Shown: positions 1 through 42,714 of the stretch, piece after piece | Numbering within the stretch: position 1 is the stretch's first letter | How the letters are laid out: every line of letters starts with the position of its first letter | From: Gemmataceae bacterium | Lineage (GTDB): Bacteria; Planctomycetota; Planctomycetia; Gemmatales; Gemmataceae | Assembly (NCBI GenBank): GCA_026419115.1 | Contig: JAOAAA010000016.1 | Coordinates: 1 to 42,714, forward strand | Direction of reading: 5' to 3' | Length of the DNA: 42,714 nt | Notes under the pieces: model-generated | Database searches by the model: none | What the model saw: only the letters and a program-made list of their open reading frames with translations | Told to the model about the DNA's origin: nothing | Made by a program: the position numbers and the translations under genes

Positions 1-2
1 TT

Positions 3-101
3 TCTGACTTGCCCAAGGAGATCGATCCGATTCTCGCAACGGTTACCAGTGATTTTTGTAGGGTGCTGTTCAATCTCAATGATTTTGTTTATTTGAAGTA
101 G
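3..101 (+). CDS. C-terminal end of an unknown protein (5' truncated by window edge)
   Basis: The third forward frame is open from the window start to a TAG at 99-101 and gives about 32 residues, with the motif DLPKEIDPILATV and a hydrophobic-aromatic ending. The composition looks like a real protein C terminus (charged helix, normal codon use). The other two forward frames give less protein-like translations. No family can be recognised from so little. It would lie on the same strand as the next gene, 99 bases upstream of that gene's start. The call rests only on the open frame and composition and could be wrong. Confidence 0.45.
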   Translation, partial: SDLPKEIDPILATVTSDFCRVLFNLNDFVYLK

Positions 102-200
102 AGATGCAATTATTCGGAACGGGCGCGTACAATCGAAGGAAGAATCTTGAAGTAAGAATCTTTTTTCGCCCGTATGTATTGTCCCCCAAATGGAGCGTGT

Positions 201-1154
201 ATGCAACGGATTACCCTGACCTTGGGGCTTCTTTTCGGTTTCGTGCCCATTTCCTTTGCTTTGGACACGATTCCCTTTCTTCCGCCGAATACGGATGTGA
301 TCCTCATCGTCGATGCCAAAGAGGTGGTCGCCTCCGAGGCGATGAAACGAATTCAACCGGATCTCATCAAGGATTTACTCAAGACCATCAAAAAAGCCGA
401 TACCGCCATTACCGCCTCGGGGTTAGACCCGTTGAAGGATTTCACTCGAATCACGGTGTCGCTGAATTTGGATGATCCTTCGCATCCCGTTCCGTTTGCT
501 GTCATCGAGGGGAAGTTCGACCCAAAGAAAATCCAAGAAAATATCGAAAGCTATAGCAAAGCCAATCCGAGTGTCATCGAAGCCATCAAGGTTGCGGGCA
601 AACCGGCTTATAAATTGCCCAGTGCCAATCCTCAGGAAACGATGTACAACGCGGTTCTTTCGGATTCCCTTATCGTCGTTTCGCCTTCTGAAAAGTTTTT
701 GGAACGAGCCTTTGCTGCACTTGGAGGGATCAAACACGCTCTGAAGCCGGAACTCGCTGCCTTGCTCCCCGCACTCGATACCAAGTTTCATATCACGGCC
801 ATTGGGTTAGCAAAAGGGAAACTCAAGGAACTGAATTTGGGGAACGAGAAAACCAAGCAAACCTTACAGGCGATCGATACCATCTCCATGAATGCGATGG
901 TGGGTAAAGATATTGATGTGGAATTTCGAGTCTACGCACCAGGCGCCGATCTGAACAAGTTAACCGAATTGCTCGGCGGAGTTTTAGGTTTGGCTCGCTT
1001 GCAATTGATTGCCCTTGTGGCAGAGCAACGCGAATTGTACCCCTTGATTGAATTGATTAAATCGATGCGTGGGGCGAACGATGGCAAAGTGATCGTCTAC
1101 AAAGGAAAAATGACAGGCGATGCTATCGAGAAAGGGTTCACCAAGAAAAAATAA
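201..1154 (+). CDS. Putative secreted/exported protein of unknown function
   Basis: The product is about 317 residues from the ATG at 201. That start is chosen because a GGAG lies 5 bases upstream and the protein then begins with a clear signal peptide: basic MQR, a hydrophobic core to about residue 18, and a small residue before LDTIPFLPPNT. The mature part begins with a stretch like LPPNTDVILIVDAKEV and has alternating beta and helix segments. It resembles the long planctomycete exported proteins of unknown function that start with a 'P.D....V.D...' strand. No catalytic motif is visible. The stop codon directly abuts the stop codon of the convergent gene on the other strand (TAA 1152-1154 against TCA 1155-1157), so the two transcripts must overlap at their 3' ends. 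Confidence 0.8.
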   Translation: MQRITLTLGLLFGFVPISFALDTIPFLPPNTDVILIVDAKEVVASEAMKRIQPDLIKDLLKTIKKADTAITASGLDPLKDFTRITVSLNLDDPSHPVPFAVIEGKFDPKKIQENIESYSKANPSVIEAIKVAGKPAYKLPSANPQETMYNAVLSDSLIVVSPSEKFLERAFAALGGIKHALKPELAALLPALDTKFHITAIGLAKGKLKELNLGNEKTKQTLQAIDTISMNAMVGKDIDVEFRVYAPGADLNKLTELLGGVLGLARLQLIALVAEQRELYPLIELIKSMRGANDGKVIVYKGKMTGDAIEKGFTKKK

Positions 1155-2684
1155 TCAAGCCTTGAGTTCCAGCAATGTATTAATGAGACCTTCCTGCGTG
1201 GGGTCAATGGTACATACAGACAAGATTTGGTACCTCTCGGCCAACATCTTTGATAAGCGGGAACTATTCACCACCACGCGGATTCCCTGAGATCGAAGGC
1301 GTTGCCGTACCATCTCATCACACGCCTCCAGAAAAGTCGTTGCGATATTGGGACTGGTGAACGTGATGATGTCCATTTCGCCGCGTCGAAGCCGATCGAA
1401 TAATTCGCTTTCCGGTTGAATCACCTTTTGTTGACGGTAAATACTCAAGGAATGAACCGTTCGAGTTTGGCCTAGTCGTTCTCGAAGAGTTTCGCGGGCT
1501 TCGGCCGCTTGAATCAAAAGGACATTACCCAAATGTGGATGTTGGGAAAGTTGTTCTGCCAATCGTTCGGAGTTCATTTCCCCATCGCAGACGAGGTCGG
1601 CTCGGAGTGCATAATCGTTTAATCGTTTCGCCGTCGATTTACCAATCACAGCAATCAAACAGCTGCTGAGGCTGCGGGCATCCCAATTCAAATGGTTCAA
1701 ACGTTGGAAAAAGAAATCGACCCCGTTAGAACTGGTGAAAACAAGCCAACCAAATTCCGAGTTTTTGAGCCGTTGTAAAGTTTGGTCGGTCAAAGTCCAA
1801 TCGGCGGGGGCAACCGGTTCGAGTGTGGGGCAATGTTCTGGAATCGCCCCGAGTAGTTCGAGTTGTCTCAACAATTCCAAACTTTGGGAACGGGGCCGCG
1901 TGATGAGAATTCGTTGCCCCAGCAGGGGCCGATTCTCTAACCAAGTTTGAGCAGGTCGCAAAGGGATTACATCGCCAACTAAGAGCAGGGAAGGGGTGGT
2001 CAAACCGGCAGCACGAATTTCCTCATCGATAGTGTGGAGAGTTCCCGTGACGGTCCGTTGGTAACCACTCCCTGCCCGATGGATCACCGCGGCGGGCGTA
2101 TCGGGCGATTTCCCTTGAGCAATTAATTCTTTAGCGATCCGACCCAAACGGGCCACCGCCATGTACACCGCCAAGGTTCCAGGGAATTGGGCGATCCGTC
2201 TCCAATCGATCTGCGGTTGCCCCTTTTCTGGGTATTCATGTCCGGTGACAATTGCCAGAGCGCTGGCATAAGACCGATGGGTTAAAGGAATTTCCCCCCA
2301 AGCTCCGGCCGCTAAAGCGGCCGTGACCCCTGGCACAATCTCATAGGGGATATTGGCCTCGCGAAGGGCTTGGGCTTCTTCGCCGACACGCCCAAAGATC
2401 GAGGGATCACCCCCTTTGAGTCGAACGACACATTTCCCTTTTTTGGCCTCTTCAATCAGTCTGGCATGGATGTGAGGCCAGCGGCGGGGATGCTCTCCCG
2501 GAAGTTCGGTCACGCACACTTTCTCGGCATCGACGGGCGCATAATCCAGAATTCGTGGCGATAACAGGTAATCGTAAAGGACAAAGTCTGCCTTTTGAAG
2601 GACTTCTAAACCCCTTAATGTGAGATGACTTGGATCACCCGGACCGGCACCGACTAAAAACACCCTCGGAACAAATGACGCCAT
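1155..2684 (-). CDS. cobA-hemD: Uroporphyrinogen-III C-methyltransferase / uroporphyrinogen-III synthase fusion
   Basis: This 509-residue two-domain enzyme acts in tetrapyrrole synthesis. The N-terminal half (about 1-250) is a SUMT/CobA SAM-dependent methyltransferase. It has the glycine loop VGAGPGDP near residues 11-18, a strand reading DFVLYDYLLSP, the LKGGDPSIFGR motif, and PGVTAALAAG. It would turn uroporphyrinogen III into precorrin-2 for siroheme or cobalamin. The C-terminal half (about 260-509) fits HemD (ILITRPRSQS near its start, and FTSSNGVDFF and FTSPNIATTF in the two lobes), which closes and rearranges hydroxymethylbilane. Such fusions are known in Firmicutes, planctomycetes and others. 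Both domains look intact. The gene is alone on its strand here. The start Met has the expected MASFVPRVFLVGAGPG context. Confidence 0.95.
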   Translation of the reverse strand: MASFVPRVFLVGAGPGDPSHLTLRGLEVLQKADFVLYDYLLSPRILDYAPVDAEKVCVTELPGEHPRRWPHIHARLIEEAKKGKCVVRLKGGDPSIFGRVGEEAQALREANIPYEIVPGVTAALAAGAWGEIPLTHRSYASALAIVTGHEYPEKGQPQIDWRRIAQFPGTLAVYMAVARLGRIAKELIAQGKSPDTPAAVIHRAGSGYQRTVTGTLHTIDEEIRAAGLTTPSLLLVGDVIPLRPAQTWLENRPLLGQRILITRPRSQSLELLRQLELLGAIPEHCPTLEPVAPADWTLTDQTLQRLKNSEFGWLVFTSSNGVDFFFQRLNHLNWDARSLSSCLIAVIGKSTAKRLNDYALRADLVCDGEMNSERLAEQLSQHPHLGNVLLIQAAEARETLRERLGQTRTVHSLSIYRQQKVIQPESELFDRLRRGEMDIITFTSPNIATTFLEACDEMVRQRLRSQGIRVVVNSSRLSKMLAERYQILSVCTIDPTQEGLINTLLELKA

Positions 2685-2987
2685 CGAAAAATCACACCCT
2701 CCCTTTCACAGAAACCGGAAAGCCTATTTTATAGGAATCGCCTGCTTGGGATCGACCCCGAAACTATCTCTGGGGTTCAGGTAACAGGGTTTAGTGAAGG
2801 TTTTCGTGTGAGGGTCTTCCTTTTTCCTTCATGATCTCGCATAATGAATTAAGGGACGACATATCTTCATGAACAATATCGATAGCCGTTCCCTTATTTA
2901 CATAACCTTTATAACCAAGATCATCTTTGTTCCATCCACCCCAAGAAGGGGCATTTTGGTGGGATAAACGATGAAGGAGCAAAACAC
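2685..2987. other. Divergent intergenic region upstream of cobA-hemD and rny
   Basis: This 303-base region separates the divergent cobA-hemD and rny starts and should hold both promoters. No strong sigma-70 pair could be picked with confidence. It contains a short palindrome, CCTATTTTATAGG, near 2730, and an imperfect inverted repeat (AAGGGACG ... CGTTCCCTT) around 2850-2900. The reverse strand from about 2940 to 2791 has an open, protein-like frame ending in TAA at 2791-2793. That frame has no convincing start and runs back into rny, so it is not called as a gene. Confidence 0.6.
2973..2979 (+). promoter_or_regulatory. Shine-Dalgarno of rny
   Basis: GAAGGAG ends 8 bases before the ATG at 2988. 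It is among the strongest ribosome binding sites in the window and fixes the rny start. Confidence 0.75.
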
Positions 2988-4628
2988 ATGGAACTCGTCG
3001 AGGTTCTCCTCGGCGTTGCAGTTTCGGCATTAGCTTTGTTAGCAGGCGGTGTTGGAGGGTATTCTCTGGGCCGCTCGAAAATGAAAAAAAAGGTCGAGCG
3101 GGCAGAGAATTTTGCCAAAAACCAAGAGGAGGAAACAAAAGCTCGCGCTCGAGAAATTCAAGAACAAGCTAAACGCGATGCCGAGCGCATCATTAATGAT
3201 GCGCGCAACGACTCGGAACGTATTATCAAAGATGCCGACCTGAAAGCCAAGGACGAATTTATCAAACGTCGGGAATCCTTTGAGAAGGAGACCGAACAAG
3301 CCCGACAGGATCTGCGTGAACGAGAACGCAAGCTCGAAAAACGAGAAAGTACCATCGAACAACGCCACAAGGAGATTCTCAAAAAAGAACGGGCCCTCGA
3401 AGCGGGTCAAAAGAAACTGACCGAACGCAAGGAGTATTTTGAAGCCAAAACCAAAGAACTCGAGGAGACTCTGGATAAAGAAAAATCCTTGCTGCACTCG
3501 ATTTCGGGTTTAACTCGCGAGCAGGCTGAAAGGATGCTTTTGACGAAACTGGAGCAGGAACTGACGGCTCAATACGCGGAGCGCATTCAATATTACGAAG
3601 AGAAGCTAAAAGCCGAATCGGAAGCGAAAGCCCGTGAGATTCTCGCTACCTCCCTGCAAAGATACGCCGCCGCTCATACGGCAGAGACCACCGTCTCGAC
3701 GGTCGATATTCCTTCGGATGATATGAAGGGGCGGATCATCGGTCGGGAAGGCCGTAACATTCGGACCTTCGAGAAGTTCACCGGTGTGGATGTCATCATC
3801 GATGATACCCCCGGAGTGGTCATTGTCTCGGCCTTTGATACCGTCCGGCGCGAGGTCGCTCGGATGTCGTTGGTACGACTGATTCAAGACGGGAGAATTC
3901 ACCCCTCTCGCATTGAAGAGATCGTCAACGAATGCCAACGCGAAATGGATAAAAGCATCATGGAAGCAGGGCGGGCCGCTCTGGCGGAAGCGGATGTTGG
4001 CCCGATGCACGATAAGCTCGTTCAACTTTTAGGACGGCTAAAATTCCGCACAAGTTACAGCCAAAACGTTCTGAACCATTCGTTAGAGGTCTGTCACCTC
4101 ACGGGAATGATGGCAGCCGAATTGGGACTCGATGCTCGTTTAGCTCGTCGCTGTGCGTTATTACACGATGTGGGGAAGGCGGCCGATCACGAAATGGAAG
4201 GGGGGCACCCCAAAATTGGCGCGGAACTAGCCCGACGATATGGGGAAACTCGGGAAGAGGTCCTTCACGCAATTGAGGGACACCATGACGATATTTCCGT
4301 GGACCATATTTACACGGTATTGGTGGCCGCTGCCGATGCGATTAGTGCCTCTCGCCCCGGCGCCCGACGCGAAACCCTTGAAAAATACATCCGTCGCTTG
4401 AAGGAACTCGAGGCCATTGCCACGCAATTCCCTGGTGTCGATCAAGCCTTTGCGATTCAAGCCGGCCGCGAACTTCGTGTCATTGCGAATTCTCAACGAA
4501 CGACCGATGCCGATGCGACGAAAATCTGCCACGATATTGCTAGGGCCATCGAAGAACAACTCGATTACCCTGGAGAAATCAAGGTCACCGTTCTCAGGGA
4601 ATCTCGCATTGTCGAATTCGCGAAGTAA
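2988..4628 (+). CDS. rny: Ribonuclease Y
   Basis: This is a membrane-anchored endoribonuclease that starts mRNA decay. The 546-residue product matches the family layout (usually about 520). It has an N-terminal membrane helix (about 5-27), then a long charged coiled coil (about 30-210) rich in Glu, Lys and Arg. A KH RNA-binding domain follows (about 240-300) with the loop [15 protein letters not shown]. An HD phosphohydrolase domain (about 345-450) carries the first His in NHSLEV near 363, the metal-binding HDVGK near residues 393-397, and the downstream EGHHDD. The C-terminal region ends with the conserved pattern [14 protein letters not shown]. All catalytic residues are present. The start is supported by a strong Shine-Dalgarno. 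No partner gene is adjacent. Confidence 0.97.
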
Positions 4629-4921
4629 CTGGGGCTACTCCACTCTCTCTCCACCAGATTTTCGCGCTGAGGATAATCGCATCGGAAATTCCTACCGATC
4701 CTAGGGATACTATGTCCCGATAAGGTTCGAAAATAAACCGCCGACCGATCCCGCTCCAGTATCCAGAGATGCTGCCAATCTCCCGATGGTTAACCTATTT
4801 GAGTTAGTTCCGGTAGGTAAAGCCGTCAAACAGAGTAGGTTTAGCTCGTTTGTCATCTTAGTGGAAGGGGCCAGAATCGTTTTTCCCTATATCCCAGTGA
4901 CGACCGTGCATGGAGGGGACT

Positions 4922-6469
4922 ATGTTCCGATTCGGATTTTTCATCGTATGGGTTACTTCCTGCCTAGCATGTGTCGTAACTCCTTGCTTAGCACTCGCGG
5001 CACCGATTTCCCTTCCGAAGGAAGTAGGGCCTAAACCACGGATCATCGCTCCTAGTGAGTATTCTCACCATTTCCATCTCGCGATCGGTCCGATTCGCTA
5101 TTCGACCTTTTTGAATCGGGAAACCCTTTTCGTCGTCGGTGCCGACAAATCGATCTTGATCGATCTCAAGTCGGGCCGACAGCAAAACGGCCCAGAGGTC
5201 AACAAGGCCCTCACCGGCGCTCGCTCGGCAAGCCTTATTGCCATCGGGACGGAAACAGGTCTGCGGGTTTTCCGAAATAAGGAGGGTCAATTGAATGAGA
5301 TCGTTCACTTCGAAACACGCGGTACTGTGAGTGTGGTTCACATTCTTCCACAAGCAGAAAAGGTCGTTTTCCAATCGGCAGAAAAAGAGTTAGCGATCTT
5401 GAAAATCTCGGATCGCTCAACGGAAGCGAAGTTAGAACTCGATACGGTTCCCTTGGCATTGGCCTTTGCTCCGAATGGTCGGCATGTTGCCATCGTGGGG
5501 CGGGATGGGTGGATTCGGTATCGGGGCCAATTCGCGGGCGGTAAGGAAAATCAGTATTGGATGCGAAGGGTCCAACGTGCCGAGCATAGTACCATTTCCT
5601 TTTCTCCCGATGGTCGCTGGGTAGCCACAGCCTCGGCAGGGCGGGTGGTGGTGTTCGATACACTCAATGGACGCCAATTAGCAGGGTTGGAACGCCGTTT
5701 CGGAGAAGGAGAGGTTCGGACCGTTCAGTTCTCTCCCGATGGGTCGCGTTTGGCATGTATCTACTCGGGGGAATCGGCCGTGTGTCGAGTATGGCAAACG
5801 GAAAACTGGAAAGAAATAGCTGAATACGGTGTGTTTGCCAATGGGGGTGAAACCCTTTGTTTTTCACGAGATTCCCAGCTATTGGCAACATATGGCCGAC
5901 AAGGTGAGCTGTGGATTTGGCCGTTCCGAGCGGTCGAACAACCCAAGAACCATTTGACCTTGACACAGGCGTGGGAGAATTTGGATAGCGATGAGGTGAG
6001 CCAAGCCCAAGCCGCCTATCAGAAATTGCTCTCGGCAGGTGAGGAAGGCGTTAATGTTGTGATTGATGGTTTAAAGGTCATCGAAAAACAAAACCAAGAA
6101 ATCAAAAAGTGCCTCAAAAATCTTGATGATCCTTCCTTTAAGATTCGTGAGAAAGCTCGGCAAGAACTGTCGCAGCAGGGAACTCGTGCCGCATCGATTA
6201 TCTATGAATGGGACACCTCCAAGATGGATACAGAAGCGGCAAATGCCATCCGAACACTCAAGCTACAACTCGAAGAGAAGGGATTCAGCCCAAGCCAGAA
6301 TGGCCTTTATGGGAATGCATTACGCAGGGCAAGGGCCGTTTCTCTCTTGGAAAAATCAACATCAGACGAGGCTTGGAAAATGCTAAAAAATCTGGCCGAC
6401 GAGGAAGAACCGAGCTATGCCCAGCGTGAGGCCAAGGCCATTCTTAGCACCCGTAAAGATCGTCCTTAA
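4922..6469 (+). CDS. Secreted WD40-repeat protein with C-terminal helical (HEAT-like) region
   Basis: The ATG at 4922 is preferred over an in-frame ATG at 4910. GGAGGGG falls just upstream of 4922, and the protein then starts with a signal peptide (MFRFGFFIVW... to about residue 28). Residues about 50-350 carry repeated beta-propeller strands of WD40 type. These include FSPDGRWVATASAG, FSPDGSRLACIYSG and FSRDSQLLATYGRQG, each with the hydrophobic-Ser-Pro-Asp-Gly turn. Residues about 360-515 are helical and contain LDDPSFKIREKARQELSQQG, a pattern common in planctomycete WD40 proteins and similar to a HEAT repeat. It is probably an exported scaffolding protein. No enzyme motif is visible and the binding partner is unknown. 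The 293-base gap upstream shows no clear feature. Confidence 0.85.
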   Translation: MFRFGFFIVWVTSCLACVVTPCLALAAPISLPKEVGPKPRIIAPSEYSHHFHLAIGPIRYSTFLNRETLFVVGADKSILIDLKSGRQQNGPEVNKALTGARSASLIAIGTETGLRVFRNKEGQLNEIVHFETRGTVSVVHILPQAEKVVFQSAEKELAILKISDRSTEAKLELDTVPLALAFAPNGRHVAIVGRDGWIRYRGQFAGGKENQYWMRRVQRAEHSTISFSPDGRWVATASAGRVVVFDTLNGRQLAGLERRFGEGEVRTVQFSPDGSRLACIYSGESAVCRVWQTENWKEIAEYGVFANGGETLCFSRDSQLLATYGRQGELWIWPFRAVEQPKNHLTLTQAWENLDSDEVSQAQAAYQKLLSAGEEGVNVVIDGLKVIEKQNQEIKKCLKNLDDPSFKIREKARQELSQQGTRAASIIYEWDTSKMDTEAANAIRTLKLQLEEKGFSPSQNGLYGNALRRARAVSLLEKSTSDEAWKMLKNLADEEEPSYAQREAKAILSTRKDRP

Positions 6470-6916
6470 TCCTTTGTAGCCTCCCTTTTGCTTTGCTAAA
6501 TTTTTCTTGCTTTCCCCGTTCCCCAGAGTCTGATGAGTTCGCAAACAATCTAGCCAGCGCCGTGATCCGGCGGACTGTGTGAACGGTCTGTGTGGTTCGT
6601 GAGAGTGCTGCGATCCGGTGGACTGAGTGATTCTTGACTCTGCTGAGTTTGCAAATGATCCTGTCTTTCTTGGCTAGATGAACTTGATGAACCTGCTGAA
6701 AATAACCTAAATGGTAGAGACTTCCGTATTTCTCATAATTCCTCACAATCTCTTAACCCTTTGGGGTTAATAATATAAAGTCATACCCCTAGTCGAAGAC
6801 GTTTTGTGACGGGCATGATCTCCAGAATTTTGAGGTTTTGCTCGGTTTGACGTACTGCGGGTGATGGCTTTTGGTAACCTACCAAGTAAGCCCCCTTTCT
6901 CTTTTTGGTGTCTGGT
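6470..6916. other. 447-base intergenic region with imperfect repeats
   Basis: No convincing gene was found. An open reverse frame (about 6746 down to 6444) codes for a low-quality translation and overlaps the preceding gene, so it is rejected. The region contains two families of imperfect repeats (described separately) and a C/T-rich stretch just before gspE. The gspE promoter should lie here but no consensus pair was found. Confidence 0.6.
6529..6660. repeat. Two imperfect repeat pairs in reversed order
   Basis: Element A is 6529-6550 (core GAGTTCGCAAACAATC) and recurs at 6639-6660 (core GAGTTTGCAAATGATC), with about 4 mismatches over 22 bases. Element B is 6564-6582 (GATCCGGCGGACTGTGTGA) and recurs at 6612-6630 (GATCCGGTGGACTGAGTGA), with 2 mismatches over 19 bases. 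The order is A-B then B-A, all in the same orientation. No function is evident. Confidence 0.6.
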
Positions 6917-8614
6917 ATGGATTTGATTCAAGCGTTACGCAAACGAGGCAAACTCAGCGATGTGGATTACCGCCGTGCCGAAGACGCTCGGGCGGTTGAT
7001 CCCAATCGGCCTCAACATGAAATCCTTCTTGATAGACAAATTGGCCGAGAGATCGACGTGCTAACCACGCTTGCTGAAGAGTTCGGCTTGGAATTGGTGG
7101 ATTTGTCGAACGCCACGGTACCAGCCGATGCCTTGGCCATTATGCCCAGCAAGTTGGTTCACCGGAAGAATCTCATCCCGCTTTCTCGGCACGACGGAAC
7201 CTTAGTGGTTGCGACTGGTAACCCCTATGATTTGTACGCACTGGATGAAGTGGCCACCATCACGGGGCTTGAAGTAGTTCCCGTGTTGGGTTCCCCTCGG
7301 GAAATTAATCGCCTCATTAAACAATACTACGGGGTGGGGGGGGAAACGGTTTCGGCGATGGTTTCGCAACGGGAAGAGGTCGAACTGCTCGAAGCGATCG
7401 AGTCCGATGATAGCGATCTAGCCAAACAGGCCCAAGAAGCGTCGGTCGTGAAACTCGTGAACGAAATTCTCATCGAAGCCGCCCAAGAACGAGCTAGTGA
7501 TATTCACATCGAACCGGAAGAAAATTCGCTTCGGGTTCGTTATCGTATCGACGGGCTTTTGCAAACCCAAGTTCTCCCGCCAGCGATCAATCAATTTGCT
7601 TTGGCGATTATCAGCCGAATTAAGATCATGGCCCGTCTGAACATCGCAGAGAAGCGGCTCCCTCAGGATGGTCGAATCAAAATGCGTGTCCAAGGGCGCG
7701 AGATCGATGTGCGTGTCTCCATCATCCCGATGGTGCACGGCGAGGGGATCGTCATGCGTTTGCTTGATAAAGGGCGCATGGTCTTCGATCTGGCGAATTG
7801 TGGTATGCTCCCCGACGTTTATAAGACCTTCAAGCAATTGATTGATCTTCCGCACGGGATTATTCTGGTCACGGGGCCTACCGGTTCGGGGAAATCGACG
7901 ACCTTGTATTCTGCGTTGAATGAAATCAAAGACGAAGTGACTAAAATCATCACCGTTGAGGATCCCGTCGAGTATCAACAACCCGGAATCAGTCAAATTC
8001 AAACCCATGCCAAAATTGGGTTGACCTTTGCCACGGCCCTGCGAAGTATTCTCCGGCACGACCCCGATGTGATTCTCATCGGCGAAATGCGCGACCTCGA
8101 AACGGCCGAGGCAGCGATTCAGGCTTCGCTTACGGGGCACTTGGTGTTCAGTACCTTGCACACGAACGATGCCCCTTCTGCCTTTACCCGTCTGATCGAT
8201 ATGGGGATTGAACCCTTTTTGGTTGCCAGTACCGTCGAAGGGGTGATGGCTCAACGCTTGGTGCGGACCATCTGTAAGGATTGCAAAACCGAATTTGTCC
8301 CTGATATTCACGAAATCCCTTCGGATTTTCCCGGAGTGGCGGAAGGAACGGTTCAACCGATTTGGAGAGGGGCCGGCTGTCGAGCGTGCCGCAATACGGG
8401 CTACCGTGGCCGAACCGGTATTCATGAATTGCTGGTGATGAACGATGCCATCACCGAAGCGATCGTGAGCCGTGCCAATGCAGGGGTGATCCGTGCCGAA
8501 GGGCTAAAAGCAGGGATGCGTACCCTTCGCCAAGATGGGTGGAAGAAAGTTCTCAACGGGACAACAACCATCGACGAAGTGGCCCGAACCACCGCCGGCG
8601 ATATTGTGTTGTGA
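6917..8614 (+). CDS. gspE: GspE/PilB-family assembly ATPase
   Basis: This cytoplasmic hexameric ATPase drives pseudopilus or type IV pilus assembly. The ATG at 6917 gives 565 residues and the expected MDLIQALRKRGKLS opening. In-frame GTG (6908) and TTG (6905) codons also exist and no strong Shine-Dalgarno decides. Residues about 1-150 are the MshEN/GspE N-terminal domain. The ATPase core contains the Walker A motif GPTGSGKST (about 320-328), an Asp box around TVEDPVEYQ, Walker B in LIGEMRDLETAE, and a His box in STLHTNDA. A four-cysteine zinc element (CKDC ... CRAC, about residues 450-490) is intact, as in GspE and PilB. The next gene encodes the platform protein. GspE and PilB cannot be told apart from this sequence. 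Confidence 0.95.
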   Translation: MDLIQALRKRGKLSDVDYRRAEDARAVDPNRPQHEILLDRQIGREIDVLTTLAEEFGLELVDLSNATVPADALAIMPSKLVHRKNLIPLSRHDGTLVVATGNPYDLYALDEVATITGLEVVPVLGSPREINRLIKQYYGVGGETVSAMVSQREEVELLEAIESDDSDLAKQAQEASVVKLVNEILIEAAQERASDIHIEPEENSLRVRYRIDGLLQTQVLPPAINQFALAIISRIKIMARLNIAEKRLPQDGRIKMRVQGREIDVRVSIIPMVHGEGIVMRLLDKGRMVFDLANCGMLPDVYKTFKQLIDLPHGIILVTGPTGSGKSTTLYSALNEIKDEVTKIITVEDPVEYQQPGISQIQTHAKIGLTFATALRSILRHDPDVILIGEMRDLETAEAAIQASLTGHLVFSTLHTNDAPSAFTRLIDMGIEPFLVASTVEGVMAQRLVRTICKDCKTEFVPDIHEIPSDFPGVAEGTVQPIWRGAGCRACRNTGYRGRTGIHELLVMNDAITEAIVSRANAGVIRAEGLKAGMRTLRQDGWKKVLNGTTTIDEVARTTAGDIVL

Positions 8615-8733
8615 CCCCGAACGAAGTAAAGGTGAACGAGTGATCCAAGGCCGAATGCAAAGACTCTGCCGGTGAGAATGTGTTGTGACCTCGAACGAAA
8701 TCGCCCGAACTATTGCCGGTGTGATTGTGATAG
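8572..8733 (+). repeat. Decayed tandem copies of the gspE 3' end
   Basis: The last 45 bases of gspE (8572-8616) are echoed at 8618-8690 and 8692-8733. TGTGTTGTGACC occurs exactly at 8605-8616 and 8679-8690, each followed by CGAACGAA after a C or T, an offset of 74 bases. The third unit repeats the codons for the Ala-Arg-Thr-Thr-Ala-Gly stretch with several substitutions at an offset of 47. The copies are out of use as coding sequence because each is preceded by or contains stops. This points to partial tandem duplication followed by drift in the gspE-gspF gap. Confidence 0.7.
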
Positions 8734-8753
8734 AACCGAGTTAGGTTAGACCT

Positions 8754-9956
8754 ATGCCAGATTATAAATACGAAGCGATTGCGAATGATGGAACCCGCAC
8801 GAATGGCACTATCTCTGCTAGTACCGAACGGGAAGCGGCCGGCATGCTCGATGCCCGCGGCTTATTTCCTCTCAAGGTTACATTAATCACTGCAACAGCA
8901 GGGGGCATCAATTTTGGCGTTCCCGCTCGTAAAGTTTCTGCCTTTTACGCCCAATTAGCCGATCTGCTCCAAGCGGGGGTGCCTCTCCTCAAATCCCTCG
9001 ATATTCTTGAGAAACAATCCTCGAACAAACTCCTTTCGTTTGCTGTTCGAGAGGTCCGCGCACGGGTGGCCGATGGAACCACCTTGGCCGATTCGATGCG
9101 ACAGTTCCCCAAAATCTTCAACGAACTGGCCGTGAGTATGATCCGTGCCGGTCAAGAAGGGGGGTTCCTCGAAGATGTGCTGCGAAGAATTGCCGATTTC
9201 ACCGAAAAGCAAGAGGACCTCAAATCGAAGGTCGTCGGCTCGATGGCTTATCCGGTGATTTTGGCGTTTGTCGGCTCGGGGATTGTCGTAGCGCTGTTGA
9301 TTTTCTTGGTTCCCAAGTTTGAACCGATCTTCGGCAAACTGAAGGCCAAAGGGAATCTGCCCGTGATGACACAATATCTGTTGGGGGCATCGAAGTTTCT
9401 GGAGAATAATTGGTGGTGGACCTTACCCATCCCGTTTCTGATGATGGGGGCTTTTCTGCTGTGGCGTCGCACCCCAAGTGCCCGTCTATTTATCGACCGA
9501 ATGTCCTTAAAAATTCCCGTCGCGGGGGGGCTGATTCTCTCGATTGCTTTGGCTCGCTTTACTCGGATTTTAGGAACACTTCTTGCGAACGGGATTCCGA
9601 TTCTTCGTTCACTCGAAATCGCTAAGGATTCAACAGGAAATAAGGTTCTCGCAAAGGCCATCGAAGAATCGGCCGAGAACATTACCTCGGGGCAAAAACT
9701 GGCGGCCCCGCTCCGAAAATCGGGTTATTTCCCGAACGATATTGTCGAGATGATCTCGGTCGGTGAGGAATCCAACACCCTAGAGAAAGTTTTGATCGAT
9801 GTTGCCAATAACCTTGAAAAACGCTCGACACGGCAACTCGAATTGTTCGTGAGGTTGTTAGAGCCTTTCATGTTGCTCTTGATGGCCGTCGTGGTTCTGT
9901 TTGTGGTGATTGCGTTGCTGCTACCCGTGTTCAAGATGGGTTCTGCCGTCGGTTAA
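8754..9956 (+). CDS. gspF: GspF/PilC-family inner-membrane platform protein
   Basis: This 400-residue protein fits the inner-membrane platform that couples the assembly ATPase to pseudopilin polymerisation. It opens with MPDYKYEAIANDGTRTNG, typical of the family. It has two repeated T2SSF domains (about 68-190 and 270-392), each with a conserved pattern such as LLQAGVPLLKSLDIL and LLANGIPILRSLEIA. Three strongly hydrophobic segments (about 168-190, 218-236 and 372-394) match the usual three membrane helices. It follows gspE after 139 bases and is almost certainly co-transcribed with it. The gap is filled by degenerate repeats. The length is the family norm and no defect is visible. Confidence 0.95.
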   Translation: MPDYKYEAIANDGTRTNGTISASTEREAAGMLDARGLFPLKVTLITATAGGINFGVPARKVSAFYAQLADLLQAGVPLLKSLDILEKQSSNKLLSFAVREVRARVADGTTLADSMRQFPKIFNELAVSMIRAGQEGGFLEDVLRRIADFTEKQEDLKSKVVGSMAYPVILAFVGSGIVVALLIFLVPKFEPIFGKLKAKGNLPVMTQYLLGASKFLENNWWWTLPIPFLMMGAFLLWRRTPSARLFIDRMSLKIPVAGGLILSIALARFTRILGTLLANGIPILRSLEIAKDSTGNKVLAKAIEESAENITSGQKLAAPLRKSGYFPNDIVEMISVGEESNTLEKVLIDVANNLEKRSTRQLELFVRLLEPFMLLLMAVVVLFVVIALLLPVFKMGSAVG

Positions 9957-10147
9957 GCGATAGAGGTATCACGCGGGGCTAAACGGTTTCCATTCAAGAG
10001 AGTATACAAACCCCATTGCTTGCGCAATCAGGATCGTTTGTTAACGACCTTTGCTAACTTGTTATCTGATGTTTCATTAGCCGTTTGAATGTGATCGGGC
10101 GATTTTATACGCTCCTACCGCATAAATCGACTATTACTTGATAAATC

Positions 10148-10173
10148 AAATCGATTATTGACTAACTCGATTT
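10148..10173. terminator. AT-rich hairpin at the convergent gspF/mch junction
   Basis: AAATCGA (10148-10154) pairs with TCGATTT (10167-10173) across a 12-base loop, followed on the plus strand by two more T and then C residues. It overlaps the last codons of mch. It could help terminate the gspE-gspF transcript, but the stem is AT-rich and the U tract is short. Confidence 0.3.
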
Positions 10174-11133
10174 TTCCCCATTCTCTTTATTCTCGTTTCC
10201 GAACCCGAACGAGGTCTTGAGAATTTGCGGTGCCAATTGGCCGTAAGTGAAGACCCGCCCCGTCTGCAGGTTATGGAACTCAACTACAGCAGGGGAAAAC
10301 AGAAGGGGATCGATCTTATAAAAATCACCGTTGTAGCGGGTCAAAATCTCTGCGAACGGGGTACCGTAATCGGTAGAAGCAACCGAGGGAACTTGCGGAC
10401 CGATTTGCGTGATCATTTCATCGGCACAGCGAACCCAAAGGGTGACCTTCCCACCATATAGAATCGCATCGTTGCTTCGGCCGATTCCGTCAAGGGTTTT
10501 GTGAGCCACAGGGGGTAGGGGAGCCGAGCCAAATCCCGAGACAATCGTTTGCAAATCAAAATGAAGTGTGTGCAGTTTGTGCAATGCTGTTTCGAGGGAA
10601 CGAGCCACCACTTGAATGGTCCCCGCAAGTGACTTGGTGGGAGCAAAGAGTAGGTACAGGTCTTGAACCGATTTGGGAAGCCTTTGGTAGAGGTAATCAA
10701 AAACTTCAGGCGTCGGAGGCGTTGCCGTTTCGAGAACCCCGATCGCACAAGGGGACATTTCTTGAGTTAGTTTCAACTCTTGGAACAACGGTTCCCGACA
10801 GGCCGCAGCGCGGATTGGTCCGGAACCCATCGCGAAGTAATTGCCAACCTTAATTTGCCACCCAGCATATTGACTGGCGAGGCAAGCTGATACAGGATCA
10901 TCCGAATAGACCTGAACTTGCAACCCCTGTTCTGTGTTGAGCAAAGAGACCTGTGCCAAATCGGCCAAACAAATACGGGCCAACATTAGCCCTGTTTCTA
11001 GCCCCCCCAGAACATTCGAGCCACAATCAATAATTCTCACCGCATCAAATTGACTGACGGCACAGCGGTAGCGGTTCGGGTTTTCCAGAAGGTTCGAGAC
11101 CAACCCGAGGGCCGATTCATTCAGAGTTCGCAT
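10162..11133 (-). CDS. mch: Methenyltetrahydromethanopterin cyclohydrolase
   Basis: Mch reversibly hydrolyses N5,N10-methenyl-tetrahydromethanopterin to the formyl form in H4MPT-linked C1 transfer (formaldehyde oxidation in bacteria). The 323-residue product has the family length and its conserved blocks: DCGSNVLGGLETGLMLARIC, the strand-helix block ACLASQYAGWQI, FAMGSGPIRAA, VVARSLETALHKLH, and the Gly-rich SGFGSAPLPPVA followed by GRSNDAILYGG. The start Met overlaps the 3' end of the upstream ABC ATPase gene by 17 bases in another frame, which suggests translational coupling. H4MPT genes are known from planctomycetes. The rest of the pathway (fae, mtdB, ftr/fhc) is not in the window. Confidence 0.95.
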   Translation of the reverse strand: MRTLNESALGLVSNLLENPNRYRCAVSQFDAVRIIDCGSNVLGGLETGLMLARICLADLAQVSLLNTEQGLQVQVYSDDPVSACLASQYAGWQIKVGNYFAMGSGPIRAAACREPLFQELKLTQEMSPCAIGVLETATPPTPEVFDYLYQRLPKSVQDLYLLFAPTKSLAGTIQVVARSLETALHKLHTLHFDLQTIVSGFGSAPLPPVAHKTLDGIGRSNDAILYGGKVTLWVRCADEMITQIGPQVPSVASTDYGTPFAEILTRYNGDFYKIDPLLFSPAVVEFHNLQTGRVFTYGQLAPQILKTSFGFGNENKENGEKSS

Positions 11134-11893
11134 AGGTCACATCCGATTCCGAGAAGGTTCGCCCCATCGAGGCGGAATACGCTTGAGCGACTGCCATTGG
11201 TTCACCGAGCATACGAACCTGTCCCTTTTCGAGCCAAACGGCACGATTACAAAGATTCACCAACGAGGCAAGGTCATGCGTGACCAGCACCATGACCCGA
11301 GCACGGTTAATGAGGTCCTGAATTCGCTTTTTGGCCTTCTTCTGGAAGGCAATATCCCCCGCTGCCAAAATCTCATCTAGCAGGAGAATTTCTGGATCGA
11401 TCGCGGTGGCGATCGCAAAGGCCAGTCTCACTAGCATCCCACTGGAATAATACTTAATGGGTCGATCGAGGGCTTCTCCTAATTCAGAAAATTCCGCGAT
11501 CTCTTGCGTTTTGGCCCGAATCGATTGTGGGGTTTCCCGTTGTAAATAGCCCCGAAATTTAATGTTCTCCCAACCATTCGCTTCCCACTCAAACCCCAAG
11601 GCTAAATCGAATAGCGAGCAAACTTTCCCACGAATATGAGCGGTCCCTTCGGTAGGTCGATAAACCCCCGCGAGAAGTTTGAGCAATGTACTTTTTCCCG
11701 CTCCGTTGTGACCGACGATTCCGAGACGATCGCCATCGTTGATAGATAAGGTCAGGTTTTTGAGTGCATCGACAACGATAGTGCTACCAGGAGGCGCACG
11801 AAAGCCGTTGATCACCCAATCTTTGATGGAGAGTCCACCCGGAGGCGTTAAACGAAAACTCAGAGACACCCCATTTAATTCAATCCGTGTCAT
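11117..11893 (-). CDS. ABC transporter ATP-binding protein, polysaccharide/teichoic-acid export type
   Basis: This 258-residue nucleotide-binding subunit is of the Wzt/TagH/RfbB class, which powers export of O-antigen, teichoic acid or other lipid-linked glycans. It shows Walker A in GHNGAGKSTLLKLLAG (about 59-68 for the P-loop), the LSGG-like signature as YSSGM followed by LVRLAFAIAT (replacement of LSGGQ by YSSGM is characteristic of this subfamily), and Walker B in ILLLDEILAAGD. It is short and lacks the C-terminal glycan-recognition domain of some Wzt proteins. GAGG lies about 7 bases before the ATG. The permease ends 12 bases upstream, so the two form a transporter operon, with mch overlapping the end. 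Confidence 0.93.
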   Translation of the reverse strand: MTRIELNGVSLSFRLTPPGGLSIKDWVINGFRAPPGSTIVVDALKNLTLSINDGDRLGIVGHNGAGKSTLLKLLAGVYRPTEGTAHIRGKVCSLFDLALGFEWEANGWENIKFRGYLQRETPQSIRAKTQEIAEFSELGEALDRPIKYYSSGMLVRLAFAIATAIDPEILLLDEILAAGDIAFQKKAKKRIQDLINRARVMVLVTHDLASLVNLCNRAVWLEKGQVRMLGEPMAVAQAYSASMGRTFSESDVTYANSE

Positions 11894-11905
11894 CTTGGTC
11901 CTCGG

Positions 11906-12754
11906 TTACAGGGTGTAAATGATTTTATGTTCACAACGGCGATAGACATAAGCCACCAATACCCACATGAAAAACGTGGTACCGACCGCGATTGCATAGG
12001 CGCGACCTTCGGCAAAATCCCCTGTCAGAATCGGTTCGCGAACCACATCCACGATGGCGGCCAAGGGATTATTCAAAAGGTAAACAGAATATCCTCGGGC
12101 TTCGCCTTCGGGGCCTTGCAGCAGGAGCCTTTTTGGCCAAATGACCGGCGTTAAAAAAAAGAGCATCTGCATCCCAATTTCAGAAAGATGCGTCAGATCA
12201 GGAAAATAGCTGGCGGCCACAGCAATCAGGCTTCCCACGGCCAAGCAAAATAACACGAGAATCAAAAGGCCTGCGATAAAACTCGGAAGGAAGGGGAGTG
12301 ATAAAGGCCCACGCAGTTGCTCTGGTTCCGCAAAGAAAGAAGCAATGGATGCCACTACCACTGCCAAACTGAGTGAGATTCCCGCATGAAAGGCCGCCCC
12401 GAGCACTGCCCTGAGGGGGTAAATCATCATGGGCGCCGGTTCTTGACGGATGTACGCTTCCGCAAATCGGAAGCAAGTAGTGGCAGCGACTACCACGGAA
12501 TTCAAGAATCCCCATGTGGCGAGTCCGGCCAGTAAATAAGGGGCAAAGGTGACAAGATCGACGTTGAGAATTTTACGATAGACAACGCACAAAACGGCCG
12601 TCATGGCGACGGGGGAAATCAACGACCATCCCATGCCCAAAATCGATCTTCGGTAACGACGTTTCAAATCGGCTCGAACCAAAGACATCCAAAAATAACG
12701 ATACTCCCAGATGCGTTTGATGTAGTTGATTGGGCCACTCTCTGTTTCGTTCAC
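11906..12754 (-). CDS. ABC-2 type transporter permease (polysaccharide export, Wzm/TagG type)
   Basis: This is the membrane subunit paired with the following ATPase. The GTG at 12754 is preferred: AAGGA stands 7 bases upstream and it gives 282 residues beginning with an amphipathic stretch (IKRIWEYRYFWMSLVRADLKRRYRRS) typical of Wzm/TagG. In-frame ATG codons at 12814 and 12841 would add 20-29 residues, partly encoded by the tandem repeat upstream, and look unlikely. About six membrane segments are visible. The conserved element with GMGWSLISPVAMT near the first helix and the LTPVIWP motif near residue 210 fit the family. The exported glycan cannot be told from sequence and no glycosyltransferase is nearby. 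Confidence 0.9.
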   Translation of the reverse strand: MNETESGPINYIKRIWEYRYFWMSLVRADLKRRYRRSILGMGWSLISPVAMTAVLCVVYRKILNVDLVTFAPYLLAGLATWGFLNSVVVAATTCFRFAEAYIRQEPAPMMIYPLRAVLGAAFHAGISLSLAVVVASIASFFAEPEQLRGPLSLPFLPSFIAGLLILVLFCLAVGSLIAVAASYFPDLTHLSEIGMQMLFFLTPVIWPKRLLLQGPEGEARGYSVYLLNNPLAAIVDVVREPILTGDFAEGRAYAIAVGTTFFMWVLVAYVYRRCEHKIIYTL

Positions 12755-12838
12755 CCCTTGATCCTTGTTGTGTTGGGTTTGGTACTTCTGGGTATTTGTG
12801 GATAATACCGACATCCTTTTCAGTCTGAGTAATACCGA

Positions 12839-12993
12839 CATCCTTACTATTTGGGATGTGCCAGCATCCTTATTATTTGGGATGTGCCAGCATCCTTACT
12901 ATTTGGGATGTGCCTACATTCTTTTTTTGAGGCTGGGTAAATGCCCCAGTATCCTTACTGTTTGGGATGTGCTTACATCCTTTATTATTCGGG
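12839..12993. repeat. 26-base tandem repeat array, each unit able to form a hairpin
   Basis: Three in-phase 26-base units lie at 12839-12864, 12865-12890 and 12891-12916, with only a few differences. A diverged 33-base unit follows (12917-12949), then another 26-base unit (12950-12975) and a partial one (12976-12993). Each unit shares the core TTTGGGATGTGC, and successive units create inverted pairs such as GGATGTGCCAGCATCC and GGATGTGCTTACATCC. The array fills the gap between the stop of the large secreted protein and the permease start, so a read-through minus-strand transcript would carry a row of hairpins. Part of a related unit extends to about 12805. Confidence 0.8.
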
Positions 12994-12999
12994 AATATC

Positions 13000-15900
13000 T
13001 TATTTGTTTCCCTCACTAAAGGAAAGTAAGCCCATCCCTTCGGGGCGGGGTTTGATCCCTGCGGGTCCCGACCATGCTTGAATCCCTACATTCGGGATAA
13101 TCCGAACCACATTCATGGCCCAAAGTTTGCCGGGGCTAATGGTTTCCCCAGTTAATTCTTTCAAGGGGATGGCAATCTCGGCGGTCCAGCCTTCTTCCTC
13201 CGCATTCACGGCCACATACCATTTGGGGTTCCAAGTTTTGTCCCCCCAACAATCTTCGGCAAGGGCACCCCGTTGATCGACACACAATCGGTAGTAAGTT
13301 TGGTAATCTCGATCGACATCAAGCATGATCTCGATCCGATCATATTGCGACAGATTCATATCTCGTTGGCGTTTCGTCAGAACCTCTTGCTTTTTCCCTT
13401 TGGGGTGTCGGCACACCACCGCGATGTACAAAAACTCGTCATCGTAGCAAAACATCGTTCTCGTCCCTTGGTCACGCAGATTTTGAACCTCACTGGGAGA
13501 AAGTTTTGCACTGGGAACGGCCAAATGCGATTGAATCAACTCTTCGATTGCCTCTTTCGAGCCATATCCTTCTAGGTTTTCTCCCGAAATGTTCGAGAGC
13601 AGGGAGGCAGAAGCCGTTTTCCAAATCGCTTCGTTGAGTTTGCCATCTAAATGAGGTCGGCTCTCGACTTTTTTGCACTGCAAAGCGGGTTTGGGAGCAG
13701 TCCTTCCGGAACGATTCATAAGCCATGATTCCATCAAGGCACATTCCCGCCAAGGATCGGAACCGCTAACCTGTGCTTGCCCACCGGTGGGAACAGCCGT
13801 TTCCGCAAGGTATTTTTGCAGCCATTTTTGGTTCGCATCGGCCAAACCCAATTGACGCTTCGCTGCGGCCAAGCAAAGCTGCGAGGCGGGATCGTTCCCG
13901 AAGGTCGCCCCATATTTCAACAGGTTATTCTCAAGGGCCAGAGCTTCACGCAACCACCGCCGACCTTCGGTCGCAGGGTCCATCGTTTCTCTGTGCGTGG
14001 CTTGAATGATTTCTGCTTTGGTTGGCATTTTATCTTCCAGCAGCAGTTCTTTCGGTCCCGAGATAGAAACCTCGATGAATTGCTTGGTTTCCATGCGGCG
14101 ACGTGCCTCTCCACTGGTTTGATAACGGACCAACCAACGATAGGCCTCGACCGCAGCTGCAGTGTCGGGGTATCGGGTCACGATGATCGAATAAATCTCC
14201 TTGGCAAGGAGCCATTGACCCTCTTGAGCATGATGCTCTGCAATTGATTGCAGGGTCCGAGCAGCCAAGTAGCTGGGCATATCCTTCGTTTCGCTCAGCA
14301 AGCGTGACAGCGCCTGTTCGGGTTGAACCAAGTCCCCGAGGTTCCCTTTAGCGAGAGATTCTAAACTGCGGCGTTTGTCGGACCATTTTTTGCGATTGTT
14401 TTGTTCTTCCCGTGTGATTGGTAAGGGGTCCCGTCGAGCCGCCCCACCGGGGGTGAGTGTGGGTATCCCATCAAAAAGGGAGCTATCCCCTTCGGCACTA
14501 ATTCGGGTTGCCATCAGACGAAAACTTCGGGTGAACGGACACGGAGGCAAATCCCAAATTTTACGGGCACCATCCGAAAGATCACTGGCAGTATCACCCC
14601 AACGAACCAGCGATTCAACCGTAGAGATTTTCACAAGAGCCGGATCGGCTTTTGGAGATAACGAATACAATTTTCGCGAAGCCCAAGGTCGTAATTTCAA
14701 CGCTGTGATTTGTTCTGAAAAGGCCTCTTCCTCGGCAGCGAGCTTAAAGGCCTCCTTCACGGCAGCGAGGGTAATGGCTTCGGCCACACCATCGCTATTC
14801 CCATCCGTAATGACAATATCGGGGCGCCATAGACGTATTGCCAAGACCAATTGACGAATCAACGCAGCCGAGGCTTTTTCTCCGTGCCGCCCCTCCCAAG
14901 ATGCAAGTAGTTCATCAGGTGGGATGCCTTCTTGATAATTGGTCACAGGGAATTGCCAAAGCTGTTCACCGATCGCTCCACCACAAGAACGCAAGGCAAA
15001 ACCTAGCCGTTGTTCATTCGTTGCGGACAAGGGATTCGCCGATCGATTCGCAATGGCCAATCGTTCGGGTTCGCTTTGGCCTTTTTTGCCCAAAGAGGGG
15101 GCCTCCTCTGCAATGACCGCAATTGAGGTGGTCAGGTATCCCTCTCCACCACCGAGCGAAGCTACCACATCGAAAGGAACGCCCTTGGCTCGGGCATGAA
15201 CAAATAAGACCGCGCTGCGCAGACCTCCGAGACGGGCCACTTGCCACGTTTTTCCACCATCTTCGGTCCGCAGAATGGTCCCATAATCGCCGGCCGCCCA
15301 ACCATTTTTCTCATCCACAAAATGAATGGCATGCAGCGGGGTCGTTTGATTGGTGTATTGAATCTCCCAAGATTTTCCTTCGTCCGGCGAGTGAAAAACC
15401 ACACTTCCCGGACGACCCGTCATCCAAACATGTTTCCCATGAACGGCAAGGGCATTAAAATCGATCTCGGTACGAAGTTCTTTGCTCAGTTTCAGATCAG
15501 GTAATCCCCAACGAACGCCCGACGAATCGGGGGAAATCAGGACCAAGGCTCCCGAACCAACGGCATAGGCACGTTCTCCAACCAATTTCACTTGTCGAAG
15601 GGTTCGTCCCCCCAAGCTATCAACATCAGCGGCAGCAAAACGTGAATTTTGATAAGGGGCAATTCTTCCCCAAGCACCGACGAGGACGCCCGTTTCCGGA
15701 TCGCTAAAATCCCCGCCGTACCATGTCGGGGAACGGGTGCCTGCCACCACCTTCCAGTTGATGCCCCCGTCCACAGTTCGGAAAACCCCTGTGGGTTGAC
15801 CGTCGCTGCCATCCCCATAGACAAAGCCATTTTTTTCATCGAAGAATTTCAGGCCGTTCAGGCCTGGTAACGCTCCGGTCGAAAGGGTTTTCCAAGTAAG

Positions 15901-16218
15901 CCCGCCGTCGGTGGTTCCCAGAACAAGCCCCATGGTTTTTTGATTGGGTAATTCCAAACGGGCGACGGCAAATCCAGTATAGGGATTGAGAAATTGGACC
16001 CCACGAATGGAACCTTTCGTTCCGCTCTCTTGGCGTTCCCACGTCTTGCCGGAATCAATGGTGTGCCAAATCACCCCTTCATCACCGGTGGCCCAACCTT
16101 CTTTCCCATCAGCAAAATGGATGGCCCGAATGGTGGCATCTCCCGTGTTGGCGGATACGACATTCGTCAAAACAACAACAAGCAAAATCGGGAGGAATCT
16201 GCGCATATGCATCCTCAA
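13000..16218 (-). CDS. Large secreted YCF48/LmbE-like/CBM9-like multidomain protein
   Basis: The 1072-residue product begins with a signal peptide (MRMHMRRFLPILLVVVLTNVVSA). Residues about 25-335 form a beta-propeller of YCF48/BNR type with repeated motifs such as DGGLTWKTL, DGGINWKVV and EDGGKTWQVA plus GWAAGDYGTI. Residues about 335-560 resemble the LmbE/PIG-L deacetylase fold (VVASLGGGEGYLTTS, then LWRPDIVITDG). The usual metal-binding HPDDE is not visible, so the domain is probably non-catalytic. Residues about 600-800 are helical, TPR-like. Residues about 860-1065 resemble a CBM9-type beta-sandwich (HLDGKLNEAIW ... FLYIAVVCRHP ... YDRIEIMLDVDRD). Such chains occur in planctomycetes. A role in carbohydrate sensing or attachment is a guess. 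Confidence 0.8.
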   Translation of the reverse strand: MRMHMRRFLPILLVVVLTNVVSANTGDATIRAIHFADGKEGWATGDEGVIWHTIDSGKTWERQESGTKGSIRGVQFLNPYTGFAVARLELPNQKTMGLVLGTTDGGLTWKTLSTGALPGLNGLKFFDEKNGFVYGDGSDGQPTGVFRTVDGGINWKVVAGTRSPTWYGGDFSDPETGVLVGAWGRIAPYQNSRFAAADVDSLGGRTLRQVKLVGERAYAVGSGALVLISPDSSGVRWGLPDLKLSKELRTEIDFNALAVHGKHVWMTGRPGSVVFHSPDEGKSWEIQYTNQTTPLHAIHFVDEKNGWAAGDYGTILRTEDGGKTWQVARLGGLRSAVLFVHARAKGVPFDVVASLGGGEGYLTTSIAVIAEEAPSLGKKGQSEPERLAIANRSANPLSATNEQRLGFALRSCGGAIGEQLWQFPVTNYQEGIPPDELLASWEGRHGEKASAALIRQLVLAIRLWRPDIVITDGNSDGVAEAITLAAVKEAFKLAAEEEAFSEQITALKLRPWASRKLYSLSPKADPALVKISTVESLVRWGDTASDLSDGARKIWDLPPCPFTRSFRLMATRISAEGDSSLFDGIPTLTPGGAARRDPLPITREEQNNRKKWSDKRRSLESLAKGNLGDLVQPEQALSRLLSETKDMPSYLAARTLQSIAEHHAQEGQWLLAKEIYSIIVTRYPDTAAAVEAYRWLVRYQTSGEARRRMETKQFIEVSISGPKELLLEDKMPTKAEIIQATHRETMDPATEGRRWLREALALENNLLKYGATFGNDPASQLCLAAAKRQLGLADANQKWLQKYLAETAVPTGGQAQVSGSDPWRECALMESWLMNRSGRTAPKPALQCKKVESRPHLDGKLNEAIWKTASASLLSNISGENLEGYGSKEAIEELIQSHLAVPSAKLSPSEVQNLRDQGTRTMFCYDDEFLYIAVVCRHPKGKKQEVLTKRQRDMNLSQYDRIEIMLDVDRDYQTYYRLCVDQRGALAEDCWGDKTWNPKWYVAVNAEEEGWTAEIAIPLKELTGETISPGKLWAMNVVRIIPNVGIQAWSGPAGIKPRPEGMGLLSFSEGNK

Positions 16219-16444
16219 AATAGGCGGTCATCTTGGAAAGGGGTTGGGATAACAGGGATTGAAACAGAAATCTAGTCGAGTTATTCCGGATCAACAGAAT
16301 GGGGAAATGGGGGATAATATGATGACCAAGTATGGCCCATAAAGTTCGCCCAGATTCTCCATTTTTAACGTGGGACTTTACCCAGATTAACAAGGGTAAT
16401 AGGAAAGGGAACCAATCGAAGAATAAGTTATCTTTTGACGCTTC

Positions 16445-16464
16445 AAACAATCAAATGATTGTTT
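16445..16464 (-). terminator. AT-rich hairpin downstream of the EF-hand gene
   Basis: AAACAATC and GATTGTTT form an 8-base-pair stem with a 4-base loop, 36 bases past the stop codon of the EF-hand gene on the minus strand. No long U tract follows, so it may be a processing or weak termination signal. Nothing else was recognised in the 282-base gap 16219-16500. Confidence 0.35.
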
Positions 16465-16500
16465 TAGTGTCGGACCGATTCAAGGGAGCAAGTGGCGGGA

Positions 16501-16884
16501 TTAGTTATCCTTTTTGCGATTCTTGAACTTTTCCATCAACTCTTTTAGTTTTTCTTTGTCGAATTTCCCTTCGCCCAAACCGCCGAAGCCGCCCCCGAAT
16601 TTCTCGAACTCTTCTTTGGTGAGTTTACCGTCTTTATCGCCATCGAGTCGATCAAAAATCCGATCCGAGAAGTTACCGATTTTGTTGCCCCCTTTCGGAA
16701 GTCTGCTCATCAGGTCTTCAAAGTACTTGCTAAATTCTTCCTTGCTGAGTTTACCGTCTTTGTCGGCATCCATTTTTTCAAAGATTTCACCCACCTTGGG
16801 ATTGGCTTTTTTCTCTTCTTGTGCGAAGAGGCTCACATACGAAAAACCGACAACCAAGAGTAACATCATCGAGAAACGAATCAT
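16501..16884 (-). CDS. Secreted EF-hand calcium-binding protein
   Basis: This 127-residue protein has a signal peptide (MIRFSMMLLLVVGFSYVSLFA, cleavage near AQE) and two canonical EF-hand loops: DADKDGKLSKEEF (about residue 38) and DGDKDGKLTKEEF (about residue 79). Each loop keeps Asp at positions 1, 3 and 5, Gly at 6 and Glu at 12, so both should bind calcium. The C-terminal 45 residues are Gly- then Lys/Glu-rich. GGGAGG lies 6 bases before the ATG, a strong ribosome binding site. Small secreted EF-hand proteins are abundant in planctomycetes. Partners and function are unknown. Confidence 0.9.
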   Translation of the reverse strand: MIRFSMMLLLVVGFSYVSLFAQEEKKANPKVGEIFEKMDADKDGKLSKEEFSKYFEDLMSRLPKGGNKIGNFSDRIFDRLDGDKDGKLTKEEFEKFGGGFGGLGEGKFDKEKLKELMEKFKNRKKDN

Positions 16885-16949
16885 CTGAAACCTCCCATAT
16901 TTGGATTTTGGATGTTGTGTTAACCCACAAGGTTAGGGGATATTACAGA

Positions 16950-17180
16950 ATCTAAAAAAATCTCGGCGATTCCGAAGTTCGACGGGAAACTAGCCTTGTT
17001 TCCCCAAGGTCATGACCGAGGGCATCTGAAAAAATCTCGGCGATTCCGAGGTTCGATAGGATACTGGCGCAAACGGAGAGGTGTAAAACCAATTAGACCT
17101 CTGAAACGAGCTAACTGATCACGAGATGGCGGTGGCACCACAAAACGGAGAAGTGTAAGACCAATTAGACCTCCGAAACG
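16950..17180. repeat. Two direct-repeat pairs, one copying the end of the PhnD-like gene
   Basis: Pair 1: about 40 bases at 16950-16990 recur at 17024-17064 (core AATCTCGGCGATTCCGA), an offset of 74. Pair 2: 38 bases at 17071-17108 recur at 17143-17180 with 3 mismatches (core CCAATTAGACCT), an offset of 72. The second copy of pair 2 covers the stop codon and last codons of the gene ending at 17165, so the first copy is a duplicate of that gene's 3' end lying downstream of it. The gap 16885-17164 holds no gene. Confidence 0.75.
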
Positions 17181-17998
17181 TTAAGGGATATTTTTTGTTG
17201 TTCGACTGCCTCAAACAGGCTGGCATAGCCTCGGAGTCTTTCCCGTGTGGCCGGAAGCCATTCTTTCACCCCTTCCATTTCCATTAAGGGGCGCCAACGC
17301 GGATCGCTGTTTTTCATCGCAAGAAGGGATTCCACCCAGACTTTCGCTAAGCTCTCGGGAAAGTCGGCCAAGGCTGTGAACACACAATGGCAATAGCTGG
17401 GGGAGCGCCACAAGGCCACAAATTTTTCGGGATCGATTTTCCCTTCACTCACCCATTTTTGCCAAGTCAGTTCGGCGACGGCAACGGCTTGGGCCTGACC
17501 CGATAACAAAGCCTCGATGGCGTTCGTTTCGCTTGTCCCAGTATCACCATGTTTACCCACATCGACGTTAAAGCGGAGCAGTTTGCAATCTCGATCGGGT
17601 TGAAGATGAGCTTGTTGTAACCAATAAATCGGAAGGATCGCGGCTTGCACGGAATCGGCCGAGCCAAGGGCCAAGGTTTTCCCTTTCAGGTCTGCTGGAG
17701 AACGAACCGGAGATTCTTTTCGCGAACCGAGCACCGTGTAAAAACAGGCGTCTACATCTCGCATGGCAAGGGCCTTGCAGGTTCCATTGGTCAAGCGATA
17801 GGTTTTAACCCAAGCAAGGTTGGTGTTCCATGCAATATGAATATGCCGGCTCAATAACGATTGAACCAAACGATCATAATTAGAATAGAGTACGAAGTCG
17901 ATGGCAGGGCCAAACTCTCGGAAATACTCCCGCATGGCCTCCCAAATTGGTACACATTTGGCATCGTATGCCACTGCGCCGACGAGAATTTCTGTCAT
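17165..17998 (-). CDS. PhnD/SsuA-type substrate-binding protein without signal peptide
   Basis: This 277-residue protein belongs to the periplasmic-binding-protein-like fold used by phosphonate (PhnD), sulfonate and nitrate uptake systems. It shows the opening ILVGAVAYDAK, the ligand-loop region IHIAWNTNLAWVKTYR, SPADLKGKTLALGSADSVQA at the domain hinge, and SGQAQAVAVAELTW. It starts directly with the first strand, with no signal peptide or lipobox, so it is probably cytoplasmic. That is unusual for an uptake receptor, and no permease or ATPase is nearby. GGA lies 8 bases before the ATG. It is last in the minus-strand unit with the flavoprotein and the sulfur-carrier genes, separated from the flavoprotein gene by 190 bases. 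It may be a sensor or enzyme-like ligand binder. The ligand is unknown. Confidence 0.85.
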   Translation of the reverse strand: MTEILVGAVAYDAKCVPIWEAMREYFREFGPAIDFVLYSNYDRLVQSLLSRHIHIAWNTNLAWVKTYRLTNGTCKALAMRDVDACFYTVLGSRKESPVRSPADLKGKTLALGSADSVQAAILPIYWLQQAHLQPDRDCKLLRFNVDVGKHGDTGTSETNAIEALLSGQAQAVAVAELTWQKWVSEGKIDPEKFVALWRSPSYCHCVFTALADFPESLAKVWVESLLAMKNSDPRWRPLMEMEGVKEWLPATRERLRGYASLFEAVEQQKISLNVSEV

Positions 17999-18188
17999 CT
18001 CATTGTTCCTTTTCGTAGTAGTTAAACTTGAGACTCAGTGCTAACGTCCCAGTTTGGATTCAAGTTGTATGCTAGGAACCGTCTTAGGTAAACCTCATTA
18101 TGAATCAGGCAGTTCCCATTAGGTAAACCCCCATAGGTAGGTAACACGATTGGGGTAAAAGGGGACTGAAATCAAACTTAGATGAAGA

Positions 18189-19328
18189 TTAAAATAAAGG
18201 CATGTCTAACAGGGCTTTCCCAATGAAATCCTGAAGGACATCGGTCGTGGGGGCCATTACCCAAGCCGCTCGCGCATCACGGAAATTTCTTTCAACGGTG
18301 AGATGCTTGCTGAAGGCAGCGCCCCCGCAGGTTCGCATGGCCAAATCGGTTAGTTCAAGGGCCATTTCCGAAACGGCGGCCTTGCTTTCGAGAACGGCGA
18401 GCATCACATCGGGGGCATTAGTCTCCATCTTGTGCGCGACCTGTTCGATAAAGGCCAAGTGGGTGTCGTACAGAATTTTCATTCGAGCGAGTCTTCCTCG
18501 GAGGTTCGGCAAGGAAGCCAAATTTTGCCCCAAATGTTCGAGTTTAGAATTGAGTAAATGGGTCCGAGTCGATTCAATCGCAGCGGCACAAATCCCGAGC
18601 GAGACCGAGGCATTTCCCAGTTGGAACCAAGGGAGTACCGAACTCATCATTGAGCCAAAGCCCCCCCCCTCGGGGCTGAGTAATTCATCCACCCCAAGGA
18701 ATACGTTTTCAAGTTTCATCGGCGCACTGGCATTGCCACGAAGACCTAGCCCATTCCAGAGACTGGTTACCGAAACCCCCTCTTGTGTTTTCTCGACGTA
18801 GAACAAATTACTGGTAGTGCCCTCTTTTGCATTGACCGCCTGAGTTGAGACTACATAACTATCGGCATGGCCCGCGCTGGTGACCCATGATTTTTGGGCC
18901 GAGACCGATTGTTTATCTCCTTGAGGCACGGCTTGGCTGACCGGTGCCCAAAAATGGCTCCGTGAACCTTTTTCGCTAAATGCCAATGTGGTGAGGTGAT
19001 TTCCCGAGGCGATTCTTTGCAGAATCTCGTTTCGGCGGGGGAAGGCAGGGGCATCGATAATCACGCGTGTTCCGCAGATGTGCATCAAAAAAATCATTCC
19101 AGTGGAAGCACATTCTTGAGCGATAATACGGGTCACTTTCGCAAATACCGAGGGGCCTGCACCCATGCCACCGAATTCCGTAGGAACGACCAACCCGAGC
19201 AGTTTTGATTGTTTTAGAGCATCGATGGACTCGGCAGGCCAACGACCGTCAGTATCAACTTCGCTTGCATAGCGACGAATGGTTTCGGTTGCAACTTTTT
19301 CAGCCAACGAGACAATATCCACACTCAT
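18189..19328 (-). CDS. Acyl-CoA dehydrogenase-family flavoprotein, atypical active site
   Basis: The 379-residue product has the whole acyl-CoA dehydrogenase fold: an N-terminal helical domain with LGLVVPTEFGGMGAG (about 52-66), a middle beta domain (LTTLAFSEKGSRSHFW; AQKSWVTSAGHADSY), and a C-terminal four-helix domain ending MRTCGGAAFSKHLTVERNFRDARA. In true dehydrogenases the last helix carries a Tyr-Glu-Gly-Thr stretch whose Glu is the base. Here the aligned stretch reads VMAPTTDVLQDFIGK, with no Glu. Flavin monooxygenases of the DszC/SfnC type share this fold without the base. Substrate unknown. The gene sits between the TusA-MetE fusion and the PhnD-like gene, so a role on an organosulfur compound is possible but inferred. 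Confidence 0.85.
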   Translation of the reverse strand: MSVDIVSLAEKVATETIRRYASEVDTDGRWPAESIDALKQSKLLGLVVPTEFGGMGAGPSVFAKVTRIIAQECASTGMIFLMHICGTRVIIDAPAFPRRNEILQRIASGNHLTTLAFSEKGSRSHFWAPVSQAVPQGDKQSVSAQKSWVTSAGHADSYVVSTQAVNAKEGTTSNLFYVEKTQEGVSVTSLWNGLGLRGNASAPMKLENVFLGVDELLSPEGGGFGSMMSSVLPWFQLGNASVSLGICAAAIESTRTHLLNSKLEHLGQNLASLPNLRGRLARMKILYDTHLAFIEQVAHKMETNAPDVMLAVLESKAAVSEMALELTDLAMRTCGGAAFSKHLTVERNFRDARAAWVMAPTTDVLQDFIGKALLDMPLF

Positions 19329-19414
19329 GATTGGTACTCTCTGGGAAGAAACGTTATTGTAAGCAAACTACTAAGAATCAAAAACGAACTCCTCATCTTG
19401 GGGCCAATTTCCCT

Positions 19415-20932
19415 TTAAGAAATCGAGTATCTTGAACGAAGAATTTTCGCAGCTTCAACGATATTAGCCAGCTTTGCCTCGGCGATTTCTGCAGAAGCAA
19501 TGGGGTTATCCGCAAAGGTAGCAAAGCCACAATCGGGATTGAGAAGCAATCGTTCGGGGCCAAAAATCGCGAGGGCTTTTTCGGCTTTCTGAACAATTTC
19601 CTCTACCGTCTCGACACGATCTTCTTTTTGGTTGACGACCCCTAGGCCTATCCGACTATTAGCAGGGAGTTCTTTAAGTACATCCAATTCGCCTGCTCGC
19701 GGGGTGGCCATTTCTAAGAAATAAGTCCCTACCGGAATGGCCTGTAGCAATCCGAGTAAGGGGGTATACGGGCCGGTTAAAGCAACCCGTTCATCTTTGG
19801 TCCAGTTTCCACGGCAAATGTGGAGGGCTAATCGTTCTTGAGGAAATCCCTTGAGGGTTTGGCTCAGTAAATGTTGAGCAAAGGCTAATTCTTGTTCAGG
19901 CGGGCGTTTTTCTCCCAAAGCCCCGCACATAAAAGTTCGCCCACTGGTAGGGCGTGTGAAAACCACTTCCGTAAGAACGGGTTCATCCAATTGGACTAAA
20001 CTGGTGCCGGCATTGAGTAGAGCTTCTATCTCATCACGAAGAACAGTGACAAGATCGGCAGCGAGTTCTTCTCGATTCGGATACGCCCGATCCGAAACGC
20101 ATTCCAACCACATGGTTCGGGTTAGTAAATAAGGTCCCGGTAATGCGATTTTGATGGGTTTCTCGGTGATTCGTTGTAAGCGGGTCAACTCGTGAACGGT
20201 CAAGGGGCGATTTCGTTCGATCCGACCAAAAACGGCCGGATGCCGGACCTGTTCCGCAGGAACATCGAGGGATTCGAGTTCCCGAGCAAAATGTTCCGGA
20301 TCATCGACATAAGGGAGCAAATCGGTGATGGGAATGAGCTGGCAATTATCAAGGCGATTGCCTACGAAACTGGCGTAATTGTCGCGACGTTGTTCTCCGT
20401 CGGTAATGACATCGACACCCGCGCGCTCTTGTGCAGCGACCACCAAGCGAACCGCATCATCGGCATACTGTTGAAATTGCTCTTCCGAAAGGCGATTCGA
20501 CAACCGATTATGCAGAGCTTCCAACAACCAACGGGGTCTAGGCCAACTGCCAATACCCATCACGGATAAAGGGGGAATCGGTTGCGGCCCTTTGGGGGGG
20601 GGCGTTGTCCTAGAAGGAGAAGGTTGGGTTGCTGCTTTTAAGGGCACGGGTTCCGTTTGCTTTTGAGCAGGGAGGAAAGGCCCCTTCGAGATGAGGAAAC
20701 TCCGGAGATTTCCCTGACGGGTCGCCGAGACCAATTCATTTTTGGTCAGGCGGCACCAAGCAGGAAGTTCCACTTCAACTGTGGCATCAGTCGAGCGAAT
20801 TTCCAGCAATTCACTGGGGTTCAAGGGATCAATATGCTTCCGAATCAGCAAAAGCAGACCATTCCCGCAAGTGAGATCGCCTCCATCGAAAGAGACCTTG
20901 GGGGTGTGCGAATGTTGAGTGGCCCAGTCCAT
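19415..20932 (-). CDS. TusA-like domain fused to core methionine synthase (MetE C-terminal type)
   Basis: The 505-residue protein has two parts joined by a Pro-rich linker (about 86-120). Residues about 12-84 are a TusA/SirA-like domain with Cys22 in DLTCGNGLLLLIRK and a second Cys60 in LPAWCRL. The usual Cys-Pro is Cys-Gly here. Residues about 121-505 match the catalytic half of cobalamin-independent methionine synthase, with MGIGSWPRPRWL at the start. The zinc ligands of MetE appear to be present as His and Cys in ALHICRGNW, Glu in YFLEMATP, and Cys in LLNPDCGF. The N-terminal half of full-length MetE (about 750 residues) is absent, as in folate-independent core-MetE families. It probably methylates homocysteine, or uses a thiol or persulfide, from an unknown methyl donor. 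It lies 34 bases after the DsrE gene. Confidence 0.88.
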   Translation of the reverse strand: MDWATQHSHTPKVSFDGGDLTCGNGLLLLIRKHIDPLNPSELLEIRSTDATVEVELPAWCRLTKNELVSATRQGNLRSFLISKGPFLPAQKQTEPVPLKAATQPSPSRTTPPPKGPQPIPPLSVMGIGSWPRPRWLLEALHNRLSNRLSEEQFQQYADDAVRLVVAAQERAGVDVITDGEQRRDNYASFVGNRLDNCQLIPITDLLPYVDDPEHFARELESLDVPAEQVRHPAVFGRIERNRPLTVHELTRLQRITEKPIKIALPGPYLLTRTMWLECVSDRAYPNREELAADLVTVLRDEIEALLNAGTSLVQLDEPVLTEVVFTRPTSGRTFMCGALGEKRPPEQELAFAQHLLSQTLKGFPQERLALHICRGNWTKDERVALTGPYTPLLGLLQAIPVGTYFLEMATPRAGELDVLKELPANSRIGLGVVNQKEDRVETVEEIVQKAEKALAIFGPERLLLNPDCGFATFADNPIASAEIAEAKLANIVEAAKILRSRYSIS

Positions 20933-20966
20933 GCAGTAACCTACAAAAGCGGGGTCAAATGAAAAT

Positions 20967-21329
20967 CTAGTAGGTCACACTGGGGCATGAATCGCCCATG
21001 AACTCGACGAGTTTGGCACCTCCTACAATCATCGCACCTGCCACGAGGTTGTTTTCATCGAGTTGACGTTTTTTGAAGCAGGGGGAGCAAACATAAATTT
21101 TCCCACCTGCGTTCACAAAGTTGGTCATGAGGTCCTTCAGGGGGGAAAAGCCCGCCTCGGCAATATCGTCGGCGTAGCCTTTGACCGCGAGTCGAACCCC
21201 TTCGATACTCAAGAAAACGATCGCTTCCTTATCTGAGGCCGCAGCGGCATTGGCCACGACAAAGCCAACCGTAGCTTTATCCGGATTATCCTTAGCGGAA
21301 GTAATACTCACGCAGAATTTACCAGCCAT
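20967..21329 (-). CDS. DsrE-family sulfur-relay protein
   Basis: From the ATG at 21329, with GAGGAG 7 bases upstream, this is a 120-residue protein (an upstream in-frame start would overlap the previous gene and is not needed). The fold fits the DsrE/DsrF/peroxiredoxin-like family. It has an N-terminal strand KFCVSITS, a central helix, EAIVFLSIEGVRLAVKG, and a CxxC motif at C81 and C84 in YVCSPCFKKRQL. The ending AGAMIVGGAKLVEFMGDS is characteristic. Such proteins carry persulfide or act as reductases in sulfur relays. The start lies 2 bases after the stop of the TusA-like gene, and its ribosome binding site is inside that gene's last codons, which means tight coupling. Confidence 0.92.
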   Translation of the reverse strand: MAGKFCVSITSAKDNPDKATVGFVVANAAAASDKEAIVFLSIEGVRLAVKGYADDIAEAGFSPLKDLMTNFVNAGGKIYVCSPCFKKRQLDENNLVAGAMIVGGAKLVEFMGDSCPSVTY

Positions 21330-21331
21330 GT

Positions 21332-21568
21332 TTATTCTCCTCTGCGACGAATCCAATAATTCGGGTGATGGTGTGCGATCAACTGGTGTCCTGTCATTCG
21401 GCACCAAGCCGGAATGTCCTCGATTGCACCTTCATCTTGTGCAATTAATTTCAAGACGGCGCTGGGACGCATATTATTCAGACGAATTCTTAGGAGCATG
21501 ACTAATTCTCCGCATCCCATCATACCGGCATCCCAAATTTCGTCTGGATTGATAATCGATTCGTTCAT
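21332..21568 (-). CDS. TusA/SirA-like sulfur-carrier protein
   Basis: This 78-residue single-domain protein resembles the N-terminal domain of the MetE fusion two genes downstream. The shared pattern is a Cys-Gly at the active turn (Cys19 in WDAGMMGCGELVMLLRIR), a hydrophobic strand, an Asp/Glu turn, and the motif IPAWCRMTGHQLI with a second Cys56. TusA proteins carry sulfur as a persulfide on the first Cys. The usual Cys-Pro-x-Pro motif is Cys-Gly here, so it is a divergent member. It heads a minus-strand unit of five genes and its promoter should lie in the divergent region before bioB. It has no signal peptide. Confidence 0.88.
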   Translation of the reverse strand: MNESIINPDEIWDAGMMGCGELVMLLRIRLNNMRPSAVLKLIAQDEGAIEDIPAWCRMTGHQLIAHHHPNYWIRRRGE

Positions 21569-21606
21569 ACAGGTCCGTATGGTGTGGTGTTGTGGATTTC
21601 ATTAAA

Positions 21607-21631
21607 GTCCGTGTGGTTTAAAAACACGGGC
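21607..21631. promoter_or_regulatory. Hairpin in the divergent TusA-like/bioB region
   Basis: GTCCGTGT (21607-21614) pairs with ACACGGGC (21624-21631) around a 9-base loop, 8 pairs including one G-T. It lies 39 bases upstream of the TusA-like gene start on one strand and about 93 bases upstream of bioB on the other. The sequence GTCCGT also occurs at 21575. It could be an operator or a leader structure; no known riboswitch was recognised. Confidence 0.35.
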
Positions 21632-21723
21632 GGGAATTTATTCGGAGGGTGATTGTTGGCGATCTTTTGGAGAGTCTAGGGCTTCATCTTGCTTTTTATT
21701 TCGAGAGTATTTACAAAGGATTT

Positions 21724-22662
21724 ATGAAAACTCTCGCTGAATTTCAATCGGTTTATAATCTCCCGTTGATGGAATTGATCCTCAAAGCGGCCGAGGTCCA
21801 CAAAGCGAATCGGCAGGCTAATGATATTCAACGCTGTGCCCTTTTGAGTATCAAAACGGGGGGATGTCCCGAAGATTGCAAATACTGCTCGCAGTCGGCC
21901 CATTACGATACCCCTGTGGAACGCCAACCTTTGATGAGCGTCGAAGAAGTGAAGCTCCGTGCAAAGGAAGCACGCGATCGGGGGGCAACCCGTTTTTGTA
22001 TGGGGGCAGCGTGGCGGTCTCCCAAGGATGGTCCGCAGTTCGATGAAGTCTTGCAGATGGTCCGCGAGGTTCGTCAACTAGGTATGGAGGCCTGTGTGAC
22101 CTTGGGGATGCTGACCGAGGAACAATCGCTGCGCCTCAAAGAAGCGGGGCTAACTGCCTACAACCATAACCTTGACACCTCTAGGCGATTTTATCCCGAA
22201 ATTATTACGACCCGAACCTTCGATGATCGCATCCAGACACTCAAAGCGGTTGCGAAAGCGGGTATCTCGGTCTGTAGTGGCGGCATCATTGGGATGGGGG
22301 AAACCGTCGAAGATCGTTTAATGATGCTTGTCGAGTTAGCGAACTTGGAAACCCCGCCCGAGAGCGTGCCGATCAACGTGCTGATGCCACAACAGGGAAC
22401 ACCCCTCCAAATGGCGCCGACGGTCGATTCCTTGGAATTAATTCGCCTGATTGCCACAACACGGATTGCGTTTCCAAAAGCCCGTGTTCGACTGAGTGCC
22501 GGACGCGATAAAATGTCTCGGGAAACTCAAATTCTCTGTTTCCTAGCGGGGGCCGATTCGGTCTTCTATGGTGAAAAACTCCTCACGGCACCAAACCCCG
22601 ATAGCGATGCCGATGCCCAGCTTTTCCGCGAGTTAGGGCTTCCGATTCCGAGCAGTTGTTAG
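21724..22662 (+). CDS. bioB: Biotin synthase
   Basis: This is a radical-SAM enzyme that inserts sulfur into dethiobiotin to form biotin, using a [4Fe-4S] SAM cluster and a sacrificial [2Fe-2S] cluster. The ATG at 21724 is chosen because AAAGGA lies just upstream and the next in-frame ATG upstream (21649) adds a non-conserved stretch. The product is 312 residues. The radical-SAM cysteines are C48, C52 and C55 in GGCPEDCKYCSQS. Other BioB blocks are FCMGAAWRSPKDG, YNHNLDTS, SVCSGGIIGMGE, PINVLMPQQGTPL and the late RLSAGRDKMS. All key residues are present. No other biotin gene is adjacent. It is divergent from the sulfur-carrier unit. Confidence 0.97.
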   Translation: MKTLAEFQSVYNLPLMELILKAAEVHKANRQANDIQRCALLSIKTGGCPEDCKYCSQSAHYDTPVERQPLMSVEEVKLRAKEARDRGATRFCMGAAWRSPKDGPQFDEVLQMVREVRQLGMEACVTLGMLTEEQSLRLKEAGLTAYNHNLDTSRRFYPEIITTRTFDDRIQTLKAVAKAGISVCSGGIIGMGETVEDRLMMLVELANLETPPESVPINVLMPQQGTPLQMAPTVDSLELIRLIATTRIAFPKARVRLSAGRDKMSRETQILCFLAGADSVFYGEKLLTAPNPDSDADAQLFRELGLPIPSSC

Positions 22663-22771
22663 CCTGCGATCTCTGAACTGTGGAAAGTTTCGCGCCGGCC
22701 ATCATCTTCTCTTTTGGAAAATGACAATTTCTCTAGAATGCCCCTAAGATTTTGGATGCTTCGAGAAAAAC

Positions 22772-24805
22772 ATGTCTTCATTTGGCTTCTATCGTGTTGC
22801 GGCCGCTTGTCCACAACTTAAACTTGCTGATCCAGCTTTCAACGCAGGGGTCACGTTAGACCTCATGCAACAAGCCTCGGAAAACGAGACCGACATTCTG
22901 GTTTTTCCAGAGCTTTCTTTAACCGGTTACACCTGTCAGGATCTCTTTTTTCAAAAGGTCTTGCTTTCGAGTGTTTTGGAATCGTTAAAGGTCGTGGTCT
23001 CGGCATCGGGGACCTTATTTTCTGGGCTGGTTTTCGTTGGGGTTCCATTAATCGTAGACGATCAGATTTTTAATTGTGCGGTGGCCATTCAAAAGGGAAC
23101 CATTCTGGGAATCGTTCCAAAATCTTATCTTCCCAATTACAAGGAATTTTATGATGCTCGTTTCTTCGCTCCGGCAGCAACGGCACAATCGAACTCGGTG
23201 AACCTTTGGGGGCAAAATATCCCCTTTGGGACCGATCTCCTTTTCGTGAGTCCCGATCATAAAGGGGTCGGCATTGGTGTGGAAATCTGCGAAGATTTAT
23301 GGGTGCCCATTCCGCCAAGTTGTGTGCAGGCCATACACGGTGCCCATATTCTGCTGAATCTCTCGGCAAGTAACGAAACGGTTGCAAAAGCCAACTATCG
23401 GCGGCAATTGGTTCTGAATCAATCGGCTCGATGTATCGCGGCGTATGTATACGCTGCGGCGGGGAGTGGGGAATCTTCCAACGATTTGGTTTTTGGGGGG
23501 CATTGTTTGATCGCCGAGAATGGGTCCTTATTGGCCGAGGGGAAGCGGTTTCAACGCGAGTCGAGTTGTCTTTATGCCGATGTCGATGTCGAGCATCTGA
23601 TTTTTGAAAGAACACTAAAAACGAGTTTCGGCGATGGGGTTTTATACTCGGGGGCGGGGGGCAAGCAATCGTTCCGCCGCATTCCTTGTACTTTCTCGAA
23701 GAGAAATCCTAAGGGCAAATTATTTCGCTCTATCGATCCACATCCGTTTGTACCATCGCAATCTCATCAACTCCAAGAACGCTGCGAGGAGATATTCCAA
23801 ATTCAAACAGCCGCTTTAGTGAGAAGATTGGAAACGGTGAACCCCCCAAAAGTAGCAATTGGAGTTTCGGGAGGATTAGATTCGACGTTGGCACTTTTAG
23901 TGTTGTGCAAAGCATTCGATCAATTGGGATGGCCACGCGAGCGGATTTGTGCCTTGACGATGCCCGGTTTCGGGACCAGTTCTCGGACCAAAAATAATGC
24001 AACCTTGCTCATGGAAAAGCTGCGAACCCCCTACAAGACGATTGATATTCGCCCGCTGGCCTTCGAGGAAATGCGAGCTTTGGGCCATTCCCCTTTTGGA
24101 ATTCCGCTGGAATCCCATACGGTGGAAAGCCTGAGCGAAGAGTTCCGAAACGTGCCCCCAGAACGCTTAAATGATTTGGTTTTTGAAAATATCCAAGCTC
24201 GACTCCGAACCAACTTATTGATGAATAGTGGCTTTGTGATTGGCACGGGCGACCTAAGCGAGTTAGCCTTGGGGTGGTGTACCTACAATGCCGACCACAT
24301 GAGTATGTATAACCCGAATGTCAGTATTCCAAAAACATTGGTCAAGTTCCTTGTACGCTGGGCAGCGGAAAATGAATTTGAAGAACCCGTTCGATCGATT
24401 CTCCTTGATATTGTCGCGACAGAAATTTCGCCCGAACTGTTGCCCACCAATCATACCGGCCAAATCCAATCCACCGAGGCAACCGTCGGGCCGTATGAAT
24501 TGCATGATTTCTTTTTGTACCATCTCATGAGGTACGGTACTTCCCCTCGGAAAATTTTCTTCTTGGCTTTACAAACGCAATTCGACCGAAAGTATTCTCC
24601 TGAAGAAATCCAAAAATGGTTACAGGTATTTCTCAAACGCTTTTTTAACAATCAATTCAAGCGATCCTGTTTACCGGATGGGCCGAAGGTAGGTTCGGTC
24701 AGCCTTTCTCCAAGGGGGGATTGGCGTATGCCTTCGGATGCTTCTTCGGCAGCTTGGCTGAATGATTTGGCCCAATTCCCTATCGAGCCGATGAATGAAC
24801 TATGA
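22772..24805 (+). CDS. nadE: Glutamine-dependent NAD(+) synthetase
   Basis: This 677-residue enzyme converts deamido-NAD and glutamine to NAD. Residues about 1-290 are a CN-hydrolase glutaminase with the Glu-Lys-Cys triad: Glu47 in VFPELSLTGYTC, Lys in PKSYLPNYKEF near 120, and Cys in VEICEDLW near 173. Residues about 330-677 are the ATP-pyrophosphatase synthetase with the P-loop GVSGGLDSTLALLV (about 364-377), TGDLSELALGWCTYNADHMSMYN and NHTGQIQ. The layout matches the long glutamine-dependent NadE class found in Mycobacterium and many bacteria, not the short ammonia-dependent form. Its stop overlaps the tsaD start (ATGA, 24802-24805), so the two genes are translationally coupled. Confidence 0.96.
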   Translation: MSSFGFYRVAAACPQLKLADPAFNAGVTLDLMQQASENETDILVFPELSLTGYTCQDLFFQKVLLSSVLESLKVVVSASGTLFSGLVFVGVPLIVDDQIFNCAVAIQKGTILGIVPKSYLPNYKEFYDARFFAPAATAQSNSVNLWGQNIPFGTDLLFVSPDHKGVGIGVEICEDLWVPIPPSCVQAIHGAHILLNLSASNETVAKANYRRQLVLNQSARCIAAYVYAAAGSGESSNDLVFGGHCLIAENGSLLAEGKRFQRESSCLYADVDVEHLIFERTLKTSFGDGVLYSGAGGKQSFRRIPCTFSKRNPKGKLFRSIDPHPFVPSQSHQLQERCEEIFQIQTAALVRRLETVNPPKVAIGVSGGLDSTLALLVLCKAFDQLGWPRERICALTMPGFGTSSRTKNNATLLMEKLRTPYKTIDIRPLAFEEMRALGHSPFGIPLESHTVESLSEEFRNVPPERLNDLVFENIQARLRTNLLMNSGFVIGTGDLSELALGWCTYNADHMSMYNPNVSIPKTLVKFLVRWAAENEFEEPVRSILLDIVATEISPELLPTNHTGQIQSTEATVGPYELHDFFLYHLMRYGTSPRKIFFLALQTQFDRKYSPEEIQKWLQVFLKRFFNNQFKRSCLPDGPKVGSVSLSPRGDWRMPSDASSAAWLNDLAQFPIEPMNEL

Positions 24806-25824
24806 CGAATCCCGTGTATTTCTTAGCTCTAGAATCCTCCTGCGATGAAACGGCCGCCGCAGTCTTTACCGACGATCGCCGGATACTATCGAATGTGGTG
24901 GCCTCCCAAACGGAACTGCATGCCCGTTTTGGCGGCGTCGTACCGGAAATTGCCTCGCGCGCCCATTTGCGAAATCTTTTACCGGTCATCGATGAATCGT
25001 TGCGGCAAGCCAACATCAGGCTCGAACAGATTGGCTGTGTGGTCGTCCACAATATGCCCGGTTTGGTGGGTTCGCTGATGATGGGGGTCAGTGCCGCGAA
25101 AATACTTTCCTTGGCTTTGAATGTCCCTCTCATTGCCGTGAATCATATTCTGGGGCATATCTATGCTTGCCAAATCCCTGACTCTAGACCAATGTATCCT
25201 TGCATCGGTTTTGTGGTGAGTGGTGGGCATACCGCGTTATTTCATTGTCAAGACCCCTTAACAGTGCAGTTTCTGGGGGGCACTCGGGATGATGCTGCCG
25301 GTGAAGCCTTCGATAAAGTGGCCGCGATTCTGGGACTTGGCTTTCCGGGTGGGCCAAATCTCGAAAAAGAGGCCCAGAAAGGGGACCCCAATGCGTACCA
25401 ATTTCCCAGAACGTTTCTTAAGGAAGATCGTTTAGAATTCAGTTTCTCGGGCATTAAAACGGCCGTCCTGTACACCGCACAAGGACAAGATGCCAAAATC
25501 AGTGAAAAGATTGGCTCCGGTCCAACTCGGGCCAATATCGCAGCGAGTTTTCAACGGGCCGTCGTAGAGGTTTTAGTCAGCAAGGCTATTCAAGCCGTGA
25601 AAAAATTTCGGGTCAATCGACTAGCAGTTGGTGGAGGTGTGATTGCCAATCAGGCTTTTCGGCAATTATTAATTCAGGAATGCAACAAATATGGAATTGA
25701 ACTTTTTATTCCCCCTCGCGATTTATGTACCGACAATGCTGCAATGGCAGCGTTAGCCATTGAAAAATATAAACAGGGGGATTTTGCTAATTTAAGTCTC
25801 GATGCCGAAGCCAATTTTATTTAA
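24802..25824 (+). CDS. tsaD: tRNA N6-adenosine threonylcarbamoyltransferase
   Basis: TsaD transfers the threonylcarbamoyl group to A37 of ANN-decoding tRNAs (t6A), working with TsaB and TsaE. The 340-residue product has the family length and the opening FLALESSCDETAAAV. The metal-binding HxxxH pair is in VNHILGHIYA (about residues 114 and 118), with FVVSGGHTALF, DDAAGEAFDKVA, FSGIKTAV, AVGGGVIANQAFR and the C-terminal CTDNAAMAALA with the catalytic Asp. All are intact. It shares 4 bases with nadE. TsaB, TsaC and TsaE are not in the window. Confidence 0.97.
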   Translation: MTNPVYFLALESSCDETAAAVFTDDRRILSNVVASQTELHARFGGVVPEIASRAHLRNLLPVIDESLRQANIRLEQIGCVVVHNMPGLVGSLMMGVSAAKILSLALNVPLIAVNHILGHIYACQIPDSRPMYPCIGFVVSGGHTALFHCQDPLTVQFLGGTRDDAAGEAFDKVAAILGLGFPGGPNLEKEAQKGDPNAYQFPRTFLKEDRLEFSFSGIKTAVLYTAQGQDAKISEKIGSGPTRANIAASFQRAVVEVLVSKAIQAVKKFRVNRLAVGGGVIANQAFRQLLIQECNKYGIELFIPPRDLCTDNAAMAALAIEKYKQGDFANLSLDAEANFI

Positions 25825-25901
25825 CAAATCGATCGCCAAATTAGATTAAATCATTCGATGTCAGCAAAGACGAAGAAACTCAGAGAGGAGGCTTAAAATC
25901 T

Positions 25902-26876
25902 CTAATTTTCAAAAAAGACTTCCCCGCCTGCGCGTGTGCCCATCGCTCGCCAAGTTGCTTGGCTGATCGAGTTCCGAATAAATCGAACCGATCCATCGAG
26001 AAATAACGAATTCACACCCCCAGTGTGGTAGCTTCTTGAAGTCACAACCAAATAGGTTTGTAGCGTGGTGGAAAAACCTAATCGTTGGGCAGTAAAATCG
26101 ATATCGTAGGTACGCCCCCCCGTAGTATATGGAATTACTGTATTGGGGGGAAACGCCGTGGTAAAACCAGTTTGAAGCACTTCACCATTCACCCAAGCAA
26201 CGTGACTCCAGTTATCCGCAAAACCTCCGCCAAAACTCGCGATCTGTGACGGATGACTAGGGGGGGGGACATCATGCCCGTTGGGCTGGCCTCCGTTGCG
26301 TAATGCAGGCTGGTACGCTTTGACCTCGGAGCAACCCAAGGTGTTGGATAATCCATCACTGATGCTTTCAAAATTTAACTTCGCGTTGACACCAAAAGCT
26401 CCATCTCCATGAAGATGACGAGTGGGATCAAATGCTAACCAAGTCCCAACATTCGTACCGTAGTTCACGGGGTAAGTCGTTGGGGTGCCAATGTTAGGTT
26501 GATCTCGAATCTCACTTGGACAGATGTAGGTTGCAATTCGTTGCTGAGTTACCAAGGGTTGAGATGAATGAGGGGCATTCAGGTCCACGAACTGATAAAG
26601 GTTAGCCTGCTCAAGATAAGGTAAAATCCGAGCGTGAGGCGAGTAGGAAAAAAATGGATTCCCAACCGTAAAAACTCCTTGCGGGGGAATCTCTTGATTT
26701 GAGTCATGATAGTTATGAAGTGCGATGCCGATTTGTTTGAGGTTATTACTGCATTTGGCTCGATTCGCTGCACTGCGAACCTTTTGCACCGCAGGGAGTA
26801 ATAAACCAATCAGAATGGCTATGATCGCGATCACCACCAGTAATTCAATAAGTGTAAACGCTCTTCGATGAAACAT
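25902..26876 (-). CDS. DUF1559 pseudopilin-like protein
   Basis: From the ATG at 26876 this is a 324-residue protein. It opens with a prepilin-type N terminus, FHRRAFTLIELLVVIAIIAILIGLLLPAV. An Ala sits before the Phe where a Gly usually precedes cleavage, a common variant in this family. Residues about 45-320 belong to DUF1559, the largest planctomycete pseudopilin-like family. The signature RAKCSNNLKQIGIALHNYHD follows the helix, and the C-terminal H-x9-DG motif is visible as YHTGGVNSLFLDGSVRF. It is likely processed by a prepilin peptidase and surface-associated. Its assembly machinery could be GspE/GspF elsewhere in the window. It follows the RND transporter gene on the same strand after 179 bases. 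Confidence 0.92.
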   Translation of the reverse strand: MFHRRAFTLIELLVVIAIIAILIGLLLPAVQKVRSAANRAKCSNNLKQIGIALHNYHDSNQEIPPQGVFTVGNPFFSYSPHARILPYLEQANLYQFVDLNAPHSSQPLVTQQRIATYICPSEIRDQPNIGTPTTYPVNYGTNVGTWLAFDPTRHLHGDGAFGVNAKLNFESISDGLSNTLGCSEVKAYQPALRNGGQPNGHDVPPPSHPSQIASFGGGFADNWSHVAWVNGEVLQTGFTTAFPPNTVIPYTTGGRTYDIDFTAQRLGFSTTLQTYLVVTSRSYHTGGVNSLFLDGSVRFIRNSISQATWRAMGTRAGGEVFFEN

Positions 26877-26919
26877 GATTAAACATTCTCGATTATGTAT
26901 GTATAATTCTCGTTTATAC

Positions 26920-26925
26920 ATTATA
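26920..26925 (-). promoter_or_regulatory. Possible -10 element for the DUF1559 gene
   Basis: On the minus strand this reads TATAAT, 44 bases before the gene start, in an AT-rich stretch. The candidate -35 (TTCCCT, 17 bases upstream) is poor, so this is a weak call. Confidence 0.3.
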
Positions 26926-26954
26926 TAAATACGAATCAAAAAAGGGAAGCAGAT

Positions 26955-26999
26955 AAATCGATTTGATTATTGTGAAGAAATCTACAATCAGATCGATTT
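26955..26999 (-). terminator. Long imperfect hairpin after the RND gene
   Basis: AAATCGATTTGATTATTGT (26955-26973) pairs with the segment 26984-26999, which begins ACAATCAG and ends ATCGATTT. There is one mismatch and a 3-base bulge. On the minus strand it lies 56 bases past the RND stop, and a T-rich stretch follows about 10 bases later. It probably separates the RND operon from the DUF1559 gene. Confidence 0.45.
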
Positions 27000-27055
27000 C
27001 ACGATTTCGTCAAAATCGAGATACGGAAGATCGGAATAAAAATCACTTAGAGGAA

Positions 27056-30000
27056 TTAATGAGCAGAATCATTTGTTGAGTTGTTATTCCTTTCGGTATG
27101 GCTTACAGAATTCTTGTAAATCATCCAATAGATCACGGGAATGAGAATTAGGGTAAAGGCAGTCGATACCGTTAAACCAAAAATTAAGGACCACGCTAAA
27201 CCACTGAAAACCGGATCAAGCGTAATCGGCCACGCACCCAGCATCGCAGCACCCGCAGTGAGCAAAATCGGCCGGAATCGCACAGCCCCACTCTCGATTA
27301 ATGCTTCTTTCAGTGAGCTACCTCGTTCTTGAACATGGTGAATAAAATCAAGAAGCAAGATGGCATTTCGGTCCGCAATTCCAGCTAAGGCAATCATCCC
27401 GATCATCGCTGTAGCCGTGAAGTAGACGGGATTCGCATAGCCACCAACCGTACTAGCTGTGACTTCATTTAATAACCAAAAGCCCGGCATGATACCTATG
27501 ATGGTCAGCGGAATCGATACCATTTGTACTAACGGGATGAGATAACTGTTGGTTTGGTAGACCATCAGGATGTAAATCAGTAGCAAAGCGCCACCAAACG
27601 CCAGACCTAAATCACGGAATACATCCAGCGTAATTTTCCATTCTCCCTCACCGGTCCAAACGACTTCCGAACCATTGGGGGGGGGATTATCTCGAATTTG
27701 AAATAGCAGATCGATAATCGCTTCACCAGGGGTTCGACCAGCGGTGTCCCCATAAACATAAGCGACTCTTCGTAGATTCTTATGATAAATGGTTTGCTCT
27801 GCAGGGGCTTTGACAAAACGACCGAGTTCCCCAATTTGAATAATTTCGCCACGAGGAGATTTCACCCCCAAACGAAGCAAATCGTGAAGTCGTCCCCGTT
27901 CTTTCAATGGTAATTGCATGACGATACTCAAAGGGTTGAGTTCCCTCGGGAGATGTGCCGCACCGGCCCGAAAATCCTGAACATTTCCTTCACCCGGTTG
28001 CATCCCTTGTAAGCCAATCCGAATGGTATTGGAAATTTGCTCGGCCGAGATACCCGTTAAAGAGGCCTTTTCTTTATCGATCTGGAAAATGTATCGATCC
28101 CGTTGCGCTTCAAAAGTGTCGTCAACATCGACCACATTTTTCGTCTTCGCAAATAGATTTCTGACATGGAGAGTATCTTGGCGATGACTTTCCTCACTTT
28201 GTAATTGATGGGGGTAAACCTCGGCAACTAATGTGCTCAAAACAGGGGGGCCGGGTGGGACTTCCACAATTTTCATGCGGGCATTGTGTTTGTCCACTAT
28301 CGCTTGAAGTTCATTCCTCAGTCGAAGAACGATTGCATGACTTTGTTGTTCACGTTCTTCTTTCGCAATCAAATTGACCCGTAAATCCCCACGATTCGAT
28401 TCTTGACGGAGATAATAATGTCGTACCATTCCATTAAAATCAATCGGTGATGAGGTCCCCGCATAACTAATCACTTCTTTCACTTCGGAAAGCGATCGAA
28501 CATGATTCGCTAATTCACTCAACACACTGTCGGTTTGTTCGACGGTTGAGCCTTCTGGTAAATCAATTAGAATTTGAAATTCGTTTTTATTATCAAAGGG
28601 GAGCATTTTCAGAGGAACTTTCCCTAATAAGGGTAGGGTCATCGAAGCAAGCAATAATAGACCTGTGAAACCAATGAGACCCCAAGCAGCTAATTTCGAT
28701 TCTAAAAATGGGGAAAGAATAAAGCGATAGATTCGATACGTTGCGGTTTCTTGAATTGTTACTTCTGGATGATGATTTTTCCCATAAACCCCTTTAAGCA
28801 CTTGATAACTTAGCCATGGAGTTACAGTAAATGCCACAACCATCGACATAAACATGGCGATGGGAACATTCAATGCCATGGGACGCATGTAGGGACCCAT
28901 CATCCCTGTGATAAATAACATGGGTAGGAACGAAACCATCACTACTAAAGTAGCCACAATAATAGGTGGACGCACTTCGTTGACCGCTTCTAATACCGCT
29001 TCTCGCGGAGGCTTTCTTCTCAATCCAAAGTGACGGAAGATATTTTCTACATCCACAATGGGATCATCCACGACAAGACCTAAAGCTAAAATAAGTGCAA
29101 ATAATGTGACTCGATTGATGGAATATCCTGCCAGATAGTTGATGAGTAATGTGAGAGCAAATGTTAACGGGACCGCCGTCACCACAATAATGGCTTCCCG
29201 CCACCCTAAGGAGAACATGATTAACGCAGAAACGATAATAATGGCTAATCCCAGTTCTCGGATTAATTCTGTGACTTTTTCATCTGCGGTTTCACCATTA
29301 TTTCGAGTGATACTAACCTGAATATCATGAGGGATTAAATTTTTTTTCAATTCGTTAATTTTCTTTTCTAAATTATGGGCAACATCAACGGCATTGCTTC
29401 CTTTTCTTTTGGCCACGCCGACCGTAACGGCAGGAAAATCTCCCCGAGGGGCATCTTTGATAGCGGAGCCGAAACTAATTCGGGTGTAATGATTTGGTTC
29501 TTCAGGACCATCGGTAATCGTGGACACATCTCGCAGATAGACCGGACGATCTTCAAACACCCCGAGGATTAAATTTTCAGCATCCTTGGGGGACCTGAGA
29601 AAAGAGCCACTTTCGATGGTGACTTCACGATTATTAACCCTTAATTTCCCAGCATGAACATTGATATTGGCCCCCCGAATCACACGATCGACATCCAATG
29701 GAGTCAAAGATCGAGAAGCTAATTTTTCAGGATCGAGTTCGATCCGAAATTGCCTTTTTCTTCCACCGATAATTTCGGTGCGCCCTGTGTTTTCGACACC
29801 TTGTAAACTCACTTCGACTTGTTCTGCCACACGTCGTATAGTAAAATCATCCGCCGTTTGGCTCCATAATGTGACATTGAAAAACGGAACATCATCGATT
29901 TCAATCGGTTTGACGACCCAACTGGTGACACCGGGGGGAACCTGATCGGTGTTCATGGATATTTTGTTGTAAATCTTGACGAGGCTATCTTCCCGATTTT

Positions 30001-30334
30001 CACCGACATAAAATCGAACAGTGATAATCGCCTCACCGGCACGAGACATGGAATAGACATATTCCACGCCATCAATTTGATATAAAAGCCGTTCTAATTT
30101 CGATGAAACTAATTGTTCCACCTCTTCTGCACTAGCTCCGGGCATCCTCACGAAAATATCGGCCAAAGGAACCACAATCTGCGGCTCTTCTTCCCGTGGA
30201 GTGAGGACTAATGCCGCTACACCAGCAGCGAGCATAACTAAAATAATGAGGACCGATAAATTTCCATAGAGAAATGCCTCGATTATTTTTGATACCGGTC
30301 CAGAAGATTGATTTTGATTCATAGGGTTGGTCAC
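27056..30334 (-). CDS. RND-family efflux transporter permease (AcrB/HAE type)
   Basis: This 1092-residue inner-membrane pump uses the proton gradient to move substrates through a trimer, together with the adaptor encoded upstream. The first membrane helix (about 21-45) ends in LVLTPREEEPQI. The large periplasmic loop has PGASAEEVEQLVSSKLE. TM4 carries the paired Asp of the proton relay in GLVVDDPIVDVENIFRH. A second loop contains the internal repeat, and C-terminal helices include AGIADRNAILLLDFIHH. The layout of 12 membrane helices and two loops is complete. The family covers metals, drugs and small organics, and the substrate is not clear. Start is GTG at 30334 or ATG at 30322; neither has a good Shine-Dalgarno. 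Confidence 0.95.
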   Translation of the reverse strand: MTNPMNQNQSSGPVSKIIEAFLYGNLSVLIILVMLAAGVAALVLTPREEEPQIVVPLADIFVRMPGASAEEVEQLVSSKLERLLYQIDGVEYVYSMSRAGEAIITVRFYVGENREDSLVKIYNKISMNTDQVPPGVTSWVVKPIEIDDVPFFNVTLWSQTADDFTIRRVAEQVEVSLQGVENTGRTEIIGGRKRQFRIELDPEKLASRSLTPLDVDRVIRGANINVHAGKLRVNNREVTIESGSFLRSPKDAENLILGVFEDRPVYLRDVSTITDGPEEPNHYTRISFGSAIKDAPRGDFPAVTVGVAKRKGSNAVDVAHNLEKKINELKKNLIPHDIQVSITRNNGETADEKVTELIRELGLAIIIVSALIMFSLGWREAIIVVTAVPLTFALTLLINYLAGYSINRVTLFALILALGLVVDDPIVDVENIFRHFGLRRKPPREAVLEAVNEVRPPIIVATLVVMVSFLPMLFITGMMGPYMRPMALNVPIAMFMSMVVAFTVTPWLSYQVLKGVYGKNHHPEVTIQETATYRIYRFILSPFLESKLAAWGLIGFTGLLLLASMTLPLLGKVPLKMLPFDNKNEFQILIDLPEGSTVEQTDSVLSELANHVRSLSEVKEVISYAGTSSPIDFNGMVRHYYLRQESNRGDLRVNLIAKEEREQQSHAIVLRLRNELQAIVDKHNARMKIVEVPPGPPVLSTLVAEVYPHQLQSEESHRQDTLHVRNLFAKTKNVVDVDDTFEAQRDRYIFQIDKEKASLTGISAEQISNTIRIGLQGMQPGEGNVQDFRAGAAHLPRELNPLSIVMQLPLKERGRLHDLLRLGVKSPRGEIIQIGELGRFVKAPAEQTIYHKNLRRVAYVYGDTAGRTPGEAIIDLLFQIRDNPPPNGSEVVWTGEGEWKITLDVFRDLGLAFGGALLLIYILMVYQTNSYLIPLVQMVSIPLTIIGIMPGFWLLNEVTASTVGGYANPVYFTATAMIGMIALAGIADRNAILLLDFIHHVQERGSSLKEALIESGAVRFRPILLTAGAAMLGAWPITLDPVFSGLAWSLIFGLTVSTAFTLILIPVIYWMIYKNSVSHTERNNNSTNDSAH

Positions 30335-30414
30335 AGTCTAATAATTTTGACAATAGAATAGTTATTCAATCTGCTTTGATTGAGAATCACATCTCTATGA
30401 GATTTTCGTTACAA

Positions 30415-31521
30415 TTATTTATTGATTAGGGCTATTTTCTCACCCACTTTTAAGCCACTTAAAATTTCTGCTTGTCCATTTTCAATTTTGCCGATCCTGA
30501 CAAATCTTCGATTCAAATAGCCTTGTTCATCAACGACATCGACCATTTCTAATTGCCCTTGTTGACGGATTGCTTCAATCGGGACAACAATTGGGGCCGT
30601 TTCGTTGAGTGGGATCATAGCTCGACCGAACATGCCCGGTTTCAGATTGATTCCAGCACTAGAGGGGATCGAAAGTTTCATCAAAACCGAACGAGAATTC
30701 GGTAGGGCTTGCGGGGCAATTTCTTTAACGACCAAGTTCGATTCCCAATCATTCGATTCAATTTTCACAGGGATCGATTTTCCAACGCTCAACGTCCAAG
30801 CAATACTTTCGGGAACATAAATATGCAATTCCAGATCGTTCGGGTCGTAAATGGTGAGCAACGGGCGACCCGGACTAGCTAAATAACCCGGTTCCACTAA
30901 TCTTTCTGCGACCACTCCGGAACTAGGGGCTAAAATTTTGGCATACGATAGTTGAACTTCAATGCGATTGACCGTTTCTTTCGACCGTTTCACCAGTGCC
31001 TCGGTCACGCGATAGGCGGTTTCAATTCGGGTAAATTCATCTGCAGAAATTCCGCTGGCGCGCGGCCCTTCGGCTACGCGATCATAGTTTGCTTTTCGAC
31101 CAACGAGATCGGCTTCGGCGGAGCTTAATGCTGCAAGTGCTTCACGTTGTTGAGCAATTAATTCTCGATCGTCAAGAATAATCACCAACTCTCCTTCTTT
31201 GATTCGATCCCCGACTCGAGGTTTCACTTCGCGAATCACGGCAAGGAGCTGACTGGAAATTTCGGTTTTCCGAGAAGGTTGGATGGTACCGACCACCGGT
31301 AAATAGCTTTGTTTTCCTTCTTGTTTCGCTTCGATTACCTTGCGGTTTCCTACTTTTTCTTTCGCAAGCTCTTTTTGTTCGGGCGGGATTTTCTCATGAA
31401 ACATACCCCCCATCCATGCCATAAACAAACCCAAAACAGCAAGGGCAACCACAGTGAGAGTTACCGATTTTGCAATGTTGAAGATACGTTTGAGAAGACT
31501 TGGTTTGGTTGGTGTGATCAT
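30415..31521 (-). CDS. RND efflux periplasmic adaptor (membrane fusion protein)
   Basis: The 368-residue adaptor links the RND pump to an outer-membrane channel. It has an N-terminal membrane anchor (about 17-38) and then the barrel-sandwich lipoyl halves (SYLPVVGTIQPSRKTEISSQ; VRDRIKEG-like KPRVGDRIKEGELVIIL). A coiled-coil hairpin follows (about 140-195), then AKILAPSSGVVAERLVEPGYL, a beta-barrel, and the C-terminal domain ending SGLKVGEKIALINK. It lies 80 bases before the pump gene on the same strand. No TolC-type gene is in the window. Two short membrane-protein genes lie immediately upstream. Confidence 0.94.
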   Translation of the reverse strand: MITPTKPSLLKRIFNIAKSVTLTVVALAVLGLFMAWMGGMFHEKIPPEQKELAKEKVGNRKVIEAKQEGKQSYLPVVGTIQPSRKTEISSQLLAVIREVKPRVGDRIKEGELVIILDDRELIAQQREALAALSSAEADLVGRKANYDRVAEGPRASGISADEFTRIETAYRVTEALVKRSKETVNRIEVQLSYAKILAPSSGVVAERLVEPGYLASPGRPLLTIYDPNDLELHIYVPESIAWTLSVGKSIPVKIESNDWESNLVVKEIAPQALPNSRSVLMKLSIPSSAGINLKPGMFGRAMIPLNETAPIVVPIEAIRQQGQLEMVDVVDEQGYLNRRFVRIGKIENGQAEILSGLKVGEKIALINK

Positions 31522-31637
31522 GGTAAGTTCCGGTTAGGTCCATCCTGATTCGGATGATTTTCGAGTTTCTTTTTAAACGATTCATTAGATTGAGTGTCAT
31601 CTTCCAAACGCGACCGCGTTTCGCAAGCACCTGACAT

Positions 31638-31769
31638 TCAAGTTCTAATACCCATTTTGGGAAGTACCCAAAGTTGTAGGAAGAACCAGAAAACGAAAAA
31701 GCCTATCATGAAAATCAATTCCATGGGAATACCTCTTTTAACGGGGTTGGGTTCACTTTTTTGGTTCAT
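31638..31769 (-). CDS. 43-residue single-helix membrane protein
   Basis: This short gene is easy to miss. The ATG at 31769 is preceded by AGGA about 9 bases away. The product starts MNQKSEPNPVKRGIPMELI, then has one membrane helix (IFMIGFFVFWFFLQLWVL) and a short tail, PKMGIRT. It starts 65 bases after the DUF2892-like gene stop and ends 116 bases before the adaptor, on the same strand. The opposite strand holds a hydrophobic open frame in the same place, which is probably a shadow. No family was recognised; the VLPKMG tail may be conserved among relatives. Confidence 0.55.
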   Translation of the reverse strand: MNQKSEPNPVKRGIPMELIFMIGFFVFWFFLQLWVLPKMGIRT

Positions 31770-31834
31770 TGTTATTATCCTACCTCTGTTATTACTTGTT
31801 GTGAACCTATCTAACCTTCCTTATAAATCTATTG

Positions 31835-32023
31835 TTAATTGACTGCTCGATCCGCTTTAAGGATGAGCCACACACCAGCAACGATAATCAAAGACGCAAA
31901 CCAAGGACTTACAAAATACATCAAAGCACTACCTAACACTGCCAGAGACCCCGCCACAACTACGGTCCTTCGGTGGGCCGCTCGGGAGGAACATTCCGAA
32001 TTCGTTTGATTGTTGGTCATCAT
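31835..32023 (-). CDS. Small two-helix membrane protein, DUF2892/YgaP-tail like
   Basis: The product is 62 residues (or 61 from the second ATG). After a short polar N terminus with AAHRRTVVVAG it has two membrane segments, roughly 22-38 and 40-56 (SLAVLGSALMYFVSP; FASLIIVAGVWLILKA). This matches the DUF2892 membrane tail found fused to rhodanese domains in YgaP-type proteins. Here the rhodanese is a separate gene on the opposite strand, divergently placed. It appears to head the operon leading to the RND adaptor and pump. It may hold a partner at the membrane; this is inference. Confidence 0.65.
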   Translation of the reverse strand: MMTNNQTNSECSSRAAHRRTVVVAGSLAVLGSALMYFVSPWFASLIIVAGVWLILKADRAVN

Positions 32024-32205
32024 CCTTCTGATCCCTTTTGAGATATTTGATCTTTTTAGTCAGATTCCGAATCGACGATTTCGTTACAAGTTTTTCTGAG
32101 CTATTTCGGTGCCAACTCGGACATCACTCTTTCGGAAGAAATTTTGTAACCAGAATGAGGTTGAAGTATCAAACAACTGTCGCCTTTTTTTAGGGGTTTA
32201 ACCTA

Positions 32206-32604
32206 ATGCAACGATTCCTTTACTTAGGTGCCGTTATGTTTCTGGCCGGTTCGAGTTTGTCCATCTTGATGAGTGCGGAGCATACAACCGATCCGCTCCC
32301 CGCAGTGCGAAAAGCAATCTCTGAAGATAAAGCAGTCCTGATCGATGTTCGCGAAAAAGATGAATGGAACCAAGGCCACGTCGAAGGGGCCATAAATATC
32401 CCTTTGTCCGAACTCAAGGCAGGGATCAACAGTGAAAAACTCAAAAAACTTATTCCTGCCGGTAAGATTGTTTATGTTCACTGTGCAGCAGGGGGGCGTT
32501 GTTTGAAAGCGGCCGATTTGTTCAAAGAAGCCGGTATCGAAACCCGACCCCTGAAACCTGGATACAACCAGTTGATCGAGAATAATTTCCCCAAAGCCAA
32601 ATAG
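32206..32604 (+). CDS. Secreted rhodanese-domain protein
   Basis: The 132-residue product has a signal peptide (MQRFLYLGAVMFLAGSSLSILMSA) and one rhodanese domain. The conserved start AVLIDVREKDEWNQGHVEGAINIPL is followed by the active-site loop VHCAAGGRC with the nucleophilic Cys, so it should carry a persulfide or sulfur. The family's usual length for a single domain is about 110. AGGGG lies about 9 bases before the ATG. It is divergent from the DUF2892-like gene with 182 bases between, which probably holds both promoters. It may be exported to the periplasm and linked to sulfide or thiosulfate handling. Confidence 0.92.
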   Translation: MQRFLYLGAVMFLAGSSLSILMSAEHTTDPLPAVRKAISEDKAVLIDVREKDEWNQGHVEGAINIPLSELKAGINSEKLKKLIPAGKIVYVHCAAGGRCLKAADLFKEAGIETRPLKPGYNQLIENNFPKAK

Positions 32605-32691
32605 TTTTTCCACCGTTTTCGGGCTTTCGCATCTTGCGAGAAACTGACCTCAGAGACTTTGCTAAAGCACGGAAATTGATATTCTTTCCGA

Positions 32692-33348
32692 ATGCTCTCA
32701 CCAACGCATGTTTCTGCTGTGGATTCCGGCCCTGTAAACGAAAGTCACCTCGTCCAGTTAGCTCAACAAGGTGACTTCTCGGCCTTTGAGAAATTGGTTC
32801 AACAACTGCAACCTCGGGTCCTTCGGTTGGCGTATCGGATCCTTGGACAAACACAAGATGCCGAAGATGTCATGCAACAGACCTTCCTCACTGTCATCGA
32901 AAAAATCGATACCTTCCGAGGGGAATCGCTCTTTTCAACTTGGGTCCTTCGGATTGCGACGAATTTTGCTCTCAAGATTTTGAGAACAAAATCTCACGAG
33001 AAGATTCTGGATCGATCCTCCGATGAAGATTCCTACGAATCGATTCCCTTTCCCGAGTTTATTTCTCAATGGAAAGAACAACCCAGTCAACTTGTTGAGA
33101 ATCAAGAACTCAAGGATTTCTTGGACAAGGCCATTTCTCAACTCGATGAGAAGTATCGAGTCGTGTTTGTTCTCCGAGATATTGAAGGTTTGAATACGGA
33201 AGAAACTGCGAACACCTTGGGAATTACAGAATCGAATGTGAAGATTCGCCTGTTACGGGCGAGGCTTGAACTTCGTGAAAAACTCACACGCTATCTTGGG
33301 GATGAATCCAAGAAAATTCCTTTGGATCATCCCCATCGTCCGAAATAA
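32692..33348 (+). CDS. ECF-type RNA polymerase sigma factor
   Basis: The 218-residue product shows region 2 with the core-binding and promoter-melting helices (FEKLVQQLQPRVLRLAYRILGQTQDAEDVMQQTFLTVIEK and FSTWVLRIATN). It has region 4 with a helix-turn-helix (LDEKYRVVFVLRDIEGLNTEETANTLGITESNVKIRLLRARLELRE), and lacks regions 1 and 3. This is the ECF layout. The linker between regions 2 and 4 is long. It is followed after 64 bases by a small gene that looks like its anti-sigma partner. A targeted promoter cannot be assigned. Confidence 0.94.
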   Translation: MLSPTHVSAVDSGPVNESHLVQLAQQGDFSAFEKLVQQLQPRVLRLAYRILGQTQDAEDVMQQTFLTVIEKIDTFRGESLFSTWVLRIATNFALKILRTKSHEKILDRSSDEDSYESIPFPEFISQWKEQPSQLVENQELKDFLDKAISQLDEKYRVVFVLRDIEGLNTEETANTLGITESNVKIRLLRARLELREKLTRYLGDESKKIPLDHPHRPK

Positions 33349-33412
33349 TGCGAGAATCAAAAATTGTATCATTGTAGGATAGATCAATCACTCTTTATTG
33401 CGGATACCTCCT

Positions 33413-33670
33413 ATGACAAGTGAAGAATTACTTCAAGCTCTGAACCATGTTATCGATGATGAAACCGCGATGGCCCTTTACGAGGAATTCGCACAGGAAT
33501 TTGATGAATGTAACCCCTGTCATCTCGTGGTGGACAATATCCGGAAGACGATCCAACTTTTCAAGGCAGGGCAACCTTACCAAATGCCCGATAAATTTTA
33601 TCAACAATTTCGGATGATTCTCACTCAGAAATGGAAAGAGAAATTCCCAAATGCCGTCATCGATTCCTAA
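33413..33670 (+). CDS. Small putative anti-sigma factor (degenerate zinc-finger type)
   Basis: The product is 85 residues from the ATG at 33413 (an upstream TTG at 33398 is less likely). It resembles short anti-sigma proteins of the zf-HC2 group found next to ECF factors, with ALYEEFAQEFDECNPCHLVVDNIRKTIQLFKAG. Two cysteines, C39 and C42, follow the pattern CNPC; the upstream His of the usual His-x3-Cys-x2-Cys site is replaced by Asp or Glu, so zinc binding is uncertain. It ends with a helix and no membrane segment. Its place directly downstream of the sigma gene supports a partner role. Confidence 0.65.
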   Translation: MTSEELLQALNHVIDDETAMALYEEFAQEFDECNPCHLVVDNIRKTIQLFKAGQPYQMPDKFYQQFRMILTQKWKEKFPNAVIDS

Positions 33671-33751
33671 AGTCTGATGGTGGATGATTCGCTTATCGAG
33701 CAGGGTTGGGAATTGAAAAAATTTTGGGGTTGAATTTTATTTGGCAAAGGA

Positions 33752-33839
<88 letters not shown>

Positions 33840-33852
33840 TTGAAAATAAAAT

Positions 33853-33879
33853 CTTATAGGTTGATCATTCTCTTTTCAA
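33853..33879 (-). promoter_or_regulatory. Possible promoter of tRNA-Ser
   Basis: On the minus strand TTGAAA (33874-33879) and TATAAG (33853-33858) are spaced by 15 bases, and the second element ends 13 bases before the tRNA. The spacing is one or two bases short of the usual 16-18, so the call is moderate. Confidence 0.45.
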
Positions 33880-33906
33880 GGGACGAACCGGCTCTCTCAA
33901 TCCCGA

Positions 33907-34854
33907 TTATTTGAATCGCCAAATTTTTCTTTTCTCGATACCCAATTCCTCGGCTTTCTGAGCGATATCCTCCCAAAATCGGGCGGCATCAACAGGGTAG
34001 CCTGCTGTTGGTTCAAGTTCGGGTATGTGATGTTTCCAGAATTGATTGAATTGCTCCATACAAATTTCCCTTAGGTATTTTGCCAGCATCGAGGCAACCG
34101 CCACCGGAAGAAATTGTGCATCGGCTTTAGCTTGGACGAGAAGAGTGACCGGCCGATCCTGAACCACAAACTGATAGCGGGACTCGGCCTCAGTTTCTTG
34201 GATCACTTCGATTTTGGTATTTGGAAAAGTGTGTTCCAAAAGCCCTAAATAATGAGTTCGTCCCCCGAGTCGATCGGCGATTATCATCACCGGTTCTTGA
34301 GTGGGCAGTTGGGTTGCTTTCTGCCAAAGGTAGGTATCGGCAAAAGTTAAAATCCGAGCTTTGTTGTCCCAAGCATCAAGAAGATTGTTGAACAAGAGGG
34401 CGGGAAAGATTTTTGCTTCTACAGGGGGGACCCGAATTTTCTTTTCGAGTAGTAAGGATTGCAACCGGCGTCGAGAAAATTCCGTATCGCTGGGGGTACA
34501 GTAATGGGGTAGGGTGAAATCCTTTTGGTACCAAGGTTCCTCTGCTAAAAAATCGCGGGAACTCTCTGCTACTTGAAGAAGAAATTCGTCGAAATTCCCT
34601 GACGGGGGTTGCTCGAACAGAGAAAAAATACCTCGCTCTAATCGGGTGTTTCCGGAAACTCCCGCGTGAACTTTTTTCGAGTCGTCAATCAGAATTCGGC
34701 CATCGTCGCGACCCGTTTTTTTTCGCACTACCTCTTTCAAACTGGTCCACAAATCGACGGGAAATTCAGGGACGAACCAAGCAGACATGGCAACAACCAA
34801 AGGGCCTAGATTGGGACCATAACCGGCTTCATCGATTCCCACTAGCCAAGGCAT
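33907..34854 (-). CDS. Ribonuclease HII-family protein, large divergent form
   Basis: The 315-residue product keeps the RNase HII active-site pattern: Asp8-Glu9 in GIDEAGYGPNLGPLVV, DDSKK downstream, Asp in MIIADRLGGRTHYLG, and KADAQFLPVAVASMLAKYLRE near the end. The four acidic residues of the family can all be placed. The family is usually about 200-260 residues; this one has about 60-100 extra in the middle (about residues 70-175, with several conserved-looking Trp and Phe). It should cleave RNA in RNA-DNA hybrids, or have a related nuclease role, in the cytoplasm. A ribosome binding site with AGGAG is 11 bases before the ATG. It is divergent from tex. Confidence 0.85.
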   Translation of the reverse strand: MPWLVGIDEAGYGPNLGPLVVAMSAWFVPEFPVDLWTSLKEVVRKKTGRDDGRILIDDSKKVHAGVSGNTRLERGIFSLFEQPPSGNFDEFLLQVAESSRDFLAEEPWYQKDFTLPHYCTPSDTEFSRRRLQSLLLEKKIRVPPVEAKIFPALLFNNLLDAWDNKARILTFADTYLWQKATQLPTQEPVMIIADRLGGRTHYLGLLEHTFPNTKIEVIQETEAESRYQFVVQDRPVTLLVQAKADAQFLPVAVASMLAKYLREICMEQFNQFWKHHIPELEPTAGYPVDAARFWEDIAQKAEELGIEKRKIWRFK

Positions 34855-35039
34855 GTCTCACCTGCTCCTTTTAGGTCGCGAAAAAATCCTCTTCTAATTT
34901 ATAGAACTTGGACCCAGATTCTTGCGATCGTCAGCGAAAGGCTCAATCGCTGGGAATACCTAAATGCGGTCATTCTGGCACGCATCTTGGAGATGTGAAG
35001 TTTTCTTCAATAGGCATTTCCCGTAACACCCCTACCCCA

Positions 35040-35058
35040 ATAGTCCTTTTAGGACTAT
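35040..35058 (+). promoter_or_regulatory. Perfect hairpin in the tex leader
   Basis: ATAGTCCTTTTAGGACTAT forms an 8-base-pair stem with a 3-base loop, 85 bases upstream of tex. It has no T tract and is not a classical terminator. It may be an operator or a leader structure. Nothing else was found in the 288-base gap 34855-35142. Confidence 0.4.
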
Positions 35059-35142
35059 CATTCACCTACCAACCCAAAAACGAGATCGAGGCCGTTTCTT
35101 GTTTTTTTGGGTGTTTATTCGACCCCGCAGCAATTAGAACAG

Positions 35143-38100
35143 ATGGACTCCTTGACTTTAGACTTCGATCGAATTTCCAAAGAATTTCGTCTTCAGAAAT
35201 CGCAGGTAGAAAATGTGGTTTCGCTTTTGGATGAAGGCAACACCATCCCCTTTATCACTCGCTACCGAAAGGAACGCACTGGCGGTCTGGATGAAGATGT
35301 TTTGCGACGTTTGCAAAACTATGTGAACGACCTTCGTGCCTTGAATGAGAAGAAGAAAACTTATCTCAAATCGATCGATCTTCAAGGCAAATTGACCGAC
35401 GAACTCAAAGCCAAAATTTTAGCGGCCCCCTCCTTGAAGCGGTTGGAAGACCTTTATCTGCCGTTCCGACCCAAGAGGAAAACACGGGCCAGCGACGCGC
35501 GGGAAAAGGGCCTCGAACCTTTGGCCACGGCCATTTGGACGGCCGATCCCGTTGTGGCTGATTTAGCCACATTCGTTCAAGGGATGATTGCCCCCGAAAA
35601 AGGTCTCAACACGGTCGAGGAAATCTTGGCGGGTGCCTCGGATATTCTCGCCGAAGATTTTTCGGAGATGGTCGAAGTTCGCTCGGCCGTCCGCAATTCG
35701 ATTTGGGCCACCGGTTCCATCATCTCAAGGCGTGCTAACAGTGAAAAACCCGCCACAACCGAAAACACCGAAGAACCAGCTTCGGCACCCGCGACATCAG
35801 CCGCCACAACGACGGCCACACCGCCTAAGAAAGGCAAAAAGGATGAAAAAGGTCCACATGAATTTCGGGATTATTTCAATTTCACCGAGGGGCTCAAAGA
35901 AATCCCCCCCCACCGGATATTGGCTTTGAATCGGGGTGAGCGAGAGGGGATACTCAAAGTTTCTATTATTTGGGATGAGGAGACCGTTGCGGCGGCCGCG
36001 AGGACGGGGCTTCCTCAACTCGAGAATCACCCCCATCGAGAATTCGTGGAGAAGGCCCTAGAGGATGGCCTAAAACGCTTGCTCTATCCTTCGTTAGAAC
36101 GAGAAATCCGCCAAGAACTCACTGACGAAGCACTGCAATATGCGGTCGAAATTTTTGCCCGTAATCTGCGAAGTTTACTCTTGCAACCCCCGCTTCGTGG
36201 GAAACGAGTTTTGGCGATCGATCCGGGAATCCGCACCGGTTGCAAAATCGCCGCACTCGATGAGCAGGGCGTTCTCCTCGAAGATACCGTAGTTTATCCT
36301 TATGAACCGAAGAACGAAGTCGCCGAAGCGAAAGCCACCCTCGCGAGTCTGATCCGAAAACATAACCTCGCCGTGATTGCCATTGGTAACGGAACCGCTT
36401 GCCGCGAGACCGAAACTCTTGTTTCTGAGTTGATTGCCGATCTTGAGAAAGGGGCCGACGGCCAACCACCTTTGACCGATTTGGCCTACATTGTGGTGAA
36501 CGAGGCTGGGGCTTCGGATTATTCGGCCAGCCCTATCGCTAAGGAAGAATTTCCCGATAAGGATGCCACCGTCCGTGGTACCGTCTCGATTGGCCGACGT
36601 TTACAGGACCCCTTGGCAGAATTGGTCAAGATCGATCCGCAACATGTGGGGGTCGGACTGTATCAACATGATGTGAAAGCCACTCAGCTGAAGAATTCAC
36701 TCGATGAGGTCGTGGAATCCTGCGTCAACCAAGTCGGCGTCGAACTCAATACCGCATCGGCTCCGTTGCTGCGTTACGTTGCTGGTTTGAATGCTGCTGT
36801 CGCTTCGGATATTGTGAAATATCGTCAAGAGAATGGTCCCTTTCAGTCTCGTGAGGACCTGAAGAAAGTCAAAGGAATCGGCGAAGCCCGATTTATCCAA
36901 GCCGCAGGCTTCCTTCGACTTCCCAATGGAGTGGAACCGCTGGACAATACCGCGGTTCACCCAGAAAGCTACGATCTGGCCCGCAAGATTTTGGCAGAAA
37001 TTTCGGTTCAACCAAGCGATCTCTCGAAGCCCGAACTGCTCCCCTCGATCCAAGAAAAACTGAGCCAATTGAATCCCGAAGAGTTGGCCAATCGTTTCGG
37101 AGCAGGGGTTCCCACGATCAAGGACATTATCGAAGCACTCGGCAAGCCGGGACGCGATCCCCGCGATGAACGGCCTGCCCCCATCTTCAAAAAAGGGATT
37201 TTGAAACTCGAAGACCTCACCCCAGGCATGCAACTTCGGGGAACAGTTTTGAATGTGGTTCCGTTTGGTGCCTTCGTTGATATCGGCCTGAAAGAAACGG
37301 GTCTAGTACACATTAGCCGTTTAGCAAACCGCTATCTGCGAAGCCCCCACGAGGTGGTTTCGGTGGGTGATGTGGTGACTGTTTGGGTCGTTGGTGTGGA
37401 CAAAGAACTGAACCGCGCGACGTTGACGATGATCGAACCCGGAACGGAGCAAAAGCCCGAACCGCGAGCCGATCGAGCGTCTCGTGGCTCACGTCCTCCG
37501 CGAGGGGGCGATCGACCGCCACGCGGAGAGCGTCCACCGCGTGGTGACCGGCCGCCACGCGGGGATCGTCCACCGCGAGACACTCGCCCCGAAGGAGAAG
37601 CGGTATCGGCTCCACAAGGGGGGGGGCAATCTACCGAACAACGTGATCGTTCGCCACGCGGAGAGCGTCCGCCCCGTGGTGACCGACCGCCGCGTGGGGA
37701 GCGGCCGCCACGCGGTGAGCGTGGCCCGCGATCAGAAGGGGGAGCTTCCCAAAGCGAGGGGGGGGCACGATCTTCCGGAAGCAGCAGTGCATCGTCAAGC
37801 GGTTCACGCCCGTCGCGGGAGAGTCGAGACGGGGCACGAAAAGGGCCGAAACGTCCCAACCCCAATTGGCGAAGTGGTAAGAAACCCGAAACCCCGAAAG
37901 CTCCTGAGGAGACCACCCCTACCGCTGAAGAAACTCCGACCGAACCGACCAAGCCCAAACCGACTAAAAAGCTCAATAGTGGCTTACCTACCTTGGATTC
38001 TGCAGCTCTGAAAGGGGCTCGCCCTTTGAACTCTTTCGATGAACTTGCTGCATTCTTCAAACAACGGGGCGGAGATCAACCTCCTGACGAAGGGAAATAG
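35143..38100 (+). CDS. tex: Tex-family RNA-binding transcriptional accessory protein with long Arg/Gly/Pro tail
   Basis: The start at 35143 gives 985 residues against about 720-780 for Tex. Residues about 1-760 carry the family blocks: TIPFITRYRKERTGGLDEDVL, KRLEDLYLPFRPKRKTRA, a YqgF-like domain (RVLAIDPGIRTGCKIAALDE; VNEAGASDYSASPIA), a helix-hairpin-helix region (KYRQENGPFQSREDLKKVKGIG) and an S1 domain (LTPGMQLRGTVLNVVPFGAFVDIG). The family binds nucleic acids and helps in transcription. Two additions stand out: an Ala/Thr/Pro insert with Lys (about residues 199-236), and a C-terminal tail (from about residue 771) with repeated RPPRGDR-type units, a Ser/Gly stretch, and an acidic/Pro region. 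The tail probably adds flexible RNA binding. Confidence 0.93.
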   Translation: MDSLTLDFDRISKEFRLQKSQVENVVSLLDEGNTIPFITRYRKERTGGLDEDVLRRLQNYVNDLRALNEKKKTYLKSIDLQGKLTDELKAKILAAPSLKRLEDLYLPFRPKRKTRASDAREKGLEPLATAIWTADPVVADLATFVQGMIAPEKGLNTVEEILAGASDILAEDFSEMVEVRSAVRNSIWATGSIISRRANSEKPATTENTEEPASAPATSAATTTATPPKKGKKDEKGPHEFRDYFNFTEGLKEIPPHRILALNRGEREGILKVSIIWDEETVAAAARTGLPQLENHPHREFVEKALEDGLKRLLYPSLEREIRQELTDEALQYAVEIFARNLRSLLLQPPLRGKRVLAIDPGIRTGCKIAALDEQGVLLEDTVVYPYEPKNEVAEAKATLASLIRKHNLAVIAIGNGTACRETETLVSELIADLEKGADGQPPLTDLAYIVVNEAGASDYSASPIAKEEFPDKDATVRGTVSIGRRLQDPLAELVKIDPQHVGVGLYQHDVKATQLKNSLDEVVESCVNQVGVELNTASAPLLRYVAGLNAAVASDIVKYRQENGPFQSREDLKKVKGIGEARFIQAAGFLRLPNGVEPLDNTAVHPESYDLARKILAEISVQPSDLSKPELLPSIQEKLSQLNPEELANRFGAGVPTIKDIIEALGKPGRDPRDERPAPIFKKGILKLEDLTPGMQLRGTVLNVVPFGAFVDIGLKETGLVHISRLANRYLRSPHEVVSVGDVVTVWVVGVDKELNRATLTMIEPGTEQKPEPRADRASRGSRPPRGGDRPPRGERPPRGDRPPRGDRPPRDTRPEGEAVSAPQGGGQSTEQRDRSPRGERPPRGDRPPRGERPPRGERGPRSEGGASQSEGGARSSGSSSASSSGSRPSRESRDGARKGPKRPNPNWRSGKKPETPKAPEETTPTAEETPTEPTKPKPTKKLNSGLPTLDSAALKGARPLNSFDELAAFFKQRGGDQPPDEGK
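37480..37740 (+). repeat. GC-rich repeats encoding the Arg/Gly/Pro tail of Tex
   Basis: The DNA here is built of related 15-18 base units with the core CGTCCACCGCG / GACCGGCCGCCACG. They encode GDRPPRGERPPRG-type repeats. GC content is visibly higher than around it, and the other frames stay open by composition alone. Repeats of this kind expand and contract easily, so length may vary between relatives. Confidence 0.8.
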
Positions 38101-38201
38101 GCGGGATGACAGAAGAAGTTATTCCGCCTTCTCAACTGCGTTTAAGTTATTAGTGCTGGGGTGATGTTGTTACCCCTTAGTTTACTTCATGGAAACAAAC
38201 A

Positions 38202-40187
38202 ATGCCCCCAACCGGGCCTTTACCAAAAAAGAACGAATCCCCTCTTAAAGCATCACCCCTGATGGTCTTGCTGTTACTATTTGGGTTAGTCGGCTCCATC
38301 CTTTTTTTGGGTTTGGTCTACCTTTCGGGAACCCCCAAAGGAATCGGCTATACCGACCTGCTCGATCTCTCCAAAAATGGGGAAATTGCTCGGCTCACGC
38401 TGAGCGGAAGGAATAAAGTTTACGGAGAGGTGCGCGACCCCAATTCTCCGGTGGCGTCCAAGTTGGAACTGCCTCGGGGGCGTTTCTCGGTGATTTTGCC
38501 GCAGATCGAAAATCAGGCCAATTTCTTTGCCGAGCTTCTTCAAGAAGATGCGATGGCCAATAAGGAAGCCTTGGAAAGTAAGAGTATCGAACCGCTCAAA
38601 ATTTATACCGAAGAAGATCAAGGTCTGTGGGTCAATACTTTTCTTACCACGATCCTACCGATTGCATTGATCTTGCTGTTTTTCTTTGTGCTGCTTCCCC
38701 GAATGCGTGACCCAATGGGGGGGGGCTTTGCCTCGAACTTTATCAAATCCAATGCCAAGCGATTCGATAAAACCATGGCCAAAACCCTCTTCAAAGATGT
38801 CGCGGGGATGGAGAATGCCAAAAAAGAGTTGGAAGAAATCGTTGAGTTCCTTCGAGAACCTAAGAAATTTGAACGATTAGGTGCACAAGTTCCTCGAGGG
38901 GTTTTATTAGTTGGCCCTCCCGGTACGGGGAAAACGCTTTTGGCGCGGGCAGTCGCAGGGGAAGCAGGGGTGGCCTTTTTCAGCATCAACGGCTCCGAAT
39001 TCATTCAAATGTATGTTGGTGTGGGTGCTAGTCGGGTTCGGGACCTCTTCCGGACAGCTCGCGAAAATGCCCCCTGTCTGATTTTCATCGACGAAATCGA
39101 TGCCGTTGGCCGAATGCGCGGTGCCGGCGTGGGGGGGGGGTCGGATGAACGAGAGCAGACCCTTAATCAGATTCTCAGCGAGATGGATGGTTTTAGCTCT
39201 TCTGAAACGGTGATTGTTATTGCTGCGACCAACCGGCCTGATGTGATTGATGCCGCACTCCTTAGACCTGGCCGATTTGATCGACAAGTCACGATCGATC
39301 GACCCACTTGGCAAGGGCGTACCGAGATTCTCGTGGTTCATACCCGAAATAAACCTCTGGCTCCCGATGTCGATCTGGAGAAAATCGCGAAACGCTCCGT
39401 CGGGATGAGCGGGGCCGAATTGCGGAATCTCTGTAATGAAGCTGCGATTCATGCTGCTCGAAAGGGGAAAGAAAAGCTCGATGCCAGTGATTTTGACGCG
39501 GCAGCGGAACGAATTTTATTAGGTGTCCAGCGTGATAATAAATTCGCACCCGAGGAACAAAAACGCACGGCCTACCACGAAGCAGGTCATGCCTTGTGTG
39601 CGTGGTTTGAGCCAAAAGCTCATCCCCTTTGGAAAGTGTCGATCCTTCCCCGAGGTCGGGCCGCCGGTGTGACCGCCTATCAACTCGATGATGATAAAAT
39701 CGACTCCAGCCAAAGTGAACTCATGGCTTGGCTCGTAACGATCATGGGGGGGCGAGCCGCCGACAAAATTATAAGTGGTGAACCCATGTCGGGCGAATCG
39801 GGCGACCTGAAGCAAGCGACTCGGATTGCTCGGACAATGGTGACCCAATTTGGTATGTCGGAACGGTTAGGACCCGTGGCGTTTCGTCAAGGAGAGGAGC
39901 ATGTGTTCCTCGGAAAGGAGATTCACGAATCCCGTGATTTTTCCGAAGGGACCGCACAGATCATTGATCAAGAGGTACAACGGATTCTCCGCGAGGCCGA
40001 AGAGCGAGCCAAAAATCTCGTCATTAAATATCGTCACCAACTGGAGCTTTTGACTCAAGCCCTTCTCGAACGCGAGGAACTCAACCGCGACGAGATCGAA
40101 CAACTCTGGGGCGCTCGACCCAAACTCGACGATGCCGAATCGACCTCATCAAACTCATCGACTTCATCGACCTCTCAAGGGGAGTAA
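38202..40187 (+). CDS. ftsH: ATP-dependent zinc metalloprotease FtsH
   Basis: This 661-residue membrane protease degrades misfolded and short-lived membrane and cytosolic proteins. It has two membrane helices (about 19-42 and 148-168) flanking a periplasmic domain, then the AAA module. The AAA module has Walker A in [10 protein letters not shown] (about 239-246), Walker B in [12 protein letters not shown], the second region of homology [21 protein letters not shown], and the pore loop FIQMYVGVG. The zinc site is HEAGH in [13 protein letters not shown] (about 460-464) with the later Glu/Asp region [12 protein letters not shown]. The C-terminal 25 residues are a Ser/Thr/Asn low-complexity tail ([16 protein letters not shown]). 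The gene is 101 bases after tex and on the same strand. Confidence 0.97.
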
Positions 40188-40245
40188 TCCTTCTACGAAA
40201 AACCTTTGCCATTCAACCCCAATCGAAAATACGATTCGCTCTCGC

Positions 40246-41127
40246 TTAACCCTCGATGACGACCTTCCCTTGAAACATCTCAATTTGCTCTCCTCGAGTA
40301 ACGGCATATTGAAACTGGGCCGAGTGTGTGGTGACGGCCGCCCCAACCGATCCCTCCCGATCAATCGCAATAAAGGCCACTGAAACCGGCGTTTTGCCCC
40401 GTCGCTTTGCCGTGATATGATGACGTTTCGCCGCTAATTCACAGGCTTCTTGGGCTGTTTTCCCCTGACGCATTTGCTCGACCATGAATTGTGCCCCGAC
40501 AATCCGAATGATCTCTTCCCCCACACCCGTAGCACCGGCGGCACCGGCTTCATTATCAACATACAACCCCGAGCCAATAATGGGACTATCCCCGACACGT
40601 CCGGGCAATTTGTAGGATAACCCGGAGGTGGTACAGGCCCCTGCTAAATTTCCTTGAGCATCGCGACCCAGAACCGTTACGGTGTCATGCGTCCAAGGTT
40701 CAGCGACCTTCATTTGATGGGCATTTTTCTCCCATAAAGCGACCGTCTCAGGGGTCAACAAGGTTTGCAAAGGATAACCGTTTTGTAAGGCAAACCATTC
40801 GGCCCCTTTCCCCACGAGCAAAATATGAGGGGTTTTTTCTGCAACGAGTTTCGCTAAGGAAGCCACATGCCGGATATTTTCGACTCCTGCCACAGCTCCG
40901 CAATCCAAAGTCTTACCATCCATCACTGCGGCATCCAGTGAGACCGTACCGATACTATTTCCTAAACCCCCGTAACCGACCGAGGTCACTGAGGGATCAT
41001 CTTCTACGGCTTGTGCCCCTGCTATCACCGCATCGAGAACGCTTTTGCCTTCCCGAAACGCTTTGACCACGGCACGGGCCGCGATGATTCCAAAGGACCA
41101 AGTGGAAATCGAAATCGGTTCATTCAT
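40246..41127 (-). CDS. N4-(beta-N-acetylglucosaminyl)-L-asparaginase/isoaspartyl-peptidase family hydrolase
   Basis: The 293-residue product is an Ntn hydrolase of the plant-type asparaginase/glycosylasparaginase family. The self-cleavage site is the conserved HDTVTVLGRDAQGNLAGACTTSG (Thr after His-Asp, about residue 148), which should become the N-terminal nucleophile. Other blocks are the opening ISTWSFG and ARAVVKAFREGKS, the DDPSVTSVGYGGLGN motif near residue 44, VGDSPIIGSGLYVDNEAGAAGATGVGEEI, and a C-terminal strand pair. It lacks a signal peptide, so it probably acts in the cytoplasm on asparagine-linked glycans or isoaspartyl peptides. It is convergent with ftsH (58 bases between). Confidence 0.93.
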   Translation of the reverse strand: MNEPISISTWSFGIIAARAVVKAFREGKSVLDAVIAGAQAVEDDPSVTSVGYGGLGNSIGTVSLDAAVMDGKTLDCGAVAGVENIRHVASLAKLVAEKTPHILLVGKGAEWFALQNGYPLQTLLTPETVALWEKNAHQMKVAEPWTHDTVTVLGRDAQGNLAGACTTSGLSYKLPGRVGDSPIIGSGLYVDNEAGAAGATGVGEEIIRIVGAQFMVEQMRQGKTAQEACELAAKRHHITAKRRGKTPVSVAFIAIDREGSVGAAVTTHSAQFQYAVTRGEQIEMFQGKVVIEG

Positions 41128-41302
41128 AGGGTTTTTGCTTCAGGTTTCTGGATCGAGTTTTATTTGTGCAATTGTTTTCCTTGTTCAGCCCACTCGTTAT
41201 TTCTTCGTGCAAAACGAGATCATTAAGATATGTCCTACGAAAGAGCAACACAAGTATTCTGGATTACCTCAACATCACTTTCTGCCCGAATCCTCTTGCT
41301 TT

Positions 41303-41914
41303 TCAGGCATTCGATTGGGAAAAGACTCGAACCAAGATGGGCCGTAATTTTACGATGGCGCGGGCACGATGACTGAGGGCTTGTTTAACCCGTAGCGATA
41401 ATTCACCGAAGGTTTTGTGAAATTCGATGACTTCAAAAAGTGGGTCGTATCCAAATCCTCCTGTTCCCCGAGGCTCACGAACAATCCTGCCCCAACAACG
41501 GCCTTCGGTGGTGGCAACGATTTCACCATTGGGAGCCGCTAAACTGGCAACACAAACGTAGTAGGCTTCTCTTTGAGGATCGGGAGTATCGCCTAGTCGT
41601 TCCAATAACTTCCTATTATTGGCCTGATCATCGCCATGAGTCCCCGCATATCTTGCAGAAAAAACCCCCGGTTCGCCGTTCAGTATCGGGACGACCAGTC
41701 CACTATCTTCCGCCAAAACATACTCGTTCACTTGTTTGGCGTATTGCGATGCTTTCAGATTGGCATTCTCAACGAAAGTGGTACCGGTTTCATCGACCTC
41801 TTTGATCGAGGGATACCCCGAAAGATTGACAAGTTCTATTCCAAGGTCTCCCAAAAGATCGTGCAATTCGACGAGCTTTTTATTGTTGAAAGAACCCACA
41901 ACTAATTTTGGCAT
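41303..41914 (-). CDS. rdgB: RdgB/HAM1-family dITP/XTP pyrophosphatase
   Basis: This house-cleaning enzyme hydrolyses non-canonical purine triphosphates (ITP, dITP, XTP) to monophosphates. The ATG at 41914 gives 203 residues, the family norm; an upstream in-frame extension would be encoded by the tandem-repeat leader and is not family-like. Motifs are VVGSFNNKKLVEL, GTTFVENANLKASQYA, LAEDSGLVV (catalytic Asp), GVFSARYAG, GTGGFGYDPLFEV and LSHRARAI. It lies downstream of the Pro/Ala-repeat protein on the same strand, with a 138-base gap. Confidence 0.95.
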   Translation of the reverse strand: MPKLVVGSFNNKKLVELHDLLGDLGIELVNLSGYPSIKEVDETGTTFVENANLKASQYAKQVNEYVLAEDSGLVVPILNGEPGVFSARYAGTHGDDQANNRKLLERLGDTPDPQREAYYVCVASLAAPNGEIVATTEGRCWGRIVREPRGTGGFGYDPLFEVIEFHKTFGELSLRVKQALSHRARAIVKLRPILVRVFSQSNA

Positions 41915-41948
41915 ACAGACCCCAACCAAGATAACAACGAAAATCACC

Positions 41949-41990
41949 CTTTTAACATACGATTTATCGCTTTTAAGATACGATTTATCG
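41949..41990. repeat. Two-copy 21-base tandem repeat upstream of rdgB
   Basis: Positions 41949-41969 and 41970-41990 are adjacent copies that differ at one base (C or G). Each ends in ATACGATTTATCG. They lie 35-76 bases upstream of the rdgB start. Confidence 0.8.
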
Positions 41991-42008
41991 TTCTGATCTC
42001 GATCAGAA
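41991..42008. promoter_or_regulatory. 18-base perfect palindrome upstream of rdgB
   Basis: TTCTGATCTCGATCAGAA is an inverted repeat with a 2-base centre, immediately next to the tandem repeat. Symmetry and position suggest a protein-binding site; a terminator of the upstream gene is less likely because no T tract follows in the needed direction. Confidence 0.4.
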
Positions 42009-42052
42009 AAATCTTGTGCGGAAACCTTCTCAATCCTCAATCAAGGTTGGGC

Positions 42053-42714
42053 TTATTGCTTCTTGTCCTTCTCTTTTGCTTTAGGAGCTGGAGCCGGCGC
42101 GGGAGGATTGGCTTTCGGGGCCGGAGCGGGCGCTGGTGCGGGTGCAGGATTCGCTTTAGGTGCGGGTGCAGGTGAAGGATTCACTTTTGGGGTGGGAGCT
42201 GGTGTCGGCGCAGGTGCAGGCGCAGGAGCCGGAGCGGGATTCGCTTTAGGAGCAGGCGCAGGCGCAGGAGCCGGAGCGGGATTCGCTTTAGGAGCAGGCG
42301 CTGGCGCTGGATTGGGCGCGGGCGCTGGAGCCGGATTCGTTTTGGGCGCCGGAGAAGGCGCAGGTGCGGGCGCTGGAGCCGGATTCGTTTTGGGCGCCGG
42401 ATTCGTTTTGGGCGCCGGAGCGGGATTCGCTTTAGGAGCAGGCGCTGGCGCTGGATTGGGAGCGGGCGCCGGAGCCGGATTCGTTTTGGGCGCCGGAGCC
42501 GGTGCAGGATTGATTTTCGGTGCTGGAGCCGGAGCGGGCGTGGGGTCGCTCTTGGGAGGAACAACCGCTGGGGGACCCGATTGAGGAATGATCCGTCCCG
42601 AGGGATCAAGACGTGGCCCCGGCGCTGGGAGAATCGGTCGGGGTTCCGGTTTCGTTTCCGCAGGAGGATTGACCTTCGGAGAAGGCGCTCCGGCCGAAGG
42701 GTTGTTCTTCGGAG
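42053..42714 (-). CDS. C-terminal part of a Pro/Ala/Asn/Lys-repeat protein (5' end outside window)
   Basis: The minus-strand frame is open from the window edge to TAA at 42053-42055, at least 219 residues. It begins with a less repetitive region (PKNNPSAGAPSPKVNPPAE; RPILPAPGPRLDPSGRIIPQ; PPAVVPPKSDPTP), then becomes a run of PAPAPAPKANPAP and PAPAPKTNPAP units, and ends in PKAKEKDKKQ. The regular Ala-Pro alternation with Lys-Ala-Asn or Lys-Thr-Asn spacers resembles cell-wall-spanning or extended stalk regions. No domain can be seen in this part. The opposite-strand open frame (GAGAGAG) is a shadow of the Pro-Ala codons. The next gene downstream is rdgB. Confidence 0.8.
   Translation of the reverse strand, partial: PKNNPSAGAPSPKVNPPAETKPEPRPILPAPGPRLDPSGRIIPQSGPPAVVPPKSDPTPAPAPAPKINPAPAPAPKTNPAPAPAPNPAPAPAPKANPAPAPKTNPAPKTNPAPAPAPAPSPAPKTNPAPAPAPNPAPAPAPKANPAPAPAPAPAPKANPAPAPAPAPAPTPAPTPKVNPSPAPAPKANPAPAPAPAPAPKANPPAPAPAPKAKEKDKKQ
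42080..42540 (-). repeat. Repeat DNA encoding the Pro/Ala-rich region
   Basis: Tandem units of about 12-48 bases encode alternating Pro-Ala pairs with Lys-Ala-Asn or Lys-Thr-Asn inserts. On the minus strand the typical units are GCGCCCGCTCCAGC-like. The array may expand by slippage. Confidence 0.75.

Follow-up and report, generated by a model that had tools for sequence, protein, structure and literature searches.

A planctomycete gene cluster joining TusA/DsrE carriers to a core MetE, and its possible role in salvage of methylated selenium

The DNA analyzed here (the window) is a 42,714-nucleotide stretch from a Gemmataceae bacterium, in which five minus-strand genes (17165 to 21568) consist of two modules joined together. 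Module A is TusA-DsrE-TusA'(-OsmC)-core MetE, and module B is a FadE16-like flavoprotein, an Rv1680-like binding protein (SBP) and one interchangeable third enzyme. A link of the unit to selenium is well supported by gene neighbourhoods in other genomes, and we propose, with about even confidence, that the unit recovers selenium for selenocysteine from its methylated compounds. That it does so by demethylation is what we infer from the chemistry of its enzymes.

Two modules and their occurrence in other genomes

Recomputed from the ORF coordinates, the gaps between the five co-directional genes are 2, 34, 86 and 190 bp, exactly as a preliminary description of the locus had it, and the domain features given there were also recovered. 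The first gene (21332..21568, minus strand) encodes a stand-alone TusA-like carrier of 78 aa (Pfam TusA, PF01206, 41.9 bits) with Cys19 in MGCGE and Cys56 in PAWCR. It is followed by a DsrE-family carrier of 120 aa (20967..21329, minus strand; Pfam DsrE, 61.7 bits), where the reported CxxC is a CSPC with both cysteines kept in 37 of 37 homologues. The third gene (19415..20932, minus strand) encodes a 505 aa fusion of a second TusA domain, TusA', with a core MetE (Pfam Meth_synt_2, 123.7 bits). TusA' (residues 1-90; 20663..20932, minus strand) has LTCGNG in place of CPxP, with Cys22, and keeps PAWCR, with Cys60; both TusA domains thus share the Cys-Gly and PAWCR pattern, and the CPxP active-site motif of TusA sulfurtransferases is absent from both. 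The fused domain scores just under the Pfam cut-off (26.3 against 28.6 bits). In the NCBIfam search the NF001423 (TusA) cut-off of 78 was not reached (50.5 bits).

The core MetE domain (residues 116-505; 19418..20587, minus strand) has the zinc ligands H371, C373, E407 and C468 and the homocysteine residues S129, E180 and D316 (equivalents of S433, E484 and D599), all of them invariant in every locus where the residue is readable. The N-terminus of the fusion is the TusA-like domain, with no folate-binding domain by Pfam, and in these zinc, homocysteine and domain features it agrees with a Mes-type core methionine synthase. The best Foldseek matches were MetE and MesD structures, and the UROD/4ay7 CoM methyltransferase was also matched. 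The fusion reached 105 bits against the cut-off of 929.95 for full-length MetE (TIGR01371), and the nearest NCBIfam model was PRK04326 (194 bits, cut-off 406).

The flavoprotein of 379 aa (18189..19328, minus strand) has the Pfam acyl-CoA dehydrogenase N, M and C domains, and the alignment shows an invariant MAP[TV] at the site of the usual catalytic Glu, the lack of which had been noted before. The cytosolic SBP of 277 aa (17165..17998, minus strand; Pfam Phosphonate-bd, 115 bits) is of the PhnD type and, as described, has no signal peptide, the mature fold beginning directly at the N-terminus. Its predicted structure (AF2 pLDDT 94.5) matched PhnD, PtxB, HtxB and AioX in Foldseek, and in alignments H204-C205 is invariant and GKHGD conserved. 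Both proteins cover the full length of their NCBIfam models at scores under the cut-offs (NF049984, Rv1679/FadE16, 455 bits against 600; NF049985, Rv1680, 329 against 400) and are, judged by these scores, homologues of Rv1679 and Rv1680 rather than certified equivalogs. Rv1679 and Rv1680 are adjacent genes in M. tuberculosis, which is not known to make selenocysteine, a point against the selenium reading. Our literature search on Rv1679-Rv1681 found nothing functional.

Gene calling in GC-rich loci used composition scores and tblastn mapping. TusA-DsrE-TusA'-MetE runs uninterrupted and in one direction in 26 further planctomycete loci, and the arrangement is therefore more than chance. Within the sample, module A-type MetE was present in 25 families of planctomycetes, and it also occurs in Paracoccus, on whose plasmids module A has two extra genes inserted, and in many species OsmC is part of the module (TusA'-OsmC contexts). 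The third enzyme of module B can be the core MetE, a TusA-diiron or a TusA-radical SAM protein. MetE adjoins SBP and FadE16 in 11 other genomes, in one (G104) the two modules lie less than 4 kb apart, and among Planctomycetota genomes they co-occur (16/27 vs. 27/267, p=1e-8, in a test that ignores relatedness). FadE16 was missing from all 11 same-family relatives that have the TusA-MetE fusion. FadE16 and SBP are lacking in many relatives with module A and elsewhere have other third partners, so the five genes are not one fixed unit. A link to biotin (a divergent bioB lies 80 bp away) was dropped, as none of the same-family relatives that were fetched has bioB close to the module. Nothing functional was found in the literature searched on TusA/DsrE/OsmC/MetE sets, and in those papers a chalcogen-carrier (TusA/DsrE) unit with a zinc, homocysteine-binding methyltransferase, as predicted here from sequence, appears to be undescribed.

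Selenium genes and the Cys336 position

On Paracoccus plasmid pFER4 the gene order is SufS, TusA-DsrE-x-x-TusA'MetE-selA-trxB; 77 bp separate the fusion gene from selA downstream of it, and selB and tRNA-Sec lie within the same 25 kb. In Miltoncostaea, FadE16-SBP and an Rv1681-like radical SAM gene adjoin selB-selA-selD, and in a further genome (G298) selB lies about 6 kb from SBP-MetE-FadE16. SelD was found in 48 of the 54 Planctomycetota genomes with module A or B and in 148 of the 240 without (p=4e-5, again ignoring relatedness), and five of the six apparent SelD-negatives with A or B carry SelA or SelB. SelD is common across this phylum, and within the window's immediate family no clear enrichment with the module was seen. 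The window's own genome has SelD and SelA, while SelB was not found in it, and no sel gene turned up in the planctomycete loci, where 6-20 kb around module A was examined.

The fusion also has a family-specific residue, Cys336, encoded by TGC in the window (19925..19927, minus strand) and invariant in the close family except for an in-frame UGA in two genomes, G104 and G232. The MetE frames of these two continue past the UGA at 72% identity, with third-position-biased changes, a mark of purifying selection that goes on beyond it. As both genomes also encode SelA and SelB, the MetE core is probably a selenoprotein in both. In a SECIS search, hairpins formed after the UGA in both genomes and the Cys versions folded equally well. 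Extending the search to 392 genomes turned up no additional UGA cases.

A possible route from methyl-selenium to selenocysteine and its alternatives

Methylated forms of selenium are widespread in the environment. In the salvage that we propose, the FadE16-like flavoprotein and the oxyanion-fold SBP, with its invariant His-Cys, would either prepare a small methylated form of selenium, possibly methylseleninate or methylselenol, or deliver it. The methylselenium group might then be held at TusA', at Cys336 of the fusion (probably Sec in some species) or at both. In the MetE domain, a zinc-activated homocysteine thiolate would accept the methyl group; methionine would form and the selenide would remain as perselenide. 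TusA, DsrE and, in many species, OsmC could relay the selenium towards SelD and selenocysteine. Where module B stands alone, the TusA-diiron or TusA-radical SAM enzyme would act in place of MetE. MetE, diiron and radical SAM chemistries are each capable of taking off a methyl group or of cleaving a C-Se or C-S bond, and the shared job is therefore most simply demethylation. In the diiron and radical SAM fusions the TusA-like domain has no first Cys, and it may therefore not carry perselenide like classical TusA. In its general form, which we put forward tentatively and at somewhat less than even confidence, the proposal is of an undescribed selenium salvage that is not restricted to anaerobes. 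MetE-like enzymes of one family, which would have a catalytic Cys/Sec and are fused to TusA or encoded next to it, would demethylate methyl-selenium with homocysteine as the acceptor and pass perselenide via TusA/DsrE/OsmC to selenocysteine synthesis; where FadE16 is linked, diiron or radical SAM demethylases could replace the methyltransferase.

The preliminary description had read the locus as a sulfur-to-methionine unit. The coupling of TusA/DsrE carriers to a zinc homocysteine methyltransferase stands, and the idea was probably right in its class of chemistry and wrong in element and purpose. A sulfur and methionine purpose is not supported, given the MetH in the window's genome (and in 56 of the 59 genomes searched), the selA/selB/tRNA-Sec and selBAD neighbourhoods, the SelD enrichment and the UGA in MetE. 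The same MetH led us to reject the fusion as sole methionine synthase. In a sulfur version, methanethiol or another methyl-sulfur compound would yield methionine and persulfide, TusA and DsrE would feed general thiolation, and the selenium neighbourhood would be incidental. TusA and DsrE are indeed classical sulfur carriers, module B has homologues in mycobacteria, and a selenide-active relative uses sulfide weakly too, but selA, selB and tRNA-Sec so close to the Paracoccus fusion, together with the SelD enrichment and the probable Sec at Cys336, make this unlikely. It is more doubtful still that the fusion is a folate-independent methionine synthase, taking methyl groups from sulfur compounds with methionine as its purpose, and we give this the lowest probability: the zinc and homocysteine site is complete and the core resembles MesA-D, which likewise have no folate-binding domain (PMC7857596), yet MetH is widely present and the selA linkage and the UGA at Cys336 would be left unexplained.

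Only slightly less improbable is that the MetE fold is a scaffold for selenide or persulfide whose zinc site binds selenide directly and hands it to TusA', with no methyl transfer. The TusA fusion, the TusA'-OsmC contexts and Cys/Sec336 as an added thiol or selenol would suit such a scaffold, which however would not need the three invariant homocysteine-binding residues, and the diiron and radical SAM replacements suggest chemistry that makes or breaks bonds. That TusA-DsrE-TusA'MetE and FadE16-SBP are two unrelated operons, neighbours by chance, we rate as unlikely, on a par with the sulfur version; the 86 and 190 bp gaps and the 0/11 count for FadE16 speak for it, and the 11 genomes with MetE beside SBP and FadE16, the proximity in G104 and the co-occurrence of the modules against it.

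Methyl-selenium salvage by this unit would bear on the question of how cells get free selenide to SelD while avoiding its toxicity and its loss by methylation. If true, it provides a bacterial route from methyl-selenium to selenocysteine in the 25 planctomycete families and Paracoccus, sets apart a new MetE-superfamily branch that has a Cys/Sec residue, and proposes a function for Rv1679-Rv1681, a family so far uncharacterised. The TusA/TusD transcripts that go up together with methyl-selenide demethylases when Methanococcus is starved of selenium would also gain a candidate role.

Comparison with known systems

MesA-MesD share with the fusion a Meth_synt_2 domain lacking the folate-binding domain and identical zinc and homocysteine residues. 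In contrast to them, the fusion has TusA, the extra invariant Cys336/Sec, the selA linkage and, in its relatives, an adjoining or fused OsmC, and its host genome also has MetH. In mycobacterial Rv1679-Rv1680-Rv1681 the first two are full-length homologues of the window flavoprotein and SBP and the third is of a radical SAM family with a truncated TusA-like N-terminus; the window has MetE in the place of the radical SAM enzyme, and its scores are under the NCBIfam cut-offs. The acyl-CoA dehydrogenase fold of the flavoprotein is common to 3-sulfinopropionyl-CoA desulfinase, SfnB and DszC (139, 113 and 69 bits), although the score to the Rv1679 family is far higher (455 bits).

YedF (TIGR03527), like the window unit, has TusA-type and DsrE-type domains linked to selenium use (PMC5322559), but has both in one chain, whereas the window has separate proteins and Cys-Gly instead of CPxP. 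With TusA and DsrE encoded by two genes and no TIGR03527 match at E<1, membership of YedF was ruled out.

The predicted job, methyl-selenium demethylation for selenoprotein synthesis, is shared with SdmABC and the type I mlp clusters of Methanococcus and Firmicutes. Methanococcus SdmABC has been linked to dimethylselenide use, and on selenium depletion of M. maripaludis the tusA and tusD transcripts rise by 4.5-4.6 log2 alongside an sdmABC-like operon (PMC11097638). Related Mlp methyltransferases accept selenide in vitro, one selenide-active relative also using sulfide weakly, and 87% of the carrier species have the selenocysteine machinery (PMC10418091). The methyltransferase fold of these systems is related to the window MetE core (UROD/4ay7 in Foldseek), and their association with selenocysteine is strong. 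They are found in anaerobes and use UROD-family methyltransferases with a corrinoid protein, neither of which was found among the five window proteins by Pfam or NCBIfam, whereas the window unit has a TusA-fused MetE-family core with flavoprotein or diiron partners.

Composition and conservation of the unit

Five minus-strand genes (17165-21568) had been described with gaps of 2, 34, 86 and 190 bp, and on recomputation these positions were borne out exactly. Domain searches agreed with the identities claimed in the preliminary description: TusA, DsrE, a TusA-like domain (TusA') fused to a core MetE (Meth_synt_2), an acyl-CoA-dehydrogenase fold and a phosphonate-type binding protein (SBP). The source is a planctomycete assembly of 4.26 Mb (92% complete). 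The flavoprotein (FadE16) and the SBP are full-length homologues of M. tuberculosis Rv1679 (455 bits) and Rv1680 (329 bits), both below the NCBIfam equivalog cut-offs; these two are adjacent in M. tuberculosis, and the third member, Rv1681, belongs to the radical SAM proteins and has a TusA-like N-terminus. Our literature search found no paper describing this gene set.

On the other side of tusA, bioB (starting ~80 bp away), NAD+ synthase and tsaD diverge from the unit (21649-25824, plus strand), an arrangement that none of the same-family relatives fetched shares. Just 3' of the SBP gene (16962-17050, minus strand) are two hairpins, nearly identical and each with T runs after it (TCGGAATCGCCGAGATTTTTT), which are likely repeated terminator-like elements. 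An EF-hand-like protein (16501-16884) is adjoined by a 1072 aa Ycf48-like protein (13000-16218, minus strand), and the sole tRNA within the window is tRNA-Ser(GGA) (33752-33839, minus strand).

The expected linkage of all five families in relatives held for TusA-DsrE-TusA'-MetE, which is contiguous, but FadE16 was present in none of the same-family fusion carriers, and thus the full set of five is not conserved as a unit. We therefore distinguish module A, TusA-DsrE-TusA'(-OsmC)-core MetE, from module B, FadE16-SBP plus one third enzyme. Module A is co-directional and contiguous in nine same-family genomes (DsrE identity 57-79%) and at 17 other-family loci, 14 of which have an OsmC domain between TusA' and MetE, often as one long ORF. 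At one locus (genome G230, L169:9959-11728, minus strand) its neighbour is a lipoprotein that has two SBP domains in tandem and is a candidate for binding selenium compounds outside the cell.

The third enzyme of module B is core MetE in 11 planctomycete genomes, with OsmC wherever the fetched flank reaches far enough; a ferritin-like diiron protein (AurF/DUF455/R2lox type), usually with an N-terminal TusA-like domain, in 17 genomes; a TusA-radical SAM protein on two actinobacterial plasmids and, on a third, a radical SAM protein that lacks the TusA portion, a tally that leaves out three loci cut by a contig end or without an assignable third enzyme. The first Cys is missing from the TusA-like domains of the diiron and radical SAM fusions; those of the diiron fusions (L075:10044-11306 and other diiron loci) retain the second, in WC, and we found no description of such a TusA-diiron architecture. 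The SBP model (AF2, pLDDT 94.5) matched PhnD, PtxB, HtxB, ArrX and AioX, which all bind oxyanions, and the protein's His-Cys pair is invariant. The modules are joined in the window and lie within 4 kb of each other in genome G104. Among 294 planctomycete genomes, A was present in 16 of 27 with B versus 27 of 267 others (p=1e-8, uncorrected for relatedness), a count taking in some SBP-MetE-FadE16 hybrids.

A probable Cys/Sec exchange in the core MetE domain

The fusion model (AF2, pLDDT 84) matched MetE as well as the MesD structure 3RPD (TM 0.84, normalised to target length). Weaker matches were to proteins of the UROD fold, a methanogen methyltransferase among them. Zinc ligands H371, C373, E407 and C468 and homocysteine residues S129, E180 and D316 are invariant across every sequence readable there. 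An additional family cysteine, Cys336 (TFMC[GA]), is found at 44 of 49 loci; of the other five, two have UGA, one is truncated and two are divergent paralogues. In one such paralogue (G035) a conserved Trp position is occupied by an in-frame UGA (L153:9393-9397) and the Cys336 position by Trp; this copy is possibly a pseudogene or assembly error.

In G104 and G232, both encoding SelA and SelB, the codon at exactly the Cys336 position is UGA. Evidently this codon is read through, judging from the sequences, since the two proteins remain 72% identical 3' of it and substitutions there are mostly third-position (97 vs 33 and 26), the same pattern as before the UGA. This pattern typically marks a catalytic residue at which selenocysteine and cysteine replace each other. 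No further UGA at a conserved Cys was found among the module proteins scanned, and a SECIS search after the two UGAs gave no distinguishable element, as the Cys versions fold into hairpins too.

Association with selenium genes

A homologue of the fusion protein, 58% identical, is encoded on pFER4 of Paracoccus ferrooxidans in the order SufS, TusA, DsrE, two unknown genes, TusA'-MetE, selA (77 bp downstream) and trxB, with selB, tRNA-Sec and a weak UGSC (seleno)protein match inside the same 25 kb. The genes compared on P. versutus pBEN follow this order too. The two Paracoccus intra-operon genes (L101:9859-11943, plus strand; 168 aa membrane and 522 aa exported proteins) matched no Pfam or NCBIfam family. 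In Miltoncostaea oceani, selB-selA-selD is adjoined by FadE16-SBP and an Rv1681-like radical SAM protein; an AhpD-like protein, a GT2 and an arsenosugar-type glycosyltransferase-NUDIX protein lie between selBAD and FadE16 (L105:4181-8761). In planctomycete G298, FadE16-MetE-SBP-OsmC is ~6 kb from selB.

Across the planctomycetes, 48 of the 54 genomes carrying A or B have SelD, against 148 of 240 with neither module (p=4e-5, in a test that ignores kinship). Five of the six apparent negatives carry SelA or SelB, so gaps in the assemblies probably account for the missing SelD; completeness of the sixth is 77%. The association does not discriminate within the window's own family, where the trait is too widespread. 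SelD and SelA are both encoded in the window's genome; SelB was searched for in this 92% complete assembly and not found.

A predicted route for methylated selenium

From the observed gene context, conserved residues and Cys/Sec exchange we infer methyl transfer and a selenium relay, in a salvage of methyl-selenium towards selenocysteine. MetE-type enzymes transfer methyl groups to homocysteine thiolate, and the MetE domain would thus pass the methyl of a methylated selenium compound to homocysteine while TusA/DsrE/OsmC would relay the selenium. MetE, diiron and radical SAM enzymes substitute for one another beside FadE16-SBP, and the simplest chemistry that they have in common is demethylation or C-Se/C-S cleavage. 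The same chemistry might act on sulfur instead, which we consider unlikely given the Cys/Sec exchange and the selenium-gene context; it keeps a minor share of our confidence because the selenium reading has weak points, namely its basis in sequence, the loss of the first Cys in the diiron and radical SAM fusions, and the finding of FadE16 and SBP in M. tuberculosis, which is not known to make selenocysteine.

The methyl-selenium mechanism draws further on Methanococcus, where selenium depletion raises both an sdmABC-like methyl-selenide operon and tusA/tusD (PMC11097638), and on a related Mlp methyltransferase that uses selenide (PMC10418091). Selenide and SAM can also yield methylselenol non-enzymatically, as discussed in PMC10418091, so the system could recapture selenium that the cell itself loses. 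The predicted job itself is already known from SdmABC/Mlp, but that system is anaerobic and corrinoid-dependent; new here are the enzyme family, the TusA fusion, the Cys/Sec residue and the interchangeable partners.

Follow-up and report, generated by a model that had tools for sequence, protein, structure and literature searches.

A gene in a 42,714-nucleotide stretch of a Gemmataceae genome (contig JAOAAA010000016.1; the whole stretch is referred to here as the window) encodes a TusA-like domain fused to a MetE-like catalytic core, and its product probably acts in a selenium-handling pathway not yet described, instead of serving as an ordinary methionine synthase. This reading is drawn from sequence comparisons and rests on an intact zinc/homocysteine site, an extra cysteine position that is read as selenocysteine (Sec) in several relatives, sulfur- or selenium-carrier proteins that are adjacent to the core or fused to it, and the near restriction of the family to selenium-using genomes. 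The broader proposition, that the family comprises MetE-like enzymes of a selenium/sulfur relay, appears likely. No description of the fusion, its cassette or a MetE-like selenoprotein was found in the open-access literature.

Domain organization of the fusion protein

The first-pass annotation had described one polypeptide in which a Pro-rich linker joins a sulfur-carrier domain to a MetE core with intact zinc ligands and no folate-binding N-terminal half, and closer analysis bears this out (Table 1). The protein is encoded by a single open reading frame, its catalytic part matches Meth_synt_2 (PF01717; 1.3e-35) and residues 1–122 consist of the TusA domain and the linker, so that only the catalytic half of a full-length MetE (folate half plus catalytic half) is present. 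The Pfam match to TusA (PF01206; 6.6e-6) covers residues 27–83 and, at 26.3 bits, lies below the cut-off of 28.6 bits that the stand-alone TusA1 exceeds; residues 10–84 also match PDB entries of TusA/YhhP (E = 0.003). Cys22 aligns with the active-site cysteine of TusA. The sequence family and this cysteine are shared with Escherichia coli TusA, whereas the fused domain has CGNG (CGxG) in place of the usual CPxP, glycine replacing proline, and is joined to MetE.

The homocysteine-binding residues Ser129, Glu180 and Asp316 (Ser433, Glu484 and Asp599 in E. coli MetE) and the zinc ligands His371, Cys373, Glu407 and Cys468 (His641, Cys643, Glu665 and Cys726) are all intact, giving the full set expected of a MetE/Mes catalytic core (zinc H, C, E/D, C; homocysteine S, E/Q, D), and both sets are invariant in the alignment of all complete relatives scoring above 400 bits. 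The best curated models for the fusion are methionine synthases, every one of them below its cut-off. Such a site and such models would suit a core methionine synthase of the ordinary sort, which would make a fifth family of the Mes type in which zinc-bound homocysteine is methylated by some donor and the TusA domain serves regulation or docking. Against this, the protein has no folate domain, and neither a corrinoid protein nor MesX (DUF1852) was noticed in the neighbourhoods of the family.

Table 1. Features of the fusion gene and its neighbours, numbered from the first nucleotide of the window
Feature	Position	Strand	Details
TusA2::MetE-core fusion	19415..20932	minus	505 aa, ATG start, one ORF
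TusA2 domain	20684..20905	minus	residues 10–83 (about 10–84), DLTCGNGLLLLIRK..., CG replaces CP
Pro-rich linker	20567..20671	minus	about residues 88–122
MetE-like catalytic core	19418..20578	minus	about residues 123–505
Cys22 codon	20869-20867	minus	
Cys336 codon	19927-19925	minus	Sec position in relatives
Zinc-ligand codons	H371 19822-19820; C373 19816-19814; E407 19714-19712; C468 19531-19529	minus	
dsrE, DsrE/DsrF family	20967..21329	minus	120 aa from ATG at 21329; PF02635 1.7e-16
tusA1, stand-alone TusA-like	21332..21568	minus	78 aa, motif DAGMMGCGELV; PF01206 41.9 bits, above cut-off
Acyl-CoA-dehydrogenase-family flavoprotein	18189..19328	minus	nearest Rv1679 (FadE16) family; NF049984 455 bits, cut-off 600
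Rv1680-like substrate-binding-fold protein	17165..17998	minus	PF12974 4e-33; NF049985 329 bits, cut-off 400

Gene context and relatives

The fusion occupies third place in a conserved cassette with the order tusA1–dsrE–tusA2::metE. The mechanical reading frame of dsrE extends to 21407, and the ATG was taken as the start. At 78 residues tusA1 falls below the 80-residue limit of the list of open reading frames and was therefore missed at the first stage; the first-pass annotation could see neither tusA1 and dsrE as separate upstream genes nor the additional Cys/Sec position, and the tie to the downstream genes was likewise beyond it. A biotin synthase gene, bioB (21649-22662, plus strand), diverges just upstream of tusA1 and shows no sign of belonging to the cassette.

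The 33 fused sequences all fall in one clade (support 100/100), so that the tree points to a single origin of the fusion. The 30-odd other independent fused loci and the single clade rule out a chance, frame or assembly artefact. The cassette order recurs in nearly all relatives with a long enough contig; its hosts include Gemmataceae, Pirellulaceae, other Planctomycetota, metagenome-assembled genomes of Myxococcota, Armatimonadota and Oxalobacteraceae, and Paracoccus. The core profile matched 54 of 392 genomes of the phylum of the window (50 strong members) and two of 398 in a Bacillota sample.

The gene contexts of the family fall into four classes. Class A is the fusion cassette itself, with dsrE immediately upstream of the fusion in nearly all loci of sufficient length. 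In class B ([transglutaminase-like]-tusA1-dsrE-tusA2::osmC-metE) TusA2 is fused instead to an OsmC-like domain. Class C (osmC-sbp-metE-acd) contains the same Rv1680-like and FadE16-like genes as are found downstream of the window fusion, and in the Bacillota (class D) a gene for a YedF C-terminal domain stands directly upstream of metE, its place being taken in one genome (G251) by a rhodanese gene that overlaps the metE start. The dedicated YedF C-terminal protein occurs in four Bacillota relatives (selenium_YedF C-terminal domain, 106 bits, cut-off 110). In Facklamia a second gene of this kind lies between selD and selB (L131 18143-18496; L133 6154-6492), which makes the copy beside metE a dedicated paralogue. 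An IscS/NifS-like cysteine desulfurase gene immediately follows metE in G439. TusA, DsrE, rhodaneses and cysteine desulfurases carry or make persulfide or perselenide, and the partner types TusA, DsrE, YedF C-terminal domain, rhodanese and cysteine desulfurase are carriers or sources of persulfide or selenide; the other partners are OsmC, the acyl-CoA-dehydrogenase-like flavoprotein and the Rv1680-like protein, the latter two being present in the window as well.

Three Paracoccus plasmids bear the enzyme, and on the two that were examined the genes for SufS, TusA1, DsrE, the fusion, SelA and TrxB lie together, with selA next to the fusion, the SelA being genuine (565 bits, cut-off 268). At one Paracoccus locus (L119 6505-8586) two genes encoding proteins of 168 and 522 residues with no Pfam match separate dsrE from the fusion, and the longer product has a signal-peptide-like start. 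In Planctomycetota and Paracoccus the cassette is repeatedly accompanied by a gene for a transglutaminase-like protein whose start resembles that of a secreted protein or lipoprotein (L013, L040, L049, L066-L068, L072, L073, L078-L081, L085; L119 3121-4227).

The functional tie between the carrier domain and the MetE core that was proposed at the outset is supported by the conserved gene order and by the unfused versions with the same partners. A fully active homologue without TusA had been named beforehand as a possible refutation. Homologues whose MetE polypeptide has no TusA domain do exist (classes B, C and D); the force of that test is blunted, as class B has a neighbouring TusA gene and class D a YedF-type or rhodanese gene. 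YedF itself (SirA/TusA plus DsrE; TIGR03527; PMC5322559) resembles the cassette in combining TusA and DsrE parts in selenium users, but is one protein with a TusA CPxP followed by a DsrE CGxC; in the window the two are separate genes, with a second TusA fused to the MetE core and CP changed to CG, and the Bacillota relatives have the C-terminal part alone.

The flavoprotein and Rv1680-like genes were first held to be chance neighbours, since other class A loci lack them, a view overturned by class C and by locus L068. In class C the flavoprotein gene type lies beside an unfused metE and the Rv1680-like type immediately upstream of it, so that the window locus combines class A with the class C gene pair; at L068, which belongs to class B, that pair is found about 5 kb from the cassette. 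Judged by eye, the Rv1680-like protein of the window has no evident signal peptide. The mycobacterial Rv1679-Rv1680-Rv1681-type cluster likewise places a flavoprotein beside an Rv1680-like protein, but the Mycolicibacterium example has a radical SAM protein and no MetE-like gene. No function for Rv1679, Rv1680 or MoeX was given in the literature found, and a search of the phylum with NF049973 was swamped by other radical SAM proteins. The N-terminus of Rv1681 was considered as a TusA domain and set aside as weak (NCBIfam E = 0.005, hhalign probability 32%, no cysteine). On a Miltoncostaea oceani plasmid (L118) a stretch of 6-7 kb, holding radical SAM, DUF2064 and glycosyltransferase genes, separates selD from genes of the FadE16-like and Rv1680-like types.

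An additional cysteine/selenocysteine position

Beyond the zinc and homocysteine residues, one further position, Cys336 in the motif [ST]F[MY]C[GA].L, is invariant in all complete members, being either Cys or an in-frame TGA. The TGA falls exactly in this column at seven loci from Bacillota and Planctomycetota: two Facklamia species, Companilactobacillus, Atopobacter, G251, and L067 and L068, the last two from the phylum of the window. The frame stays open past the TGA to the end of the gene, with the zinc ligands downstream of it, and substitutions after the TGA concentrate at third codon positions in the same pattern as before it. ARAGORN detected tRNA-Sec in six of these genomes; the seventh, G584, in which no selC was found, has SelA. 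The in-frame TGA, the continued reading and the tRNA-Sec genes together indicate a Cys/Sec position. An in-frame TGA aligned with the cysteine of homologues, the mark of a selenoprotein, is thus a property of the relatives and not of the window protein.

The two Sec-bearing groups are separate in the tree, and the majority of members have Cys at the position, some in genomes where no selC was found. A bSECIS-like hairpin such as GGUCAAGGUUGACC follows the TGA at about +20 in the Bacillota, with folding-energy z-scores that are not significant, and an Rfam scan of the TGA loci gave no matches. MetE structures aligned through the Cys336 stretch show no matching cysteine, the alignments being weak there. 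Where Sec and Cys replace each other at a single site, the residue is usually catalytic or redox-active (PMC9312934). No MetE-like entry appears in the 2022 table of prokaryotic selenoproteins (PMC9312934), and a term search of a 2026 review (PMC13188914) retrieved none; the Sec forms, as predicted from their genes, seem to be a selenoprotein family that has not been listed. Genes of this kind are split at the TGA by ordinary gene calling, as happened in the present data.

A YxjG-like MetE paralogue (L084 5464-6561, minus strand) has an in-frame TGA exactly at the zinc-ligand cysteine equivalent to E. coli Cys643. It is a single case, in a genome (G562) with SelA and tRNA-Sec; the TGA could mean that Sec binds the zinc there, or it could stem from an error in sequencing.

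Association with selenium metabolism

Among the 392 genomes examined from the phylum, 48 of the 50 that carry the family encode SelA, against 194 of the 342 that do not carry it (odds ratio 18, p = 3e-9). Counted by taxonomic family, the only level at which kinship is allowed for, the figures are 25/25 and 56/76 (p = 0.0016). SelA is common in the phylum (62%), and the two carriers without it are draft genomes, with completeness of 77% and 91%. Both SelA (C304) and SelD (C290) are encoded in the window genome; selC was not found in this assembly (92% complete, 323 contigs), where the best match, at 45 bits, is a tRNA-Ser. Adjacency of the cassette to sel genes was not seen outside Paracoccus.

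MetH and MetF are both encoded in the window genome, so that methionine need not depend on the fusion there, and MetH occurs in three of four other fusion-, B- or C-class genomes tested. In Facklamia (G001) the enzyme is present and neither MetH nor MTHFR was found. These observations, together with the way the distribution of the family follows selenium use, make the earlier label of core methionine synthase doubtful, and a housekeeping role loses weight where MetH and MetF are encoded alongside the fusion. As an ordinary synthase would also leave the extra Cys/Sec and the selenium distribution unexplained, we regard that alternative as improbable.

A sulfur relay enzyme, in which TusA and DsrE deliver or take sulfane sulfur at the zinc/Cys336 site (for example in building homocysteine or recycling methanethiol) and selenium users merely run active chalcogen relays, would fit the fact that every partner handles sulfur too, and the prevalence of Cys at position 336 even where selC was not found. 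It accounts poorly for SelA in nearly all carriers, for Sec at the extra position and for the YedF and SelA neighbours, and we consider it rather unlikely.

Comparison with known systems and proposed role

The core methionine synthases MesA–MesD (PMC7857596) resemble the present family in having a MetE barrel without a folate domain, HCEC zinc ligands and S/E/D homocysteine residues. They differ in that the present family has the extra invariant Cys/Sec and TusA, DsrE, YedF and OsmC partners and tracks SelA, with no CoFeSP or MesX noticed in its neighbourhoods; TusA, sulfur carriers and Planctomycetes are not mentioned in that paper (PMC7857596). MesD is defined by at least 390 bits to a known MesD and an adjacent DUF1852 (MesX) gene (PMC7857596), while the fusion scores 76 bits against the MesD structure 3rpd and has no DUF1852 neighbour in the window. 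For MesB the definition is at least 130 bits to DET0516 with the CoFeSP genes AcsC/D in the genome, and no acsC or acsD neighbour of the fusion was noticed.

The proposed job is closest to that of the Type 1 mlp/Sdm corrinoid methyl-selenide clusters, namely recovery of selenide from methylated selenium (PMC10418091, PMC11097638), but those use corrinoid proteins, none of which was seen here, and homocysteine is the presumed acceptor in the present case. Methylation of selenide by SAM can proceed non-enzymatically, and corrinoid enzymes recover selenide from methyl-selenide (Kountz and Balskus, PMC10418091).

The mlp/Sdm methyltransferases belong to the wider MetE/UROD kind, and MetE activates homocysteine as a zinc thiolate. 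Methylselenol, or another compound with methylated selenium (or sulfur), might be held at Cys336 or Sec as E-S-Se-CH3, where attack of zinc-activated homocysteine on the methyl group would yield methionine and leave a perselenide, E-S-Se(-). The TusA domain, being part of the same chain, could then take the chalcogen from Cys336 through Cys22 and pass it via DsrE and TusA1 towards the selenophosphate pathway (SelD/SelA), the overall result being a corrinoid-free recovery of selenium lost by methylation. Such a scheme would explain the core components of the system. More speculatively, preparation of the substrate may fall to the flavoprotein and the Rv1680-like protein.

Taken as a whole, a zinc/homocysteine enzyme of the MetE type, coupled to a relay of persulfide or perselenide and serving selenium (perhaps also sulfur) metabolism over bulk methionine, demethylation included, has in our estimate somewhat under an even chance of being correct. 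Demethylation of methylated selenium, considered by itself, is a tentative suggestion. Equally tentative is the specific scheme of corrinoid-free salvage, in which the Cys/Sec MetE-like family and its TusA/DsrE/YedF carriers would transfer the methyl group of methylselenol, or of a related compound, to homocysteine and hand the perselenide directly to the carrier, the Sec forms constituting a selenoprotein family not found in the 2022 overview or, by term search, in that of 2026. The same list of parts might serve the reverse direction, selenium detoxification, with excess selenide on TusA methylated to a volatile product, and OsmC- and AhpD-type redox genes do lie near some members. Pfam found no SAM-binding domain in the fusion protein, and methionine is a poor methyl donor unless activated, which makes detoxification very improbable.

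To our knowledge no reaction has been assigned to YedF and its relatives. The family described here offers a concrete enzyme case, with carrier and catalyst in one polypeptide, that bears on how selenium may be transferred to selenophosphate synthetase without release of toxic selenide and on how selenium lost by methylation may be recovered. Its culturable hosts, Paracoccus versutus, Companilactobacillus versmoldensis and Facklamia, make the family open to direct testing.
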